This document shows, piece after piece, positions 1 to 64,000 of a stretch of DNA of 64,000 nt. The notes beneath the pieces are model-generated. The model saw nothing but the letters and a program-made list of their open reading frames with translations, ran no database searches and was not told where the DNA came from. The DNA is taken from assembly GCF_000280925.3 (NCBI RefSeq), contig NZ_CP012109.1, positions 806,001-870,000 of the forward strand, written 5' to 3'. The DNA is from Myxococcus hansupus (lineage in GTDB: Bacteria; Myxococcota; Myxococcia; Myxococcales; Myxococcaceae). The position numbers and the translations under genes are program-made. Numbering within the stretch: position 1 is the first letter of the stretch; each line of letters starts with the position of its first letter.

Positions 1-2
1 GC

Positions 3-740
3 GTGAATGACATCGGGGTGTTGCTGCTCGCCGAGGACGCTCCGGTGACGCCGCTCGCGCTGGAGCTTGGGGCCTTGTCCTCGGACAGCGTGGGGCGGAT
101 GGCCCGCGTGGTGGGCTTCGGCTCGGATGCGCAAGGCGCCATGGGGCGCCGTCTGGGGGGCTTGTCTCGAATCACCTCGGTCAACGCGGACACGTTCTCC
201 ATCGAAGCTGCGCCCGCGATGTCGTGTGGCGGGGACAGCGGCGGACCGGTGTTCGTCTCGCAAGACGGAGTCGAGCAGCTCGCGGGCATCACGTCGTTTG
301 GAGACCTCCTCTGCACGACGGGCACGAACACGCGTGTGGACGTGCACGCGGCCTTCGTCCAGGCGGCCATCGAGGATGCCGCGCGGCGGCCGCCGGCCCG
401 GGCGCCGATGGACCCGAGGGTGGATGCGTGCGCGCAGCGGTGTGTCACGCACGCGGACTGTCCCCTGGGCATGGCGTGTGTTGCCCAGTCGGAGGACATC
501 CGGAGTTGCGCGGTAGCGGGGCTCGAGGCGGGCCGCTTCGGGGATGTGTGCACCGGTGAGCAGGAGGGGCATCCGTGCGTGAAGGCCGCGGACACCTGTC
601 GGCTGTGGCTGCCGTGCGCGGAGACGCCACCGGCCGCGGGGGGCTGTGCGGTGGTGGATGGGGCGCCGGGGCTCTTCGCGTGGGTGTTCGTGCTGCTCGC
701 GCGCCGGCGAGTCGGCGCTGAGCGCTCGCGTCGCGTCTGA
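3..740 (+). CDS. Secreted trypsin-like serine protease (S1), 5' end missing
   Basis: This is the C-terminal part of a chymotrypsin-fold (S1) protease; the reading frame is open to the window edge. The segment NDIGVLLL near residue 2 fits the catalytic-Asp strand, and SCGGDSGGPVF (about residues 74-84) is the classic loop with the nucleophile Ser. The catalytic His must lie before the window. After the protease domain come about 75 cysteine-rich residues (CAQRC, CPLGMAC), then GGC followed by a hydrophobic stretch and an Arg cluster (ARRR...RSRR). That Cys, membrane segment and Arg order resembles a MYXO-CTERM sorting tail, so I infer attachment to the cell surface. The codon shown as the start is probably internal. 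Family call is confident; substrate unknown. Confidence 0.85.
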   Translation: MNDIGVLLLAEDAPVTPLALELGALSSDSVGRMARVVGFGSDAQGAMGRRLGGLSRITSVNADTFSIEAAPAMSCGGDSGGPVFVSQDGVEQLAGITSFGDLLCTTGTNTRVDVHAAFVQAAIEDAARRPPARAPMDPRVDACAQRCVTHADCPLGMACVAQSEDIRSCAVAGLEAGRFGDVCTGEQEGHPCVKAADTCRLWLPCAETPPAAGGCAVVDGAPGLFAWVFVLLARRRVGAERSRRV

Positions 741-850
741 CTTCCGGAGCGCGGCGCACGTTCAAGGCGCCGAATGGGAACGCGCCTGCCGGGATGCGGG
801 GCGAGCGTCCGGCGCGCCCAGGAGACCTGCCGACCCACCCCCTGGTGCAT

Positions 851-872
851 TGTTTAACTGGGTGGTTTAATA
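851..872. promoter_or_regulatory. Imperfect inverted repeat upstream of ArsR-type gene
   Basis: An AT-rich island in GC-rich DNA carries TTTAAC and GTTTAA half-sites about 6 nt apart, ending 17 nt before the ArsR start codon. ArsR regulators commonly bind imperfect palindromes overlapping their own promoter, so this is a candidate autoregulatory operator. Seen: the half-sites and position. Inferred: the function. Confidence 0.35.
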
Positions 873-888
873 TGGGGTGGAGGTCCTC

Positions 889-1263
889 ATGGTCAGCCCC
901 ACGATTCAGCAGCGCTCCGAGCAGCTCGACGCGGTCTTCCACGCGCTCTCCGACCCGACGCGGCGGGAGATGCTGCGCAGCCTCTCCGCGGGTTCACGGA
1001 GCATTGGCGAACTGGCGGCCCCCTTCAGCATGTCGTTCGCGGGAGCGTCCAAGCACGTCAAGGCGCTGGAGCGCGCGGGGCTCGTTCACAGGACGGTGGA
1101 GGGGCGCACGCACCGGTGCAGCCTCGCGCCCGAGCCCCTGGCGAGCGCGCTCGACTGGCTGCGCTTCTACGAGCGTTTCTGGAACGACCGTCTCGATGCG
1201 TTGGAGCAAGCGCTCCGCAAACCGGAGCGTGGCAGCTCCAGGAAGGGAGAACGTCATGAGTGA
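889..1263 (+). CDS. ArsR-family winged-helix transcriptional regulator
   Basis: A 124-residue ArsR/SmtB-type DNA-binding protein. The motif FHALSDPTRREMLRSL near the N-terminus and SFAGASKHVKALERAGLV (recognition helix and wing entry) are typical of the metal-independent branch usually paired with SRPBCC or glyoxalase genes; there are no CxC metal-binding cysteines. ATG 889 is preferred over upstream GTG 877 because GGAGGT at 879-884 sits 4 nt before it. Its stop overlaps the next gene by 8 nt, so the two are very likely co-transcribed and translationally coupled. The regulator probably controls its own operon through the repeat at 851-872. Confidence 0.88.
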   Translation: MVSPTIQQRSEQLDAVFHALSDPTRREMLRSLSAGSRSIGELAAPFSMSFAGASKHVKALERAGLVHRTVEGRTHRCSLAPEPLASALDWLRFYERFWNDRLDALEQALRKPERGSSRKGERHE

Positions 1264-1678
1264 GGTCCGCATGCGGCCCGCCGTCCACATCATCACGCTG
1301 GGCGTGGATGACTTGAAGCGCGCGCTCGCCTTCTACCGGGAGGGCTTGGGGTGGACCGCGCCCGAGCTGGGAGAAGGGGAGGACCATGTGGCGCTCCCGC
1401 TCCAGGGCAACCTGTCGCTGGTGTTGTTCCCTCGCGGAGCGCTGGCGAAGGCGGGACGTCAGCCGGTGTCCACGAAGGGCCCACCGGCCGTCGTCCTGTC
1501 GCATGCGACGCCCACCCGCGAGGAGGTGGACGCCATCCTCCGGCGAGCGCAGGCGGCGGGCGGCACCGTGCCCGTTCCCGCCAGCGAGCAGCCCTGGGGC
1601 TACTTCGGCTACTTCGCGGACCTGGATGGGCACCTTTGGGAGGTGCTCTGTCATCCAGAACTCGCCGCCGGCGCGTAG
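1256..1678 (+). CDS. VOC/glyoxalase-bleomycin resistance fold protein
   Basis: A 140-residue vicinal-oxygen-chelate protein with the paired beta-alpha-beta-beta-beta modules: ITLGVDDLKRALAFYREGLGW opens the first, and YFADLDGHLWEVLCHP closes the second. The final DxDGHxWEV strand carries the usual metal-site glutamate. Members are lyases, dioxygenases or antibiotic-binding proteins, and substrate cannot be read from sequence. It overlaps the ArsR gene by 8 nt, suggesting the regulator responds to whatever this protein acts on. ATG 1256 is the first plausible start. Confidence 0.82.
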   Translation: MSEVRMRPAVHIITLGVDDLKRALAFYREGLGWTAPELGEGEDHVALPLQGNLSLVLFPRGALAKAGRQPVSTKGPPAVVLSHATPTREEVDAILRRAQAAGGTVPVPASEQPWGYFGYFADLDGHLWEVLCHPELAAGA

Positions 1679-1724
1679 CCGTGCGGTGGACCTCGTTCCG
1701 GGTTGCTCGTGCGCTCGCGTTGCG

Positions 1725-1964
1725 TCATCCCCCCTTGGGCCGCGTGCCCCACAGGCGCTTCAACAGGTGACGTGGCCAGAAGAACAGGGCCATTCCGGTC
1801 AGGACGAGGAAGAGGATGACGAAGGGCAGCAGCAGCACGCCACCCATGAAGCCGGCCGCCATTCCGCCCAGGCCCCACAGCAGGCCGTGGGGAAAGCCGA
1901 GGACGGCGCCAATGAGGGTGCCGACCACCGCGCCCGCGAGGATGCAGGGCTCGATGAGGTTCAC
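1725..1964 (-). CDS. Small two-segment membrane protein
   Basis: A 79-residue glycine-rich hydrophobic protein. Residues about 7-38 and 41-65 form two membrane segments (GAVVGTLIGAVLGF and LLPFVILFLVLTGMALFF), followed by a basic tail (RHLLKRLWGTRPK) that would stay cytoplasmic. I recognise no family and infer no function. It is divergent from the dehydrogenase at 2013 with 48 nt between starts and convergent with the glyoxalase gene. Hydrophobic composition and a positive-inside tail support a real gene. Confidence 0.6.
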   Translation of the reverse strand: MNLIEPCILAGAVVGTLIGAVLGFPHGLLWGLGGMAAGFMGGVLLLPFVILFLVLTGMALFFWPRHLLKRLWGTRPKGG

Positions 1965-2012
1965 GCTTCGCTCCCGCGTGGATGCACGTCACGGGCTCGA
2001 GTGGGAGCGCGC

Positions 2013-2837
2013 ATGAGCAAGTCGCGACGCAAGGTGGTCTTCATCACGGGCGCATCCTCTGGAATCGGTCAGGCGTGCGCGGAGCTCCTGGGCGCGAGCG
2101 GACACACCGTCCATGGTACCAGCCGTCACCCTCGGGCGAATGGTGCGCACCACCGGATGACCGTGCTGGACGTCACGGACGAGGCGTCCGTGCAACGCGC
2201 CGTGGCATCGGTGCTCGCGGCCGAGGGCCGGCTCGATGTGGTGGTGAACTGCGCGGGATTCGTGTTGGCGGGCGCCGTGGAGGACGTGTCCGTCGAAGAG
2301 GCCCAGCGGCAGATGGACACCAACTTCTTCGGGGTGTTGCGCGTGTGTCGGGCGGTGCTGCCCGCGATGCGCGCGCAGCGCTCCGGCCTCATCGTCAACA
2401 TCAGCTCGATGGGTGGGGCCGCGGGGCTTCCCTTTCAAGGCCTCTACAGCGCCAGCAAGTTCGCGTTGGAGGGCATGACGGAGAGTCTCCGGCAGGAGGT
2501 GGCCGCCTTCGGCATCGAGGCCACGCTGCTGCAGCCCGGAGACGTCCGCACCAACGTGCGCCAGTACCGGGAGCGCGCCCGGCAGTCCGGCCCCGGGTCC
2601 GCGTACAAGGAGGCCTTCGAGCGCGTCATGAACGTGGTGGAGTCCGGGGAAGGCGCGGGCATCGCTCCCGAGCAGGTCGCACGGAAGGTCCTGTCCCTGG
2701 TGGAGCGCGAGCGCGTGGACGTGCGCTACTCGGTGGGGCACCTGGCGCAGCGCGCCGCCCTGGTGTCGAAACGCCTGCTGCCCGCGCGTACCTTCGAGCA
2801 CATCGTGATGGCGCTTCACGGGCTGTCGCGGCGTTGA
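2013..2837 (+). CDS. Short-chain dehydrogenase/reductase (SDR)
   Basis: A 274-residue classical SDR. It has the Rossmann cofactor motif TGASSGIG (residues about 11-18), NCAG in strand 4, a catalytic Ser in ISSMGGAAG and the YSASK catalytic pair, followed by EVAAFGIEATLLQPGDVRT. The C-terminal extension of about 80 residues resembles the oxidoreductases that act on lipid or steroid-like ketones, but the substrate is not determinable. ATG 2013 was chosen because homology begins directly after it. It is probably a single gene; the next strong feature downstream is a 5-bp inverted repeat at 2867. Confidence 0.9.
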   Translation: MSKSRRKVVFITGASSGIGQACAELLGASGHTVHGTSRHPRANGAHHRMTVLDVTDEASVQRAVASVLAAEGRLDVVVNCAGFVLAGAVEDVSVEEAQRQMDTNFFGVLRVCRAVLPAMRAQRSGLIVNISSMGGAAGLPFQGLYSASKFALEGMTESLRQEVAAFGIEATLLQPGDVRTNVRQYRERARQSGPGSAYKEAFERVMNVVESGEGAGIAPEQVARKVLSLVERERVDVRYSVGHLAQRAALVSKRLLPARTFEHIVMALHGLSRR

Positions 2838-2866
2838 GCGACGCCGCGTGGCGGGCCGCACATTCC

Positions 2867-2882
2867 TGACATACCACTGTCA
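2867..2882. promoter_or_regulatory. Short perfect inverted repeat TGACA-N6-TGTCA
   Basis: A perfect 5-bp inverted repeat with 6-nt spacer between the SDR gene and the disrupted winged-helix gene. It is too short for a terminator and there is no T-run. A transcription-factor site is possible, but there is no second copy nearby. Confidence 0.25.
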
Positions 2883-2954
2883 GAGGCGGCTCGCAGGATG
2901 GCGTCCACGTAGCCCCTGGGGTCTCCAGACCTGGGGCTGCGCATCCACCCCCAG

Positions 2955-4252
2955 GTGCCACCCAACATGATTCCCTTCCTGATGTTGTTGCCGATGCTCG
3001 TCCCCACGGGTGTCAATCGTGGACGCTCCAGCAAGGCACGTGCGGCGCGGGCGCTGAGTCCGGTTCCCCCGCCCTCGGAAGCATCCGGGAAGGATGTCCC
3101 CGTCACGAAGCCTCCGGTCCGCGCCTCCTCACGGCGGCGCGGTCTGCCAGCCCAGGTCCTCAGCCAACGGGCGCTCAACCGGGCGCTGCTCCAACGGCAA
3201 GGGTTGTCGCAGCGCTCTCGGGCCGGCGTGGCGGAGACGCTGGAGCGCCTGATGGGGCTTCAGGCCCAAGCGACGCATGCTCCCTACGGCGCGCTGTGGA
3301 CGCGGCTGGAGGGCTTCAAGCCCGAGGCGCTGACCCGCCTCATCACCGAACGTCAGGTGGTTCGCGCCGGGATGATGCGTGGGACGCTGCACCTGGTGAC
3401 CGCGCGGGACTGCCTCGCGCTGCGGCCCGTGCTGCAACCCGCGCTGGACCGGGGGATGAAGCACGCCACCTTCCGCAAGCAGTTGGAGGGCGTGGACGCC
3501 CGTGCGCTGGTGGCCGAGGGCAGGGCGCTGCTGGCGGCCCGTCCCAGTCCTCGGGGGGGCTGGGTCAGCGGCTCCAGCAGAAGTGGCCGGGGCATGACGC
3601 GAACGCCCTGAGCATGGGGTTCTCCAGCCTGGAGCCGACCGTCGTGGTGCCGCCCTGTGGAACGTGGGGCCATGGCGAGCGGATGGCCTACACCACGGCG
3701 GAGTCCTGGCTCGGCCAGCGCTTCGAACCGGCCGGGCCCCCGGACGCGCTGGTGATGCGCTACCTCGCCGCGTTCGGTCCCGCGAGCGTCAGGGACCTCC
3801 AGGCCTGGTCGGGGCTGCCGCGCATGGGCGCTGTCCTGGAGCGGCTGCGGCCCGCGCTGCGCACCTTCCGCGACGAGCACGGCGCGGAGTTGTTCGACGT
3901 CCCCGGCGCTCGGCGGCCCGACCCGGACGCGCCCGCGCCGGTTCGCTTCCTGTCGGAGTTCGACAGCGTCTTGCTGGCCCACGCGGACCGCACACGCATC
4001 CTCTCCGAGGCCGCCCGCAGGCGCGTCTTCACCGTCAATGGCATCGTTCGCGCCACCATCCTCGTGGAGGGCTTCGTCCAGGGCACCTGGCGCATCGAAC
4101 GGCAGCGGGGCACCGCGACGTTGTGCATCGACCCCTTCACGCGGCTGTCGCGGGAGACGCGCGGCGCGCTGACGGACGAGGGCGCACGGCTGCTCGGCTT
4201 CGCGGCCGAGGATGCCCGGCGCACCGACATACGCTTCGGCCGCGCGGGCTGA
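2955..4252 (+). pseudogene. Winged-helix DNA-binding domain protein (HTH_42-like), frameshifted
   Basis: Two adjacent frames together encode one protein of the winged helix DNA-binding domain family (HTH_42 type, including the AlkX/YcaQ-like group). The first part ends at 3611 and holds LSQRALNRALLQRQGL, MMRGTLHLVTARDCLALRP and AEGRALLAARPSPRG. The second runs to 4252 with GLGQRLQQKWPGHDANAL, GPASVRDLQAWSGL, RFLSEFDSVLLAH and FVQGTWRIERQRG. The switch falls at the G7 tract 3553-3559; one extra G would restore the frame. It is a frameshifted pseudogene, a sequencing error in a homopolymer, or a slippage site. The start is unclear: the ATG at 2955 adds about 50 unconserved residues and no ribosome-binding site stands out. 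Confidence 0.7.
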
Positions 4253-4393
4253 TGGCGCCAAGCGCGGTCTTCTCGACCCTGCCCCCCTGCAAGACGGCCG
4301 CGTCCCAACAAAACGCCATTTAGCTTTAAATCGTGATTTCCTGGTGATATCCGGCGCCCTCTTTCCCGATTCGGGAGTCTGGAGGCGCGTCGC

Positions 4394-5710
4394 ATGGCTC
4401 AGGGACACACCGTGGTGGCGGGGCGAAGCTGGGTGTTGGCGTTGGGATTGGGCGGTCTGTTGTCGGGACTGGCGGCGTGCGCGCCGTCCCCGGAGGTGGT
4501 CCCCTCGGAGCGGGAATCCCAGGCGCAGGGGCTGGCGGCGCCCATTGGCCGGAACATCGCGCTGAGGGCCTGTTCGACGCAGCAGTTCGTGTCCGCGGAC
4601 CAGAACCTGGCCAACACGGCGCTGGTGGCGAACCGGGCCACGGCGCAGGGCTGGGAGCAGTTCCAGGTGGTGGACGCGGGCGGCGGCACCGTCGCGCTGC
4701 GCTCCGTGTCGACGGGCCTGTTCGTGTCGGCGGACACCAACCTGGGCGGGCAGCTCGTCGCCAACCGGAACGCCATCCAGGACTGGGAGCGGTTCGAGTG
4801 GGTGGAGTTCGGCGGTGACTCCGTGGGCCTGAAGGCGCGCAGCAACGGCTTGTTCGTGTCGGCGGACACGAGCCTGGGCGCGTCCGGGCCGCTGTACGCC
4901 AACCGGGCGGCGGCGGGGTGCTGGGAGTCCTTCTCCGTCAGCGTCATCGGCGGAGGTGGGGGCGGCTGGGTCGAGGTCTGGCGGGACGACTTCGACGGCA
5001 ACAGCATCAACCCGGCGAACTGGTTCGCCAACACCGGCGTCCACGTGAACAGCGAGCAGCAGAACTACACGACGTCGCCGCGGAACATCCAGGTGAGCAA
5101 CGGCACGCTGAAGCTCATCGCGCGCCACGAGTCGAGCAACGGCTATCCGTTCACGTCGGGCCGCCTGGAGAGCGCGGGCAAGCGCGAGTTCGGGCACGGC
5201 AAGGTGGAAGCGCGCATCAAGATGCCGGTGGGGCCGGGCCTGTGGCCGGCGTTCTGGATGCTCGGCAACAACATCGGACAGGTCGGCTGGCCCGAGTGCG
5301 GTGAGCTCGACATCATGGAGAACGTTGGCTATGCGGATTGGACGTCGGGCGCGCTGCATGGCCCGGGCTACTCCGGCGACACGCCCATCAACCAGCGCTT
5401 CCACCCCAGCTCTCCGGTGAGTGACTGGCACGTCTACGCCACGGAGTTCTCGTCCCAGGACGTCAAGTGGCTCATCGACGGCGTCGTGGTGAAGACGGTG
5501 ACGCGCGCCGAGGTCGAGCGCTACGGCCGCTGGGTCTATGACCGGCCCTACTTCATCATCCTGAACCTCGCGGTGGGCGGCACCTATCCGTTCGGCCTCA
5601 ACGGCGCGAGGACGCCGTCCTTCGGCGTGCCGCAGTCCACGCTGGACCACATCCGCAACACGGCGCCCGCGTTGGAAGTCGACTGGGTTCGCTACTCCCA
5701 GTGGCAGTGA
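4394..5710 (+). CDS. GH16 glycoside hydrolase lipoprotein with fascin-like repeats
   Basis: A 438-residue endo-beta-glucanase-type enzyme. Residues 1-32 are a lipoprotein signal ending in the lipobox LAAC. Residues about 52-185 hold three copies of a roughly 44-residue beta-trefoil repeat (LFVSADTNLGG...VANR...DWERFE), a fascin-like module probably used for carbohydrate or surface binding. Residues about 192-438 are the GH16 jelly roll, with the catalytic signature ELDIME (nucleophile E304, D306, acid/base E309), an FWML strand and a final EVDWVRYSQW strand. GH16 enzymes cleave beta-1,3/1,4-glucans, agarose or carrageenan; the specificity here is not readable. The GH18 gene follows after 26 nt, so the two probably form an operon for degrading polysaccharide of prey or fungal walls. 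Confidence 0.92.
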   Translation: MAQGHTVVAGRSWVLALGLGGLLSGLAACAPSPEVVPSERESQAQGLAAPIGRNIALRACSTQQFVSADQNLANTALVANRATAQGWEQFQVVDAGGGTVALRSVSTGLFVSADTNLGGQLVANRNAIQDWERFEWVEFGGDSVGLKARSNGLFVSADTSLGASGPLYANRAAAGCWESFSVSVIGGGGGGWVEVWRDDFDGNSINPANWFANTGVHVNSEQQNYTTSPRNIQVSNGTLKLIARHESSNGYPFTSGRLESAGKREFGHGKVEARIKMPVGPGLWPAFWMLGNNIGQVGWPECGELDIMENVGYADWTSGALHGPGYSGDTPINQRFHPSSPVSDWHVYATEFSSQDVKWLIDGVVVKTVTRAEVERYGRWVYDRPYFIILNLAVGGTYPFGLNGARTPSFGVPQSTLDHIRNTAPALEVDWVRYSQWQ

Positions 5711-5736
5711 CTCGGCACGGAAACGAGGACTCCGTC

Positions 5737-7158
5737 ATGCGAAAAGACATCGTCTCCATCAAGTCCCTGGCCCTGGCGGCCGCGTGTGTCTCCACCCTGT
5801 TGGCCTGCTCCGGCGCACCGGACGAGGCGGCAGTGGAGGCAGATTCCGTCGAGAGCACCGAGCGCGCGGCCCTGGCCACGCGGGTGGTGGGCTACCTGCC
5901 GACGTGGGCGGGTGACGTCAACACGCTCCAGTACGACAAGCTCACGCACATCAACTACGCCTTCGCGCTGCCCACGCCGCAGGGCGGACTCACCGGGGTG
6001 AGCAGCAATGACGCGCGGCTGCGCTCGCTGGTGCAGACGGCGCATGCGCGCGGCGTGAAGGTGCTCATCGCCGTGGGCGGTTGGAACAACGGCGACGACA
6101 GCGCCTTCGAGCAGCTTGCCGCCAACGCCTCCACGCGCACCGCGTTCGTGAACAACCTCATCCAGTTCGTCAACGCCACGGGGTTGGACGGCGTGGACCT
6201 GGATTGGGAGTACCCGGACCCGGGCGCGTCGGCGCAGAACTTCGCGGCGCTGGTGCGCGAGCTGGGCGCGGCGCTCCGTGCGCGCGGGAAGCTGCTCACC
6301 GCGGCGGTCATCGCGAACGGCTACTACGGCGAGGGCATCCCCACGTCGACGTTCAGCGACTTCGACTTCCTGAACATCATGGCGTACGACGGCGGCCATC
6401 CGCATTCGACGTACGACTTCGCCGTCCAGTCGCTCAACTACTGGGTGAACCGCGGGCTGCCGCGCTCGAAGGCGGTGCTGGGTGTGCCCTTCTACGGGCG
6501 CTCGCCGTCGTCCTACGTGGCCTACTCGGAGTTGGTGCGCCGGGATTCCCAGGCGCCGCACAAGGACTGGGTGGGCGACGTGCAGTACAACGGCATCGCC
6601 ACCATCCAGGCGAAGTCGCGGCTGGCGCTCCAGCAGGGCGGCGGGGTGATGATCTGGGAGCTGTCCCAGGACACGCAGGGCGCCACGTCGCTGCTGAGCG
6701 CCATCGCACAGGTGGTGCAGACGCCCGGCGGTGGCAACGTGTACCGGCTGGTGAACAAGCTGACCGGCAAGTGCGTGGACATCGACGGTCCGAGCACGGC
6801 CGATGGCGCGAACATCCACCAGTGGGCCTGCCACACCGGAACGAGCCAGCAGTGGACGATGGAGCCCACCGACAACGGCTACGTCCGCTTCGTCTCCCGG
6901 CACAGTGGGAAGGCGCTGGACGTCCGGGACGTGAGCACCGCGGATGGGGCCCGGCTCCAGCAGTGGAGCTACTCGGGCGGCGGCAACCAGCAGTTCAGGG
7001 CCGTCGCGCTGGGCAATGGCTTCCACCGGCTGGAGGCGCGCCACAGCGGCAAGGTGCTGGACGTGGCCAACTGCTGGACCAGCGGTGACGGCGCGGCCGT
7101 GCAGCAGTGGGTGTGGTCCAACAACGATTGTCAGCAGTTCCGGCTCGAGCAGCGCTAG
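5737..7158 (+). CDS. GH18 chitinase lipoprotein with ricin-type lectin domain
   Basis: A 473-residue chitinase-like enzyme. The start ATG 5737 gives a lipoprotein signal with lipobox LLAC; the longer frame from 5701 lacks a signal start. The GH18 barrel spans residues about 50-325, with INYAFALP, VLIAVGGWNNG, the catalytic DGVDLDWEYP (D154, D156, E158), NIMAYD and MIWELSQDT. The C-terminal 130 residues form a ricin B/CBM13 beta-trefoil with three CVDIDG/ALDVRD/VLDVAN and QQW or QQF repeats. Family knowledge: GH18 cleaves chitin or peptidoglycan-like GlcNAc polymers by substrate-assisted catalysis. It follows the GH16 gene by 26 nt and ends at a strong hairpin, supporting a two-gene lytic operon. 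Confidence 0.94.
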   Translation: MRKDIVSIKSLALAAACVSTLLACSGAPDEAAVEADSVESTERAALATRVVGYLPTWAGDVNTLQYDKLTHINYAFALPTPQGGLTGVSSNDARLRSLVQTAHARGVKVLIAVGGWNNGDDSAFEQLAANASTRTAFVNNLIQFVNATGLDGVDLDWEYPDPGASAQNFAALVRELGAALRARGKLLTAAVIANGYYGEGIPTSTFSDFDFLNIMAYDGGHPHSTYDFAVQSLNYWVNRGLPRSKAVLGVPFYGRSPSSYVAYSELVRRDSQAPHKDWVGDVQYNGIATIQAKSRLALQQGGGVMIWELSQDTQGATSLLSAIAQVVQTPGGGNVYRLVNKLTGKCVDIDGPSTADGANIHQWACHTGTSQQWTMEPTDNGYVRFVSRHSGKALDVRDVSTADGARLQQWSYSGGGNQQFRAVALGNGFHRLEARHSGKVLDVANCWTSGDGAAVQQWVWSNNDCQQFRLEQR

Positions 7159-7178
7159 TCGAGTCGGTGCGGGGAGGC

Positions 7179-7208
7179 GGCGCTCCAGCCGGGCCGGGTT
7201 GGAGCGCC
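7179..7208. terminator. Bidirectional hairpin between chitinase and sigma factor
   Basis: A perfect 9-bp stem GGCGCTCCA/TGGAGCGCC with 12-nt loop lies between two convergent genes. It probably terminates both. The T-tract is weak, as is usual in such GC-rich DNA. Confidence 0.65.
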
Positions 7209-7237
7209 GTCATCTTCCCCGAGTGATGCGGTGCGGC

Positions 7238-8125
7238 TCAGGCGTTGAGCGTGGACTCGTCGACGCCGGCCTCGGCCATCAGCGTGGCCAGCGCGAGCTT
7301 GAGCTTGTCCTTCGCGCGAATCTCCAACTGACGGGCGCGCTCGCGGGAGAAGCCGAAGTGCTCGCCCAGCTCGCTGAGCGTCATCTCCGCGTCACCCATG
7401 ACGCGCTGCTCGATGATGAAGCGCTCGCGCGGGTCCAAGCGGCGCAGGGCGCGCTGCACCAGCTCGCGGGTGAGGTTGGCCTGCTGCCGGTCGGCGACCT
7501 CGTCCACCGCGGAGGCGGACTCGGACTCGACGAAGTCCAGGTGCGTGGCGTCGCCGTCCTCGCCCATGGGGGCGTCCAGGGACAGGTCGCGGCCGCCCAT
7601 GCGCTGCTCCATCTCGCGCACTTCCGAGGCCTTCACGTTCAGCTTGCGGGCAATCTCCTCGGCGTTGACGACGTTCGCGTCGCCGGCGCCCATCTTCTCC
7701 AGCTCACGGCGCGTGCGGGCCAGGCTGAAGAAGAGGCGGCGCTGCGCCTGCGTGGTGCCCAGCTTCACCAGGCTCCAGTTCTTCAGGATGCAGTTCTGGA
7801 TGTACGCGCGAATCCACCAGACGGCGTACGAGATGAGGCGGATGCCCTTGTCCGGGTCGAACTTCTGCACGGCCTTCATCAGGCCGATGTTCGCCTCCTG
7901 GATGAGGTCGGACATCTTCAAGCCGTAGGAGCGGTACTCGTAGGCGACCTTCACCACGAAGCGCAGGTTCGCCGTCACCAACTGGTGGCCCGCGGCCAAG
8001 TCTCCCGCGCGGAAGCGCCTCGACAGCTCCTGCTCCTTCGGCTGGGTGAGCAGCGGGTACTGGTTGATCTCCGACAGGTAGGTGGAGAGCGAATCAGGGG
8101 AAGCGAAGGAGTTGGAAGCCTGCAT
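7238..8125 (-). CDS. rpoH: RpoH-type (sigma-32 class) RNA polymerase sigma factor
   Basis: A 295-residue group 3 sigma factor. Region 1.2 is [15 protein letters not shown]; region 2 holds [19 protein letters not shown] and the [11 protein letters not shown] segment. Directly after it [11 protein letters not shown] matches the RpoH box that distinguishes sigma-32 proteins from housekeeping sigma. Region 4.2 carries [20 protein letters not shown]. The length fits the family. In Myxococcus several RpoH-like factors (SigB, SigC) act in development and stress; which paralogue this is cannot be settled here. It stands alone, with a 312-nt upstream leader containing an inverted repeat at 8276-8289. 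No CIRCE element was seen. Confidence 0.93.
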
Positions 8126-8437
8126 GGTGTCTCTCGGGGAAAAAGAGATCTGGTTGGGGGAGCCGCGATGACGCTACGGGGGTTGCCCTTTGCGACCTGC
8201 GTGCCAAGGGGCACCAGCACTGTTTCCCAATGAGTCCAGGGGTTTGCTTCCAGGCCCGGCCATGCTTAAGGCCGTAAAACGGTCGTTTTTACAGCCAGCC
8301 CCACGGAAGTCTCTTCCGAGTGTCGACAGGCCAACATGGGTCTGGGCCCTGGGGGCGGACAGTCTCTTGCGGGCAAGCGGGGCCCCGCATGAGGGCTCGC
8401 TGTTTCTTGCTCAGCGCGTCATCGCCACCTTGAGGGG
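8126..8437. other. Gene-free stretch: divergent promoter region
   Basis: No credible coding sequence. It holds the promoters of the sigma factor (minus) and of the membrane protein at 8438 (plus). A purine-rich GAGAGA lies just before the sigma start on the minus strand. The only striking element is the AT-rich palindrome at 8276-8289. Confidence 0.6.
8276..8289. promoter_or_regulatory. Palindrome AAAACG-GT-CGTTTT upstream of rpoH
   Basis: A perfect 6-bp inverted repeat with 2-nt spacer, 151 nt upstream of the sigma start, in an AT-rich patch that is conspicuous in this genome. A regulator-binding site for the divergent promoters is the simplest reading; no known box is matched. Confidence 0.35.
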
Positions 8438-8884
8438 ATGGGCGACCTCTTTCAGCTCTTCGCCGTCTCCGCCGTGGTGATGGGCGTGTCGCAGACGTTG
8501 TCGCGCGAGCGCATCTTCGCCCCGCTGCGCGCGAGGCTCGGCGGCAAGGACACCTGGCTGGGGTACCTGATGATGTGTCCCTACTGCGTGTCGCACTACG
8601 TGGCGTTCGCGCTGGTGCCGCTCACGGGGACGAACGTCGTCCGCGTCACGGTGGGGGGCTGGCCGGGCTATCTGCTGAGCTGGGTGCTCTCCGCGCTGCT
8701 CATCACCGTCATCGCCGCCTTCTTCCGGGTGGTGTTCTGGTTCTTCGACGAGTCCCAGGGCCTGGTGAAGCGGCGCCAGCGGACGGAAGAGGAAGAGACG
8801 GCCACGCGCCGCATCCAGCGCGAGCAGGCCGAGCAGACGCTGAATCACATCCATCATCCGCATGAGTCACAGCCGCCCCATTGA
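8438..8884 (+). CDS. Small membrane protein, DUF1360-like
   Basis: A 148-residue protein. A first hydrophobic segment (FQLFAVSAVVMGVS), the motif YLMMCPYCVSHYVAFALV with a CxxC pair, and a third segment (LLSWVLSALLITVIAAFFRVVFWFF) precede a charged helix of about 45 residues ending in a His-rich tail. CPxC followed by a membrane helix is characteristic of DUF1360 proteins, whose role is unknown. No operon partner; the lipase-fold gene follows 118 nt later. Confidence 0.65.
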   Translation: MGDLFQLFAVSAVVMGVSQTLSRERIFAPLRARLGGKDTWLGYLMMCPYCVSHYVAFALVPLTGTNVVRVTVGGWPGYLLSWVLSALLITVIAAFFRVVFWFFDESQGLVKRRQRTEEEETATRRIQREQAEQTLNHIHHPHESQPPH

Positions 8885-9002
8885 CGCGGCGGGCCGCGTG
8901 CCCTGGGTATGGGTGGGATTGCACACGACATTTGCGCGCAACTTCCCGGAGCCTGCTGAGAGAATGGGGGAACACCCGTCCCCCATCGGGCAGGAGGTCC
9001 TC

Positions 9003-9950
9003 GTGAGCACCATCGACCGCAGCCGCAGCGCCGTCTCTCCCACGACCGTGAAGGCACCGGCGGCGGCTCCGAGGAACTCGCTGATTGGCGGTGTGGTGGA
9101 TGCCATCAAGGGCGGCATCGCGGACGTGCCCCGCATCATCGACATGGGCAAGGACGTCTTCCAGGCCGCGCACGTGAACGAGCTGAAGCGCATCTTCGGC
9201 GGCGACGCGAAGCCGGACCGGATGGATGACGGCAAGTTCGTGGGGGCCAAGGGGCAGACCTTCCCTCCTGGCACGCCGCTGAAGGACATCCCGGGCGTGA
9301 CGCCGCTGGACAACCCGAACCCGTCGAAGACGGTGCTCTACGTCAACGGCATCATGACGCCCACGGCGGGGCAGCTCTCCGAGATGCAGGCCATCGCGGA
9401 GACGGCGGACGCCAAGGTGGTGGGCATCCGCAACGCCACGCAGGGCCTGGTGGCGGACCTGGCTCAGTGCGTGGGAGACAAGCTGGACAAGGGCCACAAC
9501 CCCGCGGTGGACACGCTGGCGGACACGCTCTACGGCGAGCTGAAGGCGGGCCGCGAGGTCCACCTCATGGGCTACAGCCAGGGCGGGCTCATCACCGCGC
9601 GGGCGCTGAATGACGTGGCGAAGCGGCTGCGCATCGAGGACGGCATGTCCCCGGCGCAGGTGGAGAAGACGCTGGGCAAGCTCAGCGTGGAGACCTTCGG
9701 CGCGGCGTCCACGCGGTACGTGGACGGGCCCAAGTACGTGCACTACGTCAACAACGCGGACCCGGTGCCCACGCTCACGGGCCTGGGCGGCAGCATCGAC
9801 CCGACGGCCTTCCTGAAGGACGCGGGCAAGGGCGCGGTGGTGCACCGGTTCACGGATGGGAACGCGAACCTCGTCAGCAACCACATGCTGGACACGCTGT
9901 ACATGAAGCACCGCGTGGACTTCGACCAGGCGCGGTCGGGGCAGTTCTGA
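9003..9950 (+). CDS. Alpha/beta-hydrolase (lipase-fold) protein, function unknown
   Basis: A 315-residue protein. The GTG start at 9003 is chosen because AGGAGG at 8992-8997 lies 5 nt before it; the longer frame from 8862 has no such support. The core holds a nucleophile elbow, HLMGYSQGGLITARAL (GxSxG), preceded by VLYVNGIMTP, which fits strand 3 and the oxyanion region, and followed by FGAAS and VHYVNNADPVPTL, the likely acid-loop strand. It resembles Mbeg1/lipase-class hydrolases but lacks a signal peptide. Substrate unknown. Confidence 0.72.
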   Translation: MSTIDRSRSAVSPTTVKAPAAAPRNSLIGGVVDAIKGGIADVPRIIDMGKDVFQAAHVNELKRIFGGDAKPDRMDDGKFVGAKGQTFPPGTPLKDIPGVTPLDNPNPSKTVLYVNGIMTPTAGQLSEMQAIAETADAKVVGIRNATQGLVADLAQCVGDKLDKGHNPAVDTLADTLYGELKAGREVHLMGYSQGGLITARALNDVAKRLRIEDGMSPAQVEKTLGKLSVETFGAASTRYVDGPKYVHYVNNADPVPTLTGLGGSIDPTAFLKDAGKGAVVHRFTDGNANLVSNHMLDTLYMKHRVDFDQARSGQF

Positions 9951-9967
9951 GCGGGGTGCGGTGAGGG

Positions 9968-10537
9968 CTACACCGGTGTGAATTTCACGCCGGTGGCGCC
10001 AAGGTGCTCCAGGGCGAGCTTGATGTCCTCGGAGACGATGAGGGCGATGGTCCAGCCTTCCGTGCGGAAGACCTTGGCGTTGCCCACCTTCGTCGTGTCG
10101 ATGCGCAGCCCCATCACGGATTTGTAGTCGCCAACCCGTTCGGGCTGCCCATGCGCGGGCTCCCAGTAGCGCACCTCCTCAGACGCTTGGTCGTCGATGC
10201 AGCGGATGCGCTGGGTTGCCACGAGGATGAGGTACTGGTCCGGGGCGCCCTGGATGTCCACGGGGACGAGCTGCACATCATCGGGAGCCATCTCCGCGAG
10301 GAGCGCTGCCACCCGGACATGGAGGATCGGCGCCGCACCGATGCCTGCCGTGCAGAAGTCCAATCTCTTCCCAGGCGCGTCCACGGGAACCTCTAGGCGC
10401 CCCTTGACGCTGACGGACTGTCCCGCGGCGAAGATGTAGGGGTCGTCCACCTCTTGCCCTTGCTCATCCAAGGGGTCGCCCAGGTCCCAGTGGCCAACCT
10501 GCATGTCCTCTTTGAGCCTGAAGTATCGCGTGGGCAT
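9968..10537 (-). CDS. Imm11-type immunity protein (SitI-like), copy 1
   Basis: A 189-residue cytoplasmic protein with the Imm11/DUF1629 pattern: MPTRYFRL start, DPYIFAAGQ, DQYLILVATQRIRCIDD and a terminal KVFRTEGWTIALIVSEDIK followed by GVTGVKFTPV-like residues. It lies 19 nt downstream of the AHH-nuclease lipoprotein toxin on the same strand and should neutralise that toxin in recipient and producer cells. Copy 2 at 13657 is clearly homologous but heavily substituted, as expected when cognate specificity changes. Known: Imm11 proteins accompany polymorphic toxins. Inferred: the pairing here. Confidence 0.82.
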   Translation of the reverse strand: MPTRYFRLKEDMQVGHWDLGDPLDEQGQEVDDPYIFAAGQSVSVKGRLEVPVDAPGKRLDFCTAGIGAAPILHVRVAALLAEMAPDDVQLVPVDIQGAPDQYLILVATQRIRCIDDQASEEVRYWEPAHGQPERVGDYKSVMGLRIDTTKVGNAKVFRTEGWTIALIVSEDIKLALEHLGATGVKFTPV

Positions 10538-10556
10538 GGTGGGTTGTCTCTCTACC

Positions 10557-11912
10557 TCACTTGCCCTGGGTCACGAGCTTATGGAGGCTCGTTCCCTTGG
10601 TCGTGACTTCCTCGGCCAGTTCCTTGAGCGCAGCCGTTAGCGCCGCACGACACGCAACCACGGTGCGGCATGTCCTTGTCGCATCTCGGAGTCTTTCGTA
10701 GACCGCCTCGTGGTACTCCTGCGGATGAGGGCCCTTGTGGCCGGGGACCGCAACGATGTTCTCGGGGTCCTTCAACTCCATCCCAGCCTTCTTGAAGATC
10801 CTCCTGAACTCTGGAGTCCAGGGCCCGCCGCGTGCCGTGGAGATGCTGTTCTTATCCGTGGCGAGGTGGTGGTTCTGGCTCCTGCCGGCGGAACCTCCCC
10901 GCACCCCCTGGTTCGCCATCGCGAGCGCATTGGGCGCGAGGGCCAGCGTGAATCCCTCGGCTGTCATGGCCACCGACTGCACTTCGCCCAAAGCCGCGTA
11001 GCGGTAACCCGCCTGCGCCTCCGCCGCGAGCGTGGCTTGGGGGGCGCCTGGAAGTCGTGGTGCCTTCGCCGCCAAGCCCACCGTGTGCCCAAGGGCCGCC
11101 GTGGCCAGCATGACGACGACGCGCGCCGCGTTCTCACCCAGGACTTCGCCGTACGCGCCACCTGCTGAGTGGAGTTGCTCGAAAGTGGTGGCCCGGTCGA
11201 CCGCTTGCACGAGCGCCGTCCAGCCCTCCATCAGTCGCCAGACGGTGTCGACGCCCAGATAGGCGATGAGCGTGGCCGTCACGAGGGCCGCCACGCCTTT
11301 GGACACAGGTTCCGGAAGCGTCCAGAGCACCAGGTACATGGTGATGGAGGCACTCACGGTGGCCATGAGCGCCTGTGGATTCGCCATGTCCTCCAGGGCC
11401 TCGGTGGTTTCCTCCCAGACCGAGTCCATGGCGATGGCCAGGGCCAGTGAGTACTTGCCATCGCTGGCCATCAGGGGGCCGTCGGCCAGAAGCCGTAGAC
11501 AGTCGCCCGGTTGTGACTTGCGCGCGCACCAGCGGCCGTAGGCGCGCGTCAGGTCGTCATCCGAATCGGCCTCGAGGAGCCGCGTGCTCTCGAAAGACGG
11601 TCCCGCCTGCTGCGGAATGAGCCGAGGGCCTCGGCCCTCGTACACGTAGACGCCGTGGCGTTCGGGAATGCCAAAGCGCTCACGGGCTGCTTTCAATGGA
11701 TGGGAGGAGGGCCGGACATCGCGAGCGAGCATCACCACGGCCTCTGCGAATTCATCCTCATCCAGCTCCACGGGGCTGCTGCCGTCGTGTTCCCCTGGCG
11801 TATGGATGTGCGGAGGCCCGGCCCCGGTGTCCAGCCGTACGATTCTCGTGGCTGAACAGCCCGTGGTGAAGCAAATCGCTAGCGCGAGGCAGACAGCTCC
11901 AAGTGCTCTCAT
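10557..11912 (-). CDS. AHH-nuclease polymorphic toxin lipoprotein (SitA-like), copy 1
   Basis: A 451-residue predicted toxin. Residues 1-20 form a lipoprotein signal ending TTGC. The middle contains a hydrophobic stretch at about 185-240 (TMYLVLWTLPEPVSKGV...) that could aid membrane insertion. The C-terminus is an AHH-type HNH nuclease: QNHHLATDKN near residue 345 and GHKGPHPQEYHE near 390-401, with an EFRRIFKKAG helix between. Myxobacterial SitA toxins are lipoproteins passed between kin by TraA/TraB outer-membrane exchange and blocked by adjacent SitI; architecture and neighbour match, although I cannot assign the SitA subfamily. The body is nearly identical to the copy at 14239, while the last 50 residues differ. 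Confidence 0.85.
   Translation of the reverse strand: MRALGAVCLALAICFTTGCSATRIVRLDTGAGPPHIHTPGEHDGSSPVELDEDEFAEAVVMLARDVRPSSHPLKAARERFGIPERHGVYVYEGRGPRLIPQQAGPSFESTRLLEADSDDDLTRAYGRWCARKSQPGDCLRLLADGPLMASDGKYSLALAIAMDSVWEETTEALEDMANPQALMATVSASITMYLVLWTLPEPVSKGVAALVTATLIAYLGVDTVWRLMEGWTALVQAVDRATTFEQLHSAGGAYGEVLGENAARVVVMLATAALGHTVGLAAKAPRLPGAPQATLAAEAQAGYRYAALGEVQSVAMTAEGFTLALAPNALAMANQGVRGGSAGRSQNHHLATDKNSISTARGGPWTPEFRRIFKKAGMELKDPENIVAVPGHKGPHPQEYHEAVYERLRDATRTCRTVVACRAALTAALKELAEEVTTKGTSLHKLVTQGK
11095..11255. repeat. Exact duplicate segment inside toxin copy 1
   Basis: By eye this 161-nt stretch is identical to 14777-14937, at a constant offset of 3682 nt. It encodes the central part of the toxin lipoprotein. 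Flanking toxin sequence is near-identical, while the immunity genes and toxin tips have diverged, indicating tandem duplication with homogenised cores. Confidence 0.8.
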
Positions 11913-12114
11913 GCACGCCCTCCGTTGCCGGGCACGTTTGCATTCGAGACTGACGCCCTGCCCATCCGGTCTCCGTGATGTGAGGGTAGGGGCGTCGCGG
12001 ACCCGGTCGGTTTGGAGCAGACCCGCGGCTCACATGACCGGGGTGTGAGGTGGATGCGGTTGGAACAGGCTCCGCGTCCATGGTGTCGCGTGAGCGATTG
12101 GCTACAGTGCTCAC

Positions 12115-12972
12115 ATGTCCCGTGAAGAGAACGCGCGCTATCTCGAGTCAATTCGGCAGCGCGGTACCGGCGTGCCCTGGAAGCGTTGGATGAAGCTGTG
12201 GCCGTTCCTGCTCATCGCTTACGCCGTCTTCTATTTCCTGTTCAGTGGAGGGAAGATGCCAGGGCCGCCGTCCTCCGAAACGGTCCGTCGCACCGGTTCG
12301 GAGGTGGGCTCCATTTTGCTGTTCGTCGTCCTGCTCACGGTCGGCCTCATGGCCTTTGTCTTCTGGAAGGGCCGAACGGCGCGACGTAAGTCCACGGTGG
12401 CCTTTCTGCATCCTGACCCGAGCGCACTGCTCGCCGTCTACGAACAGGTGCTCGCGTCGAGCAACCGGTTGCCGGATGGCGCCTGCTACCTCGCGAACTC
12501 GCGTGCCATGGCCCATGTTTTCTACGGTGACGCCGCCTCCGCGCGCCGTGAACTGTCGCGCGTCGACTGGGCGGGGCGCCCGCCCATCATCCGGGCGATG
12601 GAGCGCGCGAGTGAGGCGAGCATCCTCATGCTGTGCGAGGACGCGCCCGCGCAGGGCCTCCCGCTGGCGAGGGAAGCTCTCTCCATGATCGACCTTCCCA
12701 GCCCGGTTGTCGGTTCGGCTCAGGGGCGCGCTTACTTCGAGGTCTGCGTGAGCATTGGCGAGGTGCTCACCGGCACGGCGACTCCCGCCTCGCTCCAGGT
12801 GCTGGAGCAACATCACGAGAAGACCCCATTGGCCATGGTCCGACTGTTGAGTGCTTGGGGGCTCCGGGTCGCATATACGAGGGCAGGTGACACAGCGCGC
12901 GCCGAGGCGATGCGCGAGCTGCTCCAGCGTGAGGCGCCACACTGCGCTCCGCTCCATCGAATCCCGGGTTGA
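12115..12972 (+). CDS. Two-helix membrane protein with alpha-helical repeat tail
   Basis: A 285-residue protein of no family I recognise. Two membrane segments (WPFLLIAYAVFYFLF, residues about 29-43, and ILLFVVLLTVGLMAFVFW, about 66-83) are followed by roughly 190 residues of amphipathic helices with a TPR-like rhythm (LLAVYEQVLASSNRLPDG, AMAHVFYGDAASARREL). It is divergent from toxin copy 1 (202 nt between starts) and lies between the two toxin cassettes. A link to toxin biology is possible but unproven; it may simply be a passenger separating the duplicates. Confidence 0.68.
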   Translation: MSREENARYLESIRQRGTGVPWKRWMKLWPFLLIAYAVFYFLFSGGKMPGPPSSETVRRTGSEVGSILLFVVLLTVGLMAFVFWKGRTARRKSTVAFLHPDPSALLAVYEQVLASSNRLPDGACYLANSRAMAHVFYGDAASARRELSRVDWAGRPPIIRAMERASEASILMLCEDAPAQGLPLAREALSMIDLPSPVVGSAQGRAYFEVCVSIGEVLTGTATPASLQVLEQHHEKTPLAMVRLLSAWGLRVAYTRAGDTARAEAMRELLQREAPHCAPLHRIPG

Positions 12973-13107
12973 ATTCCCGGGCCGTTCCCCGTGCTCGCGT
13001 TCAGGGACGCACTGACTCCGCCTGGACGCGAGCATGGCGCGGCGCCCGAGCGTCGGAGCGAGACGACGCGAAGCGCCGACCTCTGATTGCGAGGCCGGCG
13101 CCGCTGT

Positions 13108-13485
13108 TCAGCCTACCGCGATGGCTTCGATCTCGATCAGCAGGGGAGGGGCCGCAAGCGCCTTCACGATGAGCAGCGTGGTCGCGGGCGGCGGCGACGC
13201 GAGCGTGCCCGCGCCAGCGGCCATGAAGCCAGGCAGGTGCGCCGCGTCCGTGAGATAGATCGTGGTCTTGACGATGTTGCGGTTCGTCATGCCGGCCTGC
13301 TCGAGCAGCGCGTTGAGGTTCGCGAGTGCCTGACGTGCTTGTGCCTCGATACCTTCCGGAACGCTCCCGTCCGGGGCGACGCCGACCTGGCCCGAGATGT
13401 ACAGCGTACGCTTCGCGTCGGTGACCTCGATGGCCTGGCTGTAGAATTCAGGGGCGGCTCTATCTGGAGGATTGATGGCCTTCAT
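13108..13485 (-). CDS. RidA/YjgF-family protein lacking the catalytic Arg
   Basis: A 125-residue RidA-fold protein. ATG 13485 is selected because the family begins there (MKAINPPDRAAPEFYSQAI); the longer frame to 13617 is unconserved. ISGQVGVAPDG, NLNALLEQAGMTNRNIVKTTIYLTD and the terminal IEIEAIAV are diagnostic. Genuine imine deaminases carry an Arg in the PARS segment; here that place reads PPATTLLIV, so the Arg appears replaced and 2-aminoacrylate deaminase activity is doubtful. It sits between the toxin cassettes on the same strand as the toxins. Confidence 0.85.
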   Translation of the reverse strand: MKAINPPDRAAPEFYSQAIEVTDAKRTLYISGQVGVAPDGSVPEGIEAQARQALANLNALLEQAGMTNRNIVKTTIYLTDAAHLPGFMAAGAGTLASPPPATTLLIVKALAAPPLLIEIEAIAVG

Positions 13486-13656
13486 GACGTGGGTCTCCCA
13501 ATGTGGGGTGTGCGCTTCGTTTGGTTGAAATCGTCTGAGGTGTATTTCCTCATGCGCGCTCAAGCAATCGTGAGTTGCCCGGTCATGCGAACATTGCGGC
13601 AGCGCCGAAGTCGACAAGTCCTTCAGTCGCGTGGTGTAGACCGCAGTGTGTGAGAG

Positions 13657-14223
13657 CTACACCGGTGTGAATTTCACGCCGGTGACGCCGATTCGCTCCA
13701 GGGCGCGTTTGATGTCCTCGGAGACGATGAGGGCGATGTCCCAGCCTTCCGTGCGAAAGACCTTGGCATCGCCTGTCTTCGAGACGTCGATGCGCATGTC
13801 GTCGACGGCGTAGTACTGACCTACCTTTTCTGGCAGCCCATCTTCGGGTCTCCAGTGCTGCACTTTGGACGCCGCGTCATCGATGCAACGGATGCGCTTC
13901 GTGGCCACGAGGATGAGGTACTGGTCCGGGTGCCCTTTGATGTGCACGGGGAGGAACTGCACGTCGTGGGGGGCCAGCTCTTGGAAGACCTCTGCCACTT
14001 TGACGTGGACCACGGGGGTCACGCCCACGCCTGCCGTGGAGAAGTCCTTCGCTCTGCCGGGCTCATCGACGGGAACCCTCAAGGGGCCTTTCACCTGAAC
14101 GGGCTGCCCTGCCCTGAAGATCCAGGGGTCTTCCACTTCCTGGCCGTGTTCGTCCTCGGGGTCTCCCAGGTACCAGTGTCCCGCTTGGACGTTCTCGGCA
14201 AGGTCGAAGAATCGAGTCGGCAT
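13657..14223 (-). CDS. Imm11-type immunity protein (SitI-like), copy 2
   Basis: A 188-residue paralogue of the protein at 9968. It shares the frame MPTRFFDL, GHWYLGDPEDEHGQEV, DQYLILVATKRIRCIDD and KVFRTEGWDIALIVSEDIK, but substitutions are spread throughout, most densely between residues 60 and 110 and around 125-140. It follows its toxin gene by 15 nt. I infer it protects against copy-2 toxin and may not protect against copy 1. The last 30 nt of the two genes and a few bases beyond are almost identical, marking the downstream duplication boundary. Confidence 0.82.
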   Translation of the reverse strand: MPTRFFDLAENVQAGHWYLGDPEDEHGQEVEDPWIFRAGQPVQVKGPLRVPVDEPGRAKDFSTAGVGVTPVVHVKVAEVFQELAPHDVQFLPVHIKGHPDQYLILVATKRIRCIDDAASKVQHWRPEDGLPEKVGQYYAVDDMRIDVSKTGDAKVFRTEGWDIALIVSEDIKRALERIGVTGVKFTPV

Positions 14224-14238
14224 GGTGTGGTTCTAGCG

Positions 14239-15594
14239 TCACTGGACCCCGGTCAGGAGCTTGTTGATGTCCGAACCTGCCGTGGCGGCTTCCTTGGCCA
14301 ATTGTTGAAGTGCCTGGGTCAGGAGTTTGCGGCACTCATCCACGGAGCGACAGCGGGCTGTCGCGCTGTTCAATCTCCTGAAAACCATCTCGTGGTACTC
14401 CTGCGGGTGAGGGCCCTTGTGGCCCTTGATGGGGACGATGTTCTCAGGGTCCTTCAGCTCCATGCCCGCCTTCTTGAAGATTCGCTGGAAGCGAGGCGTC
14501 CAGGGCCCGCCGCGTGCCGTGGAGATGCTGTTCTTGTCCGTGGCGAGGTGGTGGTTCTGGCTCCTGTCGGCTGAGCCTCCCCGCATCCCCTGGTTCGCCA
14601 TGGCGAGCGCATTGGGCGCGAGCGCAATCGTGAATCCCTCGGCCGTCATGGCCACCGATTGCACGCCCGGCAAAGCCGCGTAGCGGTAACCCGCCTGTGC
14701 CTCCACCGTGAGCGCGGCCTGTGCGGAGCCTGGAAGTCGTGGTGCCTTCGCGGCCAGTCCCGCTGTACGCCCAATCGCCGCCGTGGCCAGCATGACGACG
14801 ACGCGCGCCGCGTTCTCACCCAGGACTTCGCCGTACGCGCCACCTGCTGAGTGGAGTTGCTCGAAAGTGGTGGCCCGGTCGACCGCTTGCACGAGCGCCG
14901 TCCAGCCCTCCATCAGTCGCCAGACGGTGTCGACGCCGAGGTAGGCGATGAGCGTGGCCGTCATCATCGCCGCTACGCCTTTGGACACAGGTTCTGGAAG
15001 CGTCCAGAGCACCAGGTACATGGTGATGGAGGCACTCACGGTGGCCATGAGCGCCTGAGGATTCGCCATGTCCTCCAGGGCCTCGGTGGTTTCCTCCCAG
15101 ACCGAGTCCATGGCGATGGCCAGGGCCAGTGAGTACTTGCCGTCACTGGCCAGCAGAGGGCCGTCGGCCAGAAGTCGCAGGCAGTCGCCCGGTTGTGACT
15201 TGCGCGCGCACCAGCGGCCGTAGGCGCGCGTCAGGTCGTCATCCGAATCGGCCTCGAGGAGCCGCGTGCTCTCGAAAGACGGTCCCGTCTGCTGCGGAAT
15301 GAGCCGAGGGCCTCGGCCCTCGTACAAGTAGATGCCGTGTCGCTCGGGGATGCCGAAGCGCTCACGGGCTGCTTTCAATGGATGGGAGGAGGGCCGGACA
15401 TCGCGAGCGAGCATCGCCACGGCCTCTGCGAATTCATCCTCATCAAGTTCCACGGGGCTTGCGTCGTCATGCTCCCATGGCGTGTGGATGCGTGGAGGAC
15501 TCTCGCCGGTGTCCACCCTTACGACTCTCGTGGACGAACAACCTGGGGCGACGGAAAGCGCCAGCGCCAAGTAGATGACCCCAAGTGCTCTCAT
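14239..15594 (-). CDS. AHH-nuclease polymorphic toxin lipoprotein (SitA-like), copy 2
   Basis: A 451-residue lipoprotein toxin of exactly the same length as copy 1. The signal ends VAPGC. Residues about 45-380 match copy 1 almost residue for residue, including the nuclease core QNHHLATDKNSISTARGG and GHKGPHPQEYHE. After EYHE the sequence changes: copy 2 reads MVFRRLNSATARCRSVDECRK where copy 1 reads AVYERLRDATRTCRTVVACRA. This C-terminal helix bundle is the probable determinant recognised by the cognate immunity protein. Transcription is toward copy 1. Expected location is the outer membrane, with nuclease action in recipient cells after transfer (inference from SitA biology). Confidence 0.85.
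   Translation of the reverse strand: MRALGVIYLALALSVAPGCSSTRVVRVDTGESPPRIHTPWEHDDASPVELDEDEFAEAVAMLARDVRPSSHPLKAARERFGIPERHGIYLYEGRGPRLIPQQTGPSFESTRLLEADSDDDLTRAYGRWCARKSQPGDCLRLLADGPLLASDGKYSLALAIAMDSVWEETTEALEDMANPQALMATVSASITMYLVLWTLPEPVSKGVAAMMTATLIAYLGVDTVWRLMEGWTALVQAVDRATTFEQLHSAGGAYGEVLGENAARVVVMLATAAIGRTAGLAAKAPRLPGSAQAALTVEAQAGYRYAALPGVQSVAMTAEGFTIALAPNALAMANQGMRGGSADRSQNHHLATDKNSISTARGGPWTPRFQRIFKKAGMELKDPENIVPIKGHKGPHPQEYHEMVFRRLNSATARCRSVDECRKLLTQALQQLAKEAATAGSDINKLLTGVQ
14777..14937. repeat. Exact duplicate segment inside toxin copy 2
   Basis: This is the partner of 11095-11255, with the same 161 nt by eye. Identity at synonymous sites, against diverged ends, suggests recent duplication or gene conversion. 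Confidence 0.8.
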
Positions 15595-15669
15595 GCACGT
15601 CCTCCGGTTCCACAGGGGCTTGCTCCACGCGGACCGCGTTGACGCGGTCGTTCGCCAATCCTACTGTCA

Positions 15670-16035
15670 GTGAACGTGTACTCGACCGCGCTACGAAGAC
15701 AGACAGTGCCGTTGGCGATGCTCCTGCTGACCGCATGCGGCAACGCGGCGCCCTCGAATGCCGTCCCCGCGTTGGCCACCGTGACGCACCTCACGGGCAG
15801 CAAGTGCTCCTGGCTCCCTGATGCGGGTGACTTGTGTCCGACGCTGACCGTGCGCGTGTACCTGAAGGAAACGCCGCCCTACGATGCGACCATCGAGGCG
15901 CGCATTCCGCAGATCGCTGCATCCCGCGTTCAACCTGGGGCGTGGCTCAACGTGCTGGTGGACCCTGTCACGACCTCGCGCGTATTCGTCGATGTCGCCT
16001 CGTTCTCGGCGCCTCCGCCAAGCCCTGTCCCTTGA
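15670..16035 (+). CDS. Small lipoprotein, unknown function
   Basis: A 121-residue protein with a GTG start and a lipoprotein signal (LAMLLLTACGN). The mature part has two cysteines (KCSWLPDAGDLCPTL) and a beta-rich pattern with a proline-rich end. I recognise no family. It is divergent from toxin copy 2, with only 75 nt between the starts, so the promoters overlap. It could be an accessory of the toxin locus or unrelated. Confidence 0.55.
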   Translation: MNVYSTALRRQTVPLAMLLLTACGNAAPSNAVPALATVTHLTGSKCSWLPDAGDLCPTLTVRVYLKETPPYDATIEARIPQIAASRVQPGAWLNVLVDPVTTSRVFVDVASFSAPPPSPVP

Positions 16036-16114
16036 CGTTCTGTCCCCGCCGAGGTGGGGACAGAGAGGCCCTCATGCCTCCTCTGGGGACCTGTCCCGTG
16101 GAAGTCTTCCGACC

Positions 16115-16627
16115 ATGACCTCCTCCATCACGCTTCAGGCGCTCGCGGCCTTTCCTTCGCAGCTCGAGGCCCACTACGCCGCCATCCCCGAGGCTTTCAA
16201 ACACTGGGCGCCACCGTCGTGGGACGGCGTGCCCAGTGAGGCGCTGACCGCCATCGAGCAGGTCTGGCACGTGAGGGACATTGAAATCCTGGGCTACCAC
16301 GTCCGCTTGCGCCGGACCCGGGACGAGTCGAACCCCACCTTGGCGTCATTGGACACGGATGCGCTGGTCCGGGAACACGCCTACGGAAGCCGGCCCGCGG
16401 ACGTCGCGCTGGCGGAGTTCCGGGAGGCGCGCGCGCAAACGATGGCGCTCCTTGGAAACCTCTCGCCTGCGCAGTTTCGGCGCACCGCGGTGTTCGAAGG
16501 CTACGGACCCCTGTCACTGCAAAGCCTGGTGCACTACCTGTGCAGTCACGACCAGCAGCACCTCGCGGGGCTTCAGTGGCTGCTCGGGAAGATCGAGGCC
16601 ACGCGCGGCGGACCCACGCCAGATTGA
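16115..16627 (+). CDS. DinB-family metal-binding protein
   Basis: A 170-residue four-helix-bundle protein. The metal-ligand histidines are visible in AIEQVWHVRDIE (residues about 46-57) and CSHDQQHLAGLQWLL near the end, the usual H...HxxxH arrangement. DinB/YfiT proteins include thiol-dependent S-transferases that use mycothiol or bacillithiol. A bacillithiol operon lies 3 kb downstream, so bacillithiol-dependent chemistry is an attractive but unproven guess. ATG 16115 fits the family N-terminus. An 8-bp hairpin follows at 16633. Confidence 0.85.
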   Translation: MTSSITLQALAAFPSQLEAHYAAIPEAFKHWAPPSWDGVPSEALTAIEQVWHVRDIEILGYHVRLRRTRDESNPTLASLDTDALVREHAYGSRPADVALAEFREARAQTMALLGNLSPAQFRRTAVFEGYGPLSLQSLVHYLCSHDQQHLAGLQWLLGKIEATRGGPTPD

Positions 16628-16632
16628 GCCCT

Positions 16633-16660
16633 TCGAATCCAGGGAACTCGCCGGATTCGA
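16633..16660 (+). terminator. Hairpin after DinB gene
   Basis: Perfect 8-bp stem TCGAATCC/GGATTCGA with a 12-nt loop, 6 nt after the DinB stop codon. No T-run. Probable terminator. Confidence 0.5.
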
Positions 16661-16884
16661 CGTGGCGTGAGCCGACCCTGGGGTGAAGCCCGCAGGGCGG
16701 GAATCTGCGGCGACCCAGCGCCGACGGAACAGTTCGCTCAGGCGATGTGTTACAGCGACCATCAGCACCAGGCAGGCGATGGCCGCGATGGGATCCTTCC
16801 TACGCGACTCCAGGTTCTTCCGATGGTGAAAAGCCACGTGCGGTGGCTCGAGCGGATGGGGCAGCCAGCCATCGAAGGTGCGGT

Positions 16885-17250
16885 ATGAGTGACGAGAAGG
16901 TTCGGTACGGGCGGTCGCAGAAGTTCCAGCTCTCGGCCAAGGGCACGGAGGCCGTGGCCTCTTATTCCGCCGTGATTGAGGCGGCCAAGGCAGGCACCGG
17001 CCGCGCCCAGTTCGACGCGGCTCGTGCCACGTGGGGCGCGTCGCTGGGGCTTGCCGCGGAAGACGGGCTGTACCTGGTGGAGTTCGAAGCGGGGGGGCGC
17101 ACCATCTCGGAGGCGGCACGCAACCTCGAGGCCTGCGACACCACCCCGAAGGCGGTCAAGGACGCCGTCGAGCGGTTGCTGAAGTGCGGAATGCTCGAGC
17201 CCCTGCCCGCACCTCCGCCGCCCGCTGCGCCTCCTCGTCGCCTCTGGTAG
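16885..17250 (+). CDS. Small orphan protein with helix-turn-helix-like tail
   Basis: A 121-residue protein with ATG at 16885. It is mostly helical, and ISEAARNLEACDTTPKAVKDAVERLLKCGMLEP reads like a winged-helix half ending in a Pro-rich tail. No catalytic motif and no recognised family. It overlaps nothing and is followed by a 7-bp hairpin. The 257 nt before it (16628-16884) contain the DinB hairpin and weak overlapping frames on both strands, none of which I can support. Confidence 0.55.
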   Translation: MSDEKVRYGRSQKFQLSAKGTEAVASYSAVIEAAKAGTGRAQFDAARATWGASLGLAAEDGLYLVEFEAGGRTISEAARNLEACDTTPKAVKDAVERLLKCGMLEPLPAPPPPAAPPRRLW

Positions 17251-17267
17251 GCGCGCGAAGCCGAAGG

Positions 17268-17289
17268 AGCCCGCCGCGGAGCGCGGGCT
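17268..17289. terminator. Hairpin between convergent genes
   Basis: Stem AGCCCGC/GCGGGCT with 8-nt loop, 17 nt after the orphan stop and about 95 nt from the ATPase stop. Probable terminator for the plus-strand gene. Confidence 0.4.
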
Positions 17290-17384
17290 TCAGGCCCCGG
17301 AGGACGAGCCCCGCTGCACGGAGCCCGGTGCGCGAGGGGCACGGTGACGCCGCGTGCCCCAACGCTCGGGACCTTCGGCGGCGC

Positions 17385-18680
17385 TCACCACAGCCCCTGC
17401 TGGCGCAGCAGCTCCGCCAGCGGGTGGGCACCCAGGCCGTGCGCGTCGAAGAGCTTGCCCGCGGCCTCGTGCGTCGGGTTCCTCCACGCGATGCGCTCCC
17501 GTTCCCCCTCGCGGACATTGCCGCACAGCAGGAGCGACGCGCGCAGCACCTCGGCGGACGGGAAGAGCGTGTGCTCGAAGAGGAGCGGATTCTGGCTGGT
17601 GAGGAACACCTGCCTCGCGCCCAACTCGCGCATGCTCGCCTCCACCCAGCGAGGGTGCAGGCCATTCGCCAGCTCGTCCGCGATGGCGAAGTCCTCATTC
17701 ACGTCCAAATAGTAGAGCAGTGACAGCAACCGCTTCTGCCCGAAGCCCAGCTCCGCGTGCGTCAGCTCCCGTCCATCGCGCCGCGTGAAGTGGAATCCAA
17801 AACCCCCAAACCCCACGCGCCCGCCGTTCTCGAACGAGCGCTTCTCCAGCACCTCCACGCGGAACCGCCCGGACGCGAAGCCCGCCAGCGCCACGAACTT
17901 CGCCAGGAAGCTGCCTTCACGCGCGTCGTGCGCCAGCTCCAGCACGTCGGGAGCGGACGGCTGCTCCATCCGCTCGCGCAGCCAGCCCGGCATCCACGTG
18001 GGCAGCGCCATCAGCCCGAGCGGGAACACCTCTCCGTCCCGGACCTCCATCGCGTAGCGGATGTCGCCAATGCGCTCGAACATCCCCAGCGCTTCATCGA
18101 AGCGCTGCGGCGCCAGCAGGAAGGTGCGGCGCAGCAGCTCCTTGAGCCGGTCCTTCATCCCCGCGTCGATGAACTGCGCCGTCATGAACAGCAGCGTCCA
18201 CACGGACCGGTCGAGCAGCGACCAGTGCATGCTCCGCGACCACACTGCCTCGCCGTCCACCTTGCAGTCGATGCCCGCCGCGTCCGCGCGCATCTGGAGC
18301 CGCGCTGCCGGCGACTGGAATCGCACGTCCACCTCGATGCGCGGGTGCAGCCCGGACTCGGGGACCGCGGGCGTGCGCAGGGGCATCAGCTCCGCGCCCT
18401 TGCGCGGCGGCGCCTCCGCGTCCGGCTCCGGGGCGTCGCGCTCGTTCCGGACGAAGACATGCAGCTTCATGCCCGGGAAGGCCAGGTCGTATTCCAGCGC
18501 GAACGGCTCGTGGAGGATGCTGGAGAAGTCCGACCCCAGCACCGTGGAGATGAGCTCCAGCAGCGTCGTCCTGCCCGTGCCGTTCTCCCCCAACACCAGG
18601 TTGTAGGAAGGGCTGAACACCAACGAAGTGCCAGGGACGACGTTCCGGTAGTGGTGGACCTCGAGCCGCGTGAGCTTCAT
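17385..18680 (-). CDS. AAA/ABC-type ATPase with Arg in place of the Walker A Lys
   Basis: A 431-residue RecF/SMC-like ATPase. The start MKLTRLEVHHYRNV is typical, and ATG 18680 is chosen for that reason. The P-loop reads GENGTGRTTLL (residues 31-40): the invariant Lys is Arg37, encoded AGG. Downstream FGQKRLLSLLYYLDV is signature-like, FAIADELANGLHP supplies Walker B, and RQVFLTSQNPLLFEH is the switch region. Similar proteins are often the ATPase half of OLD-like or defence systems, but no nuclease partner is adjacent; the neighbours are a DUF2911 gene (divergent) and an orphan. K-to-R in Walker A normally cripples hydrolysis, so it may bind but not turn over nucleotide. Confidence 0.8.
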   Translation of the reverse strand: MKLTRLEVHHYRNVVPGTSLVFSPSYNLVLGENGTGRTTLLELISTVLGSDFSSILHEPFALEYDLAFPGMKLHVFVRNERDAPEPDAEAPPRKGAELMPLRTPAVPESGLHPRIEVDVRFQSPAARLQMRADAAGIDCKVDGEAVWSRSMHWSLLDRSVWTLLFMTAQFIDAGMKDRLKELLRRTFLLAPQRFDEALGMFERIGDIRYAMEVRDGEVFPLGLMALPTWMPGWLRERMEQPSAPDVLELAHDAREGSFLAKFVALAGFASGRFRVEVLEKRSFENGGRVGFGGFGFHFTRRDGRELTHAELGFGQKRLLSLLYYLDVNEDFAIADELANGLHPRWVEASMRELGARQVFLTSQNPLLFEHTLFPSAEVLRASLLLCGNVREGERERIAWRNPTHEAAGKLFDAHGLGAHPLAELLRQQGLW

Positions 18681-18905
18681 GGGACTCCTCGGCGCGCAGC
18701 ATGGCCAGTGTGGGCGCGTGGGGGAACCACGCAATGTCACGGAATGTCCACCGTCATTCGTGTGTAGAGGGCGCCCGAGCCCCTCCTTGGACGCTCGCCG
18801 CATGACGCGGTGCAGGCCAAGGTGGAACGTGAGGTGGAGCGAGACCTCGTCTATACACTCCGCCGGCTCTGCGACCCTAAGGTCGGAAAGGACGAAGTGA
18901 GGACG

Positions 18906-19754
18906 ATGAAGAACAAGCTTCTCGGCTGTATGGCCTCCGCGCTCATGACCCTGACGGCGATGCCCGCGCTGGCGCAGCTCAAACTGCCGTCGCCCAGCCC
19001 CGCGGCGAAGGTGACGCAAGAGGTGGGCGTCTCCGAGATTTCCGTCGAATATTCCAGCCCCGCCGTGAAGGGCCGCAAGGTCTGGGGCGAGCTCGTTCCC
19101 AACGACAAGGCGTGGCGCAGCGGCGCCAACTCGGCGACGAAGATTACGTTCAGCCACCCCGTCACCTTCGGCGGCAAGGCCGTCCCGGCGGGCTCGTACT
19201 CCATCGTCAGCCTGCCCTCGCAGAAGGGCTGGAAGGTGATGCTGAACACGGACCTGGGCCTGTGGCGTGGCGGCACGCCGTATGACGCGGCGAAGGACGT
19301 GGCCTCGGTCAGCGCCACCACCACCGAGATTCCGTCGCGCGAGCGCCTGACGTACCTCTTCACCGACACCACGGACGACGGCACGCGCCTGGACCTGGAG
19401 TGGGAGAAGCTGCGCATCTCCGTGCCCATCCAGGTGGACACGGCCGCCCTGGCGAAGGCCAACATCGAGCAGGCGCAGAAGAACACCGCCGGCATGCACG
19501 CGAGCGCGGCCTCCTACATCGCGGAGACCTCCAAGGACTACGCGGCGGCCCTGAAGCACGCGGACGCGGCCGTGGCCGCCAGCCCCACCTGGTACAACCA
19601 CTGGGTTCGCGCCGGCGTCCTGTCGAGCATGGGCAAGTGGGCGGATGCGCGCAAGTCCGCGCAGGCCGCGTGGGACCTGGGCCAGAAGGACAAGAACTTC
19701 TTCTACCGTGACCAGGTCTCCAAGGCCCTGGCGGAGTGGAAGAACAAGAAGTAG
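18906..19754 (+). CDS. Exported DUF2911 protein with TPR-like tail
   Basis: A 282-residue protein. Residues 1-23 form a Sec signal ending ALA-Q. The DUF2911 core runs about 30-170, with VEYSSPAVKGRKVWGELVPND, WRSGANSATKI, GSYSIVSLPS and LDLEWEKLRISVP. The last 90 residues form helical hairpins (YAAALKHADAAVAASPTWYNHWVRAGV) like TPR units. DUF2911 proteins are periplasmic or secreted and have no assigned activity. ATG 18906 gives the signal peptide. It is monocistronic and convergent with the bacillithiol operon. Confidence 0.85.
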   Translation: MKNKLLGCMASALMTLTAMPALAQLKLPSPSPAAKVTQEVGVSEISVEYSSPAVKGRKVWGELVPNDKAWRSGANSATKITFSHPVTFGGKAVPAGSYSIVSLPSQKGWKVMLNTDLGLWRGGTPYDAAKDVASVSATTTEIPSRERLTYLFTDTTDDGTRLDLEWEKLRISVPIQVDTAALAKANIEQAQKNTAGMHASAASYIAETSKDYAAALKHADAAVAASPTWYNHWVRAGVLSSMGKWADARKSAQAAWDLGQKDKNFFYRDQVSKALAEWKNKK

Positions 19755-19767
19755 TCCGCAGCCTCCC

Positions 19768-19794
19768 GAGGCCCCTCAGCGACGATGGGGCCTC
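19768..19794. terminator. Hairpin over the bshA stop codon
   Basis: Perfect 8-bp stem GAGGCCCC/GGGGCCTC with 11-nt loop, 14 nt after the DUF2911 stop and overlapping the bshA stop. Likely bidirectional terminator for convergent genes. Confidence 0.5.
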
Positions 19795-20939
19795 GCGAGG
19801 AGCTGGCGGTAGAGCGTCTCGTAGCGGTCGATGGCGGGCTCCTTCTGGAAGTGCTCCAGCACCCGAGCCCGCGCCCGCCGCGAGAATCCCACCCAGCGCT
19901 CCGCGTCCTCCACCAGCGTGAGCACGTGCTGGGCCATGGCCTGCACGTCGCCCAGCGGCGCGAGGAAGCCCGTCTCTCCATGCGTCACGAGCTCGGGGAT
20001 GCCGCCCAAATCGCTCGCCACCACGGGGACGCCGCAGCTCAGGGCCTCCAGGGCCGCGAGCCCGAAGCTCTCCTGTTCGCTCGGGAGGAGGAAGACGTCC
20101 GACGCGGCGAGCAGCTCCTCGAAGCGGTCCTGCTTGCCCAGGAAGGCGACGCGGCCCTCCAGGCCCCTCTCGCGCAGCATGCGCTCGGCGGGTGAGCGCT
20201 CCGGGCCATCACCAATCATCACCAGCCGGCAGGGCCGCCGCTTGTGGACCTCGGTGAAGATGGCCACCACGTCGGCGATGCGCTTCACCGGACGGAAGTT
20301 GGAGATGTGGATGAGCACCGGCTCGGGCTCACGCAGCGCCGGGAAGAGGGGCCGCAGGCACGCGCGGTCTCTCACCGGCGCATAGCGCGCGGTGTCCACG
20401 AAGTTGGAGATGACGTCGATGGGGACGCTCTCCGGAATGTCGAAGCCCTTCCACGTCGCCCGTCGCAGATAGGCGGAGGGCACCGTCACCGCGTCGCTGC
20501 GCATGATGGAGAAGCGCGTGATGGGCAGGTAGCTGGGGTCGATGCCCACCAGCGTGGTGTCCGTGCCGTGCAGCGTGGTGACGACGCGCGGGGCCTTGTG
20601 TCCCAGCACCTCGCGCGCCATCCACGCCGCGGTGGCGTGGGGCACGGCGTAGTGGACGTGCAGGATGTCCAGGCGCTCGTAGTTGGCGACCTCGATCATC
20701 TTCGAGGCCAGCGCGATGGGATACGTGCTGGACTGCTGGAGCGCCGGGTAGTCGGTCTCCGTCACCTCGTGGAAGAAGACCTTCCGGTTCGCGCCGTGGA
20801 GGCGCACGGGCAAGTCCCGGGCGATGAAGTGGACGCGGTGGCCCCGGTCCGCCATCGCGAGGCCAATCTCCGTGGCGACCATGCCGCTGCCACCAAAGGT
20901 TGGAAAGCAGGTGATGGCCACGTTGAGCGGGGCATTCAT
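19776..20939 (-). CDS. bshA: N-acetyl-alpha-D-glucosaminyl L-malate synthase BshA
   Basis: A 387-residue GT4 glycosyltransferase making GlcNAc-malate from UDP-GlcNAc and L-malate, the first step of bacillithiol synthesis. Diagnostic segments are CFPTFGGSGMVATEIG at the N-terminus, LDILHVHYAVPHATAAW, TLHGTDTTLVG and the nucleotide-sugar motif PSEQESFGLAALEALSCG with ExxxxxxxE glutamates. Length matches the family. It is the last gene of the minus-strand operon bshC-bshB1-bshA and overlaps bshB1 by 4 nt, implying translational coupling. Confidence 0.95.
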   Translation of the reverse strand: MNAPLNVAITCFPTFGGSGMVATEIGLAMADRGHRVHFIARDLPVRLHGANRKVFFHEVTETDYPALQQSSTYPIALASKMIEVANYERLDILHVHYAVPHATAAWMAREVLGHKAPRVVTTLHGTDTTLVGIDPSYLPITRFSIMRSDAVTVPSAYLRRATWKGFDIPESVPIDVISNFVDTARYAPVRDRACLRPLFPALREPEPVLIHISNFRPVKRIADVVAIFTEVHKRRPCRLVMIGDGPERSPAERMLRERGLEGRVAFLGKQDRFEELLAASDVFLLPSEQESFGLAALEALSCGVPVVASDLGGIPELVTHGETGFLAPLGDVQAMAQHVLTLVEDAERWVGFSRRARARVLEHFQKEPAIDRYETLYRQLLARPHRR

Positions 20940-21742
20940 GAGCGTGCCGGGAAGAACAGGGGCTTGGCGAAGCTATTCCTGCGGAAGTGGTCGACCGGGT
21001 CCGTCACGCCCAGCGCCTCACGCACGACGTAGGGCTCGCCGTGGGTGACGCCAATCTGCGCGCCGTAGAAGCGGTCCCGGGCCTCCAGGGAGGACAGCGA
21101 CAGCGGCGAGCCCACCAGCGTGGGGGGCGCATCCGGCCGGGGCAGCACCTGGCTGGCGTAGCAGTGCACCGCCGCCAGCTTGCGCTCGTAGACGCCGGAG
21201 ACGTCGACGATGAAGCTGGGCTCGGCGAGGTGCCGCAGCGGGTAGTACAGCACCTGCCGGGGCGTGAAGGGCTCCGCGGTGGGCTCGGCGTCGAACTTGC
21301 GCACGCCCGCGAAGAAGAGCGCCCGCGTCACCAGCGCGCTGGTGGCCTCGTGGTCGGGGTGCCGCTCCTTCTCCCAGGGGACGAGGACCAGCTCCGGGCG
21401 CAGGCGCCGCAGCGTCTCCACCACGCGCGTCACGGCGGCGGTGCGCGCGCGCTCGGGCTCGGGCGTGTCGAAGCCCGCCCACGGACTGACCCAACCGTCG
21501 GGCAGCTCCAGGTTCTCCCGGTGGGCCAGCCCCAGCGCGCGGCTGGCGGCCTCGGTCTCCTCTGCGCGGGACTGAAGCGTGCCGCGCGAGCTCTTCTCGC
21601 CGCGCGTCAGGTCGACGATGCCGGTGCGGTAGCCCCGGGCGGCCAGGCTCGCGAGGAGCCCGCCGCAGAAGAGCTCCACGTCGTCGGGATGCGGGCCGAA
21701 GGCGAGGACGTCGATGCCGAACGTCGTGGCCGGGGCGTTCAT
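20936..21742 (-). CDS. bshB1: Bacillithiol biosynthesis deacetylase BshB1
   Basis: A 268-residue LmbE/PIG-L zinc deacetylase that removes the acetyl group from GlcNAc-malate. The zinc and catalytic motif is [14 protein letters not shown], and the third ligand lies in [33 protein letters not shown] and a terminal VRREALG-like segment fit BshB1 rather than mycothiol enzymes. ATG 21742 is preferred over 21781 because it overlaps the bshC stop by 4 nt and matches the family start. Confidence 0.93.
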
Positions 21743-23412
21743 GGTGTCAGGTCCTTCGAGTCGCCGGAGAAGGGCACGCACGCCTCCAGCACCTGCCGCG
21801 TGAAGGCCCGCGTTCCAATGCGCGCCGCGAAGTAGGGCATCCCGAGCACCCGCTCCTGGGGCGCGTCATGGGGAAAGAGGAAGGCGCGCAGCCGGTCCAC
21901 CCGCTCCGAGGCCGTGGTGTCGAGCCGGGCGAGCGCGCGGCGGTAGCGGCCCGTCAGCCGGGACACCGCGACGCGCACCGTGGCCCGCGTGCGTTGAACC
22001 GCGTCCTGGAGGTTCGCGTCCGCGGACGTCACCTGCCCGGCGAGTTGCTCCAGCTCCGCGGAGAAGGCGCCGAAGAGGCGCGCCTCCAGGGACTCGGGAG
22101 ACGCCAGGGGCTCGGGGGCGTCGCGCGTGGCCAGCTTCGTCAGCAGGGCATCCCGGGGCACCTGGACCTCGTCGGGCTGGAGCCCCAGCTTGTGCAGCCA
22201 GCGGCGCGTGCGGTCATCGAGCACGCGGAAGCGCGACCGCGGAATGGCCAGGGGCATGGGCTTCTTCGCGTGGGCGTAGAGCGGCGCCAGTTGCGCGAAG
22301 TAGGCCAGCTCGCCGGGACCTCCGACATACGCCGCCGTGGGAAACCAGGTGTCCTGGAGGAGGGGCCGCAGCAACGCGGACGTGGTGAAGCGGTGGGGCT
22401 CGTGCTCCAGGGCTGCGCGCAGCGCGTCGCTCGTGAGGGTCGCGTTCTCCGGATGGCCCACCAGGCTCCAGGCGTCCGGGCCCGCCGGGTCCAGCCGGTA
22501 GCGAGGTCCGTCGAGGGCGCCTGGCGAATAGAAGCTGAGCGGCGCGCCCGGGCGGATGTGGACCTGCACGGCATAGCCGGCGGAGGACAGCGCCTCCACC
22601 CGGCCCGCGAGCGCGGTGGAGAGCGCCGCGGCTTCCTCGAGCGCGAAGCGGTGCACGGGCGCGGCGAGCGGCGCCAGCCGTGCGTCACGCGGGTCGATGA
22701 AGACGAGGCCCTCGTCGGCGAAGAGGGCGGAGAGGACGTCGGTGAAGGCTCCCGCGAGCGTGGCTTCCGGGCGGTAGGCCCGCTCCAGCAGGGAGAGGAT
22801 TTCCTCGGCGTGGGGTTCGTCTCCCAGTTCGGCGCGGAGGGTGGCCAGGGCGGGGAGGACGCTCGGGCCGAGGTGACAGTGGGCGATGGGCGCTCGAGAC
22901 GTTGCTGCGTCCTTCAGCTCGAGCGCCAGGCGACAGGGCCCTCCGCTCGGGCGTGGGATGACACAGTGGTCAATCTCCGGGAGGTCGTGGTCCTCCGTCT
23001 GGAGCCAGAAGAGGGGAACACAGGGCCGGCCCGTTTCTTCCCGAAGTGCCCGCGCGGTGACGATGGCGGACGCGGCCTTGTAGAGCGTGTACAGCGGGCC
23101 CAGGAAGAGGCCCATCTGCTGGCCCGTCACCACGACCACGGTGCCGGGCTGGGCGAGCAGCGCGAGGTGGTGCTCGCGCGCGGGGCTGGGGGCGAGGCGC
23201 GCGTTCTGGACTCGCAGCACGTCGAGCAGCGCGGGCGAGACCGTGCGCGACGCGGCGGCGTCCACGGCGCGGGCGCGGGCGTCTCGGTGTCGGTAGTCAT
23301 CGGAGAGGAAGGAGAGCGCTGCCGCATCTCCACGAAGCCACGCGGTCGAGAACGAGGACGTCACGGCATGCCGTGATAACAGGTCGCCGCTGGCATGCCA
23401 CCAGAAGTGCAT
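21739..23412 (-). CDS. bshC: Putative cysteine ligase BshC (bacillithiol synthesis)
   Basis: A BshC protein (557 residues from ATG 23412; 541 from GTG 23364, which fits the family start better: [20 protein letters not shown]). BshC joins cysteine to GlcN-malate. Seen: [59 protein letters not shown] and a C-terminal coiled-coil (residues about 430-500). It is the first gene of the operon; downstream bshB1 and bshA overlap it serially. Its promoter is shared with the divergent PIG-L gene, whose start is about 95 nt away. Bacillithiol in a myxobacterium fits reported occurrence outside Firmicutes. Confidence 0.93.
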
Positions 23413-23506
23413 GCCTGCACGTCGGGTGCGAGCGTGTCGGCGTGCGAGGCCTCACCACGAACGTGGTCCGCGCGCACGCGGGAGGCTTGTTATAGGGTCC
23501 GCCCGG

Positions 23507-25990
23507 ATGCGGAACCTCCTCCTGGGAATGACGCTGGCCATGAGCCTTGGATTCGGGTCGACGGCGGTGGCTCAGCCTCCTCGGCAACCCCACGCAGGTG
23601 AAATCGCGGCGGGCCTGAAGCGGCTGGGCGTGACGGGCAGCGTGCTGTACGTCGCCGCGCACCCGGATGACGAGAACACGCGCCTGCTCGCATGGCTGGT
23701 TGGCGCCAAGGGCCTGCGGGCGGGTTACCTGTCCGTGACGCGGGGCGATGGCGGGCAGAACCTCATCGGCACGGAACAGGACGCCCTGCTCGGGCTCATC
23801 CGCACGCACGAGCTGCTCGCGGCGCGCACCGTGGACGGCGCGGAGCAGTTCTTCACGCGGGCGCGCGACTTCGGCTACTCGAAGAGCGCGGAGGAGGCGC
23901 TGCGCATCTGGGGCCATGACGCGGTGTTGGCCGACGTCGTCCTCGCCATCCGCCGCTTCCAGCCGGACGTCATCATCACCCGCTTCACCACGGAGCCTCC
24001 GAATCACGGCCACCACACGGCCTCCGCGTTGCTGGCGGCGGAGGCCTTCGTCGCGGCGGCGGACCCGAAGCGCTTCCCCGAGCAGCTCACCGAGGTGAAG
24101 CCGTGGAAGGCGAACCGCCTGCTGCAGAACGCCTCCCAATGGTGGTTCAAGCCCGACGAGGACCTGTCCCGCTACCTGCGGCTGGACGTGGGCGGCTACG
24201 ACGCGCTGCTCGGGCGTTCGTGGGGCGAGGTGGCCGCGGAGAGCCGGAGCCAGCACAAGAGCCAGGGCTTCGGCGCCGCGGCGGACCGCGGCCCCAGCAT
24301 GGAGTACTTCACGCCGCTGGCGGGGACGCTGCCGAAGCGTGACGTGTTCGAGGGGCTCGACTTCTCGTGGAAGCGTTGGAAGGGCAGTGAGGCCGTGGCC
24401 CGCGCGGTGAGCGCCGCGACGAAGTCCTTCGATGTGTCCGCGCCTCACCGCTCCCTGCCCGCGCTCGTGCGGGTGCACGATGCGCTGACCGCGCTGCCGG
24501 ACTCCCACCCGGGGAAGGCCGTCAAGCTGCGGGAGACGGAGGCGCTCATCGCCGCGTGCGCCGGGCTGTTCCTGGAAGCGCGAGCCGCCAGCCCCATGGG
24601 CGTTCCCGGCGCCGCGGTGGAGGTGGAGGCCGTGGCGCTGAACCGCTCACCGGCCTCGCTCAAGTGGGTGGGCATGACGCTCCCGGGCGAGAAGCCCGAG
24701 GCCGTGGGGCAGGCGCTGGGTGAGAACACGCCCGTGAAGCTCAAGCGCTCGGTGCCGCTTCCGATATCGGCGCGCATCTCCACGCCGTACTGGCTCCGCG
24801 AGCCCGTGAGCGGCGGTCTCTATGCCCTGGACGAGAAGGACCGCGCGCTCACCGGTCAGCCGGAGGGCGGTCCCGCCTTGGAGGTGTCGTTCGAGTACGA
24901 GGTGGCGGGGCGCCGCTTCCGCGCCGTCCGGCCTGTCGTCTACGTCTGGACGGACCCTGTGCGCGGCGAGCTCTACCGCGACTTCGAGGTTGTCCCGCCG
25001 CTGACCGCGACGCTGCAGCAGGACGTCATCATGTTCCCCAACGGCGAGGGCCGGGCGGTGAACGTGGTGGTCTCCGCGGGCATGGACAACGCTCCGGGCA
25101 CCGTCCGTTTGGAGGTTCCGCGGGGGTGGCGCGTGGAGCCCGCGTCCGTGGAATTCAAACTCGCGGCGCGGGGCGATGAGCGCACCTTGCGCTTCCAGGT
25201 GACGCCGCCGCGCGGGAGCACCGAGAAGGCGGAGCTGCGTGCCTGGGTGGACGTCGGGGACCGCGCCTGGTCGTGGAAGGCGCGTTCGGTGTCCTACGCG
25301 CACATCCCGCCGCTGACGGTGCGTCAGCCGTCCGTGGCCACGCTAGTGCCCTTCACGCTGGCGACCAAGGGCAAGCGCATTGGCTACATCCCGGGTCCGG
25401 GCGACCGCGTGGCGGAGAGCCTGAGCGAGGTGGGCTACGAGGTGACGCTGCTGCCGGATGAGCGGCTCGCGCTGGAGCCCCTGGAGCGCTTCGACGCCAT
25501 CCTCGTGGGCGTGCGCGCCTTCAACGCCAACCCGCACCTCTACGCCCACCGGGAGCGGCTGCTCCGCTACGTGGAGGGCGGCGGCCGGCTGGTGGTCCAG
25601 TACAACACCAACAGCCGCGTGGGGCCGCTCACCTCGCTGGTGAGTCCCTATCCGCTGGAGATTGGCCGAGACCGGGTGACGGACGAGACGGCGGCGATGA
25701 CGCCGGTGTCCCCGGACGAGCCGTTGCTGCGCGCGCCCAACGCGCTGTCGCCCGCGGACTTCGCGGGCTGGGTCCAGGAGCGCGGCCTCTACTTCGCGTC
25801 GTCGTGGGACTCCCGCTACCGCCCGGTGTTCTCCCTGCGGGACGCCGATGAGGCGCCGCTCCAGGGGGCGCTGCTCGTCGCCCGTCATGGCAAGGGCACG
25901 TTCGTCTACACGGGGCTCTCCTTCTTCCGTCAGCTCCCCGCCGGGGTCCCCGGCGCCTACCGGCTTCTGGCCAACATCCTGTCTCCATGA
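23507..25990 (+). CDS. Large secreted PIG-L family deacetylase
   Basis: An 827-residue protein starting at ATG 23507, which gives a Sec signal (residues 1-23, ending AVAQ). The N-terminal LmbE/PIG-L domain (residues about 40-250) has AAHPDDENTRLLAW and EPPNHGHHTASALL as zinc motifs. The middle (about 330-600) is beta-sandwich-like, and the C-terminus (about 620-820) resembles a class I glutamine-amidotransferase/DJ-1 fold (GKRIGYIPGPGDRVAESL, DAILVGVRAFNANP, GGGRLVVQYNTN) without an obvious Cys nucleophile. Activity should be periplasmic or extracellular N-deacetylation of an amino sugar. It is divergent from bshABC and overlaps the following small gene by 4 nt. Confidence 0.88.
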   Translation: MRNLLLGMTLAMSLGFGSTAVAQPPRQPHAGEIAAGLKRLGVTGSVLYVAAHPDDENTRLLAWLVGAKGLRAGYLSVTRGDGGQNLIGTEQDALLGLIRTHELLAARTVDGAEQFFTRARDFGYSKSAEEALRIWGHDAVLADVVLAIRRFQPDVIITRFTTEPPNHGHHTASALLAAEAFVAAADPKRFPEQLTEVKPWKANRLLQNASQWWFKPDEDLSRYLRLDVGGYDALLGRSWGEVAAESRSQHKSQGFGAAADRGPSMEYFTPLAGTLPKRDVFEGLDFSWKRWKGSEAVARAVSAATKSFDVSAPHRSLPALVRVHDALTALPDSHPGKAVKLRETEALIAACAGLFLEARAASPMGVPGAAVEVEAVALNRSPASLKWVGMTLPGEKPEAVGQALGENTPVKLKRSVPLPISARISTPYWLREPVSGGLYALDEKDRALTGQPEGGPALEVSFEYEVAGRRFRAVRPVVYVWTDPVRGELYRDFEVVPPLTATLQQDVIMFPNGEGRAVNVVVSAGMDNAPGTVRLEVPRGWRVEPASVEFKLAARGDERTLRFQVTPPRGSTEKAELRAWVDVGDRAWSWKARSVSYAHIPPLTVRQPSVATLVPFTLATKGKRIGYIPGPGDRVAESLSEVGYEVTLLPDERLALEPLERFDAILVGVRAFNANPHLYAHRERLLRYVEGGGRLVVQYNTNSRVGPLTSLVSPYPLEIGRDRVTDETAAMTPVSPDEPLLRAPNALSPADFAGWVQERGLYFASSWDSRYRPVFSLRDADEAPLQGALLVARHGKGTFVYTGLSFFRQLPAGVPGAYRLLANILSP

Positions 25991-26166
25991 GCACTGCTCC
26001 CAACCTGACGCCCCGTGAGCCCACGGCCGAGGCCAGCGCGCCCCGGCCCGAGCTCGATGACGCCCCGCCGCTGCTCGGCTCGTGGCGGAACATCTACCTC
26101 CTGGTCATGGCCACCTTCGTGGCGTTCGTCGTCGTGGGTTGGGTCCTCACCGAGGTGTACACATGA
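25987..26166 (+). CDS. 59-residue single-pass membrane protein
   Basis: A small gene between the PIG-L deacetylase and the symporter. ATG 25987 overlaps the deacetylase stop (ATGA), and its own TGA overlaps the symporter ATG 26163 in the same way. The first 33 residues are polar and Pro-rich; residues about 34-57 form a membrane helix (IYLLVMATFVAFVVVGWVL) ending EVYT. Double 4-nt overlap strongly argues for a real, translationally coupled gene. It may be a symporter subunit, as small proteins accompany several SSS transporters, but that is inference. Confidence 0.78.
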   Translation: MSTAPNLTPREPTAEASAPRPELDDAPPLLGSWRNIYLLVMATFVAFVVVGWVLTEVYT

Positions 26167-27875
26167 CGGGGCTCGACTGGCTTGTCCTGGGCGGGACGAT
26201 TGCCTTCATCGTGGGATGGGGCCTCTGGAAGTCCCGGGGGGCGGGCACCAGTGAGGATTACCTGCGCGGAGGCCGCGATTTGAAGTGGCCCACCATCGGC
26301 CTGACGGTGATGGCCACGCAGGCGAGCGCCATCACCTTCCTGTCCGTGCCCGGGCAGGCGTACGAAGATGGCATGCGGTTCGTGCAGTTCTACTTCGGAC
26401 TGCCCATCGCGATGATCATCATCAGCGCGGTCTTCGTCCCCATCTACTACCGGCTGAACGTCATCACCGCGTACGAGTACCTGGAGTCGCGCTTCGACCT
26501 GAAGACGCGGCTGCTGGGCGCCTTCCTCTTCCTCATCCAGCGCGGCCTGGCGGCGGGCATCACCATCTACGCGCCAGCCATCATCCTGTCCGCCATCCTC
26601 GGCTGGCCGCTGGAGCCCACTGTCGTCGGAATGGGCGCGCTGGTCATCCTCTACACGGTGACGGGCGGCGCCAAGGCGGTGAGCCAGACGCAGAAGCAGC
26701 AGATGGTGGTGATGATGGGCGGCATGGTGGTGGCGGCGATTGTCATCGTCTGGCGGCTGCCCGAGCACATGTCGTTCGGCAAGGCCGTGGACGTCGCGGG
26801 CGCCTTTGGCCGGATGAACGTGGTGAGCTTCGACTTCGACATGTCGGACCGTTACAACTTCTGGTCCGGCATGACGGGCGGCCTCTTCCTGTCGCTGTCG
26901 TACTTCGGCACGGACCAGTCGCAGGTGGGGCGCTACCTGTCGGGGCGCTCCGTCTCCGAGAGCCGGCTGGGGCTGCTCTTCAATGGCGTGCTGAAAATCC
27001 CGATGCAGTTCCTCATCCTGTTCGTCGGGATTCTCGTCTTCGTCTTCTACCAGTTCAGCACGCCGCCGCTGCTCTTCAACGAGACGCTGCGCACGCGCGT
27101 GCAGGGCACGGCGCAGGCGGGCGAGTACGCCGCGCTGGAGTCGAAGTGGGAGCACGTCCAGACCCGCAAGCGCGCCGAGGTGGAGCGCTACCTCGCGGCC
27201 GTGGAAGCGGGGGATGCCGTGGCCGGGGAGACGTCTCGCTCCCTGCTCCAGAACGCGGAGCAGGAGGCCAGCGCGGTCCGCAAGGAGGCCAAGGAGATGG
27301 TGGTCCGCGCGCTGCCGGGCGCGGAGACGAAGGACTCCGATTACATCTTCATCACCTTCGTGAAGCGCTGGCTGCCCAGCGGCCTGTTTGGCCTGCTCAT
27401 CGCGGTCATTCTTTCCGCGGCCATGAGCTCCATCGCCAGCGAGCTGACCGCCCTGGGCGCGACGACGACGGTGGATTTCTACCGACGCGTGTTCCACAAG
27501 AATGCCTCGGACCGGCACGTGCTGGTGGCCTCGAAGCTGTTCACCGTGTTCTGGGGATTGGTGGCCGTGGGCTTCGCGACCTTCGCGTCGTTGCTCGACA
27601 ACCTCATCCAGGCGGTCAACATCCTGGGGTCCATCTTCTACGGCACGGTGCTGGGCATCTTCCTGGTCGCCTTCTTCGTGAAGCACGTGCGCGGGCATGC
27701 CGTGTTCGCCGCTGCCGTCGTCTCCCAGACTGCGGTGATTGGCCTCTTCTTCCTCTCCGACGTCGGCTACCTCTGGTTCAACGTCATCGGCTGCGCGCTG
27801 GTGGTGGCGCTGAGCCTGGTGGCGCAGGTCGTCCTGCCTCGCGGCGAGACGCCGGCCCCGGCCCCGGGGGCCTGA
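26163..27875 (+). CDS. Sodium:solute symporter (SSS family)
   Basis: A 570-residue transporter with about 13-14 membrane segments. The N-terminal MTGLDWLVLGGTIAFIVGWGLW helix, SEDYLRGGRDLKW, QASAITFLSVPGQAYEDG and the YFGTDQSQVGRYLSGRS loop are SSS signatures. An unusual hydrophilic, coiled-coil-like stretch of about 90 residues (about 310-400: KRAEVERYLAAVEAG, LLQNAEQEASAVRKEAKEM) sits in a loop before the AMSSIASELTALGATTTVDFY helix. Coupled to the 59-residue protein and the secreted deacetylase, it probably imports the product of that deacetylase together with Na+. A 10-bp hairpin follows. Confidence 0.9.
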   Translation: MTGLDWLVLGGTIAFIVGWGLWKSRGAGTSEDYLRGGRDLKWPTIGLTVMATQASAITFLSVPGQAYEDGMRFVQFYFGLPIAMIIISAVFVPIYYRLNVITAYEYLESRFDLKTRLLGAFLFLIQRGLAAGITIYAPAIILSAILGWPLEPTVVGMGALVILYTVTGGAKAVSQTQKQQMVVMMGGMVVAAIVIVWRLPEHMSFGKAVDVAGAFGRMNVVSFDFDMSDRYNFWSGMTGGLFLSLSYFGTDQSQVGRYLSGRSVSESRLGLLFNGVLKIPMQFLILFVGILVFVFYQFSTPPLLFNETLRTRVQGTAQAGEYAALESKWEHVQTRKRAEVERYLAAVEAGDAVAGETSRSLLQNAEQEASAVRKEAKEMVVRALPGAETKDSDYIFITFVKRWLPSGLFGLLIAVILSAAMSSIASELTALGATTTVDFYRRVFHKNASDRHVLVASKLFTVFWGLVAVGFATFASLLDNLIQAVNILGSIFYGTVLGIFLVAFFVKHVRGHAVFAAAVVSQTAVIGLFFLSDVGYLWFNVIGCALVVALSLVAQVVLPRGETPAPAPGA

Positions 27876-27888
27876 GCCGGGGGCACGG

Positions 27889-27927
27889 AAGGCCCGGACG
27901 TCCATGAAGGAGCGCGTTCCGGGCCTT
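27889..27927 (+). terminator. Strong hairpin after the symporter gene
   Basis: Perfect 10-bp stem AAGGCCCGGA/TCCGGGCCTT with a 19-nt loop, 14 nt after the symporter stop. It closes the PIG-L, small protein and symporter operon. Confidence 0.65.
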
Positions 27928-27957
27928 GAAGTATGCTCGTCCCGGTGAGGGACGGAC

Positions 27958-29025
27958 ATGCCTGACGGGAACAGGCGACCCGGTCGCCCGGGGCGCTCCG
28001 ACGAGCGACACAGCTCGCTCGACGAGGACGAGGACGCGACGCGCGACATTCCGCTCCTGACGCGCCCCGAGGAGACGCGGATGGGGCCCGTGGAGCCGCG
28101 CTTCGAGGAGACCCGCATGGGCCCGGTGGAGCCGCGCTTCGAGGAGACGCGGATGGGGGTGGTGGACCCTCTCACCGAGGAGACCCTCATGGAGGCCGAG
28201 GAGGAGGAGGCCTTGCCCCTGCCCCGGTCCGAGAAGCCTCGTGCCCGCGGCAAGCCCTCTCGGGCCGCGCCGCCACCGCCCCCCGCCACCGAGGTGCAGA
28301 CGGAGGTCATGCCGCAGAAGCTGCCCGCCGCGCGCGCGGGGGGACCGCCGGCGAAGCCCACGGGCTGGCTTGCGGCGGGAGGGGACAAGCGCCCCAGCCC
28401 CCCACGTGCCAGCGAGGCGCCGGCCAGCCTGGGCGTGGTGCGCTTGAGTCCCTTGGAGCCCCTGGGCGCGAAGGTGAAGGCGGCGGAGGACGAGGCGCCC
28501 GCGCTGCGGACGATGTTCGCCAACCACTCGGCGCTGCTCGCGGAGCAGCTTCGCGAGGCCCTGTCGAAGAAGATGTACGGGCGCGGGCCGCACCGCGTGC
28601 TGCGCATCGACGAGCCGGAGGGGCCCAGCACCGCGGGTGGCAAGCTCGCGCGGCAGGCCATCTCCCTGGTGCCGCGCAAGGGCAGCGGGCCTTCGCTGAC
28701 GTGCGGTTGGGTGGACGTGTCGAAGCGCGAGGCGCAGCTTCGCAACTTCGAGGCGGTGGCCAAACGCTACGAAGTCCACCACGGCGAGCCGCTGGAGCTG
28801 GCGCCCGAGGAGTACGAGCGCTTCCTCAACGACGTGGAGGCGGTGCTCCTCCAGGCCGTCATCAAGGTCCGGGTCATCATCCCGGAGGAAGCCGCGGCGG
28901 TCCGCGTCCAAGGCCCGGCGGCGGGCTCCCGGACGAAAGGAGTCCCACCCCTGTGGGCGGGACTCCTGGCCGCGCTGGCCTTCGCGTTGGGCCTGCTCGC
29001 GGGGCGGATGGGGACGGGCGGCTGA
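27958..29025 (+). CDS. Tail-anchored cytoplasmic protein with tandem N-terminal repeats
   Basis: A 355-residue protein of unknown function. Residues about 38-73 carry a 12-residue repeat EETRMGPVEPRF, three times plus a degenerate fourth. A Pro/Ala-rich linker follows, then a structured region (about 160-320: LAEQLREALSKKMYGRG, KREAQLRNFEAVAKRYEV, EEYERFLNDVEAVLLQAVIKV), and a C-terminal helix WAGLLAALAFALGLLAGRMG that would anchor it in the membrane with the bulk in the cytoplasm. Threonines in EETRMG could be phosphorylation sites read by FHA domains (inference). Confidence 0.72.
   Translation: MPDGNRRPGRPGRSDERHSSLDEDEDATRDIPLLTRPEETRMGPVEPRFEETRMGPVEPRFEETRMGVVDPLTEETLMEAEEEEALPLPRSEKPRARGKPSRAAPPPPPATEVQTEVMPQKLPAARAGGPPAKPTGWLAAGGDKRPSPPRASEAPASLGVVRLSPLEPLGAKVKAAEDEAPALRTMFANHSALLAEQLREALSKKMYGRGPHRVLRIDEPEGPSTAGGKLARQAISLVPRKGSGPSLTCGWVDVSKREAQLRNFEAVAKRYEVHHGEPLELAPEEYERFLNDVEAVLLQAVIKVRVIIPEEAAAVRVQGPAAGSRTKGVPPLWAGLLAALAFALGLLAGRMGTGG
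28069..28176 (+). repeat. Three 36-nt tandem repeats in coding DNA
   Basis: Units begin at 28069, 28105 and 28141, each encoding EETRMGxVxPxx; a shorter degenerate unit follows. The repeats are in frame, so copy number could vary without disrupting the gene. Confidence 0.75.
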
Positions 29026-29026
29026 G

Positions 29027-31174
29027 CTACGCCAGCGGCGTTTCACGCTCCCAGTGACGCTTGGCGATGGCCTCGGCGAAGAGCTGCCCGAAGCCCTTCG
29101 TCTCCGTCTTCGCGCTGCGGACGACGCCTCGCATGGCCTCCACGCCCTTCGTGGGGGCCGGCTCCAGGTCGTCCACGCCCGCGGCGCTCAGCAGCAGGAC
29201 GGCGTCCGCGGACAGCGCCAGGGCCTTGCAGTGGATGTAGGCCTCGCGCACGAAGTCCACCGCCTGGGGCACGCGCTTCAGGGCCGCGACGCTCTTCTCG
29301 CCACCGGGCACGTAGACGGCGTCGTACGTCACCGAGGACGTGTTGGCGAAGGTGCGCAGGGGCCGCTCTTCCCGGCCCTCCAGGCTCGTCACCGGGCTCA
29401 GCGTGGGGCCCACCACCTCCAGCGTCGCGCCGCGCTCCGCGAGCGCCTTGCGCACGCCGTCCAGCTCCTTGCCGGCGAAGCCGTCCGACACCAGGGCGGC
29501 GATCTTGCGCGTCTTGATGGAGTCGTGCGGCGAGTTCTCCATGCTGAGGGCGGGAGACGTGTCCACCGAGGGCGCCCCCTTCTTGCCCGAGGCCTTGGGG
29601 GCCTTGGCCGGCTTGGTGGCCTTGGGCGGCTCGACGCCCACCGCCCGGGCCACGCGCGCGGCCAGCGCCGGGTCGATGTTCACCAGAATCTGGTTCACCA
29701 CGCGCTCGCGAATCTCCACGCGCTCCACCTTGCCAATCTCGAACTCGAGCGCGGCGACGACGTGCTCCTGCTCGGGCTTGGACAGGCTCTTGTAGAAGAG
29801 CGTGGCCTGGCTGAAGTGGTCGCTGAAGCTGTTGCTGCGCGCGCGAATCTTGTGCCCCTCCACGCGCTCCTGGCGGTGGTGGAAGGCCATGGCCGGGTTG
29901 GCCAGCACCGGGCAGCCGCCGCCCAGTGTGTTGGGGTGGTAGTTGGCCCGCGACGTGGGGATGGTGTGCCGCCCGAAGCCGTCCTGCTGGTGGTTGGTGA
30001 CGGGGCACACGGGCTTGTTGATGGGCAGCTCCGCGAAGTTGGGGCCACCCAGCCGCGTGAGCTGCGTGTCCAGGTACGAGAACAGCCGTGCCTGCATCAG
30101 CGGGTCATTGGTGAAGTCGATGCCCGGCACCACGTTGGCCACGCAGAAGGCGACCTGCTCCGTCTCCGCGAAGAAGTTGTCCGGGTTGCGGTTGAGCGTC
30201 AGCTTGCCCACGCGCTGCACCGGCACAAGCTCCTCGGGCAGCAGCTTGGTGGCGTCCAGGAGGTCGAAGCCGTACTTCAGCTCGTCACCCTCGGGGAGGA
30301 TTTGCAGCCCCAGCTCGTACTCGGGGAAGTCGCCCGCCTCGATGGCATCCCAGAGGTCGCGGCGGTGGAAGTCCGGGTCCTTGCCGGACAGCTTCTGGGC
30401 CTCGTCCCAGGCGAGCGCGTGGTTGCCCAACAGCGGCTTCCAGTGGAACTTCACCAGGTGCGCCTTTCCCTCCGCGTTGACCAGCCGGAAGGTGTGGACG
30501 CCGAAGCCCTCCATCATCCGGTAGCTGCGCGGGATGGCGCGGTCGGACATCAGCCACATCACCATGTGCGACGTCTCGGGGACGAGCGACACGAAGTCCC
30601 ACAGCGAGTCGTGCGCGGAGGACGCCTGCGGGATTTCGTTGTGCGGCTCCGGCTTCACGGAGTGGACGAAGTCCGGGAACTTGATTCCGTCCTGGATGAA
30701 GAAGACGGGCATGTTGTTGCCCACCAAGTCGAAGTTGCCCTGCTCCGTGTAGAACTTGGTGGCGAAGCCGCGCACGTCGCGGACGGTGTCCGCCGAGCCG
30801 CGTGAGCCGCCCACGGTGGAGAAGCGCACGAACACCGGCGTGCGCAGGGACGGGTCGGTGAGGAAGCTCGCCTGGGTGTACTTCTCCAGCGACTTGTAGA
30901 CCTGGAAGTAGCCATGGGCTCCGGAGCCGCGCGCGTGGACAGCGCGCTCCGGGATGCGCTCGTGGTCGAAGCGCATCATCTTCTCCCGGAAGTGGAAGTC
31001 CTCCAGGAGCGTGGGGCCGCGAACGCCCGCCTTCAGCGAGTTGTCGGTGTCGGAGATGGGGATGCCCTGGTCCGTGGTGAGGACCTTGCCCTCCGCATGC
31101 ATGCGGTGCGGTTCAAGGCTTTCGACCTTGAGCGTGGTGGGCCGGCTCTTCGCCGAGGGCTTGCGCGTTTTCAT
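29027..31174 (-). CDS. katE: Large-subunit catalase (HPII type)
   Basis: A 715-residue clade 2 catalase that disproportionates hydrogen peroxide. Seen: [19 protein letters not shown] with the essential His, [34 protein letters not shown] with the active-site Asn, and [18 protein letters not shown] with the proximal haem Tyr. Residues about 560-710 form the C-terminal DJ-1/PfpI-like domain typical of HPII ([33 protein letters not shown]). Ser/Lys-rich linkers separate the two. It stands alone; a stationary-phase or stress sigma factor is the likely controller by family precedent. Confidence 0.96.
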
Positions 31175-31352
31175 GGGGGCCTGTCGCCAACGAGAGGGGT
31201 GAAGGCGCCGTGGAGCTGGCGCGGTAGCCGTCTACGCTCGTCACGTCCACCCCGGTGACTTCAGGGGGTGGGGACGTCCGCGAGTCGGCACTTCCCTGGG
31301 CGATTGGTCGCTCGCGCGCGTGGCAGTGTCCACGATCGCGCGGTTCGCGACG

Positions 31353-31391
31353 TGACGCTCCCGTGTGGCCCCTGCCTGCACGGGAGCGTCA
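31353..31391 (-). terminator. 13-bp hairpin after SRPBCC gene
   Basis: Perfect 13-bp stem TGACGCTCCCGTG/CACGGGAGCGTCA with a 13-nt loop, 8 nt beyond the stop of the minus-strand SRPBCC gene. It is the strongest hairpin in this part of the window. Confidence 0.7.
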
Positions 31392-31399
31392 GGCGTGCA

Positions 31400-32047
31400 T
31401 CACGGCGTGGCGGGAGCGGCCACGGCCGGGGCGCCTTCCGCGGGCTGCGCGGCGGCCTCTGCTTCCGCGCGCGCCTTCTCCGCGGCGCGAGTGGCCTCCG
31501 CCTCCGCGTGCTTCTTGGCGTCCGCCACGGCGACGTCCTTCAGGGTCGCCAGGCCCCGCTCGAAGTCCTTTCCAATCATCGCGTCCATGTCCATGAACAA
31601 GCCCATGGCCTTGCTGATGAAGTTGTTCTCGCCCGACATGGCCCAGACGACCTGCGTGCCACCCTCGGCGGCGCTGAAGGTGAACGTGGTGGTGTTGGTG
31701 GCGGCGAAGGGCTTGATGAACTCCAGCCGGATGGTGACCTGCTCGTTGACCTTGCTGTCGGTGATGGTCATCCGGCCTTCACCAATCTGGTCGTTGCCCG
31801 CCCAGGTGTAGTCCGCGCCCGTCCCCGACTCCGGGCCGGAGTACGTGCGCTTCTGCTGCGGGTCCAGCCCGTCCCACGGGGACCATTCGGTCCAACGGTG
31901 GAAGTCGTTCACCAGCGGGAAGGCGATGTCCGCGGACACGGGGAGCACCGCGCTGCGCTGATAGGTGAACGTGCCGGGACGGGTGGCGACGAAGCCGACG
32001 AACAGCAGGATGGCGGCGGCGAGGCCGGCCAGAATCTTCTTGAGCAT
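31400..32047 (-). CDS. Membrane-anchored SRPBCC (START-like) protein
   Basis: A 215-residue protein. ATG 32047 gives a hydrophobic anchor (ILAGLAAAILLFVGFVAT). The SRPBCC domain covers about 30-165: AVLPVSADIAFPLVNDFHRWTEWSPWDG, ADYTWAGNDQIGEGRMTI, TFSAAEGGTQVVWAMSGEN. A low-complexity Ala/Glu-rich coiled tail (AEAEATRAAEKARAEAEAAA) and an AP-rich end complete it. This polyketide-cyclase-like fold binds hydrophobic ligands; no catalytic residue can be named. Its downstream hairpin at 31353 suggests a single-gene unit. Confidence 0.82.
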   Translation of the reverse strand: MLKKILAGLAAAILLFVGFVATRPGTFTYQRSAVLPVSADIAFPLVNDFHRWTEWSPWDGLDPQQKRTYSGPESGTGADYTWAGNDQIGEGRMTITDSKVNEQVTIRLEFIKPFAATNTTTFTFSAAEGGTQVVWAMSGENNFISKAMGLFMDMDAMIGKDFERGLATLKDVAVADAKKHAEAEATRAAEKARAEAEAAAQPAEGAPAVAAPATP

Positions 32048-32171
32048 GGGGGTGGGTCCTTGGGCGGTGGCGGGGGGGACGGCCGCGCACCAGCCGCGCG
32101 TCTTAGAGGCCGGACGGTGCCAAGCGCAAGACACCCACAGCGTGGGCGCCAGGTCGGCGGGAGCGCGCGGC

Positions 32172-33587
32172 TCAGCACTCCGGGAGGCCCACGCTCAGGT
32201 TGGCCACTTCCAGGACGTTGGCGGCCAAACCCCCCCGCGCCGTCTCCTTGTACTTGTCCTTCATGTCGCGGCCGGTGTCGCGCATGGTGCGGATGACCTT
32301 GTCCAGGCTGACGAAGTGGCGTCCGTCGCCGGAGAGCGCCATGCGCGTGGCGTTGATGGCCTTCACGGAGGCCATGGCGTTGCGCTCGATGCAGGGCACC
32401 TGCACCAGGCCGCCAATGGGGTCGCAGGTGAGGCCCAGGTTGTGCTCCATGGCGATCTCCGCCGCGTTCTCCACCTGGAGCGGCGTGCCGCCCATGACCT
32501 CGGTGAGCGCGCCCGCGGCCATGGAGCACGCGCTGCCGACCTCGCCCTGGCAGCCCACCTCGGCGCCACTGATGGAGGCGTTCTCCTTGTAGAGGACGCC
32601 AATGGCCCCCGCGGTGAGCAGGAAGCGCACCACGCCGTCCTCGTTGGCGCCCGGCACGAAGCGCCAGTAGTAGTGCAGCACCGCGGGGATGATGCCCGCC
32701 GCGCCGTTGGTGGGCGCGGTGACGACGCGCCCGCCCGCCGCGTTCTCCTCGTTCACGGCCAGCGCGTAGAGGTTCACCCAGTCCAGCACGGTGAGCGGGT
32801 TGGTGAGGCCGGCCTCGGGGCGGCTGATGAGCTTCTGGTACATCCCCGCGGCGCGGCGCTCCACCTTGAGGCCACCCGGGAGGATGCCGCCGCTGGTGCA
32901 GCCACGGCGCACACAGGCCTGCATCACGTCCCAGACGCGGAGCAGCCCGGCGCGAATCTCCGCCTCGTCGCGCCACGTCTTCTCGTTGGCCAGCATGATG
33001 GAGCTGAAGCTGATGCGCTCCCGCTCACAGTGCGCGAGCAGCGCCGCCGCGGATTGGAAGGGGTAGGGCAGCGGCGTGGTGTCCTTCGTCAGCGGGTCCT
33101 TGCCCGCCGCCGCCGCGGTGTCGTCGACGACGAAGCCTCCGCCCACGGAGTAGTAGACGGTGGACAGCAGCTCCACGCCGTCGGGGCCGGTGGCGGTGAA
33201 GCGCATGCCGTTGGGGTGGAAGGGCAGCGAGCGCCGACGGTGCATCACCAGGTGCTCGCCGTCTCGGAACGTCACCTCGCGCTGACCCAGCAGCGCCAGG
33301 CGGCCCTCGGCGCGCCAGCGGGAAATCACGGCGGGTACGGACTCCACGTCCACGCCCTCCGGCGTCTCACCGAGCAGGCCGAGCACCACCGCCTTGTCGC
33401 TGCCGTGCCCCTTGCCCGTCGCGCCCAGCGAGCCGAACAGCTCCACCTTGAGCTTCGTGAGTCGCTCCACGTGCCCCGCGTCCGCCAGCTTGCGCGCGAA
33501 CATCCGCGCGGCCCGCATGGGGCCCACGGTGTGCGAACTGGAAGGTCCGATGCCAATCTTGAAGAGGTCGAAGACGCTGACGGCCAT
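32172..33587 (-). CDS. sdaA: L-serine ammonia-lyase (iron-sulfur type)
   Basis: A 471-residue single-chain serine deaminase converting L-serine to pyruvate and ammonia. ATG 33587 is chosen because the family begins [24 protein letters not shown]. The C-terminal catalytic domain holds the [4Fe-4S] cysteines in [20 protein letters not shown] and GLTCDPIGG. The N-terminal beta domain (residues 1-150) is also present, so the protein is complete. It stands alone; upstream of it on the minus strand are 216 nt without a gene, containing an 8-bp hairpin at 33694. Confidence 0.95.
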
Positions 33588-33693
33588 GGCGGCGCAACAT
33601 GCCACGTTTCCAATTCCGTCCCAGCGCCTCCGGTCGAAGCGCATGTCACCGCGAGGACGGATGCAGCTCCTTGGGATGCCAACGAGCGACGTC

Positions 33694-33714
33694 CACGCAC
33701 GGGCTTCGTGCGTG
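33694..33714. terminator. 8-bp hairpin between sdaA and the DUF4041 gene
   Basis: Stem CACGCACG/CGTGCGTG with a 5-nt loop, about 90 nt after the DUF4041 stop on the minus strand. Possible terminator. Confidence 0.35.
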
Positions 33715-33803
33715 CGCGGCTTCGTGCCACCTCCGCGTGACGCGATAGACGCAGCGCGTTGGTCGCCGGATGTCTGGCCCGCTGCGTCGTAGCGGCCGAG
33801 CGC

Positions 33804-35345
33804 CTACGCGGCCGGACGTCTCGCCGTCCCTTCCTTCGTCCGCTGCTCCTCGTCGGTGAGGGCGAGCGACTTGCGGTACTCGGCGGCCTCCGCCACGCGC
33901 GTCAGCTCGAAGTCGCCGTGGTGCTTGCGCACGGCGTCGGCGATTTCGTCCAGGCTCGCCCGGAAGAACTCCTTGCGCTCGTTGATGCGGTTGACGCGCC
34001 GGTGGGCGAACGTGCGGTGCAGCTCGGCCTCCAGCTTGGGCGCGTCCACGGTGCGGATGATGGCGTGGACGTCGAACTCGAAGGGGACGGAGGCGTCGCC
34101 CAGCTCGTCGATGCGGTCCTGCGGGACGAGCCGCCGCGTCATGCCCAGCTTGAAGATGTCTTCACCGAAGGAGCCGATGTTGGAGATGACGTAGACGTGC
34201 CCCGTGCGGGTGAGCTGTGCCTGGGAGATCGCGCGCTGTCGCTCCAGGTCCTCGGCGAGGCGCCGCTCAAGCTCCGCGATGCGCTCCTGGAGCTTCTGCT
34301 GCTGCGTGCCGGTGCTCTGCTCGAATTCGGCGCGGGCCTTGCGCAGGGCTTCCTCGTCGCGCCGGGCCTCGCGCTCGGCTTCGAGGCGGGCGCGCTCCAG
34401 CTCACGCTGCGCGGTTTCCTCTTCGCGCATCTGTTCGCGGATGCGCCGCTGCTCGTCCTTCTCCTGCTGGCGCTTCTCCTCGTACTCGTGCGCCAGGTGC
34501 AGTTCGTCCAGCTTGAGGTTCACGTACCTGGCGTCGATGAAGCACTGCTGAATCTTGGCGAGCTCGGTGATGGCGTCGGCCGCCTTCTGGATGCGCGCCT
34601 CCATCGCCTTGACGTTCTTGTACGTCACCTTGGCCACGCAGGCGTCCGCTTCGCCGTTGAAGGCGCGCAGCATCAACTTCAGCGTGCGCTCCGTCTGCTT
34701 GCGGCCCTCCGCCTTGCTGCCGTTGACCTCCCACTCCGCGGTGCAATAGGCGGCCTTCTTGTCCTTGAGCAGCGTCTTCTGCTGCTCGCGGAGGTCGTCC
34801 AGGCGCTCCTCGTACTTCTGCGATGTGGAGAAGTTGTAGATGGGTTTGTAGAGCCCGTAGGAGCGGAGGACGGCTTCCTCCTCCAATGGCCGCAGCTCCG
34901 CGCTCAGCCGGGAGATGGCGTTCTCGAGCTGGGAGCGTTCGACCTGGGCTTGTTGGCGTCGCACCTCCGCCTCGCGCGCGGCCGTCTCCGCCTGTTCGCG
35001 CAGGCGTGTCAGCTCACCCTGGGTTCGCGTGCGCTCCTGGCTGATGGCGCGCTCGTTCTCCTCCTTCACCCGGAGCAGCTCTGCCTGGGCTTTCCGGATG
35101 GCGGTGTCCGCATCCTCGCGGGCTCGCGTCAGCTCCGCGGCCACGCGGTTGCGCTCGGCGGCCAGGGCGTGGGCGGACTCGGCCTTCGCGCGCTCCAGCT
35201 CCGCGGTGACGCGCTGGCGTTCCGCCTCCACGTCGAGCACCGGCTTGAAGCGCTTCCTCACCGACGCCAGCCGCACGGCGGTGAAGAGGAACAACCCGGA
35301 CATCAGCAGGCTCACGGCGCCTAGGACCCAGACGGCAGGTTGCAT
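33804..35345 (-). CDS. Membrane-anchored coiled-coil protein with DUF4041 and T5orf172 domains
   Basis: A 513-residue protein. An N-terminal helix (VWVLGAVSLLMSGLFLFTAV) anchors it. Residues about 40-150 are coiled coil (VTAELERAKAESAHALAAER). A DUF4041 region (about 155-270: RSYGLYKPIYNFSTSQKYEERL, KAAYCTAEWEVNGSKAEG) is followed by a second coil and a C-terminal T5orf172/GIY-YIG-like domain (about 405-490: GHVYVISNIGSFGEDIFKLGMTRR, ELHRTFAHRRVNRINERKEFF). The domain order is standard for this family, found in phages and bacteria; the nuclease role is presumed, not proven. It has no restriction or defence gene beside it. Confidence 0.85.
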   Translation of the reverse strand: MQPAVWVLGAVSLLMSGLFLFTAVRLASVRKRFKPVLDVEAERQRVTAELERAKAESAHALAAERNRVAAELTRAREDADTAIRKAQAELLRVKEENERAISQERTRTQGELTRLREQAETAAREAEVRRQQAQVERSQLENAISRLSAELRPLEEEAVLRSYGLYKPIYNFSTSQKYEERLDDLREQQKTLLKDKKAAYCTAEWEVNGSKAEGRKQTERTLKLMLRAFNGEADACVAKVTYKNVKAMEARIQKAADAITELAKIQQCFIDARYVNLKLDELHLAHEYEEKRQQEKDEQRRIREQMREEETAQRELERARLEAEREARRDEEALRKARAEFEQSTGTQQQKLQERIAELERRLAEDLERQRAISQAQLTRTGHVYVISNIGSFGEDIFKLGMTRRLVPQDRIDELGDASVPFEFDVHAIIRTVDAPKLEAELHRTFAHRRVNRINERKEFFRASLDEIADAVRKHHGDFELTRVAEAAEYRKSLALTDEEQRTKEGTARRPAA

Positions 35346-35483
35346 CGGTGCATCCCCCCTCGCATGGCGGGAGGTTCACTCAACGCATGGGCGCCCCGGA
35401 ATCCCTCCGTGGGAGTATGGACCTTCCCGCGAAGGAAAACGGCCAAGGTCGTTTTCTACCCAGATTCGACATCAGGAGACGCC

Positions 35484-36857
35484 ATGCAGGGGAGTCGTGT
35501 GTTCGTCGCGCTGAGTTGCCTCACCTTGGCCGCCACGGGGTGTGGTTCGGAGGCTCCACCCGCCCAGAACTGGGAGGTGGGCTCGGGCCTCCGGTTGGGC
35601 GACGACAACGTCGTCAGCGTCGCCTACGGCGCCGGACCGGGGACGGTCGTGGAGGGGAACGACCCGCGCCTCCATGACGCGCGCCCGCCGCTCCCGGGGA
35701 ACGAGGGCTACATCCAGAACGGGACGCAGCCCCAGGACGCCTCGTTGTCGCTCGCCGGGACGGTCAGCACGAAGTCCGGCCTCTTCGTGGATGCGACCGC
35801 CGCGGTGGCGTCACCCGTTCCGTTGCTCCGCGTCACGAACACCCATGCCGCCGCGCCGGCGTGGGACGCCTTGCCCGTCTTCAAGGTGGATTCCGGCGGC
35901 GGCCTGCTGTCCCGAGGCGAGTTCGTGTCGGGCAACGGGCCGCTTCCCATGAGCAGTGGTGTCGGCACGCGGCTCATGTGGGCACCGGCACGTGGTGCCT
36001 TCCGCGCCGGCACCGCGCTGGACGAGTGGGACGACGACAACGTGGGCGAGTACTCGTGGGCCGGCGGCAACCGGACCCGGGCCAGCGCGTACGGCGCCTT
36101 CTCCTTCGGTGACCAGTGCGCCGCCAGCGGCACGGTGGCCACGTGCTTCGGTTCGGCCAATCGGGCGTCGGGAACGGCGAGCTTCACCAGTGGCGCGTCC
36201 AACATCGCGAGCGGCTTCGCCTCCACGGCCATGGGGTACACCAACACCGCGACGGGGCAGGGGAGCGTGGCGATTGGCTACCGCGTCCAGGCGGAGGGGA
36301 ACTACGGCGTCGCGCTGGGCTATCGCGTGTCCACGGGGGGGCGCACGGGCTCCTTCATCTGGGGTGACGAGTCGACCACCACCGCGTCCACCAGCACCGC
36401 GAACAACCAATTCATGATTCGCGCGGCGGGAGGCGTCCGCCTGCGAACCAGCTCCAGCCTGTCGACGGGCTGCGACCTGCCGGCGGGCTCGGGCGTGTTC
36501 TCCTGCACGTCCGACCGGAACCTAAAGGAGGACTTCCGCGACGTCGACGGCGAGGCCCTCCTGGCGAAGGTGGCGGGGCTGCCGGTGGCGTCCTGGCGCT
36601 ACAAGGGCGAGGACGGGCAGGTGCGCCACCTGGGGCCCGTGGCCCAGGATTTCCGCGCCGCGTTCGGCCTGGGGACCGACGACACCAGCATCGGGATGCT
36701 CGACATCGACGGGGTGAACATGGCCGCCATCCAGGCGCTGGAGCGGCGGACGCGGGAGCTGCACGCGAAGAGCGCCGAGCTCGACGCGCTCAAGGCGGAG
36801 CTGGCGGCGCTGAAGGCGAGCGTGGCGGAGTTGAAGGCCTCGCTGCCCCGGCGTTGA
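35484..36857 (+). CDS. Lipoprotein with YadA-like head repeats and S74 chaperone domain
   Basis: A 457-residue protein. The start ATG 35484, preceded by AGGAGA, gives a lipoprotein signal with lipobox AATGC. Residues about 211-290 carry head-type repeats seen in trimeric autotransporters (GTASFTSGASNIASGFAS, AMGYTNTATGQGSVAIGY, VALGYRVSTGG). Residues about 343-420 form an intramolecular chaperone/peptidase S74 domain: SDRNLKEDFRDVDG with the Ser-Asp cleavage dyad, then WRYKGEDG, HLGPVAQDF and IDGVNMAAIQALERR. A coiled coil (LHAKSAELDALKAELAALKASVAELKA) ends it. This is a phage tail-fibre or adhesin design attached to a lipid anchor, so I infer a trimeric surface fibre. Confidence 0.85.
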   Translation: MQGSRVFVALSCLTLAATGCGSEAPPAQNWEVGSGLRLGDDNVVSVAYGAGPGTVVEGNDPRLHDARPPLPGNEGYIQNGTQPQDASLSLAGTVSTKSGLFVDATAAVASPVPLLRVTNTHAAAPAWDALPVFKVDSGGGLLSRGEFVSGNGPLPMSSGVGTRLMWAPARGAFRAGTALDEWDDDNVGEYSWAGGNRTRASAYGAFSFGDQCAASGTVATCFGSANRASGTASFTSGASNIASGFASTAMGYTNTATGQGSVAIGYRVQAEGNYGVALGYRVSTGGRTGSFIWGDESTTTASTSTANNQFMIRAAGGVRLRTSSSLSTGCDLPAGSGVFSCTSDRNLKEDFRDVDGEALLAKVAGLPVASWRYKGEDGQVRHLGPVAQDFRAAFGLGTDDTSIGMLDIDGVNMAAIQALERRTRELHAKSAELDALKAELAALKASVAELKASLPRR

Positions 36858-36879
36858 GCCGCTGACGCTGGAGACACGA

Positions 36880-36920
36880 AGGGCCGGGAAGACGTCCGTG
36901 GGACGCCGGCTCCCGGCCCT
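36880..36920. terminator. 10-bp bidirectional hairpin
   Basis: Perfect stem AGGGCCGGGA/TCCCGGCCCT with a 21-nt loop between convergent genes: 23 nt after the fibre gene and 19 nt from the stop of the minus-strand gene. Confidence 0.65.
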
Positions 36921-36938
36921 CGTGCGCCGCGCGGACGA

Positions 36939-37763
36939 TTACTGGTCGTCGCAGGGCGTGCCCAGGCGGAGGCCCTCGTACACACCGAGCTCGTTGTAGA
37001 TGAGCGGCAGGTTCTCATCCACGGGCACCTGGCGCAGCTCGTGGCGGCGCTTGGTGTTCTCAATCCACATGGCGGGCTTCGCCTTGTCGAGCAGCAGGCG
37101 GAGGTCACCGCGCTTGGTGGAGAAGATTTCGCCCTCCGAGTCGGAGATGACGTTGGTCATCTTCTGCGCCTTGAGGCCACCGCGAGGTCCAATGAAGACG
37201 CGGTAGTTCTTCTTCTCGGACTCGTGGAAGCCGCGGTCCACGAAGTAGTAGACGCCCTTGGTGTCACGCAGCAGCGCGTAGGGGCGGAACTTCTGCGGGT
37301 TGGGCAGGTAGGTGGACTTGCGCAGCACCTCGGCGGCGGGCTCTCCCTCCAGCATGGTGAGGGGGATGTCCTTCTCACCGCAGCGCAGCTTGCAGGTGCG
37401 CTCCTTGCGGTCGATCTCCACCTCCGACATGACGCGCCAGTCGATGCCGCGGAAGTTGGGGTTGGAGCCCTTGTTGAAGAAGCGGGGGTCCAGGAAGGAC
37501 GTGGGCGAGGTGTAGGGGCCCGGGTGGGCCACCTGCACGAACTGCTTCCCATCGCCGTAGTAGAGGGCGGCGTTGATGTCCTCGTCGTCGGGCGTGAGCG
37601 CCACGAAGTGGCCCTTGCCGTCGGTGCACACCGACGTGCCCTCCAACATCATCTTCTCGCCGAGGTTCGACTCCTTGCCCCAGGGGGGCTGGATGGGCTC
37701 GGCCGCCATGGCGGCGGTACAGGCGAACGACATCGCCGCGAGGGCGAAACGCTGGAATCGCAT
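36939..37763 (-). CDS. Exported orphan protein
   Basis: A 274-residue protein with a Sec signal (MRFQRFALAAMSFACTAAMAAE). The mature part begins EPIQPPWGKESNLGEKMMLEG, contains paired cysteines (CKLRCGEK; a final GTPCDDQ) and segments such as YALLRDTKGVYYFVDRGFHESEKKNYRVF that suggest a beta-propeller or beta-sheet protein. No family recognised. It follows another exported orphan on the same strand by 14 nt, which in turn follows a Ser/Thr kinase gene by 31 nt, so the three form a likely operon. Confidence 0.7.
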   Translation of the reverse strand: MRFQRFALAAMSFACTAAMAAEPIQPPWGKESNLGEKMMLEGTSVCTDGKGHFVALTPDDEDINAALYYGDGKQFVQVAHPGPYTSPTSFLDPRFFNKGSNPNFRGIDWRVMSEVEIDRKERTCKLRCGEKDIPLTMLEGEPAAEVLRKSTYLPNPQKFRPYALLRDTKGVYYFVDRGFHESEKKNYRVFIGPRGGLKAQKMTNVISDSEGEIFSTKRGDLRLLLDKAKPAMWIENTKRRHELRQVPVDENLPLIYNELGVYEGLRLGTPCDDQ

Positions 37764-37777
37764 CGTGGAGGCTCCGA

Positions 37778-38611
37778 CTACAGGTTCTGCTTGAAGTACT
37801 TGTTGGCGAACTTGTCCTGATTGGAGACTTCGCGGTTCGTCGTCCAGATGACGTGGTCCGCTTCAATCTTCGGCTCCAGGCCCGAACCGAAGCGGCAGCT
37901 CACCCGCTTCACCTTCTCCTGGACGGTCTGCTTCGCGATGGCGGACGCGCTGCACAGGTCCTTGAGCGTGGTCAGCGGCGTGCCGCAGAAGCTGGAGATG
38001 GCCAGCTCCTTGAGCTGGTCCTCGTCGATGCTGCTCCAGTCGATGCGGGCGGACACCGAGGTGCCACACGCGTTGTTCATCTCCAGGAGGCTGGCGGCAT
38101 ATTCCTTGTCGTGGCCGGACTCCTCGCCCTTGCGGTCGAAGGCCATCAGCTTCGTCAGGGTGCCGTCCTTCATCTGCTTCTGGTGCGCCGAGTAGACCTC
38201 TTCGGCTTTGAGCGCGGCGGTCTTCTTCTCGTCGTAGGTCATGCGGATGGGGCGCTGACGGCCCGGGACGTAGAGCTCGTAGCGGGTGTCGCGCACGTGC
38301 AGGGCCGTGTACTTCCGGCCGCGCCACTGGGTGCTGTAGTTGAACTGCTCGGTGCTGCGGGTGCTCCAGTCGTTCTGCTCGTAGGGGAACACGAGGTTGT
38401 CGAACTCGGAGCTCGTGCCCTTCACCCGGAGGAGGAACTTCTTGTCGGAGCGGGGCGTGAGCGGCACCACGGCCACCTCTTCGCCCTCCGAGCCGGAGTA
38501 CACCTTGCCCGCTTCGACCGGCGCGGCAGCCAGGGCCTGTGAAGCGCCCAGCGTGACCGCGGCCACAATCACTGCAACCATGTTTCTCAAGCGAATCACC
38601 TCGTGATGCAT
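37778..38611 (-). CDS. Exported orphan protein
   Basis: A 277-residue protein. ATG 38611 is preferred over 38719 because it yields a signal peptide (MVAVIVAAVTLGASQALAAAP). The mature protein has an even charged composition, cysteines at NNACGTS, SSFCGTP, DLCSAS and VSCRFGSG that could pair, and the segments YELYVPGRQRPIRMTYDEKK and AEEVYSAHQKQMKDG. I recognise no domain. It is the middle gene between the kinase (upstream) and the exported protein at 36939; the close spacing suggests joint expression. Confidence 0.7.
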   Translation of the reverse strand: MHHEVIRLRNMVAVIVAAVTLGASQALAAAPVEAGKVYSGSEGEEVAVVPLTPRSDKKFLLRVKGTSSEFDNLVFPYEQNDWSTRSTEQFNYSTQWRGRKYTALHVRDTRYELYVPGRQRPIRMTYDEKKTAALKAEEVYSAHQKQMKDGTLTKLMAFDRKGEESGHDKEYAASLLEMNNACGTSVSARIDWSSIDEDQLKELAISSFCGTPLTTLKDLCSASAIAKQTVQEKVKRVSCRFGSGLEPKIEADHVIWTTNREVSNQDKFANKYFKQNL

Positions 38612-38642
38612 GAGGGCCCCCCTTCGCGGATGGCCCGCTGTT

Positions 38643-40679
38643 TCAGAGCTCGATGTCGTGCTTCTGGCAGAACTTCCGGACCTTGGCACGCTCCGCTGAC
38701 GCGACCTTGGGCCACTCACTCACCGCACCTCCCAGGTCCTTCTGCTGGCAGTAGGCCCGGGTGAGCAGTGAGTACACCGCGGTGGAGCGCTGCGCCCGCT
38801 GGCTGCTGCGCGCCAACGAGATGGCTCGGGCTGCGTCACCCGAGGCCAGCGCGGTTTCTCCTTCCTTCAGGAGCTTGCGGACTTGTTCGGACAGCGTCTC
38901 CTTGGGCTCGGGACGCGGCGTGCGCGGCGTCACGGGCTTGTCGGGCGTCGTGTTCGCGACCACGTCCCCAGGCGTCGTGCCCGTCGTGTCGGTGCCGGTC
39001 GGCGGGTCGGAAGGCGGCGGCTGAATGCCCGTCGTGCCGGTTTGCGGATTCGGCGGCGTCGCGACGGCCTGCGGGTCGGAAGGCGGCGGCTGCGTGTTGG
39101 CGATGGGCGGGTCCAGCGTCGGGCGCGTGTCCACCACGGGGGGCGGGGGCGTGACGGCGCCGGAGCTCGTGTCCTTCAGCCACCAGACGAGCCCCAAGCT
39201 CGAAGCCAGCAGGACCGCGGCCGTGAGGCCAATGACGGCGCCCTTCCCCTTGGGCGCGGCCACCGGCGCCGTGGAGGAGGGCGTGGCCGACAGCAGGGCC
39301 GCGGCGGCGACGGCCTCGCTGCCCGGGATGGGCACGGGGACGCTCACGGCCGTGGACGGCTGCGCGGGGCGCTCGGGCGCGGGGAGGGCGGGGACCTGCT
39401 TGGAGATGAGCGTCGGCTCCAGTCCCGGAGGGTCCATCCCGGCCGACGGCTGCGCGACGCCCATCTGTCCCGTGGCGGAAGGACTGAAGCCCTGGGGCTG
39501 CGCGACGCCCATCTGGCCCGTGGCGGAGGGGCTGAAGCCCTGCGGCTGCGCGACGCCCATCTGTCCCGTGGCGGAGGGGCTGAAGCCCTGCGGCTGGGGC
39601 GTGGATGGCGGCAGGTCCAGCCGGCCCGTGCCGGGAGGCAGCGTGGAATCAAAGCCCTCACGTCCCGTGTCCGGGGCCACCCTGAGGCTCCCGGGCGGGA
39701 CGGTGGAGGACAGTGAGGGCGGGCCCTCGGAGGGCAGGGCAATGCCAGACGCGGGCGCCTGGGGGCGCGGCGCGGGCTGGCCCCCGAAGGTGGTGGACAG
39801 CGAATGCAGCGGGGTGCCCGTCAGGTCCGCGATGAAGGAGGCGACGTCCGGATAGCGGTCGTTCGCGCTCTTCTCGAGCGCGCGCATCACCGCGGAGATG
39901 GCCTCCGGCGAGGCTTCGGGGCAGAGCGGGGCCAGGGGCTCGGGTGGCTCGTAGACGACGCGGAAGATCATCTGCGCGAGGCTGCCCGAGCCGAACACGG
40001 GCTTGCCGGCCATCATCTCGTAGACGATGCACCCGAGCGCGAACACGTCCGTGCGCGCGTCAATCTCCCGGTTCTTCCCCTGCGCCTGCTCGGGCGACAT
40101 GTACTGAGGCGTGCCGATGATGGTCGCCTCCTGCGTCTGCACCGTCGTGGAGCTGAGGACCTTGGAGATGCCGAAGTCGAGCAGCTTCACGCGCTCGCCC
40201 ACCACGCCGCCGGAGTCGGTGGGGACGAGGAACACGTTGGCCGGCTTGAGGTCGCGGTGAATGACTCCAGCGCCGTGGGCCGCCTGGAGCGCGGAGCCCA
40301 TCTGCCGCGTGAATGAAACGACGTCCTCCAAGGGGAGGCGCCCGCGCTCCAGCCGGGACTGGAGGCTCTCGCCGCGCAGGAACTCCAGCACCAGGAACGG
40401 GTTGCCGTTCTCCAGGGTGTCGTAGTCGTGCACCTCGACGATGTTGGGGTGGCCCAGGCGCGAGGCAATCTCCGCCTCGCGGCGGAAGCGCGCGAAGATT
40501 TCGGGCGTCAGGTGGTCGCCGCCGCGCAGCACCTTGACCGCCACCTGCTTGCCGGGAAGGCGCAGGTGTTGGGCCAGGTAGACGGAACCCATCCCACCCC
40601 GCCCCAGCAGGGAGACAATCCGGTAGGTGTTCCGTAGGACCTCGTCGATGCGGAGGTCCCCGTCAGCGGGTCGGGTCAT
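38643..40679 (-). CDS. Membrane Ser/Thr protein kinase (Hanks type)
   Basis: A 678-residue kinase from ATG 40679 (ATG 40730 would add 17 residues). Residues about 19-275 form the kinase domain: GRGGMGSVY, VAVKVL, HRDLKPANVF, DFGISKV and GTPQYMSPEQAQG. Residues about 290-480 are Pro/Ser-rich with three 16-residue repeats (QPQGFSPSATGQMGVA). A helix (VIGLTAAVLLASSLGLVWWL, about 480-500) crosses the membrane, and an extracytoplasmic Pro/Thr-rich linker leads to a short helical-repeat domain with two Cys (AYCQQKDLGG, KFCQKHDIEL). It may sense an envelope signal, possibly with the two exported proteins encoded just downstream. Confidence 0.92.
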   Translation of the reverse strand: MTRPADGDLRIDEVLRNTYRIVSLLGRGGMGSVYLAQHLRLPGKQVAVKVLRGGDHLTPEIFARFRREAEIASRLGHPNIVEVHDYDTLENGNPFLVLEFLRGESLQSRLERGRLPLEDVVSFTRQMGSALQAAHGAGVIHRDLKPANVFLVPTDSGGVVGERVKLLDFGISKVLSSTTVQTQEATIIGTPQYMSPEQAQGKNREIDARTDVFALGCIVYEMMAGKPVFGSGSLAQMIFRVVYEPPEPLAPLCPEASPEAISAVMRALEKSANDRYPDVASFIADLTGTPLHSLSTTFGGQPAPRPQAPASGIALPSEGPPSLSSTVPPGSLRVAPDTGREGFDSTLPPGTGRLDLPPSTPQPQGFSPSATGQMGVAQPQGFSPSATGQMGVAQPQGFSPSATGQMGVAQPSAGMDPPGLEPTLISKQVPALPAPERPAQPSTAVSVPVPIPGSEAVAAAALLSATPSSTAPVAAPKGKGAVIGLTAAVLLASSLGLVWWLKDTSSGAVTPPPPVVDTRPTLDPPIANTQPPPSDPQAVATPPNPQTGTTGIQPPPSDPPTGTDTTGTTPGDVVANTTPDKPVTPRTPRPEPKETLSEQVRKLLKEGETALASGDAARAISLARSSQRAQRSTAVYSLLTRAYCQQKDLGGAVSEWPKVASAERAKVRKFCQKHDIEL
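39448..39591 (-). repeat. Three 48-nt tandem repeats in the kinase linker
   Basis: Units start at 39448, 39496 and 39544 and differ by only a few bases; each encodes 16 residues of the kinase juxtamembrane linker. In-frame copy-number change is possible. Confidence 0.85.
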
Positions 40680-40841
40680 GGGGTTGGAGCTCACAGGCAG
40701 GGCATTCCGGGGAAACTTCGCCCATTCCATCCTCCCACCCCCCCGCGAGGCAACCCTCCTGATGTCGCAGAGCACCCAGTCGGGCCGTGGCACGCGACGA
40801 GACTGGGCGTCCCTCCGTCGGCCTGCTAAGGAGGCGGGCGT

Positions 40842-41528
40842 ATGCCGAAGGCCAAGACTCCCAACCCCCCGGACTCACTCGAAGTCCGAGTCCGCCGCAT
40901 CCACCGGCGCGACCTGAACCGGACCTGGGAGTTCCTCAAGCTCGTCTTCCGCGACGTGAATCGCGAGACGGTGGAGTACCAACGGCCCCGTTCGAAGCGG
41001 CGCTTCCTGGAAGTTTACACCTCCGAGTGGATTGAACAGCTCCTCTACGAGGTGGATGGGAGCATCGTCGGATACTCCGAGTGCGCCTTCGAGGCCACCG
41101 GAGACGACAACTGGGTGAACCCGCGCTGGTTCGAGAAGCGGGGCATGCGGCCGCTCTTCGTGGAGGAGCTGGCCGTCCATCCGGACTACCAGGGCCGAGG
41201 CGTGGGCAGCTTCATGCTCGATCAGCTCCAGCACCTGGCCAGGACGCGGGGCTGCACGCACCTCGTGCTGGAGGTGGCGGAGAACAACGAGTCCGCGCTG
41301 GCGTGGTACCGGACGCGCAGCTTCTACAAGCTGGACGCGGCCATCTTCCTGGCCCAGAAGGTGCCCGGTGAGCCGGACCTGCTGCCGCCGCGCCGCCTCA
41401 AGCGCCGGCAGAAGGCCACCGCGGAGACGGGCGCGCCCACGACGGGGCCCATGCCCGAGGTCGTCACCGTGAAGGTGGGGGCCGCGCGCAAGAGCCGGTC
41501 GACGGCCGCGCGGAAGAAGAGCGGTTGA
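40842..41528 (+). CDS. GNAT-family N-acetyltransferase
   Basis: A 228-residue acetyltransferase. The acetyl-CoA site is VEELAVHPDYQGRGVGSFML (Q/RxxGxG/A), followed by HLVLEVAENNESALAWYRTRSFYKLD, the typical beta5-alpha4 with YxxxGF-like end. The N-terminal 100 residues include IHRRDLNRTWEFLKLVFRDV. The last 55 residues are a basic, disordered tail (KRRQKATAETG, RKSRSTAARKKSG) that could bind nucleic acid. Substrate unknown. It is divergent from the kinase gene and convergent with amtB. Confidence 0.88.
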   Translation: MPKAKTPNPPDSLEVRVRRIHRRDLNRTWEFLKLVFRDVNRETVEYQRPRSKRRFLEVYTSEWIEQLLYEVDGSIVGYSECAFEATGDDNWVNPRWFEKRGMRPLFVEELAVHPDYQGRGVGSFMLDQLQHLARTRGCTHLVLEVAENNESALAWYRTRSFYKLDAAIFLAQKVPGEPDLLPPRRLKRRQKATAETGAPTTGPMPEVVTVKVGAARKSRSTAARKKSG

Positions 41529-41533
41529 ACGTT

Positions 41534-41563
41534 CGCCGCCGCCCGATGCTCCGAGCGGCGGCG
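41534..41563. terminator. 9-bp bidirectional hairpin
   Basis: Stem CGCCGCCGC/GCGGCGGCG with a 12-nt loop between the convergent GNAT and ammonium transporter genes. Confidence 0.6.
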
Positions 41564-41587
41564 TGACGTGCTTGTGCTCGCGTCCGC

Positions 41588-42976
41588 TCAGGCCGGCTGC
41601 GGCACGTTGTCCGCCCGCGCGGGCTCGGTGGCGACGGCCGTCGTCGCGGTGCGCGCGGGCTGCGGCACGGGCGCGATGACCGACTCGCCCACCGTCTCTC
41701 CGTGCTGGCTCAGGTCCAGGCCCTCGTCCTCGTGCTCGCGGGTGACGCGCAGCGGGACGATGCGGTCCACCAGCTTGTAGAGCAGGTACGAACCCACGAA
41801 GGAGAACACCGACACCAGCACCAGCGCGAGCATGTGCATGGTGAAGGTGCGCGTCTCGCCGTGGATGAGGCCCACGTCCTTGGCCAGCACGCCCGTCAGC
41901 ACCATGCCCACCACGCCGCCCAGGCCGTGGCAGGGAAAGACGTCCAGCGTGTCGTCGAGGGACGTGCGGTTCTTGAAGTGAACCGCCGCGTTGCTCACGA
42001 AGCTGGCGACGAGGCCCACGACGATGCTCTGGCCCACGGTGATGAAGCCGGCCGCGGGCGTCACCGCCACCAGGCCCACCACCGCGCCGATGCAGGCGCC
42101 CATCGCGCTGGGCTTGCGGCCGCGCAGCCAGTCGAAGGCCATCCACCCCAGCATCGCCGCGGCGGACGCGGTGTTGGTCGTGGCGAAGGCCAGCGTCGCC
42201 AGCGACGAGGCCGACATCGCCGAGCCCGCGTTGAAGCCAAACCAGCCGAACCACAGCATGCCCGTGCCCAGCATGACGAAGGGGATGTTGGCGGGCGTGT
42301 GCGCCGCGTTCTCCACGTGCACCTGGCGGCGGCCCAGCACCAGCGCGCCGGCCAGCGCCGCGAAGCCCGCGGACATGTGCACCACCGTGCCGCCCGCGAA
42401 GTCGAGCACGCCCCAATTGCGCAGGAAGCCCTGCGGGTGCCACGTCCAGTGCGCCAGCGGCGCGTAGATGATGAGCGTGAAGAGCACCATGAAGAGCAGG
42501 TACGCCTTGAAGCGCACGCGCTCCGCGAACGCGCCGGTGATGAGCGCCGGGGTGATGATGGCGAACTTGAGCTGGAACAGCGCGAACAGCATCAGGGGAA
42601 TGGTGGGCGCCAGGTCCGGATGCGTCTCGCCACCCACGCCGCTGAACATGAAGAAGGTCCGCGGGTCGCCGATGAAGCCGTGGAAGCTGTCACCGAAGCT
42701 CAGGCTGAAGCCCACCACCACCCAGAGCAGGCTGATGACCGCCATGGCGATGAAGCTCTGCAGCAACGTGGACACCACGTTCTTCAGCCGCACCATGCCG
42801 CCGTAGAAGAAGGACAACCCGGGCGTCATCAGCAGCACCAGCGCCGTGGCCGTGAGGATCCACGCCGTGTCCGCCGTGTTGATGGGCTCCCCCCGCACCA
42901 CCTGCTCCGCGGGCTTCACCAGCAACCCCGCCACACCCACACCCACCAGAAGGGCCACCGCCAACCACTTCTTCAT
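41588..42976 (-). CDS. amtB: Ammonium transporter (Amt/MEP/Rh)
   Basis: A 462-residue transporter starting at ATG 42976 with a cleavable-looking signal (KKWLAVALLVGVGVAGLLV), then 11 membrane helices. Signatures: MTPGLSFFYGGMVRLKNV, FAIITPALITGAFAERVRFKAYLLF, DFAGGTVVHMSAGFAAL with the first pore His, and DVFPCHGLGGVVGMVLTGVLA with the second. The C-terminal tail ends in a Pro/Ala/Thr-rich stretch. It imports NH4+/NH3. No glnK/glnB gene adjoins it here, which is unusual since amtB is usually linked to a PII gene. Confidence 0.95.
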   Translation of the reverse strand: MKKWLAVALLVGVGVAGLLVKPAEQVVRGEPINTADTAWILTATALVLLMTPGLSFFYGGMVRLKNVVSTLLQSFIAMAVISLLWVVVGFSLSFGDSFHGFIGDPRTFFMFSGVGGETHPDLAPTIPLMLFALFQLKFAIITPALITGAFAERVRFKAYLLFMVLFTLIIYAPLAHWTWHPQGFLRNWGVLDFAGGTVVHMSAGFAALAGALVLGRRQVHVENAAHTPANIPFVMLGTGMLWFGWFGFNAGSAMSASSLATLAFATTNTASAAAMLGWMAFDWLRGRKPSAMGACIGAVVGLVAVTPAAGFITVGQSIVVGLVASFVSNAAVHFKNRTSLDDTLDVFPCHGLGGVVGMVLTGVLAKDVGLIHGETRTFTMHMLALVLVSVFSFVGSYLLYKLVDRIVPLRVTREHEDEGLDLSQHGETVGESVIAPVPQPARTATTAVATEPARADNVPQPA

Positions 42977-43142
42977 TGCGCCTCCACTTGGAAGACTGAC
43001 GCAATGCAGTATGGGGCGACTTCGGGCTAGATTCAACGCTCGACGGGTTAGTTCGGCGCTGAAGTAGGTTAATTTCGTCCGGACTTAATCTAAAGGGTTC
43101 GACTTGGAGCTGGCGGGCGGCCGGGTGCCCGGCAGGTGAGTC

Positions 43143-43424
43143 CTATTTGACCTGGATGCGGCCGTCCTTGATCTCCAGGTCCTCGCCGCCCTTGAGGACC
43201 ACGGTGCCCGCATCCGTCTTCACGGAGCAGGGCCCGGAGCCCTGGATGGTGACGGAGGCCGTCTGGCTCTTTCCGAACGTCACCGACGTCTTCACGCCGC
43301 TGCAGACCACGGGCCACGTGTGGCCGCGCGAATCGCGGTTGTAGTAGCGCACCGTTATCGCCGCCGACGCGGATGATGCGAACAGGGATGCAACCAGGGT
43401 GACCGCGGTGAGCTTCGTCCTCAT
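43143..43424 (-). CDS. Small secreted orphan protein
   Basis: A 93-residue protein; ATG 43424 gives a signal peptide (LTAVTLVASLFASSASA). The mature 70 residues are beta-rich with two cysteines (VVCSGVKT and GPCSVKT) spaced for one disulfide, and end LEIKDGRIQVK. No family recognised. AT-richer DNA at 43030-43090 (TTAATT and TTAATC) upstream of amtB lies beyond its 3' end and may be the amtB promoter. Confidence 0.65.
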   Translation of the reverse strand: MRTKLTAVTLVASLFASSASAAITVRYYNRDSRGHTWPVVCSGVKTSVTFGKSQTASVTIQGSGPCSVKTDAGTVVLKGGEDLEIKDGRIQVK

Positions 43425-43649
43425 GCCTTCTCCTCGAAGCAGGCGTGTTGGTGCCGCGCACACTGGAGCACGGCGTTGGTGTTTGTCCATGCCGTGCGCG
43501 TGGCGGAGCACGGCCGTCATACGACAAGTCCCTGACACCCGCGCTGGCGGACAGGTGCTTTGCGTACGTACAAACCACGACGCTTCAGTGGGCTGGCGTG
43601 GGGCGCATGAACGAGTGACGCCCTCGCTCCACCTCGGGTGGGGGCCCGC

Positions 43650-44549
43650 TTATGCGTTGGTGGTCGCGCGCAGCGCAGCGAGGAATTGCTGCACGACCGG
43701 CGAGTCCGCTTGGCCGTCGTACACGAATTCGACGTCGAAGCGGCCGTCGAGTTCGTCAAGCGCGACCAGCCGCACCGTGCGCGGGCACGTCGGTGCCGTG
43801 CTCTCTGGTACGAACGCGTAGCCCATCCCCGCTGCGACGAGCCCGATGAGCGTCGGGATGTCGGTGCCGACCTGCGCGATGCGCGGCGTGAAGCCGGCCC
43901 GCCGGCACTGCTCGAACAAGAACCGGTGATGCGCGGCGGACCGAAGTGGGTCGAACCAGATGAACGGCGCGCCTGTGAGCTCGGCCAGTTGACGGGGCGC
44001 GCGGAAGCGCTGGCCCGGCGTGGACAGCATCGCGAGCACGAACCTGTCACGTAGCAGCCGGATGCCTGACAGGTGTGGAGCCTCGTCCTGCCGCCACGCC
44101 ATGATGCCGCCATCAAGCTCGCCGCGTGCGATGGCAGTCGCCTGCTCGGCCGACAGCATGGGCACGATTGACAGCATCACGTCCGGGCAGGCCTTTCGGA
44201 AGGCCTTGAGCACGTTCGACACCACCGGCAACGGGAAGTAGTTCGGCAGCACGCCGATACGCAGCTCACCGCGCTGGCCGGCCGCGCTGCGCAGCGCACG
44301 TTCGCGGCTGCCCTGTAATTCGAAGAGCAGGCGCGTGGCGTCCTGCAGGAAGCTCGCGCCGGCCGCCGTGAGCGTGATGCCCGTCGAGCGGCGGATCAAC
44401 AGCGGGGTGCCAATCGCCTCCTCGAGCTCGCGGATCTGCCGGGAAAGCGCGGGTTGCACAATGCCGACCGCGCGGGCGCCAGCCATCATGCTGCCGGCTT
44501 CAGCGACCGCCACGAAGTATCGCAGATGGCGCAACTCGACCTGCCGCAT
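43650..44549 (-). CDS. LysR-family transcriptional regulator
   Basis: A 299-residue LysR regulator. ATG 44549 matches the family start (MRQVELRHLRYFVAVAEAGSM). The HTH reads ARAVGIVQPALSRQIRELEEAIGTPLL. The effector domain (about 90-290) has LRIGVLPNYFPLPVVSNVL and DIPTLIGLVAAGMGYAFVPE. It is divergent from the PLP-dependent dehydratase at 44695 and probably controls it; the intergenic region contains AT-rich T-N11-A-like sequence. Codon choice (GCGATC, CGATGC) looks less uniform than in neighbours, hinting at acquisition by transfer. Confidence 0.92.
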   Translation of the reverse strand: MRQVELRHLRYFVAVAEAGSMMAGARAVGIVQPALSRQIRELEEAIGTPLLIRRSTGITLTAAGASFLQDATRLLFELQGSRERALRSAAGQRGELRIGVLPNYFPLPVVSNVLKAFRKACPDVMLSIVPMLSAEQATAIARGELDGGIMAWRQDEAPHLSGIRLLRDRFVLAMLSTPGQRFRAPRQLAELTGAPFIWFDPLRSAAHHRFLFEQCRRAGFTPRIAQVGTDIPTLIGLVAAGMGYAFVPESTAPTCPRTVRLVALDELDGRFDVEFVYDGQADSPVVQQFLAALRATTNA

Positions 44550-44694
44550 GGGATGTCTTTCCACGTTGGGGATATACCTGTAGAGCATGGCGGACGGCAC
44601 TGAAGAGCATTGGGAAGTATGATTGGCTCGGTTTAGGTTGGCCAACGTCATGACGACTGTTCGCGCTTCGCGGACGTTTGGCGCACCTCTTCAG

Positions 44695-45615
44695 ATGCCA
44701 CTCCACATTCAGACTCCGTACATTCGTTCACACGCTGCATCCCTCCGGCTGGGTCAAGACGTCCTGCTCAAGCTCGAGGCAATGCAGCCGTCCGGCTCGT
44801 TCAAGCTGCGCGGCGTCGGTGCGGTATGCGAGGCGCGGCGCGCGGCAGGCGCCCGCCGTTTCGTGTCGTCGTCGGGCGGCAACGCGGGCATTGCGGTCGC
44901 CTATGCCGGTCGCGAGCTCGGGGTGCCCGTGCTCGTCGTTGTTCCGGAGAGTACCTCCGCGCGCGCACGCGACGTGCTCCGTCACGAGGGCGCGGAGTTG
45001 ATCGTCCACGGCGCGTCTTGGGCGGAGGCGAACGCCTTTGCTCAGTCCGTGCTCGGCGCGCACGACGCGTTCGTGCATCCGTTCGACGACCCCGTGTTGT
45101 GGCAGGGCCATGCAACGATGATCGACGAGATGGCGGCGGCCGGACCGAAGCCCGACGCGGTCGTGCTGGCGGTGGGCGGCGGAGGGCTGCTGTGCGGCGT
45201 GCTGGAGGGACTGGTGCGCAACGGCTGGAGCGATGTGCCGGTCGTCGCGGCCGAGACCCAAGGCGCGGACTGCTATGCGCGTTCGGTTGCGCAGGGGCGG
45301 CCCGTCGAACTGGCGGAGATCACGAGCGTCGCCACCTCGCTCGGCGCGAAGCGGCCTTGCGACGCAGCGGTTGCGTGGGCGACGCGCCATGCGGTCGATA
45401 ACATCGTCGTGTCCGATGCGGCAGCGGTGGCGGCCTCGCTGTGGTTCCTCGACGAACATCGGATTCTGGTGGAGCCCGCGTGCGGGGCGGCACTGGCCGC
45501 GCTCGACGCGGCGTCGTCGGCGCTTGCAGCCGCGTCACGCATCGCGGTGATCGTCTGCGGTGGCGCCACGGCGACGGTCGAGCATCTGCGGGCATTGAGC
45601 CGTCGTGAGCGGTGA
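44695..45615 (+). CDS. PLP-dependent serine/threonine dehydratase-like enzyme
   Basis: A 306-residue fold-type II PLP enzyme. ATG 44695 (MPLHIQTPYIRS) fits the serine dehydratase family; ATG 44650 would add 15 residues. The Schiff-base Lys is in PSGSFKLRGV, the phosphate or substrate loop is SSGGNAG, and the Gly-rich PLP-phosphate loop is LAVGGGGLLCG. The cofactor-ring region near the end is IAVIVCGGATATV. It deaminates serine, threonine or a related hydroxy-amino acid. It is paired with a divergent LysR gene. Confidence 0.9.
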   Translation: MPLHIQTPYIRSHAASLRLGQDVLLKLEAMQPSGSFKLRGVGAVCEARRAAGARRFVSSSGGNAGIAVAYAGRELGVPVLVVVPESTSARARDVLRHEGAELIVHGASWAEANAFAQSVLGAHDAFVHPFDDPVLWQGHATMIDEMAAAGPKPDAVVLAVGGGGLLCGVLEGLVRNGWSDVPVVAAETQGADCYARSVAQGRPVELAEITSVATSLGAKRPCDAAVAWATRHAVDNIVVSDAAAVAASLWFLDEHRILVEPACGAALAALDAASSALAAASRIAVIVCGGATATVEHLRALSRRER

Positions 45616-45637
45616 CCGCGGGAGAACGCCGCCGATG

Positions 45638-46177
45638 TCAGACGTGGAGCTGTCCGTTGACCACGGCGACCTTCGGGCTTCGGAACCCCATCCGGATCCA
45701 CGCGCCGAGGAGCCTGGCGAAGAATGAGACCTGTTGCCACTTGCCGTTCGGGACCTCACCGGGGAGCGTGGTGCCGGCCGGAAGGTCACCTGTCATCGTC
45801 CGCATCTCGAGCGGAGGCAGCGTTCCCTCGGGCCAGAGGCAGCCATAGAGACTGAGCCAGTGGCCGTTCTCGAACTCGAGGAAGACGGGCGTGTTGCAAC
45901 AGGTGGCGACGACCCGGCGAGTCTTGGACTCGGGCGTGAGGCGGAACTCCTTGAGGCGTCCGGCGTGCTCGATGAACCGGACGCGATCCTTGCGGTAGAG
46001 CACGAAGCGCGTCGTGCCGTGGGGTTCCATCACCGGACGAGCGGTGGGGAGGGTCTGCAACCTGTCGCCAGCCGCACGGCAACTGTCGCAGCAGCACTCG
46101 ACGCTGACGATGGGCGCGCCCTCCACCTGGAGTTGGACCTGTCCACAGGCGCAGCCGAGTCGATGGGTCTGTGTCAT
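45638..46177 (-). CDS. GFA (glutathione-dependent formaldehyde-activating-like) family protein
   Basis: A 179-residue Mss4-like zinc protein. ATG 46177 (MTQTHRLGCACGQVQL) is preferred; ATG 46189 is 4 residues longer. The zinc cysteines are GCACG, ECCCDSCR and ATCCNTPV. The C-terminal 60 residues (KWQQVSFFARLLGAWIRMGFRSP) extend past the usual core. The family was named for formaldehyde activation, but most members have no proven activity. Convergent with the dehydratase, with 22 nt between stops. Confidence 0.85.
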   Translation of the reverse strand: MTQTHRLGCACGQVQLQVEGAPIVSVECCCDSCRAAGDRLQTLPTARPVMEPHGTTRFVLYRKDRVRFIEHAGRLKEFRLTPESKTRRVVATCCNTPVFLEFENGHWLSLYGCLWPEGTLPPLEMRTMTGDLPAGTTLPGEVPNGKWQQVSFFARLLGAWIRMGFRSPKVAVVNGQLHV

Positions 46178-46332
46178 TGCAGCACTCATACCTTGAGGGG
46201 GCAACGGAAGAGGAGGCGGATGTACCGGTCGAGGTGATCGAGGCGCGCGCGCGCCAACGGCAGCGCGAAGCCGCTACTTCTCTCACATCTTCGACGGTCC
46301 CCGGGCGGAGCCCTGAACGGCGCCGTAGCGCG

Positions 46333-47082
46333 TCATTCCGCGGGCGCGGAGCCCTCGCGTTCAGCCGGGTTCGCGCTTCGTTCTTGCTCTTGCTGGGCTT
46401 CGACCCAGCGCTGGATACACGCGGCCGGGGTGGCATGCTCCACACAGTGCTTCGGGGGCCCTTCTCCACGGAAGCTTCCGCACTGCGTGAGATTGAAGAC
46501 AAGGGCCTTCTCCGTCTCTGGGGCCCACTGCTCGCGGAACACCACCTCCGCGGCCTTGCGGCAGAGGGGGGTGTGTCGCAGGTACAGCACCCGGTCCGAC
46601 CACGCCCATTGCGTGTCCAGGTCCAGTTTCCCGTCCTTGGGCTCTGGGAAGAACTCAGTCACCAGGTCCACCGCGCTCAGGGGCGCCTGCCGCGCCCGGT
46701 ACACTGTCTCCGCGATGAGCTTCCGGCGAGCCGTGGGCTTCAACTTCGTCAGGCGTGCACGGACGGAGGCGAGTTCCCGCGGGGAGAGCCGCCTCGCCCA
46801 GTCATGGCGCTGGTCCGCAAACAGTCCCTCTCCTCGGCGTGCATCCTCCAGCCAGGGCCTCCATTCAGGAGGTGCCTTCAGCCAGACATCAACCTGCTCC
46901 ATCGAATTCGATGAGCGCATGGCTTCCGGATGGAACATCTGAATGGCCAGCAGCACGTTGTCTGCGTCATCCCAGGTGATGACGGAGAAGAACTCGGGTT
47001 CCAGCGTGAGCCACTTCGGATGTGCACAGCCCGCCGCGAGGAGCTGCTCCCGGCCCTTCGTGAAGGAGGGCTGTTCCCTCAC
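46333..47082 (-). CDS. Orphan protein, overlapping or frameshifted from the preceding gene
   Basis: A 249-residue frame read from GTG 47082, which overlaps the stop of the exported ORF at 47079 by 4 nt (GTGA). Content includes HPKWLTLEPEFFSVITWDDADNV, HDWARRLSPRELASVRARL, FFPEPKDGKLDLDTQW and a C-terminal Cys trio (NLTQCGSFRGEG, KHCVEHATPAACIQRW). No family recognised and no signal peptide. Either it is a separate coupled gene, or it is the C-terminal part of one exported protein whose frame breaks near 47085-47100. The abrupt start and lack of a good ribosome-binding site favour a frameshift slightly. Confidence 0.5.
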   Translation of the reverse strand: MREQPSFTKGREQLLAAGCAHPKWLTLEPEFFSVITWDDADNVLLAIQMFHPEAMRSSNSMEQVDVWLKAPPEWRPWLEDARRGEGLFADQRHDWARRLSPRELASVRARLTKLKPTARRKLIAETVYRARQAPLSAVDLVTEFFPEPKDGKLDLDTQWAWSDRVLYLRHTPLCRKAAEVVFREQWAPETEKALVFNLTQCGSFRGEGPPKHCVEHATPAACIQRWVEAQQEQERSANPAEREGSAPAE

Positions 47083-47495
47083 CTGCTCGGGGGAGGACAG
47101 CGCTCCTTCGCTGGAACATTCGGCAGCTTGAGTATCGCTTCCAGCACCCGCCCTCCCTGGCGTGTCTCCTCCAAGTACCCACCCAGCGAAAAGCGATAGG
47201 TCCCGCGATACTCCACCTGCATTGATTCGGTGACGTAGCCGCCTCGTTCGCCCATCCACGTGTGCATGAACCGGGTTGCCACCATCGGTCCGATAACGCT
47301 CAAGAGGTCGATGTGTGTATCCGGCTCTTTGCTCGGCAGGGTGGGGCCATCGGCAGTCAGCACCGTCAGCGACTGCGGAACACCCTCGACCTTCCAGGTG
47401 AGCACCCGCTGGGCGGGATTCGGCTTGGCTGCGCTCGCCGAGCCCTGGGCCATGATGGCGAACATGATGCCCAAGCACCACCTCGTGGAGTTCAT
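47079..47495 (-). CDS. Exported orphan protein, possibly the N-terminal half of a split gene
   Basis: A 138-residue protein from ATG 47495 with a Sec signal (LGIMFAIMAQGSASAAKP). The mature part (QRVLTWKVEGVPQSLTVLTADG, VATRFMHTWMGERGGYVTESM, VEYRGTYRFSLGGYLEETR) is beta-rich and ends abruptly PAKERCPPPSR. It overlaps the next frame by 4 nt. No known family. See the entry at 46333 for the alternative of a single frameshifted gene. Confidence 0.55.
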   Translation of the reverse strand: MNSTRWCLGIMFAIMAQGSASAAKPNPAQRVLTWKVEGVPQSLTVLTADGPTLPSKEPDTHIDLLSVIGPMVATRFMHTWMGERGGYVTESMQVEYRGTYRFSLGGYLEETRQGGRVLEAILKLPNVPAKERCPPPSR

Positions 47496-48280
47496 GGTGA
47501 TGAGTCTACGTCGAATGAGTCCGGCCGGGTGCGGGACTCCCTGGGGCAGGCTGCTGTCGCCTCGGCGGACGCCGCCCTGGGGGCGGGCGCGGGGCCCTGC
47601 ACGGATGCATTCAAGGCGAAGTCGGTGGTGGCCCCGGCGCGGTGCTTGCCGCGGCGCTCTCTCGGACGCCCTTGATGAATGGAGGACGACGGGTTCCTGT
47701 TGAGCAATCCCTGACGCCTTCCCTGAGACGCTTGCATGTCGTGCGGTTGCGCGATGAATGACAGGGGACTGTTTGGCCGGAGCTCGAGGACGAGCGGCAT
47801 GTTGGTGGGGTTGCTGCTCCGTCCGGGGCATCCGAGCCAGGAGTCATGTCATGCACATTGGGAGTCATCTCGGTCTGCAACACGCCGTGGATGCGCAGCG
47901 GAACATTGTCCTCATCGCTGAGTCTCTCGAACCGGCTGCTGATGACAATCTCCGCGAGTACATCGCGGAGGGTGTCAAGCCGTGGAGCTTCCTCGTCATG
48001 GAGTCCGCCCAGAGCGAAGGGTTCCAGGGCTCTACATGGCGCCCATCGCCCTTTCAAAACAAGGCCGCCCCACCATCATGGGACGCTTCTGGGAATGGCG
48101 TGTCCGAGGCCGGGAACCCTTCGCCCTGGGCGTGGGGTTCCTGGCGGCTCGACCTCCGCTTCGAGCCACGCTCCATTCGTCCCTGGCTCGGCTCGGTTCG
48201 TCCCCGGGCCTCGCCCTGACAGCATGGGCGCGTGTACCGTTGGAGTCGTGGCGGGGGCGTTTCCTGCTGGGGGGTGTTAC
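47496..48280. other. 785-nt stretch without a supportable gene
   Basis: Several overlapping frames of 100-150 codons exist on both strands (for example 47611-48057 minus and 47758-48219 plus), but none shows signal, domain or start-site support, and the base composition is less biased than in real genes here. It may hold a decayed gene plus the promoters of the flanking divergent genes. Confidence 0.45.
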
Positions 48281-49708
48281 TTGAGGCGTTTCGTTCTGGA
48301 TACCGCCGTTCTTCTCTGGGTCATGGGCGGAATGGGGGCTTGCAGGTGCACGGGGCCTCTGGATGCGTCCGAAGCAGGACTCCTGGAGGCCCAGGTGTGT
48401 TCCGCGCCGGGGGAGGGTGGGGCGCTCGCCGCGTGCCCACGGCTCTGTGACGCCGTGGGGGGCCAACCTGCGCCTCCGCCGCTGGCGGGGCTGGCGCGAG
48501 ACATTGTCGCGACAGTGCTGGACGTGAAGCTCGGCTCGCTGCGGGGTACGGCCACGATCGAGGTGGCCGAATCGAAGGCGCCAGGACTGTCGCTGCGGGT
48601 GGACTCGCTGACCATCACCGGGGTGCGAGGTCGCTGCGGCGGCCTTCAGTACACGGTGAAGGATGGGCAACTCGACATCGGCGTTCCAGCGTGGGCGAGC
48701 ACCGTGGTCGTCGACTACGCGTTCCCCGCCTCTGGGAACACGGATGGGTACCGGCATACCGGTAGCACCTATACGTGGCCGACGTTCTGCCGGAACCTGT
48801 TTCCGTGCCATCCCTCTCCGGACGACGGGATGCGTTTCTCGTTGCGGCTCGGAGAACTGCCAGAGGGGCAGACGTCGGTGTACCCGAGGAAAATCGAGGG
48901 TGACGTGCCTGCGTACATGCTGGGGTGGGCCGTGGGGGCCTACTCGGAGCGGTCGCTGGGGGCCACCCGGGCGGGGACGCAGGTTTCCGTTTGGTATCTT
49001 CCGGGAGGGGAGTCGGCCGCGATCGAGGGCACACGCCACCTGCGGGATGCGATGGACTTCTTCGAGACGACGTATGGCCCGTATGCCTTTGGCGACAAGG
49101 TGGGCTCGGTGTCAGTGGATTGGGGACCCAAGGGGCAGGGCGGTATGGAACACCATCCCTATTGGCACGTGGCCGTGCAGTCGATGGCGGAGCGCCTGAT
49201 GCATCATCACGAGGCGGCGCATGGCTGGTATGGAAATGGCGTGCGCATCCAGTGCTGGGAGGACTTCGTGCTGTCCGAGGGGACCACGGATTACCTCACG
49301 GCTCGTGCGGTGCGAGCCACCGAAGGCGAGGCCGCGGAGGCGAAGCTGTGGGCGTCGAGGCGGGAGGACCTTGAAAAGGCGGTGGCCAAGCGAGACACGG
49401 TGGCCCTGCCCGACGAAACGTGCAATGCGATTGACATGAGCAAGCACCCGCTTGCGTCCCAGATTCCCTATCTGAAGGGGGGCCTCTTCTTCCACGAACT
49501 GGAGCAGCAGGTGGGCACCGCCGCGCTGGATCGTGTCTTGGCGCGCTTCTACGGACTCCATCTGGGGAAGTCGGCACGTATGCAGCAGTTGCTTGACTTC
49601 GTGAAGTCGGAGACGGGCCAGGACCCCGGCCCCCTCGCGCAGGGGTGGCTTCGAGGGCTCGGCATTCCGGCTTCGACGTCCGTGGCCGCGGAGCCAGTGT
49701 CGCGGTGA
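48281..49708 (+). CDS. M1-like gluzincin metalloprotease lipoprotein
   Basis: A 475-residue protein. TTG 48281 is preferred because it follows a GGGGGG tract and gives a lipoprotein signal ending GMGAC; ATG 48224 would put 19 extra residues before it. The zinc site is HEAAH (H310, E311, H314) with the third ligand E333 in LSEGTTDYL, spacing HExxH-18-E as in M1 aminopeptidases. GQGGMEHHP replaces the GAMEN substrate loop, and a Tyr-bearing YLKGGLFFHELEQQ segment follows. The N-terminal half is the beta domain. Expected to be an outer-membrane peptidase. Confidence 0.83.
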   Translation: MRRFVLDTAVLLWVMGGMGACRCTGPLDASEAGLLEAQVCSAPGEGGALAACPRLCDAVGGQPAPPPLAGLARDIVATVLDVKLGSLRGTATIEVAESKAPGLSLRVDSLTITGVRGRCGGLQYTVKDGQLDIGVPAWASTVVVDYAFPASGNTDGYRHTGSTYTWPTFCRNLFPCHPSPDDGMRFSLRLGELPEGQTSVYPRKIEGDVPAYMLGWAVGAYSERSLGATRAGTQVSVWYLPGGESAAIEGTRHLRDAMDFFETTYGPYAFGDKVGSVSVDWGPKGQGGMEHHPYWHVAVQSMAERLMHHHEAAHGWYGNGVRIQCWEDFVLSEGTTDYLTARAVRATEGEAAEAKLWASRREDLEKAVAKRDTVALPDETCNAIDMSKHPLASQIPYLKGGLFFHELEQQVGTAALDRVLARFYGLHLGKSARMQQLLDFVKSETGQDPGPLAQGWLRGLGIPASTSVAAEPVSR

Positions 49709-49766
49709 GTGGGTTGGAGAAGGCGTCATGGCGCGGTTGCTGCGCCTGCTAGAAAGGAGTCGTGCC

Positions 49767-50498
49767 ATGCCGCAATCGCCCATCACCCTGGTTGGCGAAG
49801 CGTTCTCGCCGTGGACTCAAAAGGCTCGCTGGGCACTGGCGTATTGCGGCGTCGCGTTCGCGTATCAGGAGTACATCCCGACGCTGAGTGAGCCGTTGCT
49901 GCGCTGGCGCATGCGGCAATGGTCGGGCGCCGTGTCGGTGCCAGTGCTGCTGGTGGGGCCGCAAGTCGTGCGCGGCTCCTGGGACATCGCCCGCTATGCG
50001 GCACAACGGGCCGGTGACGAACGGCTGGGCGACTTCGAAGCCGTCGCGCCTTGGAACCAGCTTGGCGAGGCGGCACTCGCCGAAGCACGGACGCGCGTGG
50101 TGCGCCGTGTACTGGCTGACCCAGAGGCGCTCGATGAAGCCTCTGCCGCGGTCCTGCCACGGCCCCTGCGCCGTCCCCTGCGGTTTATCGCACGCGATGC
50201 CGCGCGTCGGCTCGACCGAAAGTATCGGCATCTGGTCGTGCCTGGCTCGTTGAGGCAGGCGCTGGAGCGGACCCGCGCTGGATTGCTCGCGGCGGGCGGG
50301 GACCATCTGCTCGGGCGCTTCAGCTACGCCGATGTCATCATGGCCGTGGTGTTGGAGGCCGTGGCTCCGGCCGCACAAATCGAACCGCCGTTGGGGCCCG
50401 CGACGCGTCGCTGCTGGAGTGATGATGCCCTGGCGGGCGAGTTCGCCGATTTACTGCAATGGCGCGCGCGCCTCGTCGCGGCGCACTCGGCCCGGTAG
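49767..50498 (+). CDS. Glutathione S-transferase-like protein
   Basis: A 243-residue protein. ATG 49767 has GAAAGGAG about 7 nt upstream; the longer frame from 49728 is unlikely. The N-terminal thioredoxin-like half reads SPITLVGEAFSPWTQKARWALAYCG, with SVPVLLVGPQVVRGSWDIARY containing the cis-Pro and the GSxxI-like glutathione loop. The C-terminal helical half ends with FSYADVIMAVVLEAV. Glutathione is not the main myxobacterial thiol if bacillithiol is made, so the co-substrate is open. Confidence 0.82.
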   Translation: MPQSPITLVGEAFSPWTQKARWALAYCGVAFAYQEYIPTLSEPLLRWRMRQWSGAVSVPVLLVGPQVVRGSWDIARYAAQRAGDERLGDFEAVAPWNQLGEAALAEARTRVVRRVLADPEALDEASAAVLPRPLRRPLRFIARDAARRLDRKYRHLVVPGSLRQALERTRAGLLAAGGDHLLGRFSYADVIMAVVLEAVAPAAQIEPPLGPATRRCWSDDALAGEFADLLQWRARLVAAHSAR

Positions 50499-50627
50499 GC
50501 GAGCTTTCTGGTCCCTGTCTGATGGTGAGGGGCCTCGATGAAGCCAGCGCCAACCGGTGGCGGCAAGACGGAAGGGCACCGCGCACGACTCCTCACAGGG
50601 GGCACTACGAGGCCGACGCTGTACCCC

Positions 50628-51635
50628 TCATGAACGAGCGGCCTGCCGGAAGCCGCTCGCCCGACTTGTGCGGGGCGCTTCTCCGGTTTCGCGCCGGAAG
50701 ACACGCCGGAATGCTGCCGCATCGGCGTAGCCCACGCGGGCGGCGATGTTCTCGACAGAGTCGCCTGTCGTCTCGAGCAGTTGTACCGCTCGGGCGACCC
50801 GCAGCCGTTGCGCAAGGTGGTGAGGTGTCGTGCCGAGCGCATCCTCGACCCTTCGCGCCAGGGTGCGCGGGGAGGTGGCCGTTGCGCGCGCCATCTCGTG
50901 AACCGACACCTGCCGTTCGATGTTCGCCAGCACGAAGGCCTCGAGCTCCCGAACCGTCGGATCCGCGCCGCGAAGGTGCTCCGTCACCATGTAGCGCGCC
51001 TGGGATATCCGCTCATCGAGCACGAGGTACCTCGCCACCATGTGGGCCAGCGACGGGCTCAGCGTGCGCGCCACGATGGCGAGCATGAGGTCCGCGTGGG
51101 CGAACGCGGAGCCGGCGGTGAGCACCTCCCCTGCGTCGATGACCATCTTGTCCGCGCGCAGCGTCACGCGCGTGAAGCGTCTCGCGAACGCGGCCCCGAG
51201 CCACCAGGTGGTGGTGGCTTGTTTCCCGTCGAGCGCGCCGGAGGCCGCCAGCACGAACGTGGCTGAGCACGACGCCGCCAGCACCACGCGCTTGGTGGGC
51301 GCGCGCCCGAGGAGCGCGATTGCGCGCAGGATGTCGGGCCGCGTGAGGAGCGCGGCGGCCTGGGCCTCGGTGGCGGCCCCAAGCCCCGGCATCGCCACCA
51401 CGTCGCCCGCGTGAAGCCCGCGCGCCGTGAATGCGCCGTCGACCGGCAGCAGGCGTCCGGCCCCCGTGCGAACGGGCTTGCCGTCCACCGAGACCACGCG
51501 CTGGCGCACGGCTCGTTCCGTCGTGGGGACGTTGACGAGCCCCGAACGCAGGAGACGCGCGGCGGTGCTCATGACGTCCAATGCGACGCCCAGTGGACCG
51601 TCCGCGACCCCATCGAACACCAGGTGCGTCACCAT
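50628..51635 (-). CDS. GlxA-type AraC-family transcriptional regulator
   Basis: A 335-residue regulator with an N-terminal DJ-1/glutamine-amidotransferase-like domain (about 1-190: VVAMPGLGAATEAQ, VLAASCSATFVLAASGAL, VLTAGSAFAHADLML) and a C-terminal AraC HTH pair (about 235-330: SVHEMARATATSPRTLARRVE and SVENIAARVGYADAAAFRRVFRRETG). The amidotransferase fold in GlxA-type regulators binds ligand but is not catalytic. It is divergent from the dienelactone hydrolase gene with 142 nt between starts and probably regulates it. Confidence 0.92.
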   Translation of the reverse strand: MVTHLVFDGVADGPLGVALDVMSTAARLLRSGLVNVPTTERAVRQRVVSVDGKPVRTGAGRLLPVDGAFTARGLHAGDVVAMPGLGAATEAQAAALLTRPDILRAIALLGRAPTKRVVLAASCSATFVLAASGALDGKQATTTWWLGAAFARRFTRVTLRADKMVIDAGEVLTAGSAFAHADLMLAIVARTLSPSLAHMVARYLVLDERISQARYMVTEHLRGADPTVRELEAFVLANIERQVSVHEMARATATSPRTLARRVEDALGTTPHHLAQRLRVARAVQLLETTGDSVENIAARVGYADAAAFRRVFRRETGEAPRTSRASGFRQAARS

Positions 51636-51777
51636 GTGGCAAGAGTAGACCGAACATCGTCAACCCTGCCACTGGGCATGCTGTGTCAGCCCGCGCATCC
51701 TGAAGCCATGAGACACGAAGGAGCGCGTTGATGAGGCTTGCAAGGTCCCGTGGGTCCGTCGCGGTAAGGGAGGCAGC

Positions 51778-52620
51778 TTGACGCACATGAACGACGCCGT
51801 GGTTGACGACCCCCTCGATGATTTCGAGCGGCGCCTCATAACCCTTCGGGAGACGCAGAAGGCTGTCTGGGTCACCGGCAGCGGCCCCGCCGTCATCGTG
51901 CTGGCCGAGATGCCTGGAATCAGTCCTCAGGTCGCGCGCTTCGCCCGTTGGGTACGAGACGCGGGCTTCACCGTCTATATGCCCTCACTCTTCGGCCGAG
52001 ACGGTGCCTACCCGCTCGCGGGGGAGGGGCGCGCGGTGATGCAGCGCGCGTGCGTGAGCGCCGAGTTCCGGGCCTTCGCGGCGAACGCTTCGAGCCCCAT
52101 CACCCAGTGGTTGCGTGCGCTGGCGAGCCTCGCTCACCAGGAGTGTGGTGGGCCCGGGGTCGGCGCGATAGGGATGTGCTTCACCGGCAATTTCGCGCTC
52201 GGCATGATGCTTGAGCGCGCGATGCTCGCGCCGGTCCTGTGTCAGCCGTCGTTGCCACTGAACGACCCTGGCGGGCTCGAAATCTCGCCCGCCGAGGTGG
52301 CCGCGGTGAGGACGCGGCTCGAGCGTGAGGACCTGACGGTGCTCGCCTACCGTTTCGAGGGGGACCGGTTCTGCACGGCCCAGCGGTTCCAGGCGTACTC
52401 CGCCGCGTTGGGGGAGCGCTTCGTTGCGCGGGTGCTGCCTTCGTCCGCGGCCCACCCGAACCCGCCACCGTTCTTCGCGGAAGTGGTCGGGAGCCCTCAC
52501 AGCGTGGTGACGGCCCACCTCATCGACGCGGCGGGCGAACCCACCCTGGCGGCACGCGATGAAATCCTCGCGTTCTTCTCTCAACGACTGCGCCGTGACA
52601 ACCCGCTGACGGGAGAATGA
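51778..52620 (+). CDS. Dienelactone hydrolase family protein
   Basis: A 280-residue alpha/beta hydrolase. The TTG start at 51778 has GGGAGG at 51768-51773; ATG 51787 is an alternative. The core VIVLAEMPGISPQVARFARWVRDAG and YMPSLFGRDG match the family, and the nucleophile elbow GAIGMCFTGNFAL has Cys in place of Ser, as in true dienelactone hydrolases. The catalytic Asp and His are expected around EGDRFC and VVGSPHSV, where the His is visible. Divergent from a GlxA-type regulator. Confidence 0.87.
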   Translation: MTHMNDAVVDDPLDDFERRLITLRETQKAVWVTGSGPAVIVLAEMPGISPQVARFARWVRDAGFTVYMPSLFGRDGAYPLAGEGRAVMQRACVSAEFRAFAANASSPITQWLRALASLAHQECGGPGVGAIGMCFTGNFALGMMLERAMLAPVLCQPSLPLNDPGGLEISPAEVAAVRTRLEREDLTVLAYRFEGDRFCTAQRFQAYSAALGERFVARVLPSSAAHPNPPPFFAEVVGSPHSVVTAHLIDAAGEPTLAARDEILAFFSQRLRRDNPLTGE

Positions 52621-52739
52621 CGCCGCCGCGCGGCTCCTCGATTCCGTTCATCGTGAGCGCACCGCCGACGGCACATGCGTCTCACGAGGTACGCTCCACG
52701 GGCCCATGAAATTTCGGGCCCTGATGCGGAGCGCGTTGC

Positions 52740-53277
52740 ATGAATGGAGGAGTCTCCATCGTCGCCGATGACACCCGGACCTGGGGACTGGAGACCCCGG
52801 GCCCTGGACTGTTGCTGAGCGTGCCCTCCACGGGTCGCTGGGCGCGTGAAGACCTGGCGAAAGCGCGCGAGGGGCGGGACGTTGCCGCCCGTGCTGCTGT
52901 TCTTCGTGGACATCCTGGCGAAGTGGGTGGTGCTGGATGGCCATGACCGCCTGCACGCCGCGTTGCTCGAAGGCGTGACGCCTCCGCTGCTGGGCTTGTG
53001 GCCCTTCATCGCCCGGTCTCGCACGGAGAGCGCCGTCCGCGAGGAGGGGGCCCTGTTCAGCGCGGAGGTCCAGCTTCGCGCGGGAGCGACGCCGGAGACA
53101 GTGGAGCGCGTCAACCGCATGTTGTTGTTCAACTTCACCCCGGACCCACGGGGAACTGTCTCACGCGCCTGGCCGCTGCCGGGTGGACGGGACGCCTGGC
53201 GCGAGGAGGTCTCCGCCCGGCGCCGGCGGGAACGGACTCCGCTCCTGGATGATGCCGACTGGAAGTGGCTCCTGTGA
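52740..53277 (+). pseudogene. Orphan gene broken by a frameshift
   Basis: Two frames carry parts of one protein. From ATG 52740, frame one reads TWGLETPGPGLLLSVPSTGR and WAREDLAKAREGRDV; from about 52880, the other frame continues LPPVLLFFVDILAKWVVLDGHDRLHAALLEGV to the stop at 53277. The join lies in the run GAGGGGCGGGA near 52870-52882. The second frame alone could start at ATG 52846. The VVLDGHDRLHAAL segment resembles ParB/Srx-like nuclease motifs, but I cannot assign a family. An ATG at 52706 opens a third short frame (MKFRALMRSALHEWRSL), perhaps more of the original N-terminus. Confidence 0.45.
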
Positions 53278-53445
53278 CAGCCTTCAGCGACAGCCGCCTG
53301 AGAGACCTGGCGCGATTCAAGTGAAGGCTCGCAGCTCGTCAGAGGGCGGCGCGTTCCCCATCCGCCCACCAACAGCCATGGCTTCAATCCCATGGCGCTG
53401 TGGCGGGCGGACCTGGAGCGTCAGCGTCGCCGGCTTGCGGCTCGG

Positions 53446-53465
53446 GTAACGCCTCCCTGCGTTAC
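53446..53465 (-). terminator. Hairpin at the end of the avidin-like gene
   Basis: Perfect 7-bp stem GTAACGC/GCGTTAC with a 6-nt loop overlapping the stop of the minus-strand gene. Plausible terminator. Confidence 0.45.
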
Positions 53466-53896
53466 TTCAAGGTGTGGGTTCCGAGGCTCGACAGCACTCC
53501 CGTGCCTCCCGCGGGCAGGTAGGACCTCACGCCCGTCGCGGCGATGACGCCGGGCTGCGTGAGAATGCCCGACCAGGCGTCCGCCAGCAGATAGGACCTG
53601 TCAGCAGGCCGCGTCGCCGCGGAGAACTCGAGGGCCAGCGGCACCAGGTTTCCATTGGGGTTGTTGACGAAATGGAAGGACCCCGAGACGGGCATGGTCA
53701 ACGGACCGACGGGCGTGAACTGGGCGACGTAGGTCCCGCTGAAGCTGCCATTGAAATCGTTGGATTGGGTGATCGTCAGGACGAAGTCACCGTTCTCGGA
53801 CGTGTACGTCCCATTGATGTTGAAGGCGTGGGCGGAGGTGCTGAGCATCAGCATCGGAAGGACGAAGAGGAGGCCGAAGAGCTTGCTCTGCTGCAT
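53462..53896 (-). CDS. Secreted avidin/streptavidin-like protein
   Basis: A 144-residue protein. ATG 53896 gives a Sec signal (LFGLLFVLPMLMLSTSAHA). The mature chain starts FNINGTYTSENGDFVLTI, then GSFSGTYVAQFTP, PVSGSFHFV, LALEFSAATR and DAWSGILTQ, the strand order of the avidin eight-stranded barrel (GxWxNxxGSxxxI, GxxTGTY, PLxGx). Biotin-contacting Trp positions look altered: Tyr replaces the first Trp and Phe lies in a later strand. Biotin binding is therefore uncertain. It lies between the broken gene and the large kinase and has its own hairpin. Confidence 0.6.
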   Translation of the reverse strand: MQQSKLFGLLFVLPMLMLSTSAHAFNINGTYTSENGDFVLTITQSNDFNGSFSGTYVAQFTPVGPLTMPVSGSFHFVNNPNGNLVPLALEFSAATRPADRSYLLADAWSGILTQPGVIAATGVRSYLPAGGTGVLSSLGTHTLK

Positions 53897-54062
53897 GAGT
53901 GAAACCTCTCTGGGGAGCGAGGAGCCCTGCGTGGGCTCGGACCTTCCCTTGAGCACGCGTTGTGCCAGCCCGCACGGAGGGTGTGTCCGCAGGGGCGGTG
54001 GTGTGCGGGCGCCTGTCCTGAACATGTCCGGACATGTCCGGACGCGGACGGCTCCAGTCACA

Positions 54063-57000
54063 TCACGGGTCGTGACGCGGAACGGGGGCAGGTGCGCAGA
54101 CGCGGAGGCCAATGCGGATGTCCCTCAGCCAGGGCTCGTTGGGCATTCGCGTGTTGGAGCGATTGGAGATGCGGTCGTAGTACCAGGACCCGCCGCGGGC
54201 CACCGCCTCTCCGGGCGCGCGGACGGATTGCACCCATTCGATGGCGTTACCGGCCAGGTCCATCACCCCGAAGGGGCTGGCGGAAGCAGGGTGGGCGCCC
54301 ACCTCGTCGGGGCCGAAGCCCAGTGGGTGGCGGCCATAGGTCTCATCGAAGTTCGCGTCGTCCGGTGAGAGCAGGTCACCCATGGGAAACAGGCGGGCGT
54401 CCGCGCCACGCGCCGCGCGCTCCCACTCGTATTCGGAACACAGCCGGGCTCCCGGAACGCGCCCGGAGCGGTCCAGCCACGCGAGGTACGCCCACGCGTC
54501 CTCCAGCGAGATGGCCGAGACGGGAAAGCGCAACCAGTCCTGCGCGGCCCTGTGCGTGCGGCCCGGGTAGCGGATGGGCTCGCCGCTGCGCGCATCGAGA
54601 GGATGCTGCGTGGGCTGCAGCATGAGTCGCCAGCCCGTCTCCTCCCGGGTGAGCGCCAGCGCGCCGGCCGTGGACCTCACGCCGGGCGTCAGTCGCCGCT
54701 GCTCGTCGGGGGGCAGGGCATCGAGGAACGCGATCCACTCGGCGAACGTCACCTCATGGCGGGCGATGAGGTAGCCGGCAGTCGTCACCGGCCGGAGCGG
54801 GGGCGCCTGGAGGAACTCGCGCCGCAGCGCTTCGTCATCGCTGCTGCCGAAGAGGAAACGGCCCGGCGGGATGTAGACGAAGCCCTCCGGGATGTCGGCC
54901 ACCCGCGGCAGGGGGATGCGCGCCCGCAGGCGCTCTCCCGATGACAGCACCACCGGGAGGACGGCGCGTGTCAGGCCCGGCGACTGGAAGGTGAGGACAT
55001 AGGACCCCGGGCCCGATTCGAGGGCGTGCGATGCGATGGGCGTCAGGCCCAGGGAGATGCCTTCGGACAGCCTGGGCGCTCCGGGCACGCCCAGGTCGCG
55101 CTGGAGCAGCACCTCCACGCCCGACGGCTCCGTGGCGAGCTCCAGGACCGGTGGCGCGAGGAGCTGGCGTCGACCCGTGCCGTCGTCGTCGAGGCTCGCC
55201 AGCCTGCGCAGGGCTTCACGCCGCTGTCCGGGGCGGAAGAACCACTCCGCCAGCTCCATGCGCCCGGTCAGGACCTCCGCGAGCAGTCCGCGGGCCTCTC
55301 GCTGCGAGCCGTCCAGCAGCAGGGCGGTGTCGAGCGCCTGGGTGGCGCGCTGGTAGGCCTCGTCCGCGTGGCCATCGCTCTTTCGTGCCGCGCTCCAGGC
55401 CTCCTCGGGTTCTTCCTCGTCCCCCAGGGCCGGAGCACCGGTGAGGACGCGCTCTCCTCGCGCGTTCAAGCGCTGAAACGCTTCCGCGCGCGTGGCCTTC
55501 GCCTCGGCATGGTGAGTGCGGGCTTCGGTGAGGGACGCCCGGGCTTCATCCAGGTGCGCCTGCACGGTGCGCTCCAGCGCGTGGCGGCCCTTCATCCAGG
55601 CCGCGCCGCCCGCGACCAGCGCCGTGAGGGGCAGGGCCAGCGCCAGCCCCATGCGCCGCGCGAAGGTGCGCCGGAGTGCCCGCCGCGAGGCCTTGAGGAA
55701 GGCCGCCTCCTGCCGCGTCAGTGCCAGCGCTCCGGCCGAGGTCACCGCGTTGAGTTCGCGCCGGCTCCACAGCGCCGAGGTGGAGCGGTCCGCGCGCTCC
55801 CAACGGGCCGCGGCGAGCCTCACCCGCTCGAGCACCTGCCGCTCCTGGCGGGCTGCTTCGAGCCATCCGCGCAGCGTGGACCAGCCTTCGAGAAGGGCTT
55901 CGTGCGCGACCTCGTGGACGTGCGCCTCGCCGTCCTGGCGGACCACGACGAGCCGCGCCCGGACCAGGGCCTCCAGCGCGATGCGATTCGTGGGGGACTC
56001 GGCACCGAGCTCCCTGGTGGTTCGCCGGACTCGGGCGCCTTCCGGACTGATGAGTCGCAAGAGCAGGTCTCGAGCCGCCTGGCGCGCCTCGGGTACCAGC
56101 GCCGACAGCGCCCCGTCCGCGTGACGGCCCAGGGCTCCTGCCACGCCCCCGAGCGCCTCCAGCGACGCCTCTCGGATGTGCTGGGTCGCCCGGTCGCGTG
56201 CATCCCACAGCTCGGCGAGCGTGAACTGCAGGAGGGGCAGTCCGCCTGGGGCGTGAGCAGAGGACGCCACGAGCGTGTCCACCAGGGCCTCCGTCTCGAA
56301 CGCGACGCCCGTCACGCGCGCTGGACCGACCACGGCCTCGCGCGTTCCTTCCGGGCCCAGCGGCTTGACGAGGAAGAGGGCGCGCGCCACTTCATCCTCC
56401 AGCCCCGGCAGCGCCGCCAGCCGCGTGAAGTAGTCCCCTCGCACCGTGGCCAGCGTGCGCACACCCCGGGCCAGGATGGCCAGGTGCCCGAGCACCTGCG
56501 TGAAGGCGGACGCCTCGTCCGGCTCGCTCTGGGTGAACAGCTCCTCGAGTTGGTCGATGAACAGCAGGGTGCCCCGCGTGGGCCCGGCGGCGCGCAGGGC
56601 CCGCGCCATCGCCGCGGGCTCATGCCGCACCTGGGCCGCCAGGGTCTCCTCGGACAGCCCGAGTCGGCCCGCCACCGCGGCAACCAACGCCGTGAAGGGC
56701 CGGCGCCCGGGCATGAGCGACAGCACCGTGTAGGCACAGCCGTCCTCGAGCCCCGCTTGCGTGACGCGCGGCGAAACGCCCGCCCGGCACAACGAGGACT
56801 TGCCCACGCCCGAGTCTCCCGCGACGAGCACCAGCGCCTGGGCGCGAAGCCGCTCATGGATGGCGCGGACCTCCGCGCCGCGTCCGAAGAAGACCGAACG
56901 GTGCTCCGCGTCGAAGGCCTGGAGCCCGCGATAGGGATTGCCAGGGGGCGCCGGCGCCGCGTCGCCGTCCACCCTCAGGCGTTCCAGCTCCGCGCACAGC

Positions 57001-57878
57001 GCGTCGGCGGAGGCGAAGCGCCGTGCCGCATCGTATTCGAGACACCGAAGGATGACGGCGCGCAGGCGGACTCCGAGCCCGCTTCCGGAGGGTTCCACAC
57101 TGGGAGGACGCGCTTCTGGCGTCGTCGGTTCGTCCACCGCTCCGCTCGCGGTGGGCGTGTCGAAGGGGCGAAGGCCCTCCAACAGTTCGTGAAGCACCAG
57201 GCCCAGCCCATAGACATCTCCCCGTGGGCCGGGCGGTTCGCCACGCAGCACCTCCGGTGCCATGTACCCGCGCGTGCCGGCGATGGGGACGGTGGCCCGG
57301 GCGGCGGTGTCTGCCTGCTCCGCCGCCCAGGAGAGGGCGAGCCCGAAGTCGACGAGCTTCACCTCGCCCTCCGGAAGCACCATGACGTTGTCCGGCTTGA
57401 TGTCGCGGTGGAGCACGTGCGCGCGGTGCGCGGCGGCCAGTCCCCGTCCCAGCCCCAGCGCGATGGCCAGGACCCGTTCCGGCGGCAGCGGCGTGGCCAG
57501 GTCCCGCAGGGAGACGCCGGGGAGGAACTCCTGCACCAGATAGGGGTGGGAGCCCACTTCCGAGACCCGGTACACCGTCACCACATTCGGGTGGCGGAGG
57601 CGGGCGAGCGCTCGGGCCTCGGCGAAGAGCCGGTCACGCTGGCCCGGGCCGGGCCGCTCCGCGCCGATGAACTTGATGGCGACCCGCCGCTGGAGGGCCG
57701 TGTCCTCGGCCAGGTAGACGCGTCCCATTCCCCCTTGGCCCAGCAGGCGGATGAGGCGGTACTCGTCGAACGCCGGGGGCGGCTCCCAGCCCTCTGGGAT
57801 GGCGTCGCTCAAGGCTGCGGAGAGGACGCGCAGCTCCCCCCATGACAGGTCCTTGGCCCGAGTGGCTCCCCGTTGCAC
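54063..57878 (-). CDS. Ser/Thr kinase - nSTAND ATPase - formylglycine-enzyme fusion
   Basis: About 1271 residues from GTG 57878; the frame is open to 58046 and the true start is uncertain because it overlaps the lipoprotein gene ending at 57809. Kinase domain (about 38-300): GQGGMGRVYLAED, VAIKF, HRDIKPDNVM, DFGLAL, GTRGYMAPEVL. nSTAND1 ATPase (about 310-720): PYRGLQAFDAEHRSVFFGR, Walker A GDSGVGKSS near 351, Walker B TLLFIDQLEELF. A membrane helix near 740-760 and a coiled coil follow. A PEGA-like region precedes the C-terminal FGE/SUMF1-type domain (about 996-1271: IPEGFVYIPPGRFLFGSSD, RLCSEYEWERAARG, NAIEWVQSV, VARGGSWYYD), probably outside the membrane. Its gene follows the ADYC-like lipoprotein gene and an FHA activator. 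Confidence 0.9.
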   Translation of the reverse strand: MQRGATRAKDLSWGELRVLSAALSDAIPEGWEPPPAFDEYRLIRLLGQGGMGRVYLAEDTALQRRVAIKFIGAERPGPGQRDRLFAEARALARLRHPNVVTVYRVSEVGSHPYLVQEFLPGVSLRDLATPLPPERVLAIALGLGRGLAAAHRAHVLHRDIKPDNVMVLPEGEVKLVDFGLALSWAAEQADTAARATVPIAGTRGYMAPEVLRGEPPGPRGDVYGLGLVLHELLEGLRPFDTPTASGAVDEPTTPEARPPSVEPSGSGLGVRLRAVILRCLEYDAARRFASADALCAELERLRVDGDAAPAPPGNPYRGLQAFDAEHRSVFFGRGAEVRAIHERLRAQALVLVAGDSGVGKSSLCRAGVSPRVTQAGLEDGCAYTVLSLMPGRRPFTALVAAVAGRLGLSEETLAAQVRHEPAAMARALRAAGPTRGTLLFIDQLEELFTQSEPDEASAFTQVLGHLAILARGVRTLATVRGDYFTRLAALPGLEDEVARALFLVKPLGPEGTREAVVGPARVTGVAFETEALVDTLVASSAHAPGGLPLLQFTLAELWDARDRATQHIREASLEALGGVAGALGRHADGALSALVPEARQAARDLLLRLISPEGARVRRTTRELGAESPTNRIALEALVRARLVVVRQDGEAHVHEVAHEALLEGWSTLRGWLEAARQERQVLERVRLAAARWERADRSTSALWSRRELNAVTSAGALALTRQEAAFLKASRRALRRTFARRMGLALALPLTALVAGGAAWMKGRHALERTVQAHLDEARASLTEARTHHAEAKATRAEAFQRLNARGERVLTGAPALGDEEEPEEAWSAARKSDGHADEAYQRATQALDTALLLDGSQREARGLLAEVLTGRMELAEWFFRPGQRREALRRLASLDDDGTGRRQLLAPPVLELATEPSGVEVLLQRDLGVPGAPRLSEGISLGLTPIASHALESGPGSYVLTFQSPGLTRAVLPVVLSSGERLRARIPLPRVADIPEGFVYIPPGRFLFGSSDDEALRREFLQAPPLRPVTTAGYLIARHEVTFAEWIAFLDALPPDEQRRLTPGVRSTAGALALTREETGWRLMLQPTQHPLDARSGEPIRYPGRTHRAAQDWLRFPVSAISLEDAWAYLAWLDRSGRVPGARLCSEYEWERAARGADARLFPMGDLLSPDDANFDETYGRHPLGFGPDEVGAHPASASPFGVMDLAGNAIEWVQSVRAPGEAVARGGSWYYDRISNRSNTRMPNEPWLRDIRIGLRVCAPAPVPRHDP

Positions 57879-58918
57879 GCGGGGCAATGGGTGCGGAGCC
57901 CACCACCCGGCCCTGTGTCCGTGACGCAGTAGTCGTTCTTCCAGGTCTGGGTCAGCAGCAAGAAGGGCACGCCCGCATCGAAGTAGTTCTTCAAGGGGGT
58001 CCCCGCGTCCCCGGGCTGCTGGCAGTCGTAGCTCGCCTTCATCCACGCGCCTGGCGCTCCTCGGATTCGGGAGAGGGGGGCGGGGGTGTAACGCGGCCGC
58101 AGACAGCTTTCCCCGCTCGGCGTCACGCCGAAGGGCAGGGCGCCGTGCTCATTCCAGGCGGCCTCGAAGAGCATTGGCGGAAGCCCTCCGTCGAAGGTGT
58201 CCTGGGTCTGGATGCCATGGCCATCGACGAAGTCGACGTAGGTGCCCTGGCACGTGAAGGACTCGCCGTCGCCGTTGTAGTCGGCGCGCGCGGCCCGCAC
58301 ACACGCCTGGAACAGCCGTGCGAGCGGGGGCCCGCCATCCCACTCCTGGTTGGGGAGGTAGCCCCAGTGCGCGCAGACGCCGACCGCGCCCGTCGTGCAG
58401 CTCGCCGTGAAGCAGGGCGTGTCGCCACCTCCGTCGTTGAAGCCTCCATCCGGCATCCAGCAGCCGGGGATGATGACCGCCTTCCCTTCATAGAAGTGGC
58501 TCGTGGGCGGTGCGCATTCATCGGGGTTCCGCGTGCGATAGCCCTTGCCTGCGCAGACGTTGCTGTTCAGGGCGACGTCGGTGACGGTGTAGAGCTTGAG
58601 CTGGGCGCCCGCGTCTTGAAGGACCGCGGGCAGGCATGGGTCCACGGGCGGAGTCTCGAGGATTCGGTAGGCCCGCCCATCGCTTCCCACCCAGACGCCA
58701 GCGCCTCCGTCGAAGTGTCTCCGGAAGAAGACGCTGCCGCCATCGACGCCAGTCCAGCCGGTGGGGCTGGGCGCCTGAGGATTGACGTGATCCGGCTGGA
58801 GGGGCGTGGCCTCGTAGGAGGTCTGGGGCTGCGGCCCGGACTCCGTGGGCGGAGTGCAGTTCCTGGCGCTCAGCGTCGCCATCCAGGCCATCATCGTCAG
58901 GGGGAGGAGAGAACGCAT
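57809..58918 (-). CDS. ADYC-domain-like lipoprotein
   Basis: A 369-residue exported protein; the signal segment LTMMAWMATLSARNC ends in a possible lipobox variant. It is rich in Cys (about 14), Asp and Gly, and has the core ACVRAARADYNGDGESFTCQG matching the ADYC domain known from myxobacteria, except that the Cys after ADY is Asn. Other landmarks are CAGKGYRTRNPDECAPPTSHFYEG and DYCVTDTGPGG near the end. Function unknown; the disulfide-rich make-up suits the cell surface. It overlaps the kinase-STAND-FGE gene and follows the FHA/sigma-54 activator by 18 nt. Confidence 0.75.
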   Translation of the reverse strand: MRSLLPLTMMAWMATLSARNCTPPTESGPQPQTSYEATPLQPDHVNPQAPSPTGWTGVDGGSVFFRRHFDGGAGVWVGSDGRAYRILETPPVDPCLPAVLQDAGAQLKLYTVTDVALNSNVCAGKGYRTRNPDECAPPTSHFYEGKAVIIPGCWMPDGGFNDGGGDTPCFTASCTTGAVGVCAHWGYLPNQEWDGGPPLARLFQACVRAARADYNGDGESFTCQGTYVDFVDGHGIQTQDTFDGGLPPMLFEAAWNEHGALPFGVTPSGESCLRPRYTPAPLSRIRGAPGAWMKASYDCQQPGDAGTPLKNYFDAGVPFLLLTQTWKNDYCVTDTGPGGGLRTHCPACNGEPLGPRTCHGGSCASSPQP

Positions 58919-58936
58919 GGGACCCTCTGGGAAGTC

Positions 58937-60322
58937 TCAACTGAGGCGCGGTGGGGGCGCGCGGTAGTGGTCCAGTTCGAGTCCGAAGTCCTCGATCCAC
59001 CGGTACACCTGCTGCCGCGAGCACCCGAGGTGCCGGGCGACTTCCGCGACCTTGCCCTGGTGCGCGCGCAGGTGGGTCTCCAACTCCTGAGGGGTGGAGT
59101 CGATGGCGCGCGCCGGACGCGGAGCAGGAGGTTGGGAGGACGCCTCCTCCACGGCTGGCGGCGCGGAGGCTCTGGCCGCGAGCATCCGCTGCTCCGCCTT
59201 CAGCTCCTGCTCCACCTGCCCCCCCCACTTCAACGGCCCCCCGTCCGAAGCGATGACCGCGATGGAGAGCACGTTGAGCAGGCCCCTCACGTTGAGAGGC
59301 CAGTCATGCAGGAGCAGCGCCTCGGCGAGGCTCACGTCGATGGGCCGCGACTCGGCCTTCATGCGGCCGAGCAGGTGGAGCGCGATGGGCGCGATGTCCT
59401 CGCGGCGCTCGCGCAGGGGCGGCATCAGGAGGCGCCATTGGACGAGCCGCGCGTAGAGGTCCGCGCGGAAGGTGTCCTCATTCACCTGGGAGACGAGGTC
59501 CCGGTGGGTGGCCGCGAGCACCCGCACGTCGATGGGGACCTCCTGCGTTCCTCCCAGGGCGCGGACCCGCCGCGTCTCCAGCACGCGGAGCAGCTTGACC
59601 TGGAGCATGGGCGGCATCTCCCCCAACTCGTCCAGGAACAGCGTGCCCCCATGCGCTTCGCGCAGAAGACCGTCCCGGGAGGACGCCGCGCCCGTGAACG
59701 CGCCGCGCACATGCCCGAACAGCTCGCTGTCCAGCACGCTCTCCGCGATGCCTCCGCAGTTGAGCGCGATGAAGGGCCCCGTTCGGCCGCTCCGCTCATG
59801 GAGCGCGCGCGCCACGACTTCCTTGCCCGTCCCGGTCTCGCCCAGGATGAGCACCGACTGCACATACCGCGCTGCCCGCTCCAGGTCGCGGTGGAGCCGC
59901 GTCAGCGCCGCGCTCCTGCCCACCAGCCCCTCCATGGGTTGTTCGTCATTCGGGGGCTCGGGGGCCTCGGCGAAGACAAACAGCGTGTCCCCCATTCGAA
60001 GGACATCCCCCCACGCGAGCGGGGCGCGTCCCGTGAGCGGTCGTCCATTGAGATGGGTGCCATTGTGGCTTCCCAGGTCTTCGACGAACCAGGTCCCCCC
60101 GGCGCGTTCGATGCGCGCATGGCCCCGGGAGAGCCGGGCGTCGTCCAGGGCGACCCGGGGGAAGAGGGGGGCGCCACGGCCCAGGAGCGTCGCGCCGCTG
60201 CCAAGCCCATGACGCTCATCCTCGATGAACGCGTGACGCGTATAGGCAAGGAAGAGCGTCGCCGCGCCGGTTTCACTTTCAAATGAGGGGGCGTGTTCGG
60301 CGCTGAGGGTGTCGTCGGTCAT
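58937..60322 (-). CDS. FHA-domain sigma-54-dependent activator
   Basis: A 461-residue enhancer-binding protein. N-terminal FHA domain (about 45-115: LSRGHARIERAGGTWFVED, LGSHNGTHLNGRPL), which binds phosphothreonine. AAA+ domain (about 130-360): Walker A GETGTGKE, the sigma-54 contact loop GAFTGA, Walker B LFLDELGEMPP. The C-terminal Fis-type HTH is VAEVARHLGCSRQQVYRWIEDFG. It lies upstream of the ADYC-like lipoprotein and the kinase fusion on one strand; a kinase product signalling to the FHA domain would close a regulatory loop (inference). Confidence 0.94.
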   Translation of the reverse strand: MTDDTLSAEHAPSFESETGAATLFLAYTRHAFIEDERHGLGSGATLLGRGAPLFPRVALDDARLSRGHARIERAGGTWFVEDLGSHNGTHLNGRPLTGRAPLAWGDVLRMGDTLFVFAEAPEPPNDEQPMEGLVGRSAALTRLHRDLERAARYVQSVLILGETGTGKEVVARALHERSGRTGPFIALNCGGIAESVLDSELFGHVRGAFTGAASSRDGLLREAHGGTLFLDELGEMPPMLQVKLLRVLETRRVRALGGTQEVPIDVRVLAATHRDLVSQVNEDTFRADLYARLVQWRLLMPPLRERREDIAPIALHLLGRMKAESRPIDVSLAEALLLHDWPLNVRGLLNVLSIAVIASDGGPLKWGGQVEQELKAEQRMLAARASAPPAVEEASSQPPAPRPARAIDSTPQELETHLRAHQGKVAEVARHLGCSRQQVYRWIEDFGLELDHYRAPPPRLS

Positions 60323-60370
60323 CGGGGGCGATGCCTGTCATATGGCAAGGAGAGGGCTTCCGGAAATAGT

Positions 60371-60390
60371 GGTATTTACCGTAATTTTAC
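60371..60390. promoter_or_regulatory. AT-rich inverted repeats in a divergent promoter
   Basis: GTATTTAC (60372-60379) and GTAATTTTAC (60381-60390) are adjacent short inverted repeats in the 137-nt space between the divergent sigma-54 activator and LuxR-type genes. They are candidate promoter or operator elements. Confidence 0.35.
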
Positions 60391-60459
60391 AGGCCCCACG
60401 GACCTGGGAAATGCTTTGAGTGTCGTGCCTACGCTTGAATCCAGACGTGGAGGAACGTC

Positions 60460-61566
60460 ATGCGCGTGAAGGGGTCGCCGGATTTCAGACAGGGAGAGCA
60501 GGTGCTTTTGGAGGTGATGACGGCGCTGACCAGCTCGCTGGACCTGACGGAAGTCTTCTCGAACTCCTACGAAATCCTGTCACGCGTGCTGGCCGCGGAT
60601 TTTGGAGGGCTCTGCGTGTCCAGGCCCGGTGCGCCCCATCAGTACGACTGGCCGATGGTGCGCGACATGCCTCAGGCCTTCTTTGACCTCTACCCCGAGA
60701 TTTCGGACGAGTGCTTCGTGAGCTCCGCGGTGATTCAGCAGCCCAACACCGTGCTGCGAGACTCCGAGATGTTGTCGCGCCAGGAGATGTGGAACAGCGC
60801 CATGTACTCGCACTGCCTCGAGCTGGACATGCGGGTGGAGCGTGTGATGGCGGTGGCGCTGGACATGGGCCTTGGCTGGCACGGCGGCTTCACCCTGTAC
60901 CGGGACAACCGGAAGGCCTTCTCGGAACGGGAGCGGGCCTTTCTCCAGCGCCTGACGCCCATCCTGGCGAGGACGATCCGCAACTGCCTCATGCTGGGAG
61001 ACATGGCCCGCCAGGGAGACCTCCTGGAGCAGCTCTTCCGTCATACGGGGCTCGAGAGCATCGTGCTGAGCCCTCCCAACGCCGAGCTGATGCGCACGCC
61101 CCGCTCCACGGCGCTGCTCCATCGCTGGTTTCCCGATGCGCCCTGTGGCCGCTTCGGTCTGCCCCAGGTCCTCCTGGGCGTGTTGGAGGACCTCAGTCGC
61201 TCCGGACCGCGGAGGCTCTCCGAGCAGGACGTCCTGACGTTCCGGCGGCCGGGGCGGAGCTTGAAGGTGACCTTCCTCCGGTTGCCAGGCCTTTCGGGGA
61301 GGACGCCCTGGGCGCTGTTGTTCCAGGAGGTGGTTCACGCGGCCCAGGTTCCCACGCAGTGGCGCAAGCGCCTCACCCCTCGTGAGTTGGACGTGGTGGA
61401 GCGTGTCTTGAATGGTTGGGACAACCAGACCATCGCGGACGACATGGGCAGCTCGCTGAACACATTGAAGACGCACTTGAAGCGGGTGTTCGTCAAGCTG
61501 GCGGTGCCCAGCCGCGCCAAGCTGATTCTCCTCGCGCAAGAGCGGAGCGCGGAGACGGAGCGGTGA
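60460..61566 (+). CDS. GAF-like/LuxR-type transcriptional regulator
   Basis: A 368-residue regulator. The N-terminal 160 residues (LEVMTALTSSLDLTEVFSNSYEILSRVLAADFGGL to FTLYRDNRKAFSERERAFLQRLTP) resemble a GAF-type sensor. The C-terminal LuxR HTH is RKRLTPRELDVVERVLNGWDNQTIADDMGSSLNTLKTHLKRVFVKL. The signal is unknown and no phospho-acceptor domain is present. ATG 60460 follows GGAGGAACGTC. It is divergent from the FHA activator, so the two may co-regulate from the repeats at 60371. Confidence 0.88.
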   Translation: MRVKGSPDFRQGEQVLLEVMTALTSSLDLTEVFSNSYEILSRVLAADFGGLCVSRPGAPHQYDWPMVRDMPQAFFDLYPEISDECFVSSAVIQQPNTVLRDSEMLSRQEMWNSAMYSHCLELDMRVERVMAVALDMGLGWHGGFTLYRDNRKAFSERERAFLQRLTPILARTIRNCLMLGDMARQGDLLEQLFRHTGLESIVLSPPNAELMRTPRSTALLHRWFPDAPCGRFGLPQVLLGVLEDLSRSGPRRLSEQDVLTFRRPGRSLKVTFLRLPGLSGRTPWALLFQEVVHAAQVPTQWRKRLTPRELDVVERVLNGWDNQTIADDMGSSLNTLKTHLKRVFVKLAVPSRAKLILLAQERSAETER

Positions 61567-61733
61567 GCGTCAATCAGGTGGAGAGGCATGGATGCGCCGG
61601 GTCAGGTGTCATGCCCGGCCATGTCACACGTTCCCGACGCGGGGTGTCAGGGATTGATGCCTGCTGCATTGTCAAAAAGAGGTCGTTCCGGGGGCCACCA
61701 GGACGGTGGACGCATTGGCGGAAATCAAATGCT

Positions 61734-61752
61734 GGCTTAAACTGGTTTAGCC
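61734..61752. promoter_or_regulatory. Near-perfect palindrome upstream of a small lipoprotein
   Basis: GGCTTAAACTGGTTTAGCC is a palindrome with one extra T in the left arm, 43 nt before the lipoprotein start at 61796, within the most AT-rich patch of this area. Its position suits an operator at the promoter. Confidence 0.45.
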
Positions 61753-61795
61753 GGACTAATCGTCTTAGCATGCACACCCCAACTGGAGTACACCC

Positions 61796-62158
61796 ATGCG
61801 TTTGATTGCATCCATGCTCGCTGCGACCGCCCTGCTCGTTGGCTGTGGAGGGGAGGAGCTGGCTCCGGAGTCCCAGCAGGAGGCGCCGGTGGCGCCCGCG
61901 TCGCAGAATGACGGCGAGGGCACGGTGTCCGCGATGGCGGGCCCGTACTACTACGCGACGGCGGCTGACAATGGGAAGCGGCTCATGGTCTGTGCGGACT
62001 CCCTGACGGTGCGTCGCCCCAACGGTTCGACTTGTACGATTGGCTACCCCCAGACCTTCACCGTGTACAGCGGTGGCAGTGAGTGGGTTTCCGGCCACGG
62101 CTGGGGCGGCTGTGGCGTGGATGGCGTGGTGCAGAATGGCTGGTTCTGCTGGCCCTGA
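61796..62158 (+). CDS. Small lipoprotein, unknown function
   Basis: A 120-residue protein with lipobox LLVGC, a Glu/Gln/Pro-rich spacer and a compact C-terminal domain of about 75 residues with four cysteines (LMVCADSL, STCTIGYPQ, WGGCGVDG, NGWFCWP). The Gly/Trp-rich end suggests a small disulfide-stabilised beta protein. No family recognised. It has a palindrome upstream and a bidirectional hairpin downstream, shared with the next small lipoprotein. Confidence 0.7.
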   Translation: MRLIASMLAATALLVGCGGEELAPESQQEAPVAPASQNDGEGTVSAMAGPYYYATAADNGKRLMVCADSLTVRRPNGSTCTIGYPQTFTVYSGGSEWVSGHGWGGCGVDGVVQNGWFCWP

Positions 62159-62171
62159 CGTGTTGTCCCGG

Positions 62172-62204
62172 GGCCCGCGGGTGGCGTTTCGCCGGCCGCG
62201 GGCC
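62172..62204. terminator. 9-bp bidirectional hairpin
   Basis: Perfect stem GGCCCGCGG/CCGCGGGCC with a 15-nt loop between two convergent small lipoprotein genes. Confidence 0.6.
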
Positions 62205-62221
62205 TCGGTCCCTGCCCACCG

Positions 62222-62482
62222 TCAGTCCTGTGCCCCGTGCGATGGAATGAGATCGCGTCCGCCGACGTAGCGACAGGTCCAGCGGAGGCCGCAGACGAAG
62301 CCAGGAGGGCAGCGGCCCTGCGGGTCACAGGAGATGGCCTGCTGGTAGGTGTCCTCGGATTCGGCGGCTTGGAGGTCCACGGCCGGCACCTGATCTGGCG
62401 CCACGTCCTCTTCCACTCCACCACAGGCCGTCATCGCCATCGCCACAGCGACAACCATTGCGTTCATCCATCGGCTCTTCAT
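62222..62482 (-). CDS. Small cysteine-rich lipoprotein
   Basis: An 86-residue protein from ATG 62482 with a lipoprotein signal (MNAMVVAVAMAMTACGG). After an acidic spacer the C-terminal 35 residues read ISCDPQGRCPPGFVCGLRW then TCRYVGG, four Cys in a small knot like those at the ends of other myxobacterial surface lipoproteins. Function unknown. The longer frame to 62581 lacks a signal start. Confidence 0.68.
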   Translation of the reverse strand: MKSRWMNAMVVAVAMAMTACGGVEEDVAPDQVPAVDLQAAESEDTYQQAISCDPQGRCPPGFVCGLRWTCRYVGGRDLIPSHGAQD

Positions 62483-63279
62483 GTCTGGCTCCTTGTCCGA
62501 GTTGAGGGGCGCTCGCGCGGCTCCCGATGCGACTGGTGAAAAGGATGCCCGAGTCCGCGGGACAATGGGATGACCTCGCAAGAAGCCTTCACTCCCTCCG
62601 ATGTCTTACGTGTGTTCACCCGGTGAGACGCTCCCTGTCGGGTCACGGTCCTTCGCTTGATAAATCGCCTGGCTTGGTAGGGAATCTTCGGCCTGCTCGC
62701 AGCGCGCCGCTGAAACGTCAATCCTGTCATGCCAATTCCCCGCGTCGGGATGGACTCACACTCTCTTCTCCCCCGTAGCGTGGCATCCGGGCTGAATCAC
62801 GCAGACGCTCGTGAAGGGATGGCCCTGGCTCGTCACGATGCAGGGCACCTTCAACCTGTGGAAGAACAACAGCGTCGCGGGTGAGAAGTCCGGTCAGCCT
62901 GAGCCCATGTTCCCGAGCCCGAACGTCGCCAATCGCAACGTCGGGTTCGACCCCGAATTCGCCTTCGCCGGCGTGAAGGCCCCTGGGGGGCTCTCCGCTG
63001 CGGTTCAGCGCCATCCTGGACGGGGGAAGACCTGGGCCCACCCTGCTTCCTCTGCGGCCTTCGACGCACGCGAGGACAAGTCCACGTACGTGCTGACGGG
63101 CGCGGACGCTCCGCTTCATGTGCGCCTGTCGGACACCCCCTCTCCGACAACTCCTGAGGCTTGAGAATCCTCGTCCTGTCCGGGAGTCAGGCCCCCTCAG
63201 CGCTCCCACCTGTCCGATGCATGGCGCGGGGTGGACACTATGCAGGGCGCTTCCGTCTCGCTGTAGTAGGTTGGCGTGA
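62483..63279. other. 797-nt region with no certain gene
   Basis: Only one frame (62811-63164) looks weakly coding. The remainder holds the promoter of the minus-strand lipoprotein and AT-richer patches near 62640-62690. I see no RNA gene or repeat. Confidence 0.4.
62811..63164 (+). CDS. Doubtful ORF, possible gene remnant
   Basis: A 117-codon frame from GTG 62811. The first 50 residues (GWPWLVTMQGTFNLWKNNS, FDPEFAFAGVKAPGG) have protein-like composition, but the rest is Pro/Ala/His-rich and could be noise. No signal, domain or good ribosome-binding site. It could be the decayed tail of a larger gene. Confidence 0.25.
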   Translation: MKGWPWLVTMQGTFNLWKNNSVAGEKSGQPEPMFPSPNVANRNVGFDPEFAFAGVKAPGGLSAAVQRHPGRGKTWAHPASSAAFDAREDKSTYVLTGADAPLHVRLSDTPSPTTPEA

Positions 63280-64000
63280 ATGGTACGCACTTCAAGGCTG
63301 ATGTTGCTCGGGTTCTTCATCCTCGCTTCCGCCGAAACCTTCGCCGCGCCCGCCGAGGCTGGCGCCGCGAAGTCCATCGGGGAGGCCTCGAAGCGAGTGG
63401 AGCGGGCTCGCGCTGACCTCGCGACGGCGGTGCAGCGCATCGAAGTGGAGCCGCCGCGCAACGCCGACCTGGACGCCGCCCTCGCGGCGGTGGAGGCGCT
63501 GAAGGTCGCGCTCGATGCCGGAGCGAGCTTCGAGACGGAGGACCTCGAGTACGCGAAGCTGGTCCTGGCGGCGCGCAAGCAGCTCCGGACGCAGCGGGAG
63601 TACGTCGACGAGCGCCGGGCCAAGGTTCATATCCACGAGTACCGTCGGCGCATTGACGGCGCGCTCGCGCCCTTGAACGAGCGCATGGCGAAGCTTGGCC
63701 AGGGTGACCCGGGCGCCAAGGCGATGGACGAGGCCCGCGCCGCGGTGGACGCGCTCGAGAAGCTGGCGGCGGAGGGCCGGCCCCTCAAGAGCCAGGACCC
63801 GAAGTTCTCCACGTACCTCACCGAGGTCGAGGCGACCCTCGCCCGTCACCGGAAGACGCTCGACGAGCGGTGGCTGCAATTGTCGGCGCAGAAGCAGCGG
63901 GGCCTGCTTGACGAGAGCCGCAAGAGCCTGGCGAGCGCGCTCACCGAGGTGGGCAAGGCCTGGTCGGACGAGAAGTTCGCGGCCACCGACAGGGCGGTGT
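63280..64000 (+). CDS. Exported coiled-coil protein, 3' end missing
   Basis: The frame from ATG 63280 is open to the window end (240 codons so far). A Sec signal (MLLGFFILASAETFAAPA) is followed by long Ala/Glu/Lys/Arg-rich helices with heptad character (IGEASKRVERARADLATAVQR, AKLVLAARKQLRTQREYVDER, LDESRKSLASALTEVGKAW). It resembles periplasmic helical-bundle or TolA-like proteins in style only. No specific family can be named from this part. Confidence 0.75.
   Translation, partial: MVRTSRLMLLGFFILASAETFAAPAEAGAAKSIGEASKRVERARADLATAVQRIEVEPPRNADLDAALAAVEALKVALDAGASFETEDLEYAKLVLAARKQLRTQREYVDERRAKVHIHEYRRRIDGALAPLNERMAKLGQGDPGAKAMDEARAAVDALEKLAAEGRPLKSQDPKFSTYLTEVEATLARHRKTLDERWLQLSAQKQRGLLDESRKSLASALTEVGKAWSDEKFAATDRAV

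Follow-up and report, generated by a model that had tools for sequence, protein, structure and literature searches.

A secreted PIG-L protein and symporter beside the bacillithiol genes of Myxococcus hansupus: a candidate extracytoplasmic arm of bacillithiol metabolism

Bacillithiol (BSH; Cys-GlcN-malate) is a protective thiol that is generally regarded as cytosolic. In Myxococcus hansupus its biosynthetic genes face a plus-strand unit that begins with the gene for another PIG-L protein, apparently secreted and followed by a symporter, and the locus raises the question of what such a unit would do beside this pathway. In this study, we analysed a window of 64,000 nt (NZ_CP012109.1, positions 806,001-870,000 of the forward strand; coordinates below are positions in this window), together with genome surveys covering Myxococcota, Bacteroidota and Acidobacteriota. 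The genes present, their catalytic residues, a secretion signal recognised by eye, the conservation of the cluster and its inheritance together with bshC are observations; the substrate, location, direction of transport and product fate of the unit are inferred. We moderately favour an extracytoplasmic amidase of BSH or its conjugates with an importer for recycling.

Gene content and predicted proteins

The features of the locus are listed in Table 1. BshA, BshB1 and BshC all reached their NCBIfam equivalog cut-offs. A GTG start is likely for bshC, the longest ATG ORF beginning at 23412, and the gap to the PIG-L gene is 142 nt or 94 nt, respectively. The initial annotation had described serial overlaps of bshC-bshB1-bshA on the minus strand (two, each of 4 nt) and, about 95 nt away, a secreted 827-residue PIG-L protein, a tiny membrane protein and an SSS transporter coupled by 4-nt overlaps (each an ATGA); re-reading of the genes agreed on all of these, with the signal sequence judged by eye. 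Of the three biosynthetic genes, its range of 21739-27875 takes in bshC alone, bshB1 and bshA falling just short of its lower limit.

Table 1. Features of the bacillithiol and PIG-L/symporter locus in the window
Feature	Position	Strand	Evidence or remark
DUF2911 protein, 282 aa	18906..19754	+	Pfam PF11138 1.7e-47; convergent with bshA
bshA, N-acetylglucosaminyl L-malate synthase	19776..20939	-	TIGR03999 528 bits, cut-off 274
bshB1, bacillithiol biosynthesis deacetylase	20936..21742	-	TIGR04001 293 bits, cut-off 183
bshC, cysteine-adding enzyme, GTG start proposed	21739..23364	-	TIGR03998 502 bits, cut-off 266
Perfect 16-nt palindrome TCACGGCATGCCGTGA over bshC start	23361..23376	.	Kept in near relatives only
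Long PIG-L protein, 827 aa, signal sequence	23507..25990	+	Pfam PF02585 1e-13
59-aa single-TM protein	25987..26166	+	Motif PPLLGSWRNIYLLV near TM
SSS sodium:solute symporter, 570 aa	26163..27875	+	TIGR00813 247 bits, cut-off 184
~96-residue insert in symporter, residues 296-392	27048..27338	+	Alignment of SSS rows

Two PIG-L proteins were found in the window's genome, BshB1 and the 827-aa protein. The latter begins with a Sec-type signal sequence, MRNLLLGMTLAMSLGFGSTAVAQ; in a hydropathy screen passed by 109 of 139 proteins it fell just under the threshold (1.86 against 2.0), so the judgement remains one made by eye. It comprises a PIG-L domain (residues 42-287), a beta-rich middle with an NPCBM/NEW3-type match (22 bits, under the cut-off of 24.4) and a ThuA/GATase-like C-terminal domain (621-827), and its predicted model has a pLDDT of 92. 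In fold searches the PIG-L domain was nearest to MshB (Z 21.9), with BshB at Z 18.8. Residues 623-827 gave Z 16.7 to 2gk3 and 14.9 to the ThuA-like protein 1t0b, a match well above background by which the modelled domain is of the ThuA/class-I GATase-like fold, no function being implied.

The protein belongs to the LmbE/PIG-L superfamily (PF02585, 52 bits, cut-off 28) and scored below the equivalog cut-off of Mca (TIGR03446, 32.3 bits against 277) and the NCBIfam cut-off of BshB1 (23.9 against 182.5). Although its score is far below the cut-off, Mca is the closest curated family, being matched by all 55 long PIG-L members (BshB1 by 37, MshB by 34, BshB2 by 30). The BshB1 profile thus also matches long PIG-L proteins. 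H52, P53, D54, D55, H167, H170 and H250 are invariant in 55/55 members and, with the roles of the H-P-D-D and H-x-x-H residues presumed from MshB, the catalytic site is intact as judged from the alignment. A charged residue after HPDDE was considered as an Mca-like specificity mark and set aside, as R59 is arginine in just 37/55.

The symporter reached the sss superfamily cut-off. Among solved structures, it is closest to transporters of monocarboxylates (SMCT1), iodide (NIS) and multivitamins (SMVT) and to 5nv9, a putative sodium:solute symporter from bacteria. It stands apart from the SSS family at large in its conserved ~96-residue insert and in the small TM ORF upstream. Of 114 aligned SSS rows, 113 (66/67 outside Myxococcus-type rows) have an insert of at least 80 residues, the sole exception being a weakly related SSS (L052); the insert is probably extracytoplasmic and helical. 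A small TM ORF of some kind accompanied 111 of 120 adjacent PIG-L/SSS loci (some loci counted twice, and with no chance control), and the 59-aa protein is a probable accessory subunit of the symporter. Counts of small TM ORFs, SSS inserts and gaps include duplicate loci, for example L003/L085, L112/L122 and the window's own L083.

The DUF2911 protein, a periplasmic-type member of the cluster, went unnamed in the initial annotation. It has a signal sequence (by eye) and was modelled as a beta-sandwich with TPR-like helices (pLDDT 90); a fold search returned nothing at E <= 0.001, its top rows being mostly TPR proteins. DUF2911 belongs to the bsh/PIG-L cluster in Myxococcota and Acidobacteriota, and was found in 39 of 75 Bacteroidota/Ignavibacteria-type PIG-L loci, in 30 of these at a distance of 4 kb or less. 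The palindrome was rejected as a shared operator, being confined to near relatives among the loci examined. Besides the window, L003, L084-L086 and L088-L090 carry it intact; as L003 and L085 share coordinates and are apparently one genome, these amount to six distinct relatives. Its 12-nt core occurs in L143 and L145, and the other loci examined yielded no match.

Distribution and co-inheritance with bshC

Among 145 Myxococcota genomes, BshC was found in 50 and the long PIG-L protein in 51, with both in 50 and neither in 94. The association is far beyond chance (Fisher p ~2e-38, and 3e-24 with the window's own genus removed, kinship being ignored in both). In all 50 double-positive genomes the two genes lie on one contig with gaps of 8-2001 nt, in divergent or collinear orientation; L113-L115 have a collinear DUF2911-bshC-bshA-PIG-L-SSS cluster. 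The sole genome with PIG-L only (G027) has bshA directly upstream of it, on an 8-kb contig that ends there. In one genus (g32), both genes were found in six members and neither in seven of those listed. These counts include four genomes with PIG-L matched in two pieces; short, weak PIG-L matches (23-42 bits) in five genomes (G396, G399, G415, G422 and G426) were dropped. A comparison with empty sites in sister genomes was abandoned, the flanking catalase-like gene not being syntenic there.

In Acidobacteriota, with BshC taken at E <= 0.001, 69 genomes had both, 2 PIG-L only, 25 BshC only and 53 neither, and just 72 passed the curated BshC cut-off; for the orthologue-grade PIG-L subset the counts were 24, 2, 70 and 53 (one row, G556 at 44 bits, was dropped). 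Two loci (L127 and L128) are collinear, DUF2911-bshC-bshB1-bshA-PIG-L-small ORF-SSS. In most Acidobacteriota loci read, the PIG-L/SSS pair is away from bsh genes; G553 has the pair and no BshC match, and in G504 bshA adjoins PIG-L with no BshC match in the genome.

The pair is also common in Bacteroidota, unlinked to bshC. No BshC was found in the flanks (up to 10 kb per side, some shorter) of 75 Bacteroidota/Ignavibacteria-type loci, one of them (L048) unclassified; bsh genes were seen in the flanks of L060 (bshA) and L040 (BshB1), with no chance comparison. All 88 Bacteroidota genomes with a PIG-L match of at least 300 bits have BshC, but this co-occurrence was rejected as support because BshC is near-ubiquitous there (290/296 genomes). 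The same ubiquity weakens a 40/40 result (40 of 80 loci).

The two units therefore recur together across Myxococcota and in Acidobacteriota, so that the outcome named beforehand as refuting their link, that they never co-occur elsewhere, was not obtained, though in Bacteroidota they lie apart. The initial annotation had stressed PIG-L chemistry on both sides of one promoter; the units do appear to belong together, but the divergent layout is inessential because collinear arrangements exist. Given the strict co-occurrence and linkage in Myxococcota and the collinear clusters in Acidobacteriota, bacillithiol metabolism is the likely context of the plus-strand unit.

Catabolic-type loci in Acidobacteriota

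Among 41 loci fetched with more distant PIG-L genes (L129-L131, L146-L183), nine, from Acidobacteriota, encode both a TonB-type barrel and a lyase paralogous to ArgH. A NagC-like ROK protein is encoded in eight of the nine; an SSS gene adjoins PIG-L in five and lies about 5 kb off in L180. In three of the Acidobacteriota loci a GlmS-isomerase-half protein adjoins PIG-L (L175 by profile search only). L163 (Bacteroidota), with a weaker lyase match 4.4 kb from PIG-L, was left out because the genome search scored the place at 67 bits to ArgH. The PIG-Ls of this type are 33-34% identical to that of the window (L129, L130).

All five module genomes tested have a separate ArgH that scores 566-636 bits, the module lyase scoring 324-350; in four of these genomes the two are 27-32% identical. 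As a second copy, the lyase retains the ArgH motifs RSRND and SSxMPQK, with GlcN-malate as its proposed substrate; it may instead have an arginine-type role, since all four module lyases that were scanned score above the curated cut-off for argH (TIGR00838). The gene set as read from sequence fits a splitting of BSH into cysteine, glucosamine and fumarate. The initial annotation had offered an N-acetylated amino sugar or a thiol conjugate as substrate: the thiol conjugate fits best, given Mca as the nearest curated family and these neighbours, and the amino sugar is not favoured.

Such loci invite a nutritional reading, in which the unit digests foreign BSH set free when neighbours or prey lyse and takes up the pieces as a source of C, N and S. 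Myxobacteria do prey on BSH-containing Bacilli, and the barrel, regulator, lyase and isomerase-like genes look catabolic. We nevertheless consider this unlikely, as Myxococcota keep the unit with the biosynthetic genes and lack it without them, non-makers of BSH would profit from a scavenger too, and the ROK, lyase and SIS genes are missing from the Myxococcus cluster.

Proposed function of the plus-strand unit

Less probable still is that the pair imports some other N-acylated amino sugar, its link to bsh genes being a frozen neighbourhood inherited and lost jointly. SSS transporters have many substrates, and the unlinked pairs of Bacteroidota and most Acidobacteriota loci agree with this; however, the link recurs in several arrangements, among them bshB1-bshA-PIG-L in L160, L171 and L174, with at least four changes on the PIG-L tree (82 rows; five counting a bshC-mutL group), co-inheritance in Myxococcota is 50/50, and a frozen neighbourhood would hardly survive rearrangement and stay together. 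It is very improbable that the long PIG-L is an extracytoplasmic BshB which deacetylates exported GlcNAc-malate, with the SSS returning GlcN-malate to BshC, at least where there is no other deacetylase. In its favour, outside the Myxococcus group many Myxococcota clusters lack bshB1, and in four genomes that are 92-98% complete (G027, G047, G405 and G483) the PIG-L adjoining bshA was the sole PIG-L found. Against it, the window's genome already has BshB1, export of an intermediate would be wasteful, gaps in the draft assemblies or a deacetylase of another family may account for the four genomes, and the PIG-Ls of these four (L116, L119, L120 and L123) also have signal-like N-termini by eye.

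The favoured reading is that the plus-strand unit forms an extracytoplasmic arm of BSH metabolism. Located in the periplasm or on the cell surface, the secreted PIG-L would act as a thiol-conjugate amidase (Mca/Bca chemistry), cutting the amide between the cysteine, whether free, oxidised or S-conjugated, and the glucosamine of BSH. Substrate could come from leakage, conjugate export or release from other cells. The symporter and its small TM subunit would import one of the products, GlcN-malate being the likeliest, for BshC to turn back into BSH; the helical insert may dock a periplasmic partner, and DUF2911 may be a periplasmic helper. Several points weigh against this reading: BSH is regarded as cytosolic, so that a periplasmic amidase would need its export or leakage; the pair is unlinked to bsh genes in Bacteroidota and most Acidobacteriota loci read; G553 and G504 gave no BshC match; the Mca score is low; and the catabolic-type genes are missing from the window's cluster and accompany PIG-Ls of low identity.

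Mca and Bca are short cytosolic enzymes; the long PIG-L shares their PIG-L fold and metal-site residues, and differs by its 827 aa, signal sequence, extra beta and ThuA-like domains and symporter partner. The cut proposed here, at the Cys-GlcN amide with recycling of GlcN-X, is one they share (PMC4101496). The GlcNAc-malate deacetylases BshB1 and BshB2 belong to the same superfamily and have a related sugar substrate, whereas the long PIG-L is secreted and, in the window, is encoded alongside BshB1. In glutathione recycling, periplasmic gamma-glutamyltranspeptidase follows a like concept, an extracytoplasmic enzyme opening the protease-resistant amide of a low-molecular-weight thiol so that its parts re-enter; the long PIG-L is from an unrelated family and would act on another thiol, working likewise without being a member.

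More tentatively, and with doubt prevailing, the loci may together represent a complete, undescribed pathway of extracytoplasmic BSH salvage and breakdown over at least three phyla. The secreted amidase would free cysteine or its conjugate, and the SSS with its small subunit would import GlcN-malate, together with a TonB-type barrel in some loci. In biosynthetic clusters BshC would reuse it; in catabolic clusters the ArgH-paralogue would serve as a glucosaminyl-malate lyase eliminating fumarate from the malyl glycoside, and the GlmS-isomerase-like SIS protein would deaminate glucosamine phosphate under control of the NagC-like sensor, with DUF2911 as a BSH-linked periplasmic factor. The co-inherited amidase-symporter-DUF2911 unit provides named genes with which BSH recycling could be tested in Gram-negative bacteria, the BSH link offers a possible role for a domain of unknown function, and fumarate release from GlcN-malate would be a candidate new enzyme activity.

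Organisation of the locus

The locus lies in a 9.49 Mb genome consisting of a single contig. The initial annotation had described bshC, bshB1 and bshA as overlapping serially on the minus strand, and re-reading confirmed 4-nt overlaps for both bshC/bshB1 and bshB1/bshA. It had likewise correctly described a plus-strand unit, in which a secreted 827-residue PIG-L protein is coupled through ATGA overlaps to a tiny membrane protein and a sodium:solute symporter (SSS). The spacing of about 95 nt between the two units corresponds to the 94 nt separating the PIG-L start from that of the longest ATG ORF of bshC; with the proposed GTG start it is 142 nt. Searching the genome for PIG-L proteins yielded one other match, BshB1. 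Of the named relatives found, Myxococcus xanthus AM003 (L003) is nearest, its PIG-L protein being 86% identical.

Features of the bacillithiol locus and its surroundings
Feature	Position	Strand	Remarks
DUF2911 gene	18906-19754	+	signal sequence by eye; gene end 21 nt from bshA end
bshA	19776-20939	-	passes curated equivalog cut-off
bshB1	20936-21742	-	passes curated equivalog cut-off
bshC	21739-23364	-	passes curated equivalog cut-off; GTG start proposed
Palindrome, 16 nt	23361-23376		perfect; spans proposed bshC start
PIG-L protein, 827 aa	23507-25990	+	first of unit; signal sequence by eye
Single-TM protein, 59 aa		+	after PIG-L gene
SSS symporter, 570 aa		+	after 59-aa protein gene
Catalase-like protein, 715 aa	29027-31174	-	identity by eye; adjoins unit on opposite strand

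Six distinct close relatives carry the palindrome intact; it was not found in the more distant loci examined. The best match to the catalase-like protein in the sister-genus genome G447 was located far from the PIG-L gene of that genome.

Predicted properties of the PIG-L protein and symporter

The structure model of the PIG-L protein (pLDDT 92) comprises a PIG-L domain (residues 42-287), whose nearest fold is MshB (Z 21.9, 2.9 A over 228 residues), followed by LnmX (Z 20.5) and BshB (Z 18.8), and a C-terminal domain of the ThuA/class-I-GATase type (residues 621-827; Z 16.7 and 14.9). Alignment of 55 PIG-L relatives revealed invariant H52, P53, D54, D55, E56, H167, H170 and H250, among others. 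By analogy with MshB, H52, D55 and H170 are presumably metal ligands, D54 the base and H167 the acid, and the predicted enzyme should therefore be catalytically active. Among the 55 members, curated-family matches at E <= 0.001 were obtained to mycothiol conjugate amidase (Mca) in 55, BshB1 in 37, MshB in 34 and BshB2 in 30. Because the window protein scored 32 bits, far below the Mca cut-off of 277 bits, it was assigned neither to Mca nor to bacillithiol conjugate amidase (Bca); we propose that it would act like these enzymes without membership in either family. Of 139 proteins, 109 passed a hydropathy-based signal-sequence screen of the stretch before the PIG-L domain. The protein from the window fell just below threshold, and most of the remaining listed N-termini appeared signal-like by eye.

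The nearest solved relatives of the symporter are SMCT1, NIS, SMVT and the putative bacterial symporter 5nv9. A block of about 96 residues (296-392), presumably outward-facing by LeuT-fold topology, lies between the helix ending LVFVFYQF and a helix with SAAMSS. Of 114 aligned rows, 113 have at least 80 residues here, including 66 of the 67 that are not of Myxococcus type; the sole exception is the weakly related symporter of locus L052. A small TM ORF of some kind separated the PIG-L and SSS genes in 111 of 120 adjacent pairs, a count with no chance control. Three of 21 examples had none, and a PPxFxSWxxxY-type motif was common to most others; motif-less ORFs, such as those of L013 and L036, may be other small ORFs.

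Distribution in three phyla

A neighbourhood survey, as proposed in the initial annotation, was performed on 145 Myxococcota genomes, five weak short PIG-L matches being left out of the counts. Relatives of the window protein (long PIG-L) were present in 51 genomes and BshC in 50; both occurred in 50 and neither in 94. The two genes shared a contig in 50/50 genomes, with gaps of 8-2001 nt (median 145). In the one genome with long PIG-L but no BshC, G027, bshA directly precedes the PIG-L gene at a contig end. The concern that the two units might never co-occur elsewhere was thus dispelled, both by these 50 genomes and by the Acidobacteriota clusters L127 and L128. Alongside the divergent layout, the collinear orders DUF2911-bshC-bshA-PIGL-SSS (L113-L115) and DUF2911-bshC-bshB1-bshA-PIGL (L117, at a contig end) were found. 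Six members of genus g32 had both genes and seven of those listed lacked the two, a pattern pointing to gain or loss of the pair as one unit. The unit is real and conserved, and its gene content ties it to bacillithiol (BSH) in Myxococcota. The bshA gene adjoins long PIG-L in G027 (L123), G047 (L119/L126), G405 (L116) and G483 (L120).

Among 149 Acidobacteriota genomes (any PIG-L subfamily counted, one weak match left out), 71 had a long PIG-L match, 69 with and 2 without a BshC match, while 25 had BshC only and 53 neither; the curated BshC cut-off was passed in 72. Full collinear bsh-PIGL clusters were found in L127 and L128, bshB1-bshA-PIGL in L160, L171 and L174, and bshA-PIGL-small-SSS in L132; for most of the other loci read, PIG-L had no bsh gene beside it. 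The bsh link requires at least 4 changes on an 82-row PIG-L tree, or 5 including four loci with bshC-mutL ahead of a module (L129, L130, L131 and L158, in which bshC is directly followed by mutL and then ROK-barrel-SSS-PIGL-lyase). Genomes G561, G582, G591, G600 and G618 carry PIGL-SSS and a weak BshC match of two short stretches only, perhaps a very divergent BshC.

At a PIG-L threshold of 300 bits or more, 88 of 296 Bacteroidota genomes had a match, all 88 with BshC, yet BshC was present in 290 of the 296. SSS followed PIG-L in 59 of 75 Bacteroidota/Ignavibacteria-type loci (one unclassified), and 39 of these 59 also contained DUF2911 (within 4 kb in 30), which was found in none of the other loci. 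BshC was absent from the fetched flanks of all 75, bshA occurring once (L060) and BshB1 once (L040). Members of three phyla have DUF2911 next to PIGL-SSS (the window, L127, L136, L197 and others); the protein combines a beta-sandwich with TPR-like helices and, by eye, starts with a signal sequence.

Proposed bacillithiol recycling and alternatives

BSH genes have been reported in Myxococcota (PMC12719100) and Acidobacteria (PMC6282198), and neither "neighbo" nor "operon" occurs in the two texts. No description of the PIGL-small-SSS unit with bsh genes or DUF2911 was found among the matches listed from open-licence literature (titles and abstract starts), which does not establish its absence in print.

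We infer, with good support, that the secreted PIG-L protein would open BSH, its disulfide or its S-conjugates at the Cys-GlcN amide outside the inner membrane, that the symporter would import GlcN-malate (or a cysteine product), and that BshC would add cysteine back to the imported GlcN-malate.

A distant PIG-L type was present in 41 fetched loci (L129-L131, L146-L183; three from Bacteroidota). In nine of them, all from Acidobacteriota, a TonB-type barrel and ArgH-type lyase lay nearby, joined in eight by a NagC-like ROK protein, which makes this a putative catabolic relative of the unit; Pfam and NCBIfam profiles were run on representatives. The order was ROK-barrel-SSS-PIGL-lyase in L129, L130, L131, L158 and L159; PIG-L was divergent from ROK-barrel-lyase in L169, L175 and L178, where a protein matching the GlmS isomerase half alone adjoins PIG-L; and L180 contained SSS, lyase, barrel and PIG-L. 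The lyases share 41-81% identity with one another and 27-32% with the ArgH found in four of these genomes, retain the RSRND and SSxMPQK motifs, and passed the argH cut-off in the representatives scanned; a separate, far better scoring ArgH was found in all five genomes tested of the nine. Fumarate elimination by this lyase is predicted. Taken as a set, hydrolysis of an amide on glucosamine, a lyase of the fumarate type, an isomerase/deaminase for glucosamine phosphate and a sensor resembling NagC are consistent with a molecule built from glucosamine and malate, as BSH is.

That the window unit serves for feeding on foreign BSH appears unlikely. It is harder still to credit that PIGL-SSS serves an unrelated sugar. 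Least probable is that the PIG-L protein is an outer BshB, even though no second PIG-L-domain protein, hence no visible BshB, was found in G027, G047, G405 and G483.

Processing or excretion of BSH conjugates has been stated (PMC6336425), and in Bacillus, Bca is presumed to permit GlcN-malate recycling (PMC4101496). The unit in the window would do this outside the inner membrane, with a dedicated importer and within the bsh cluster itself, and this would be its new element.
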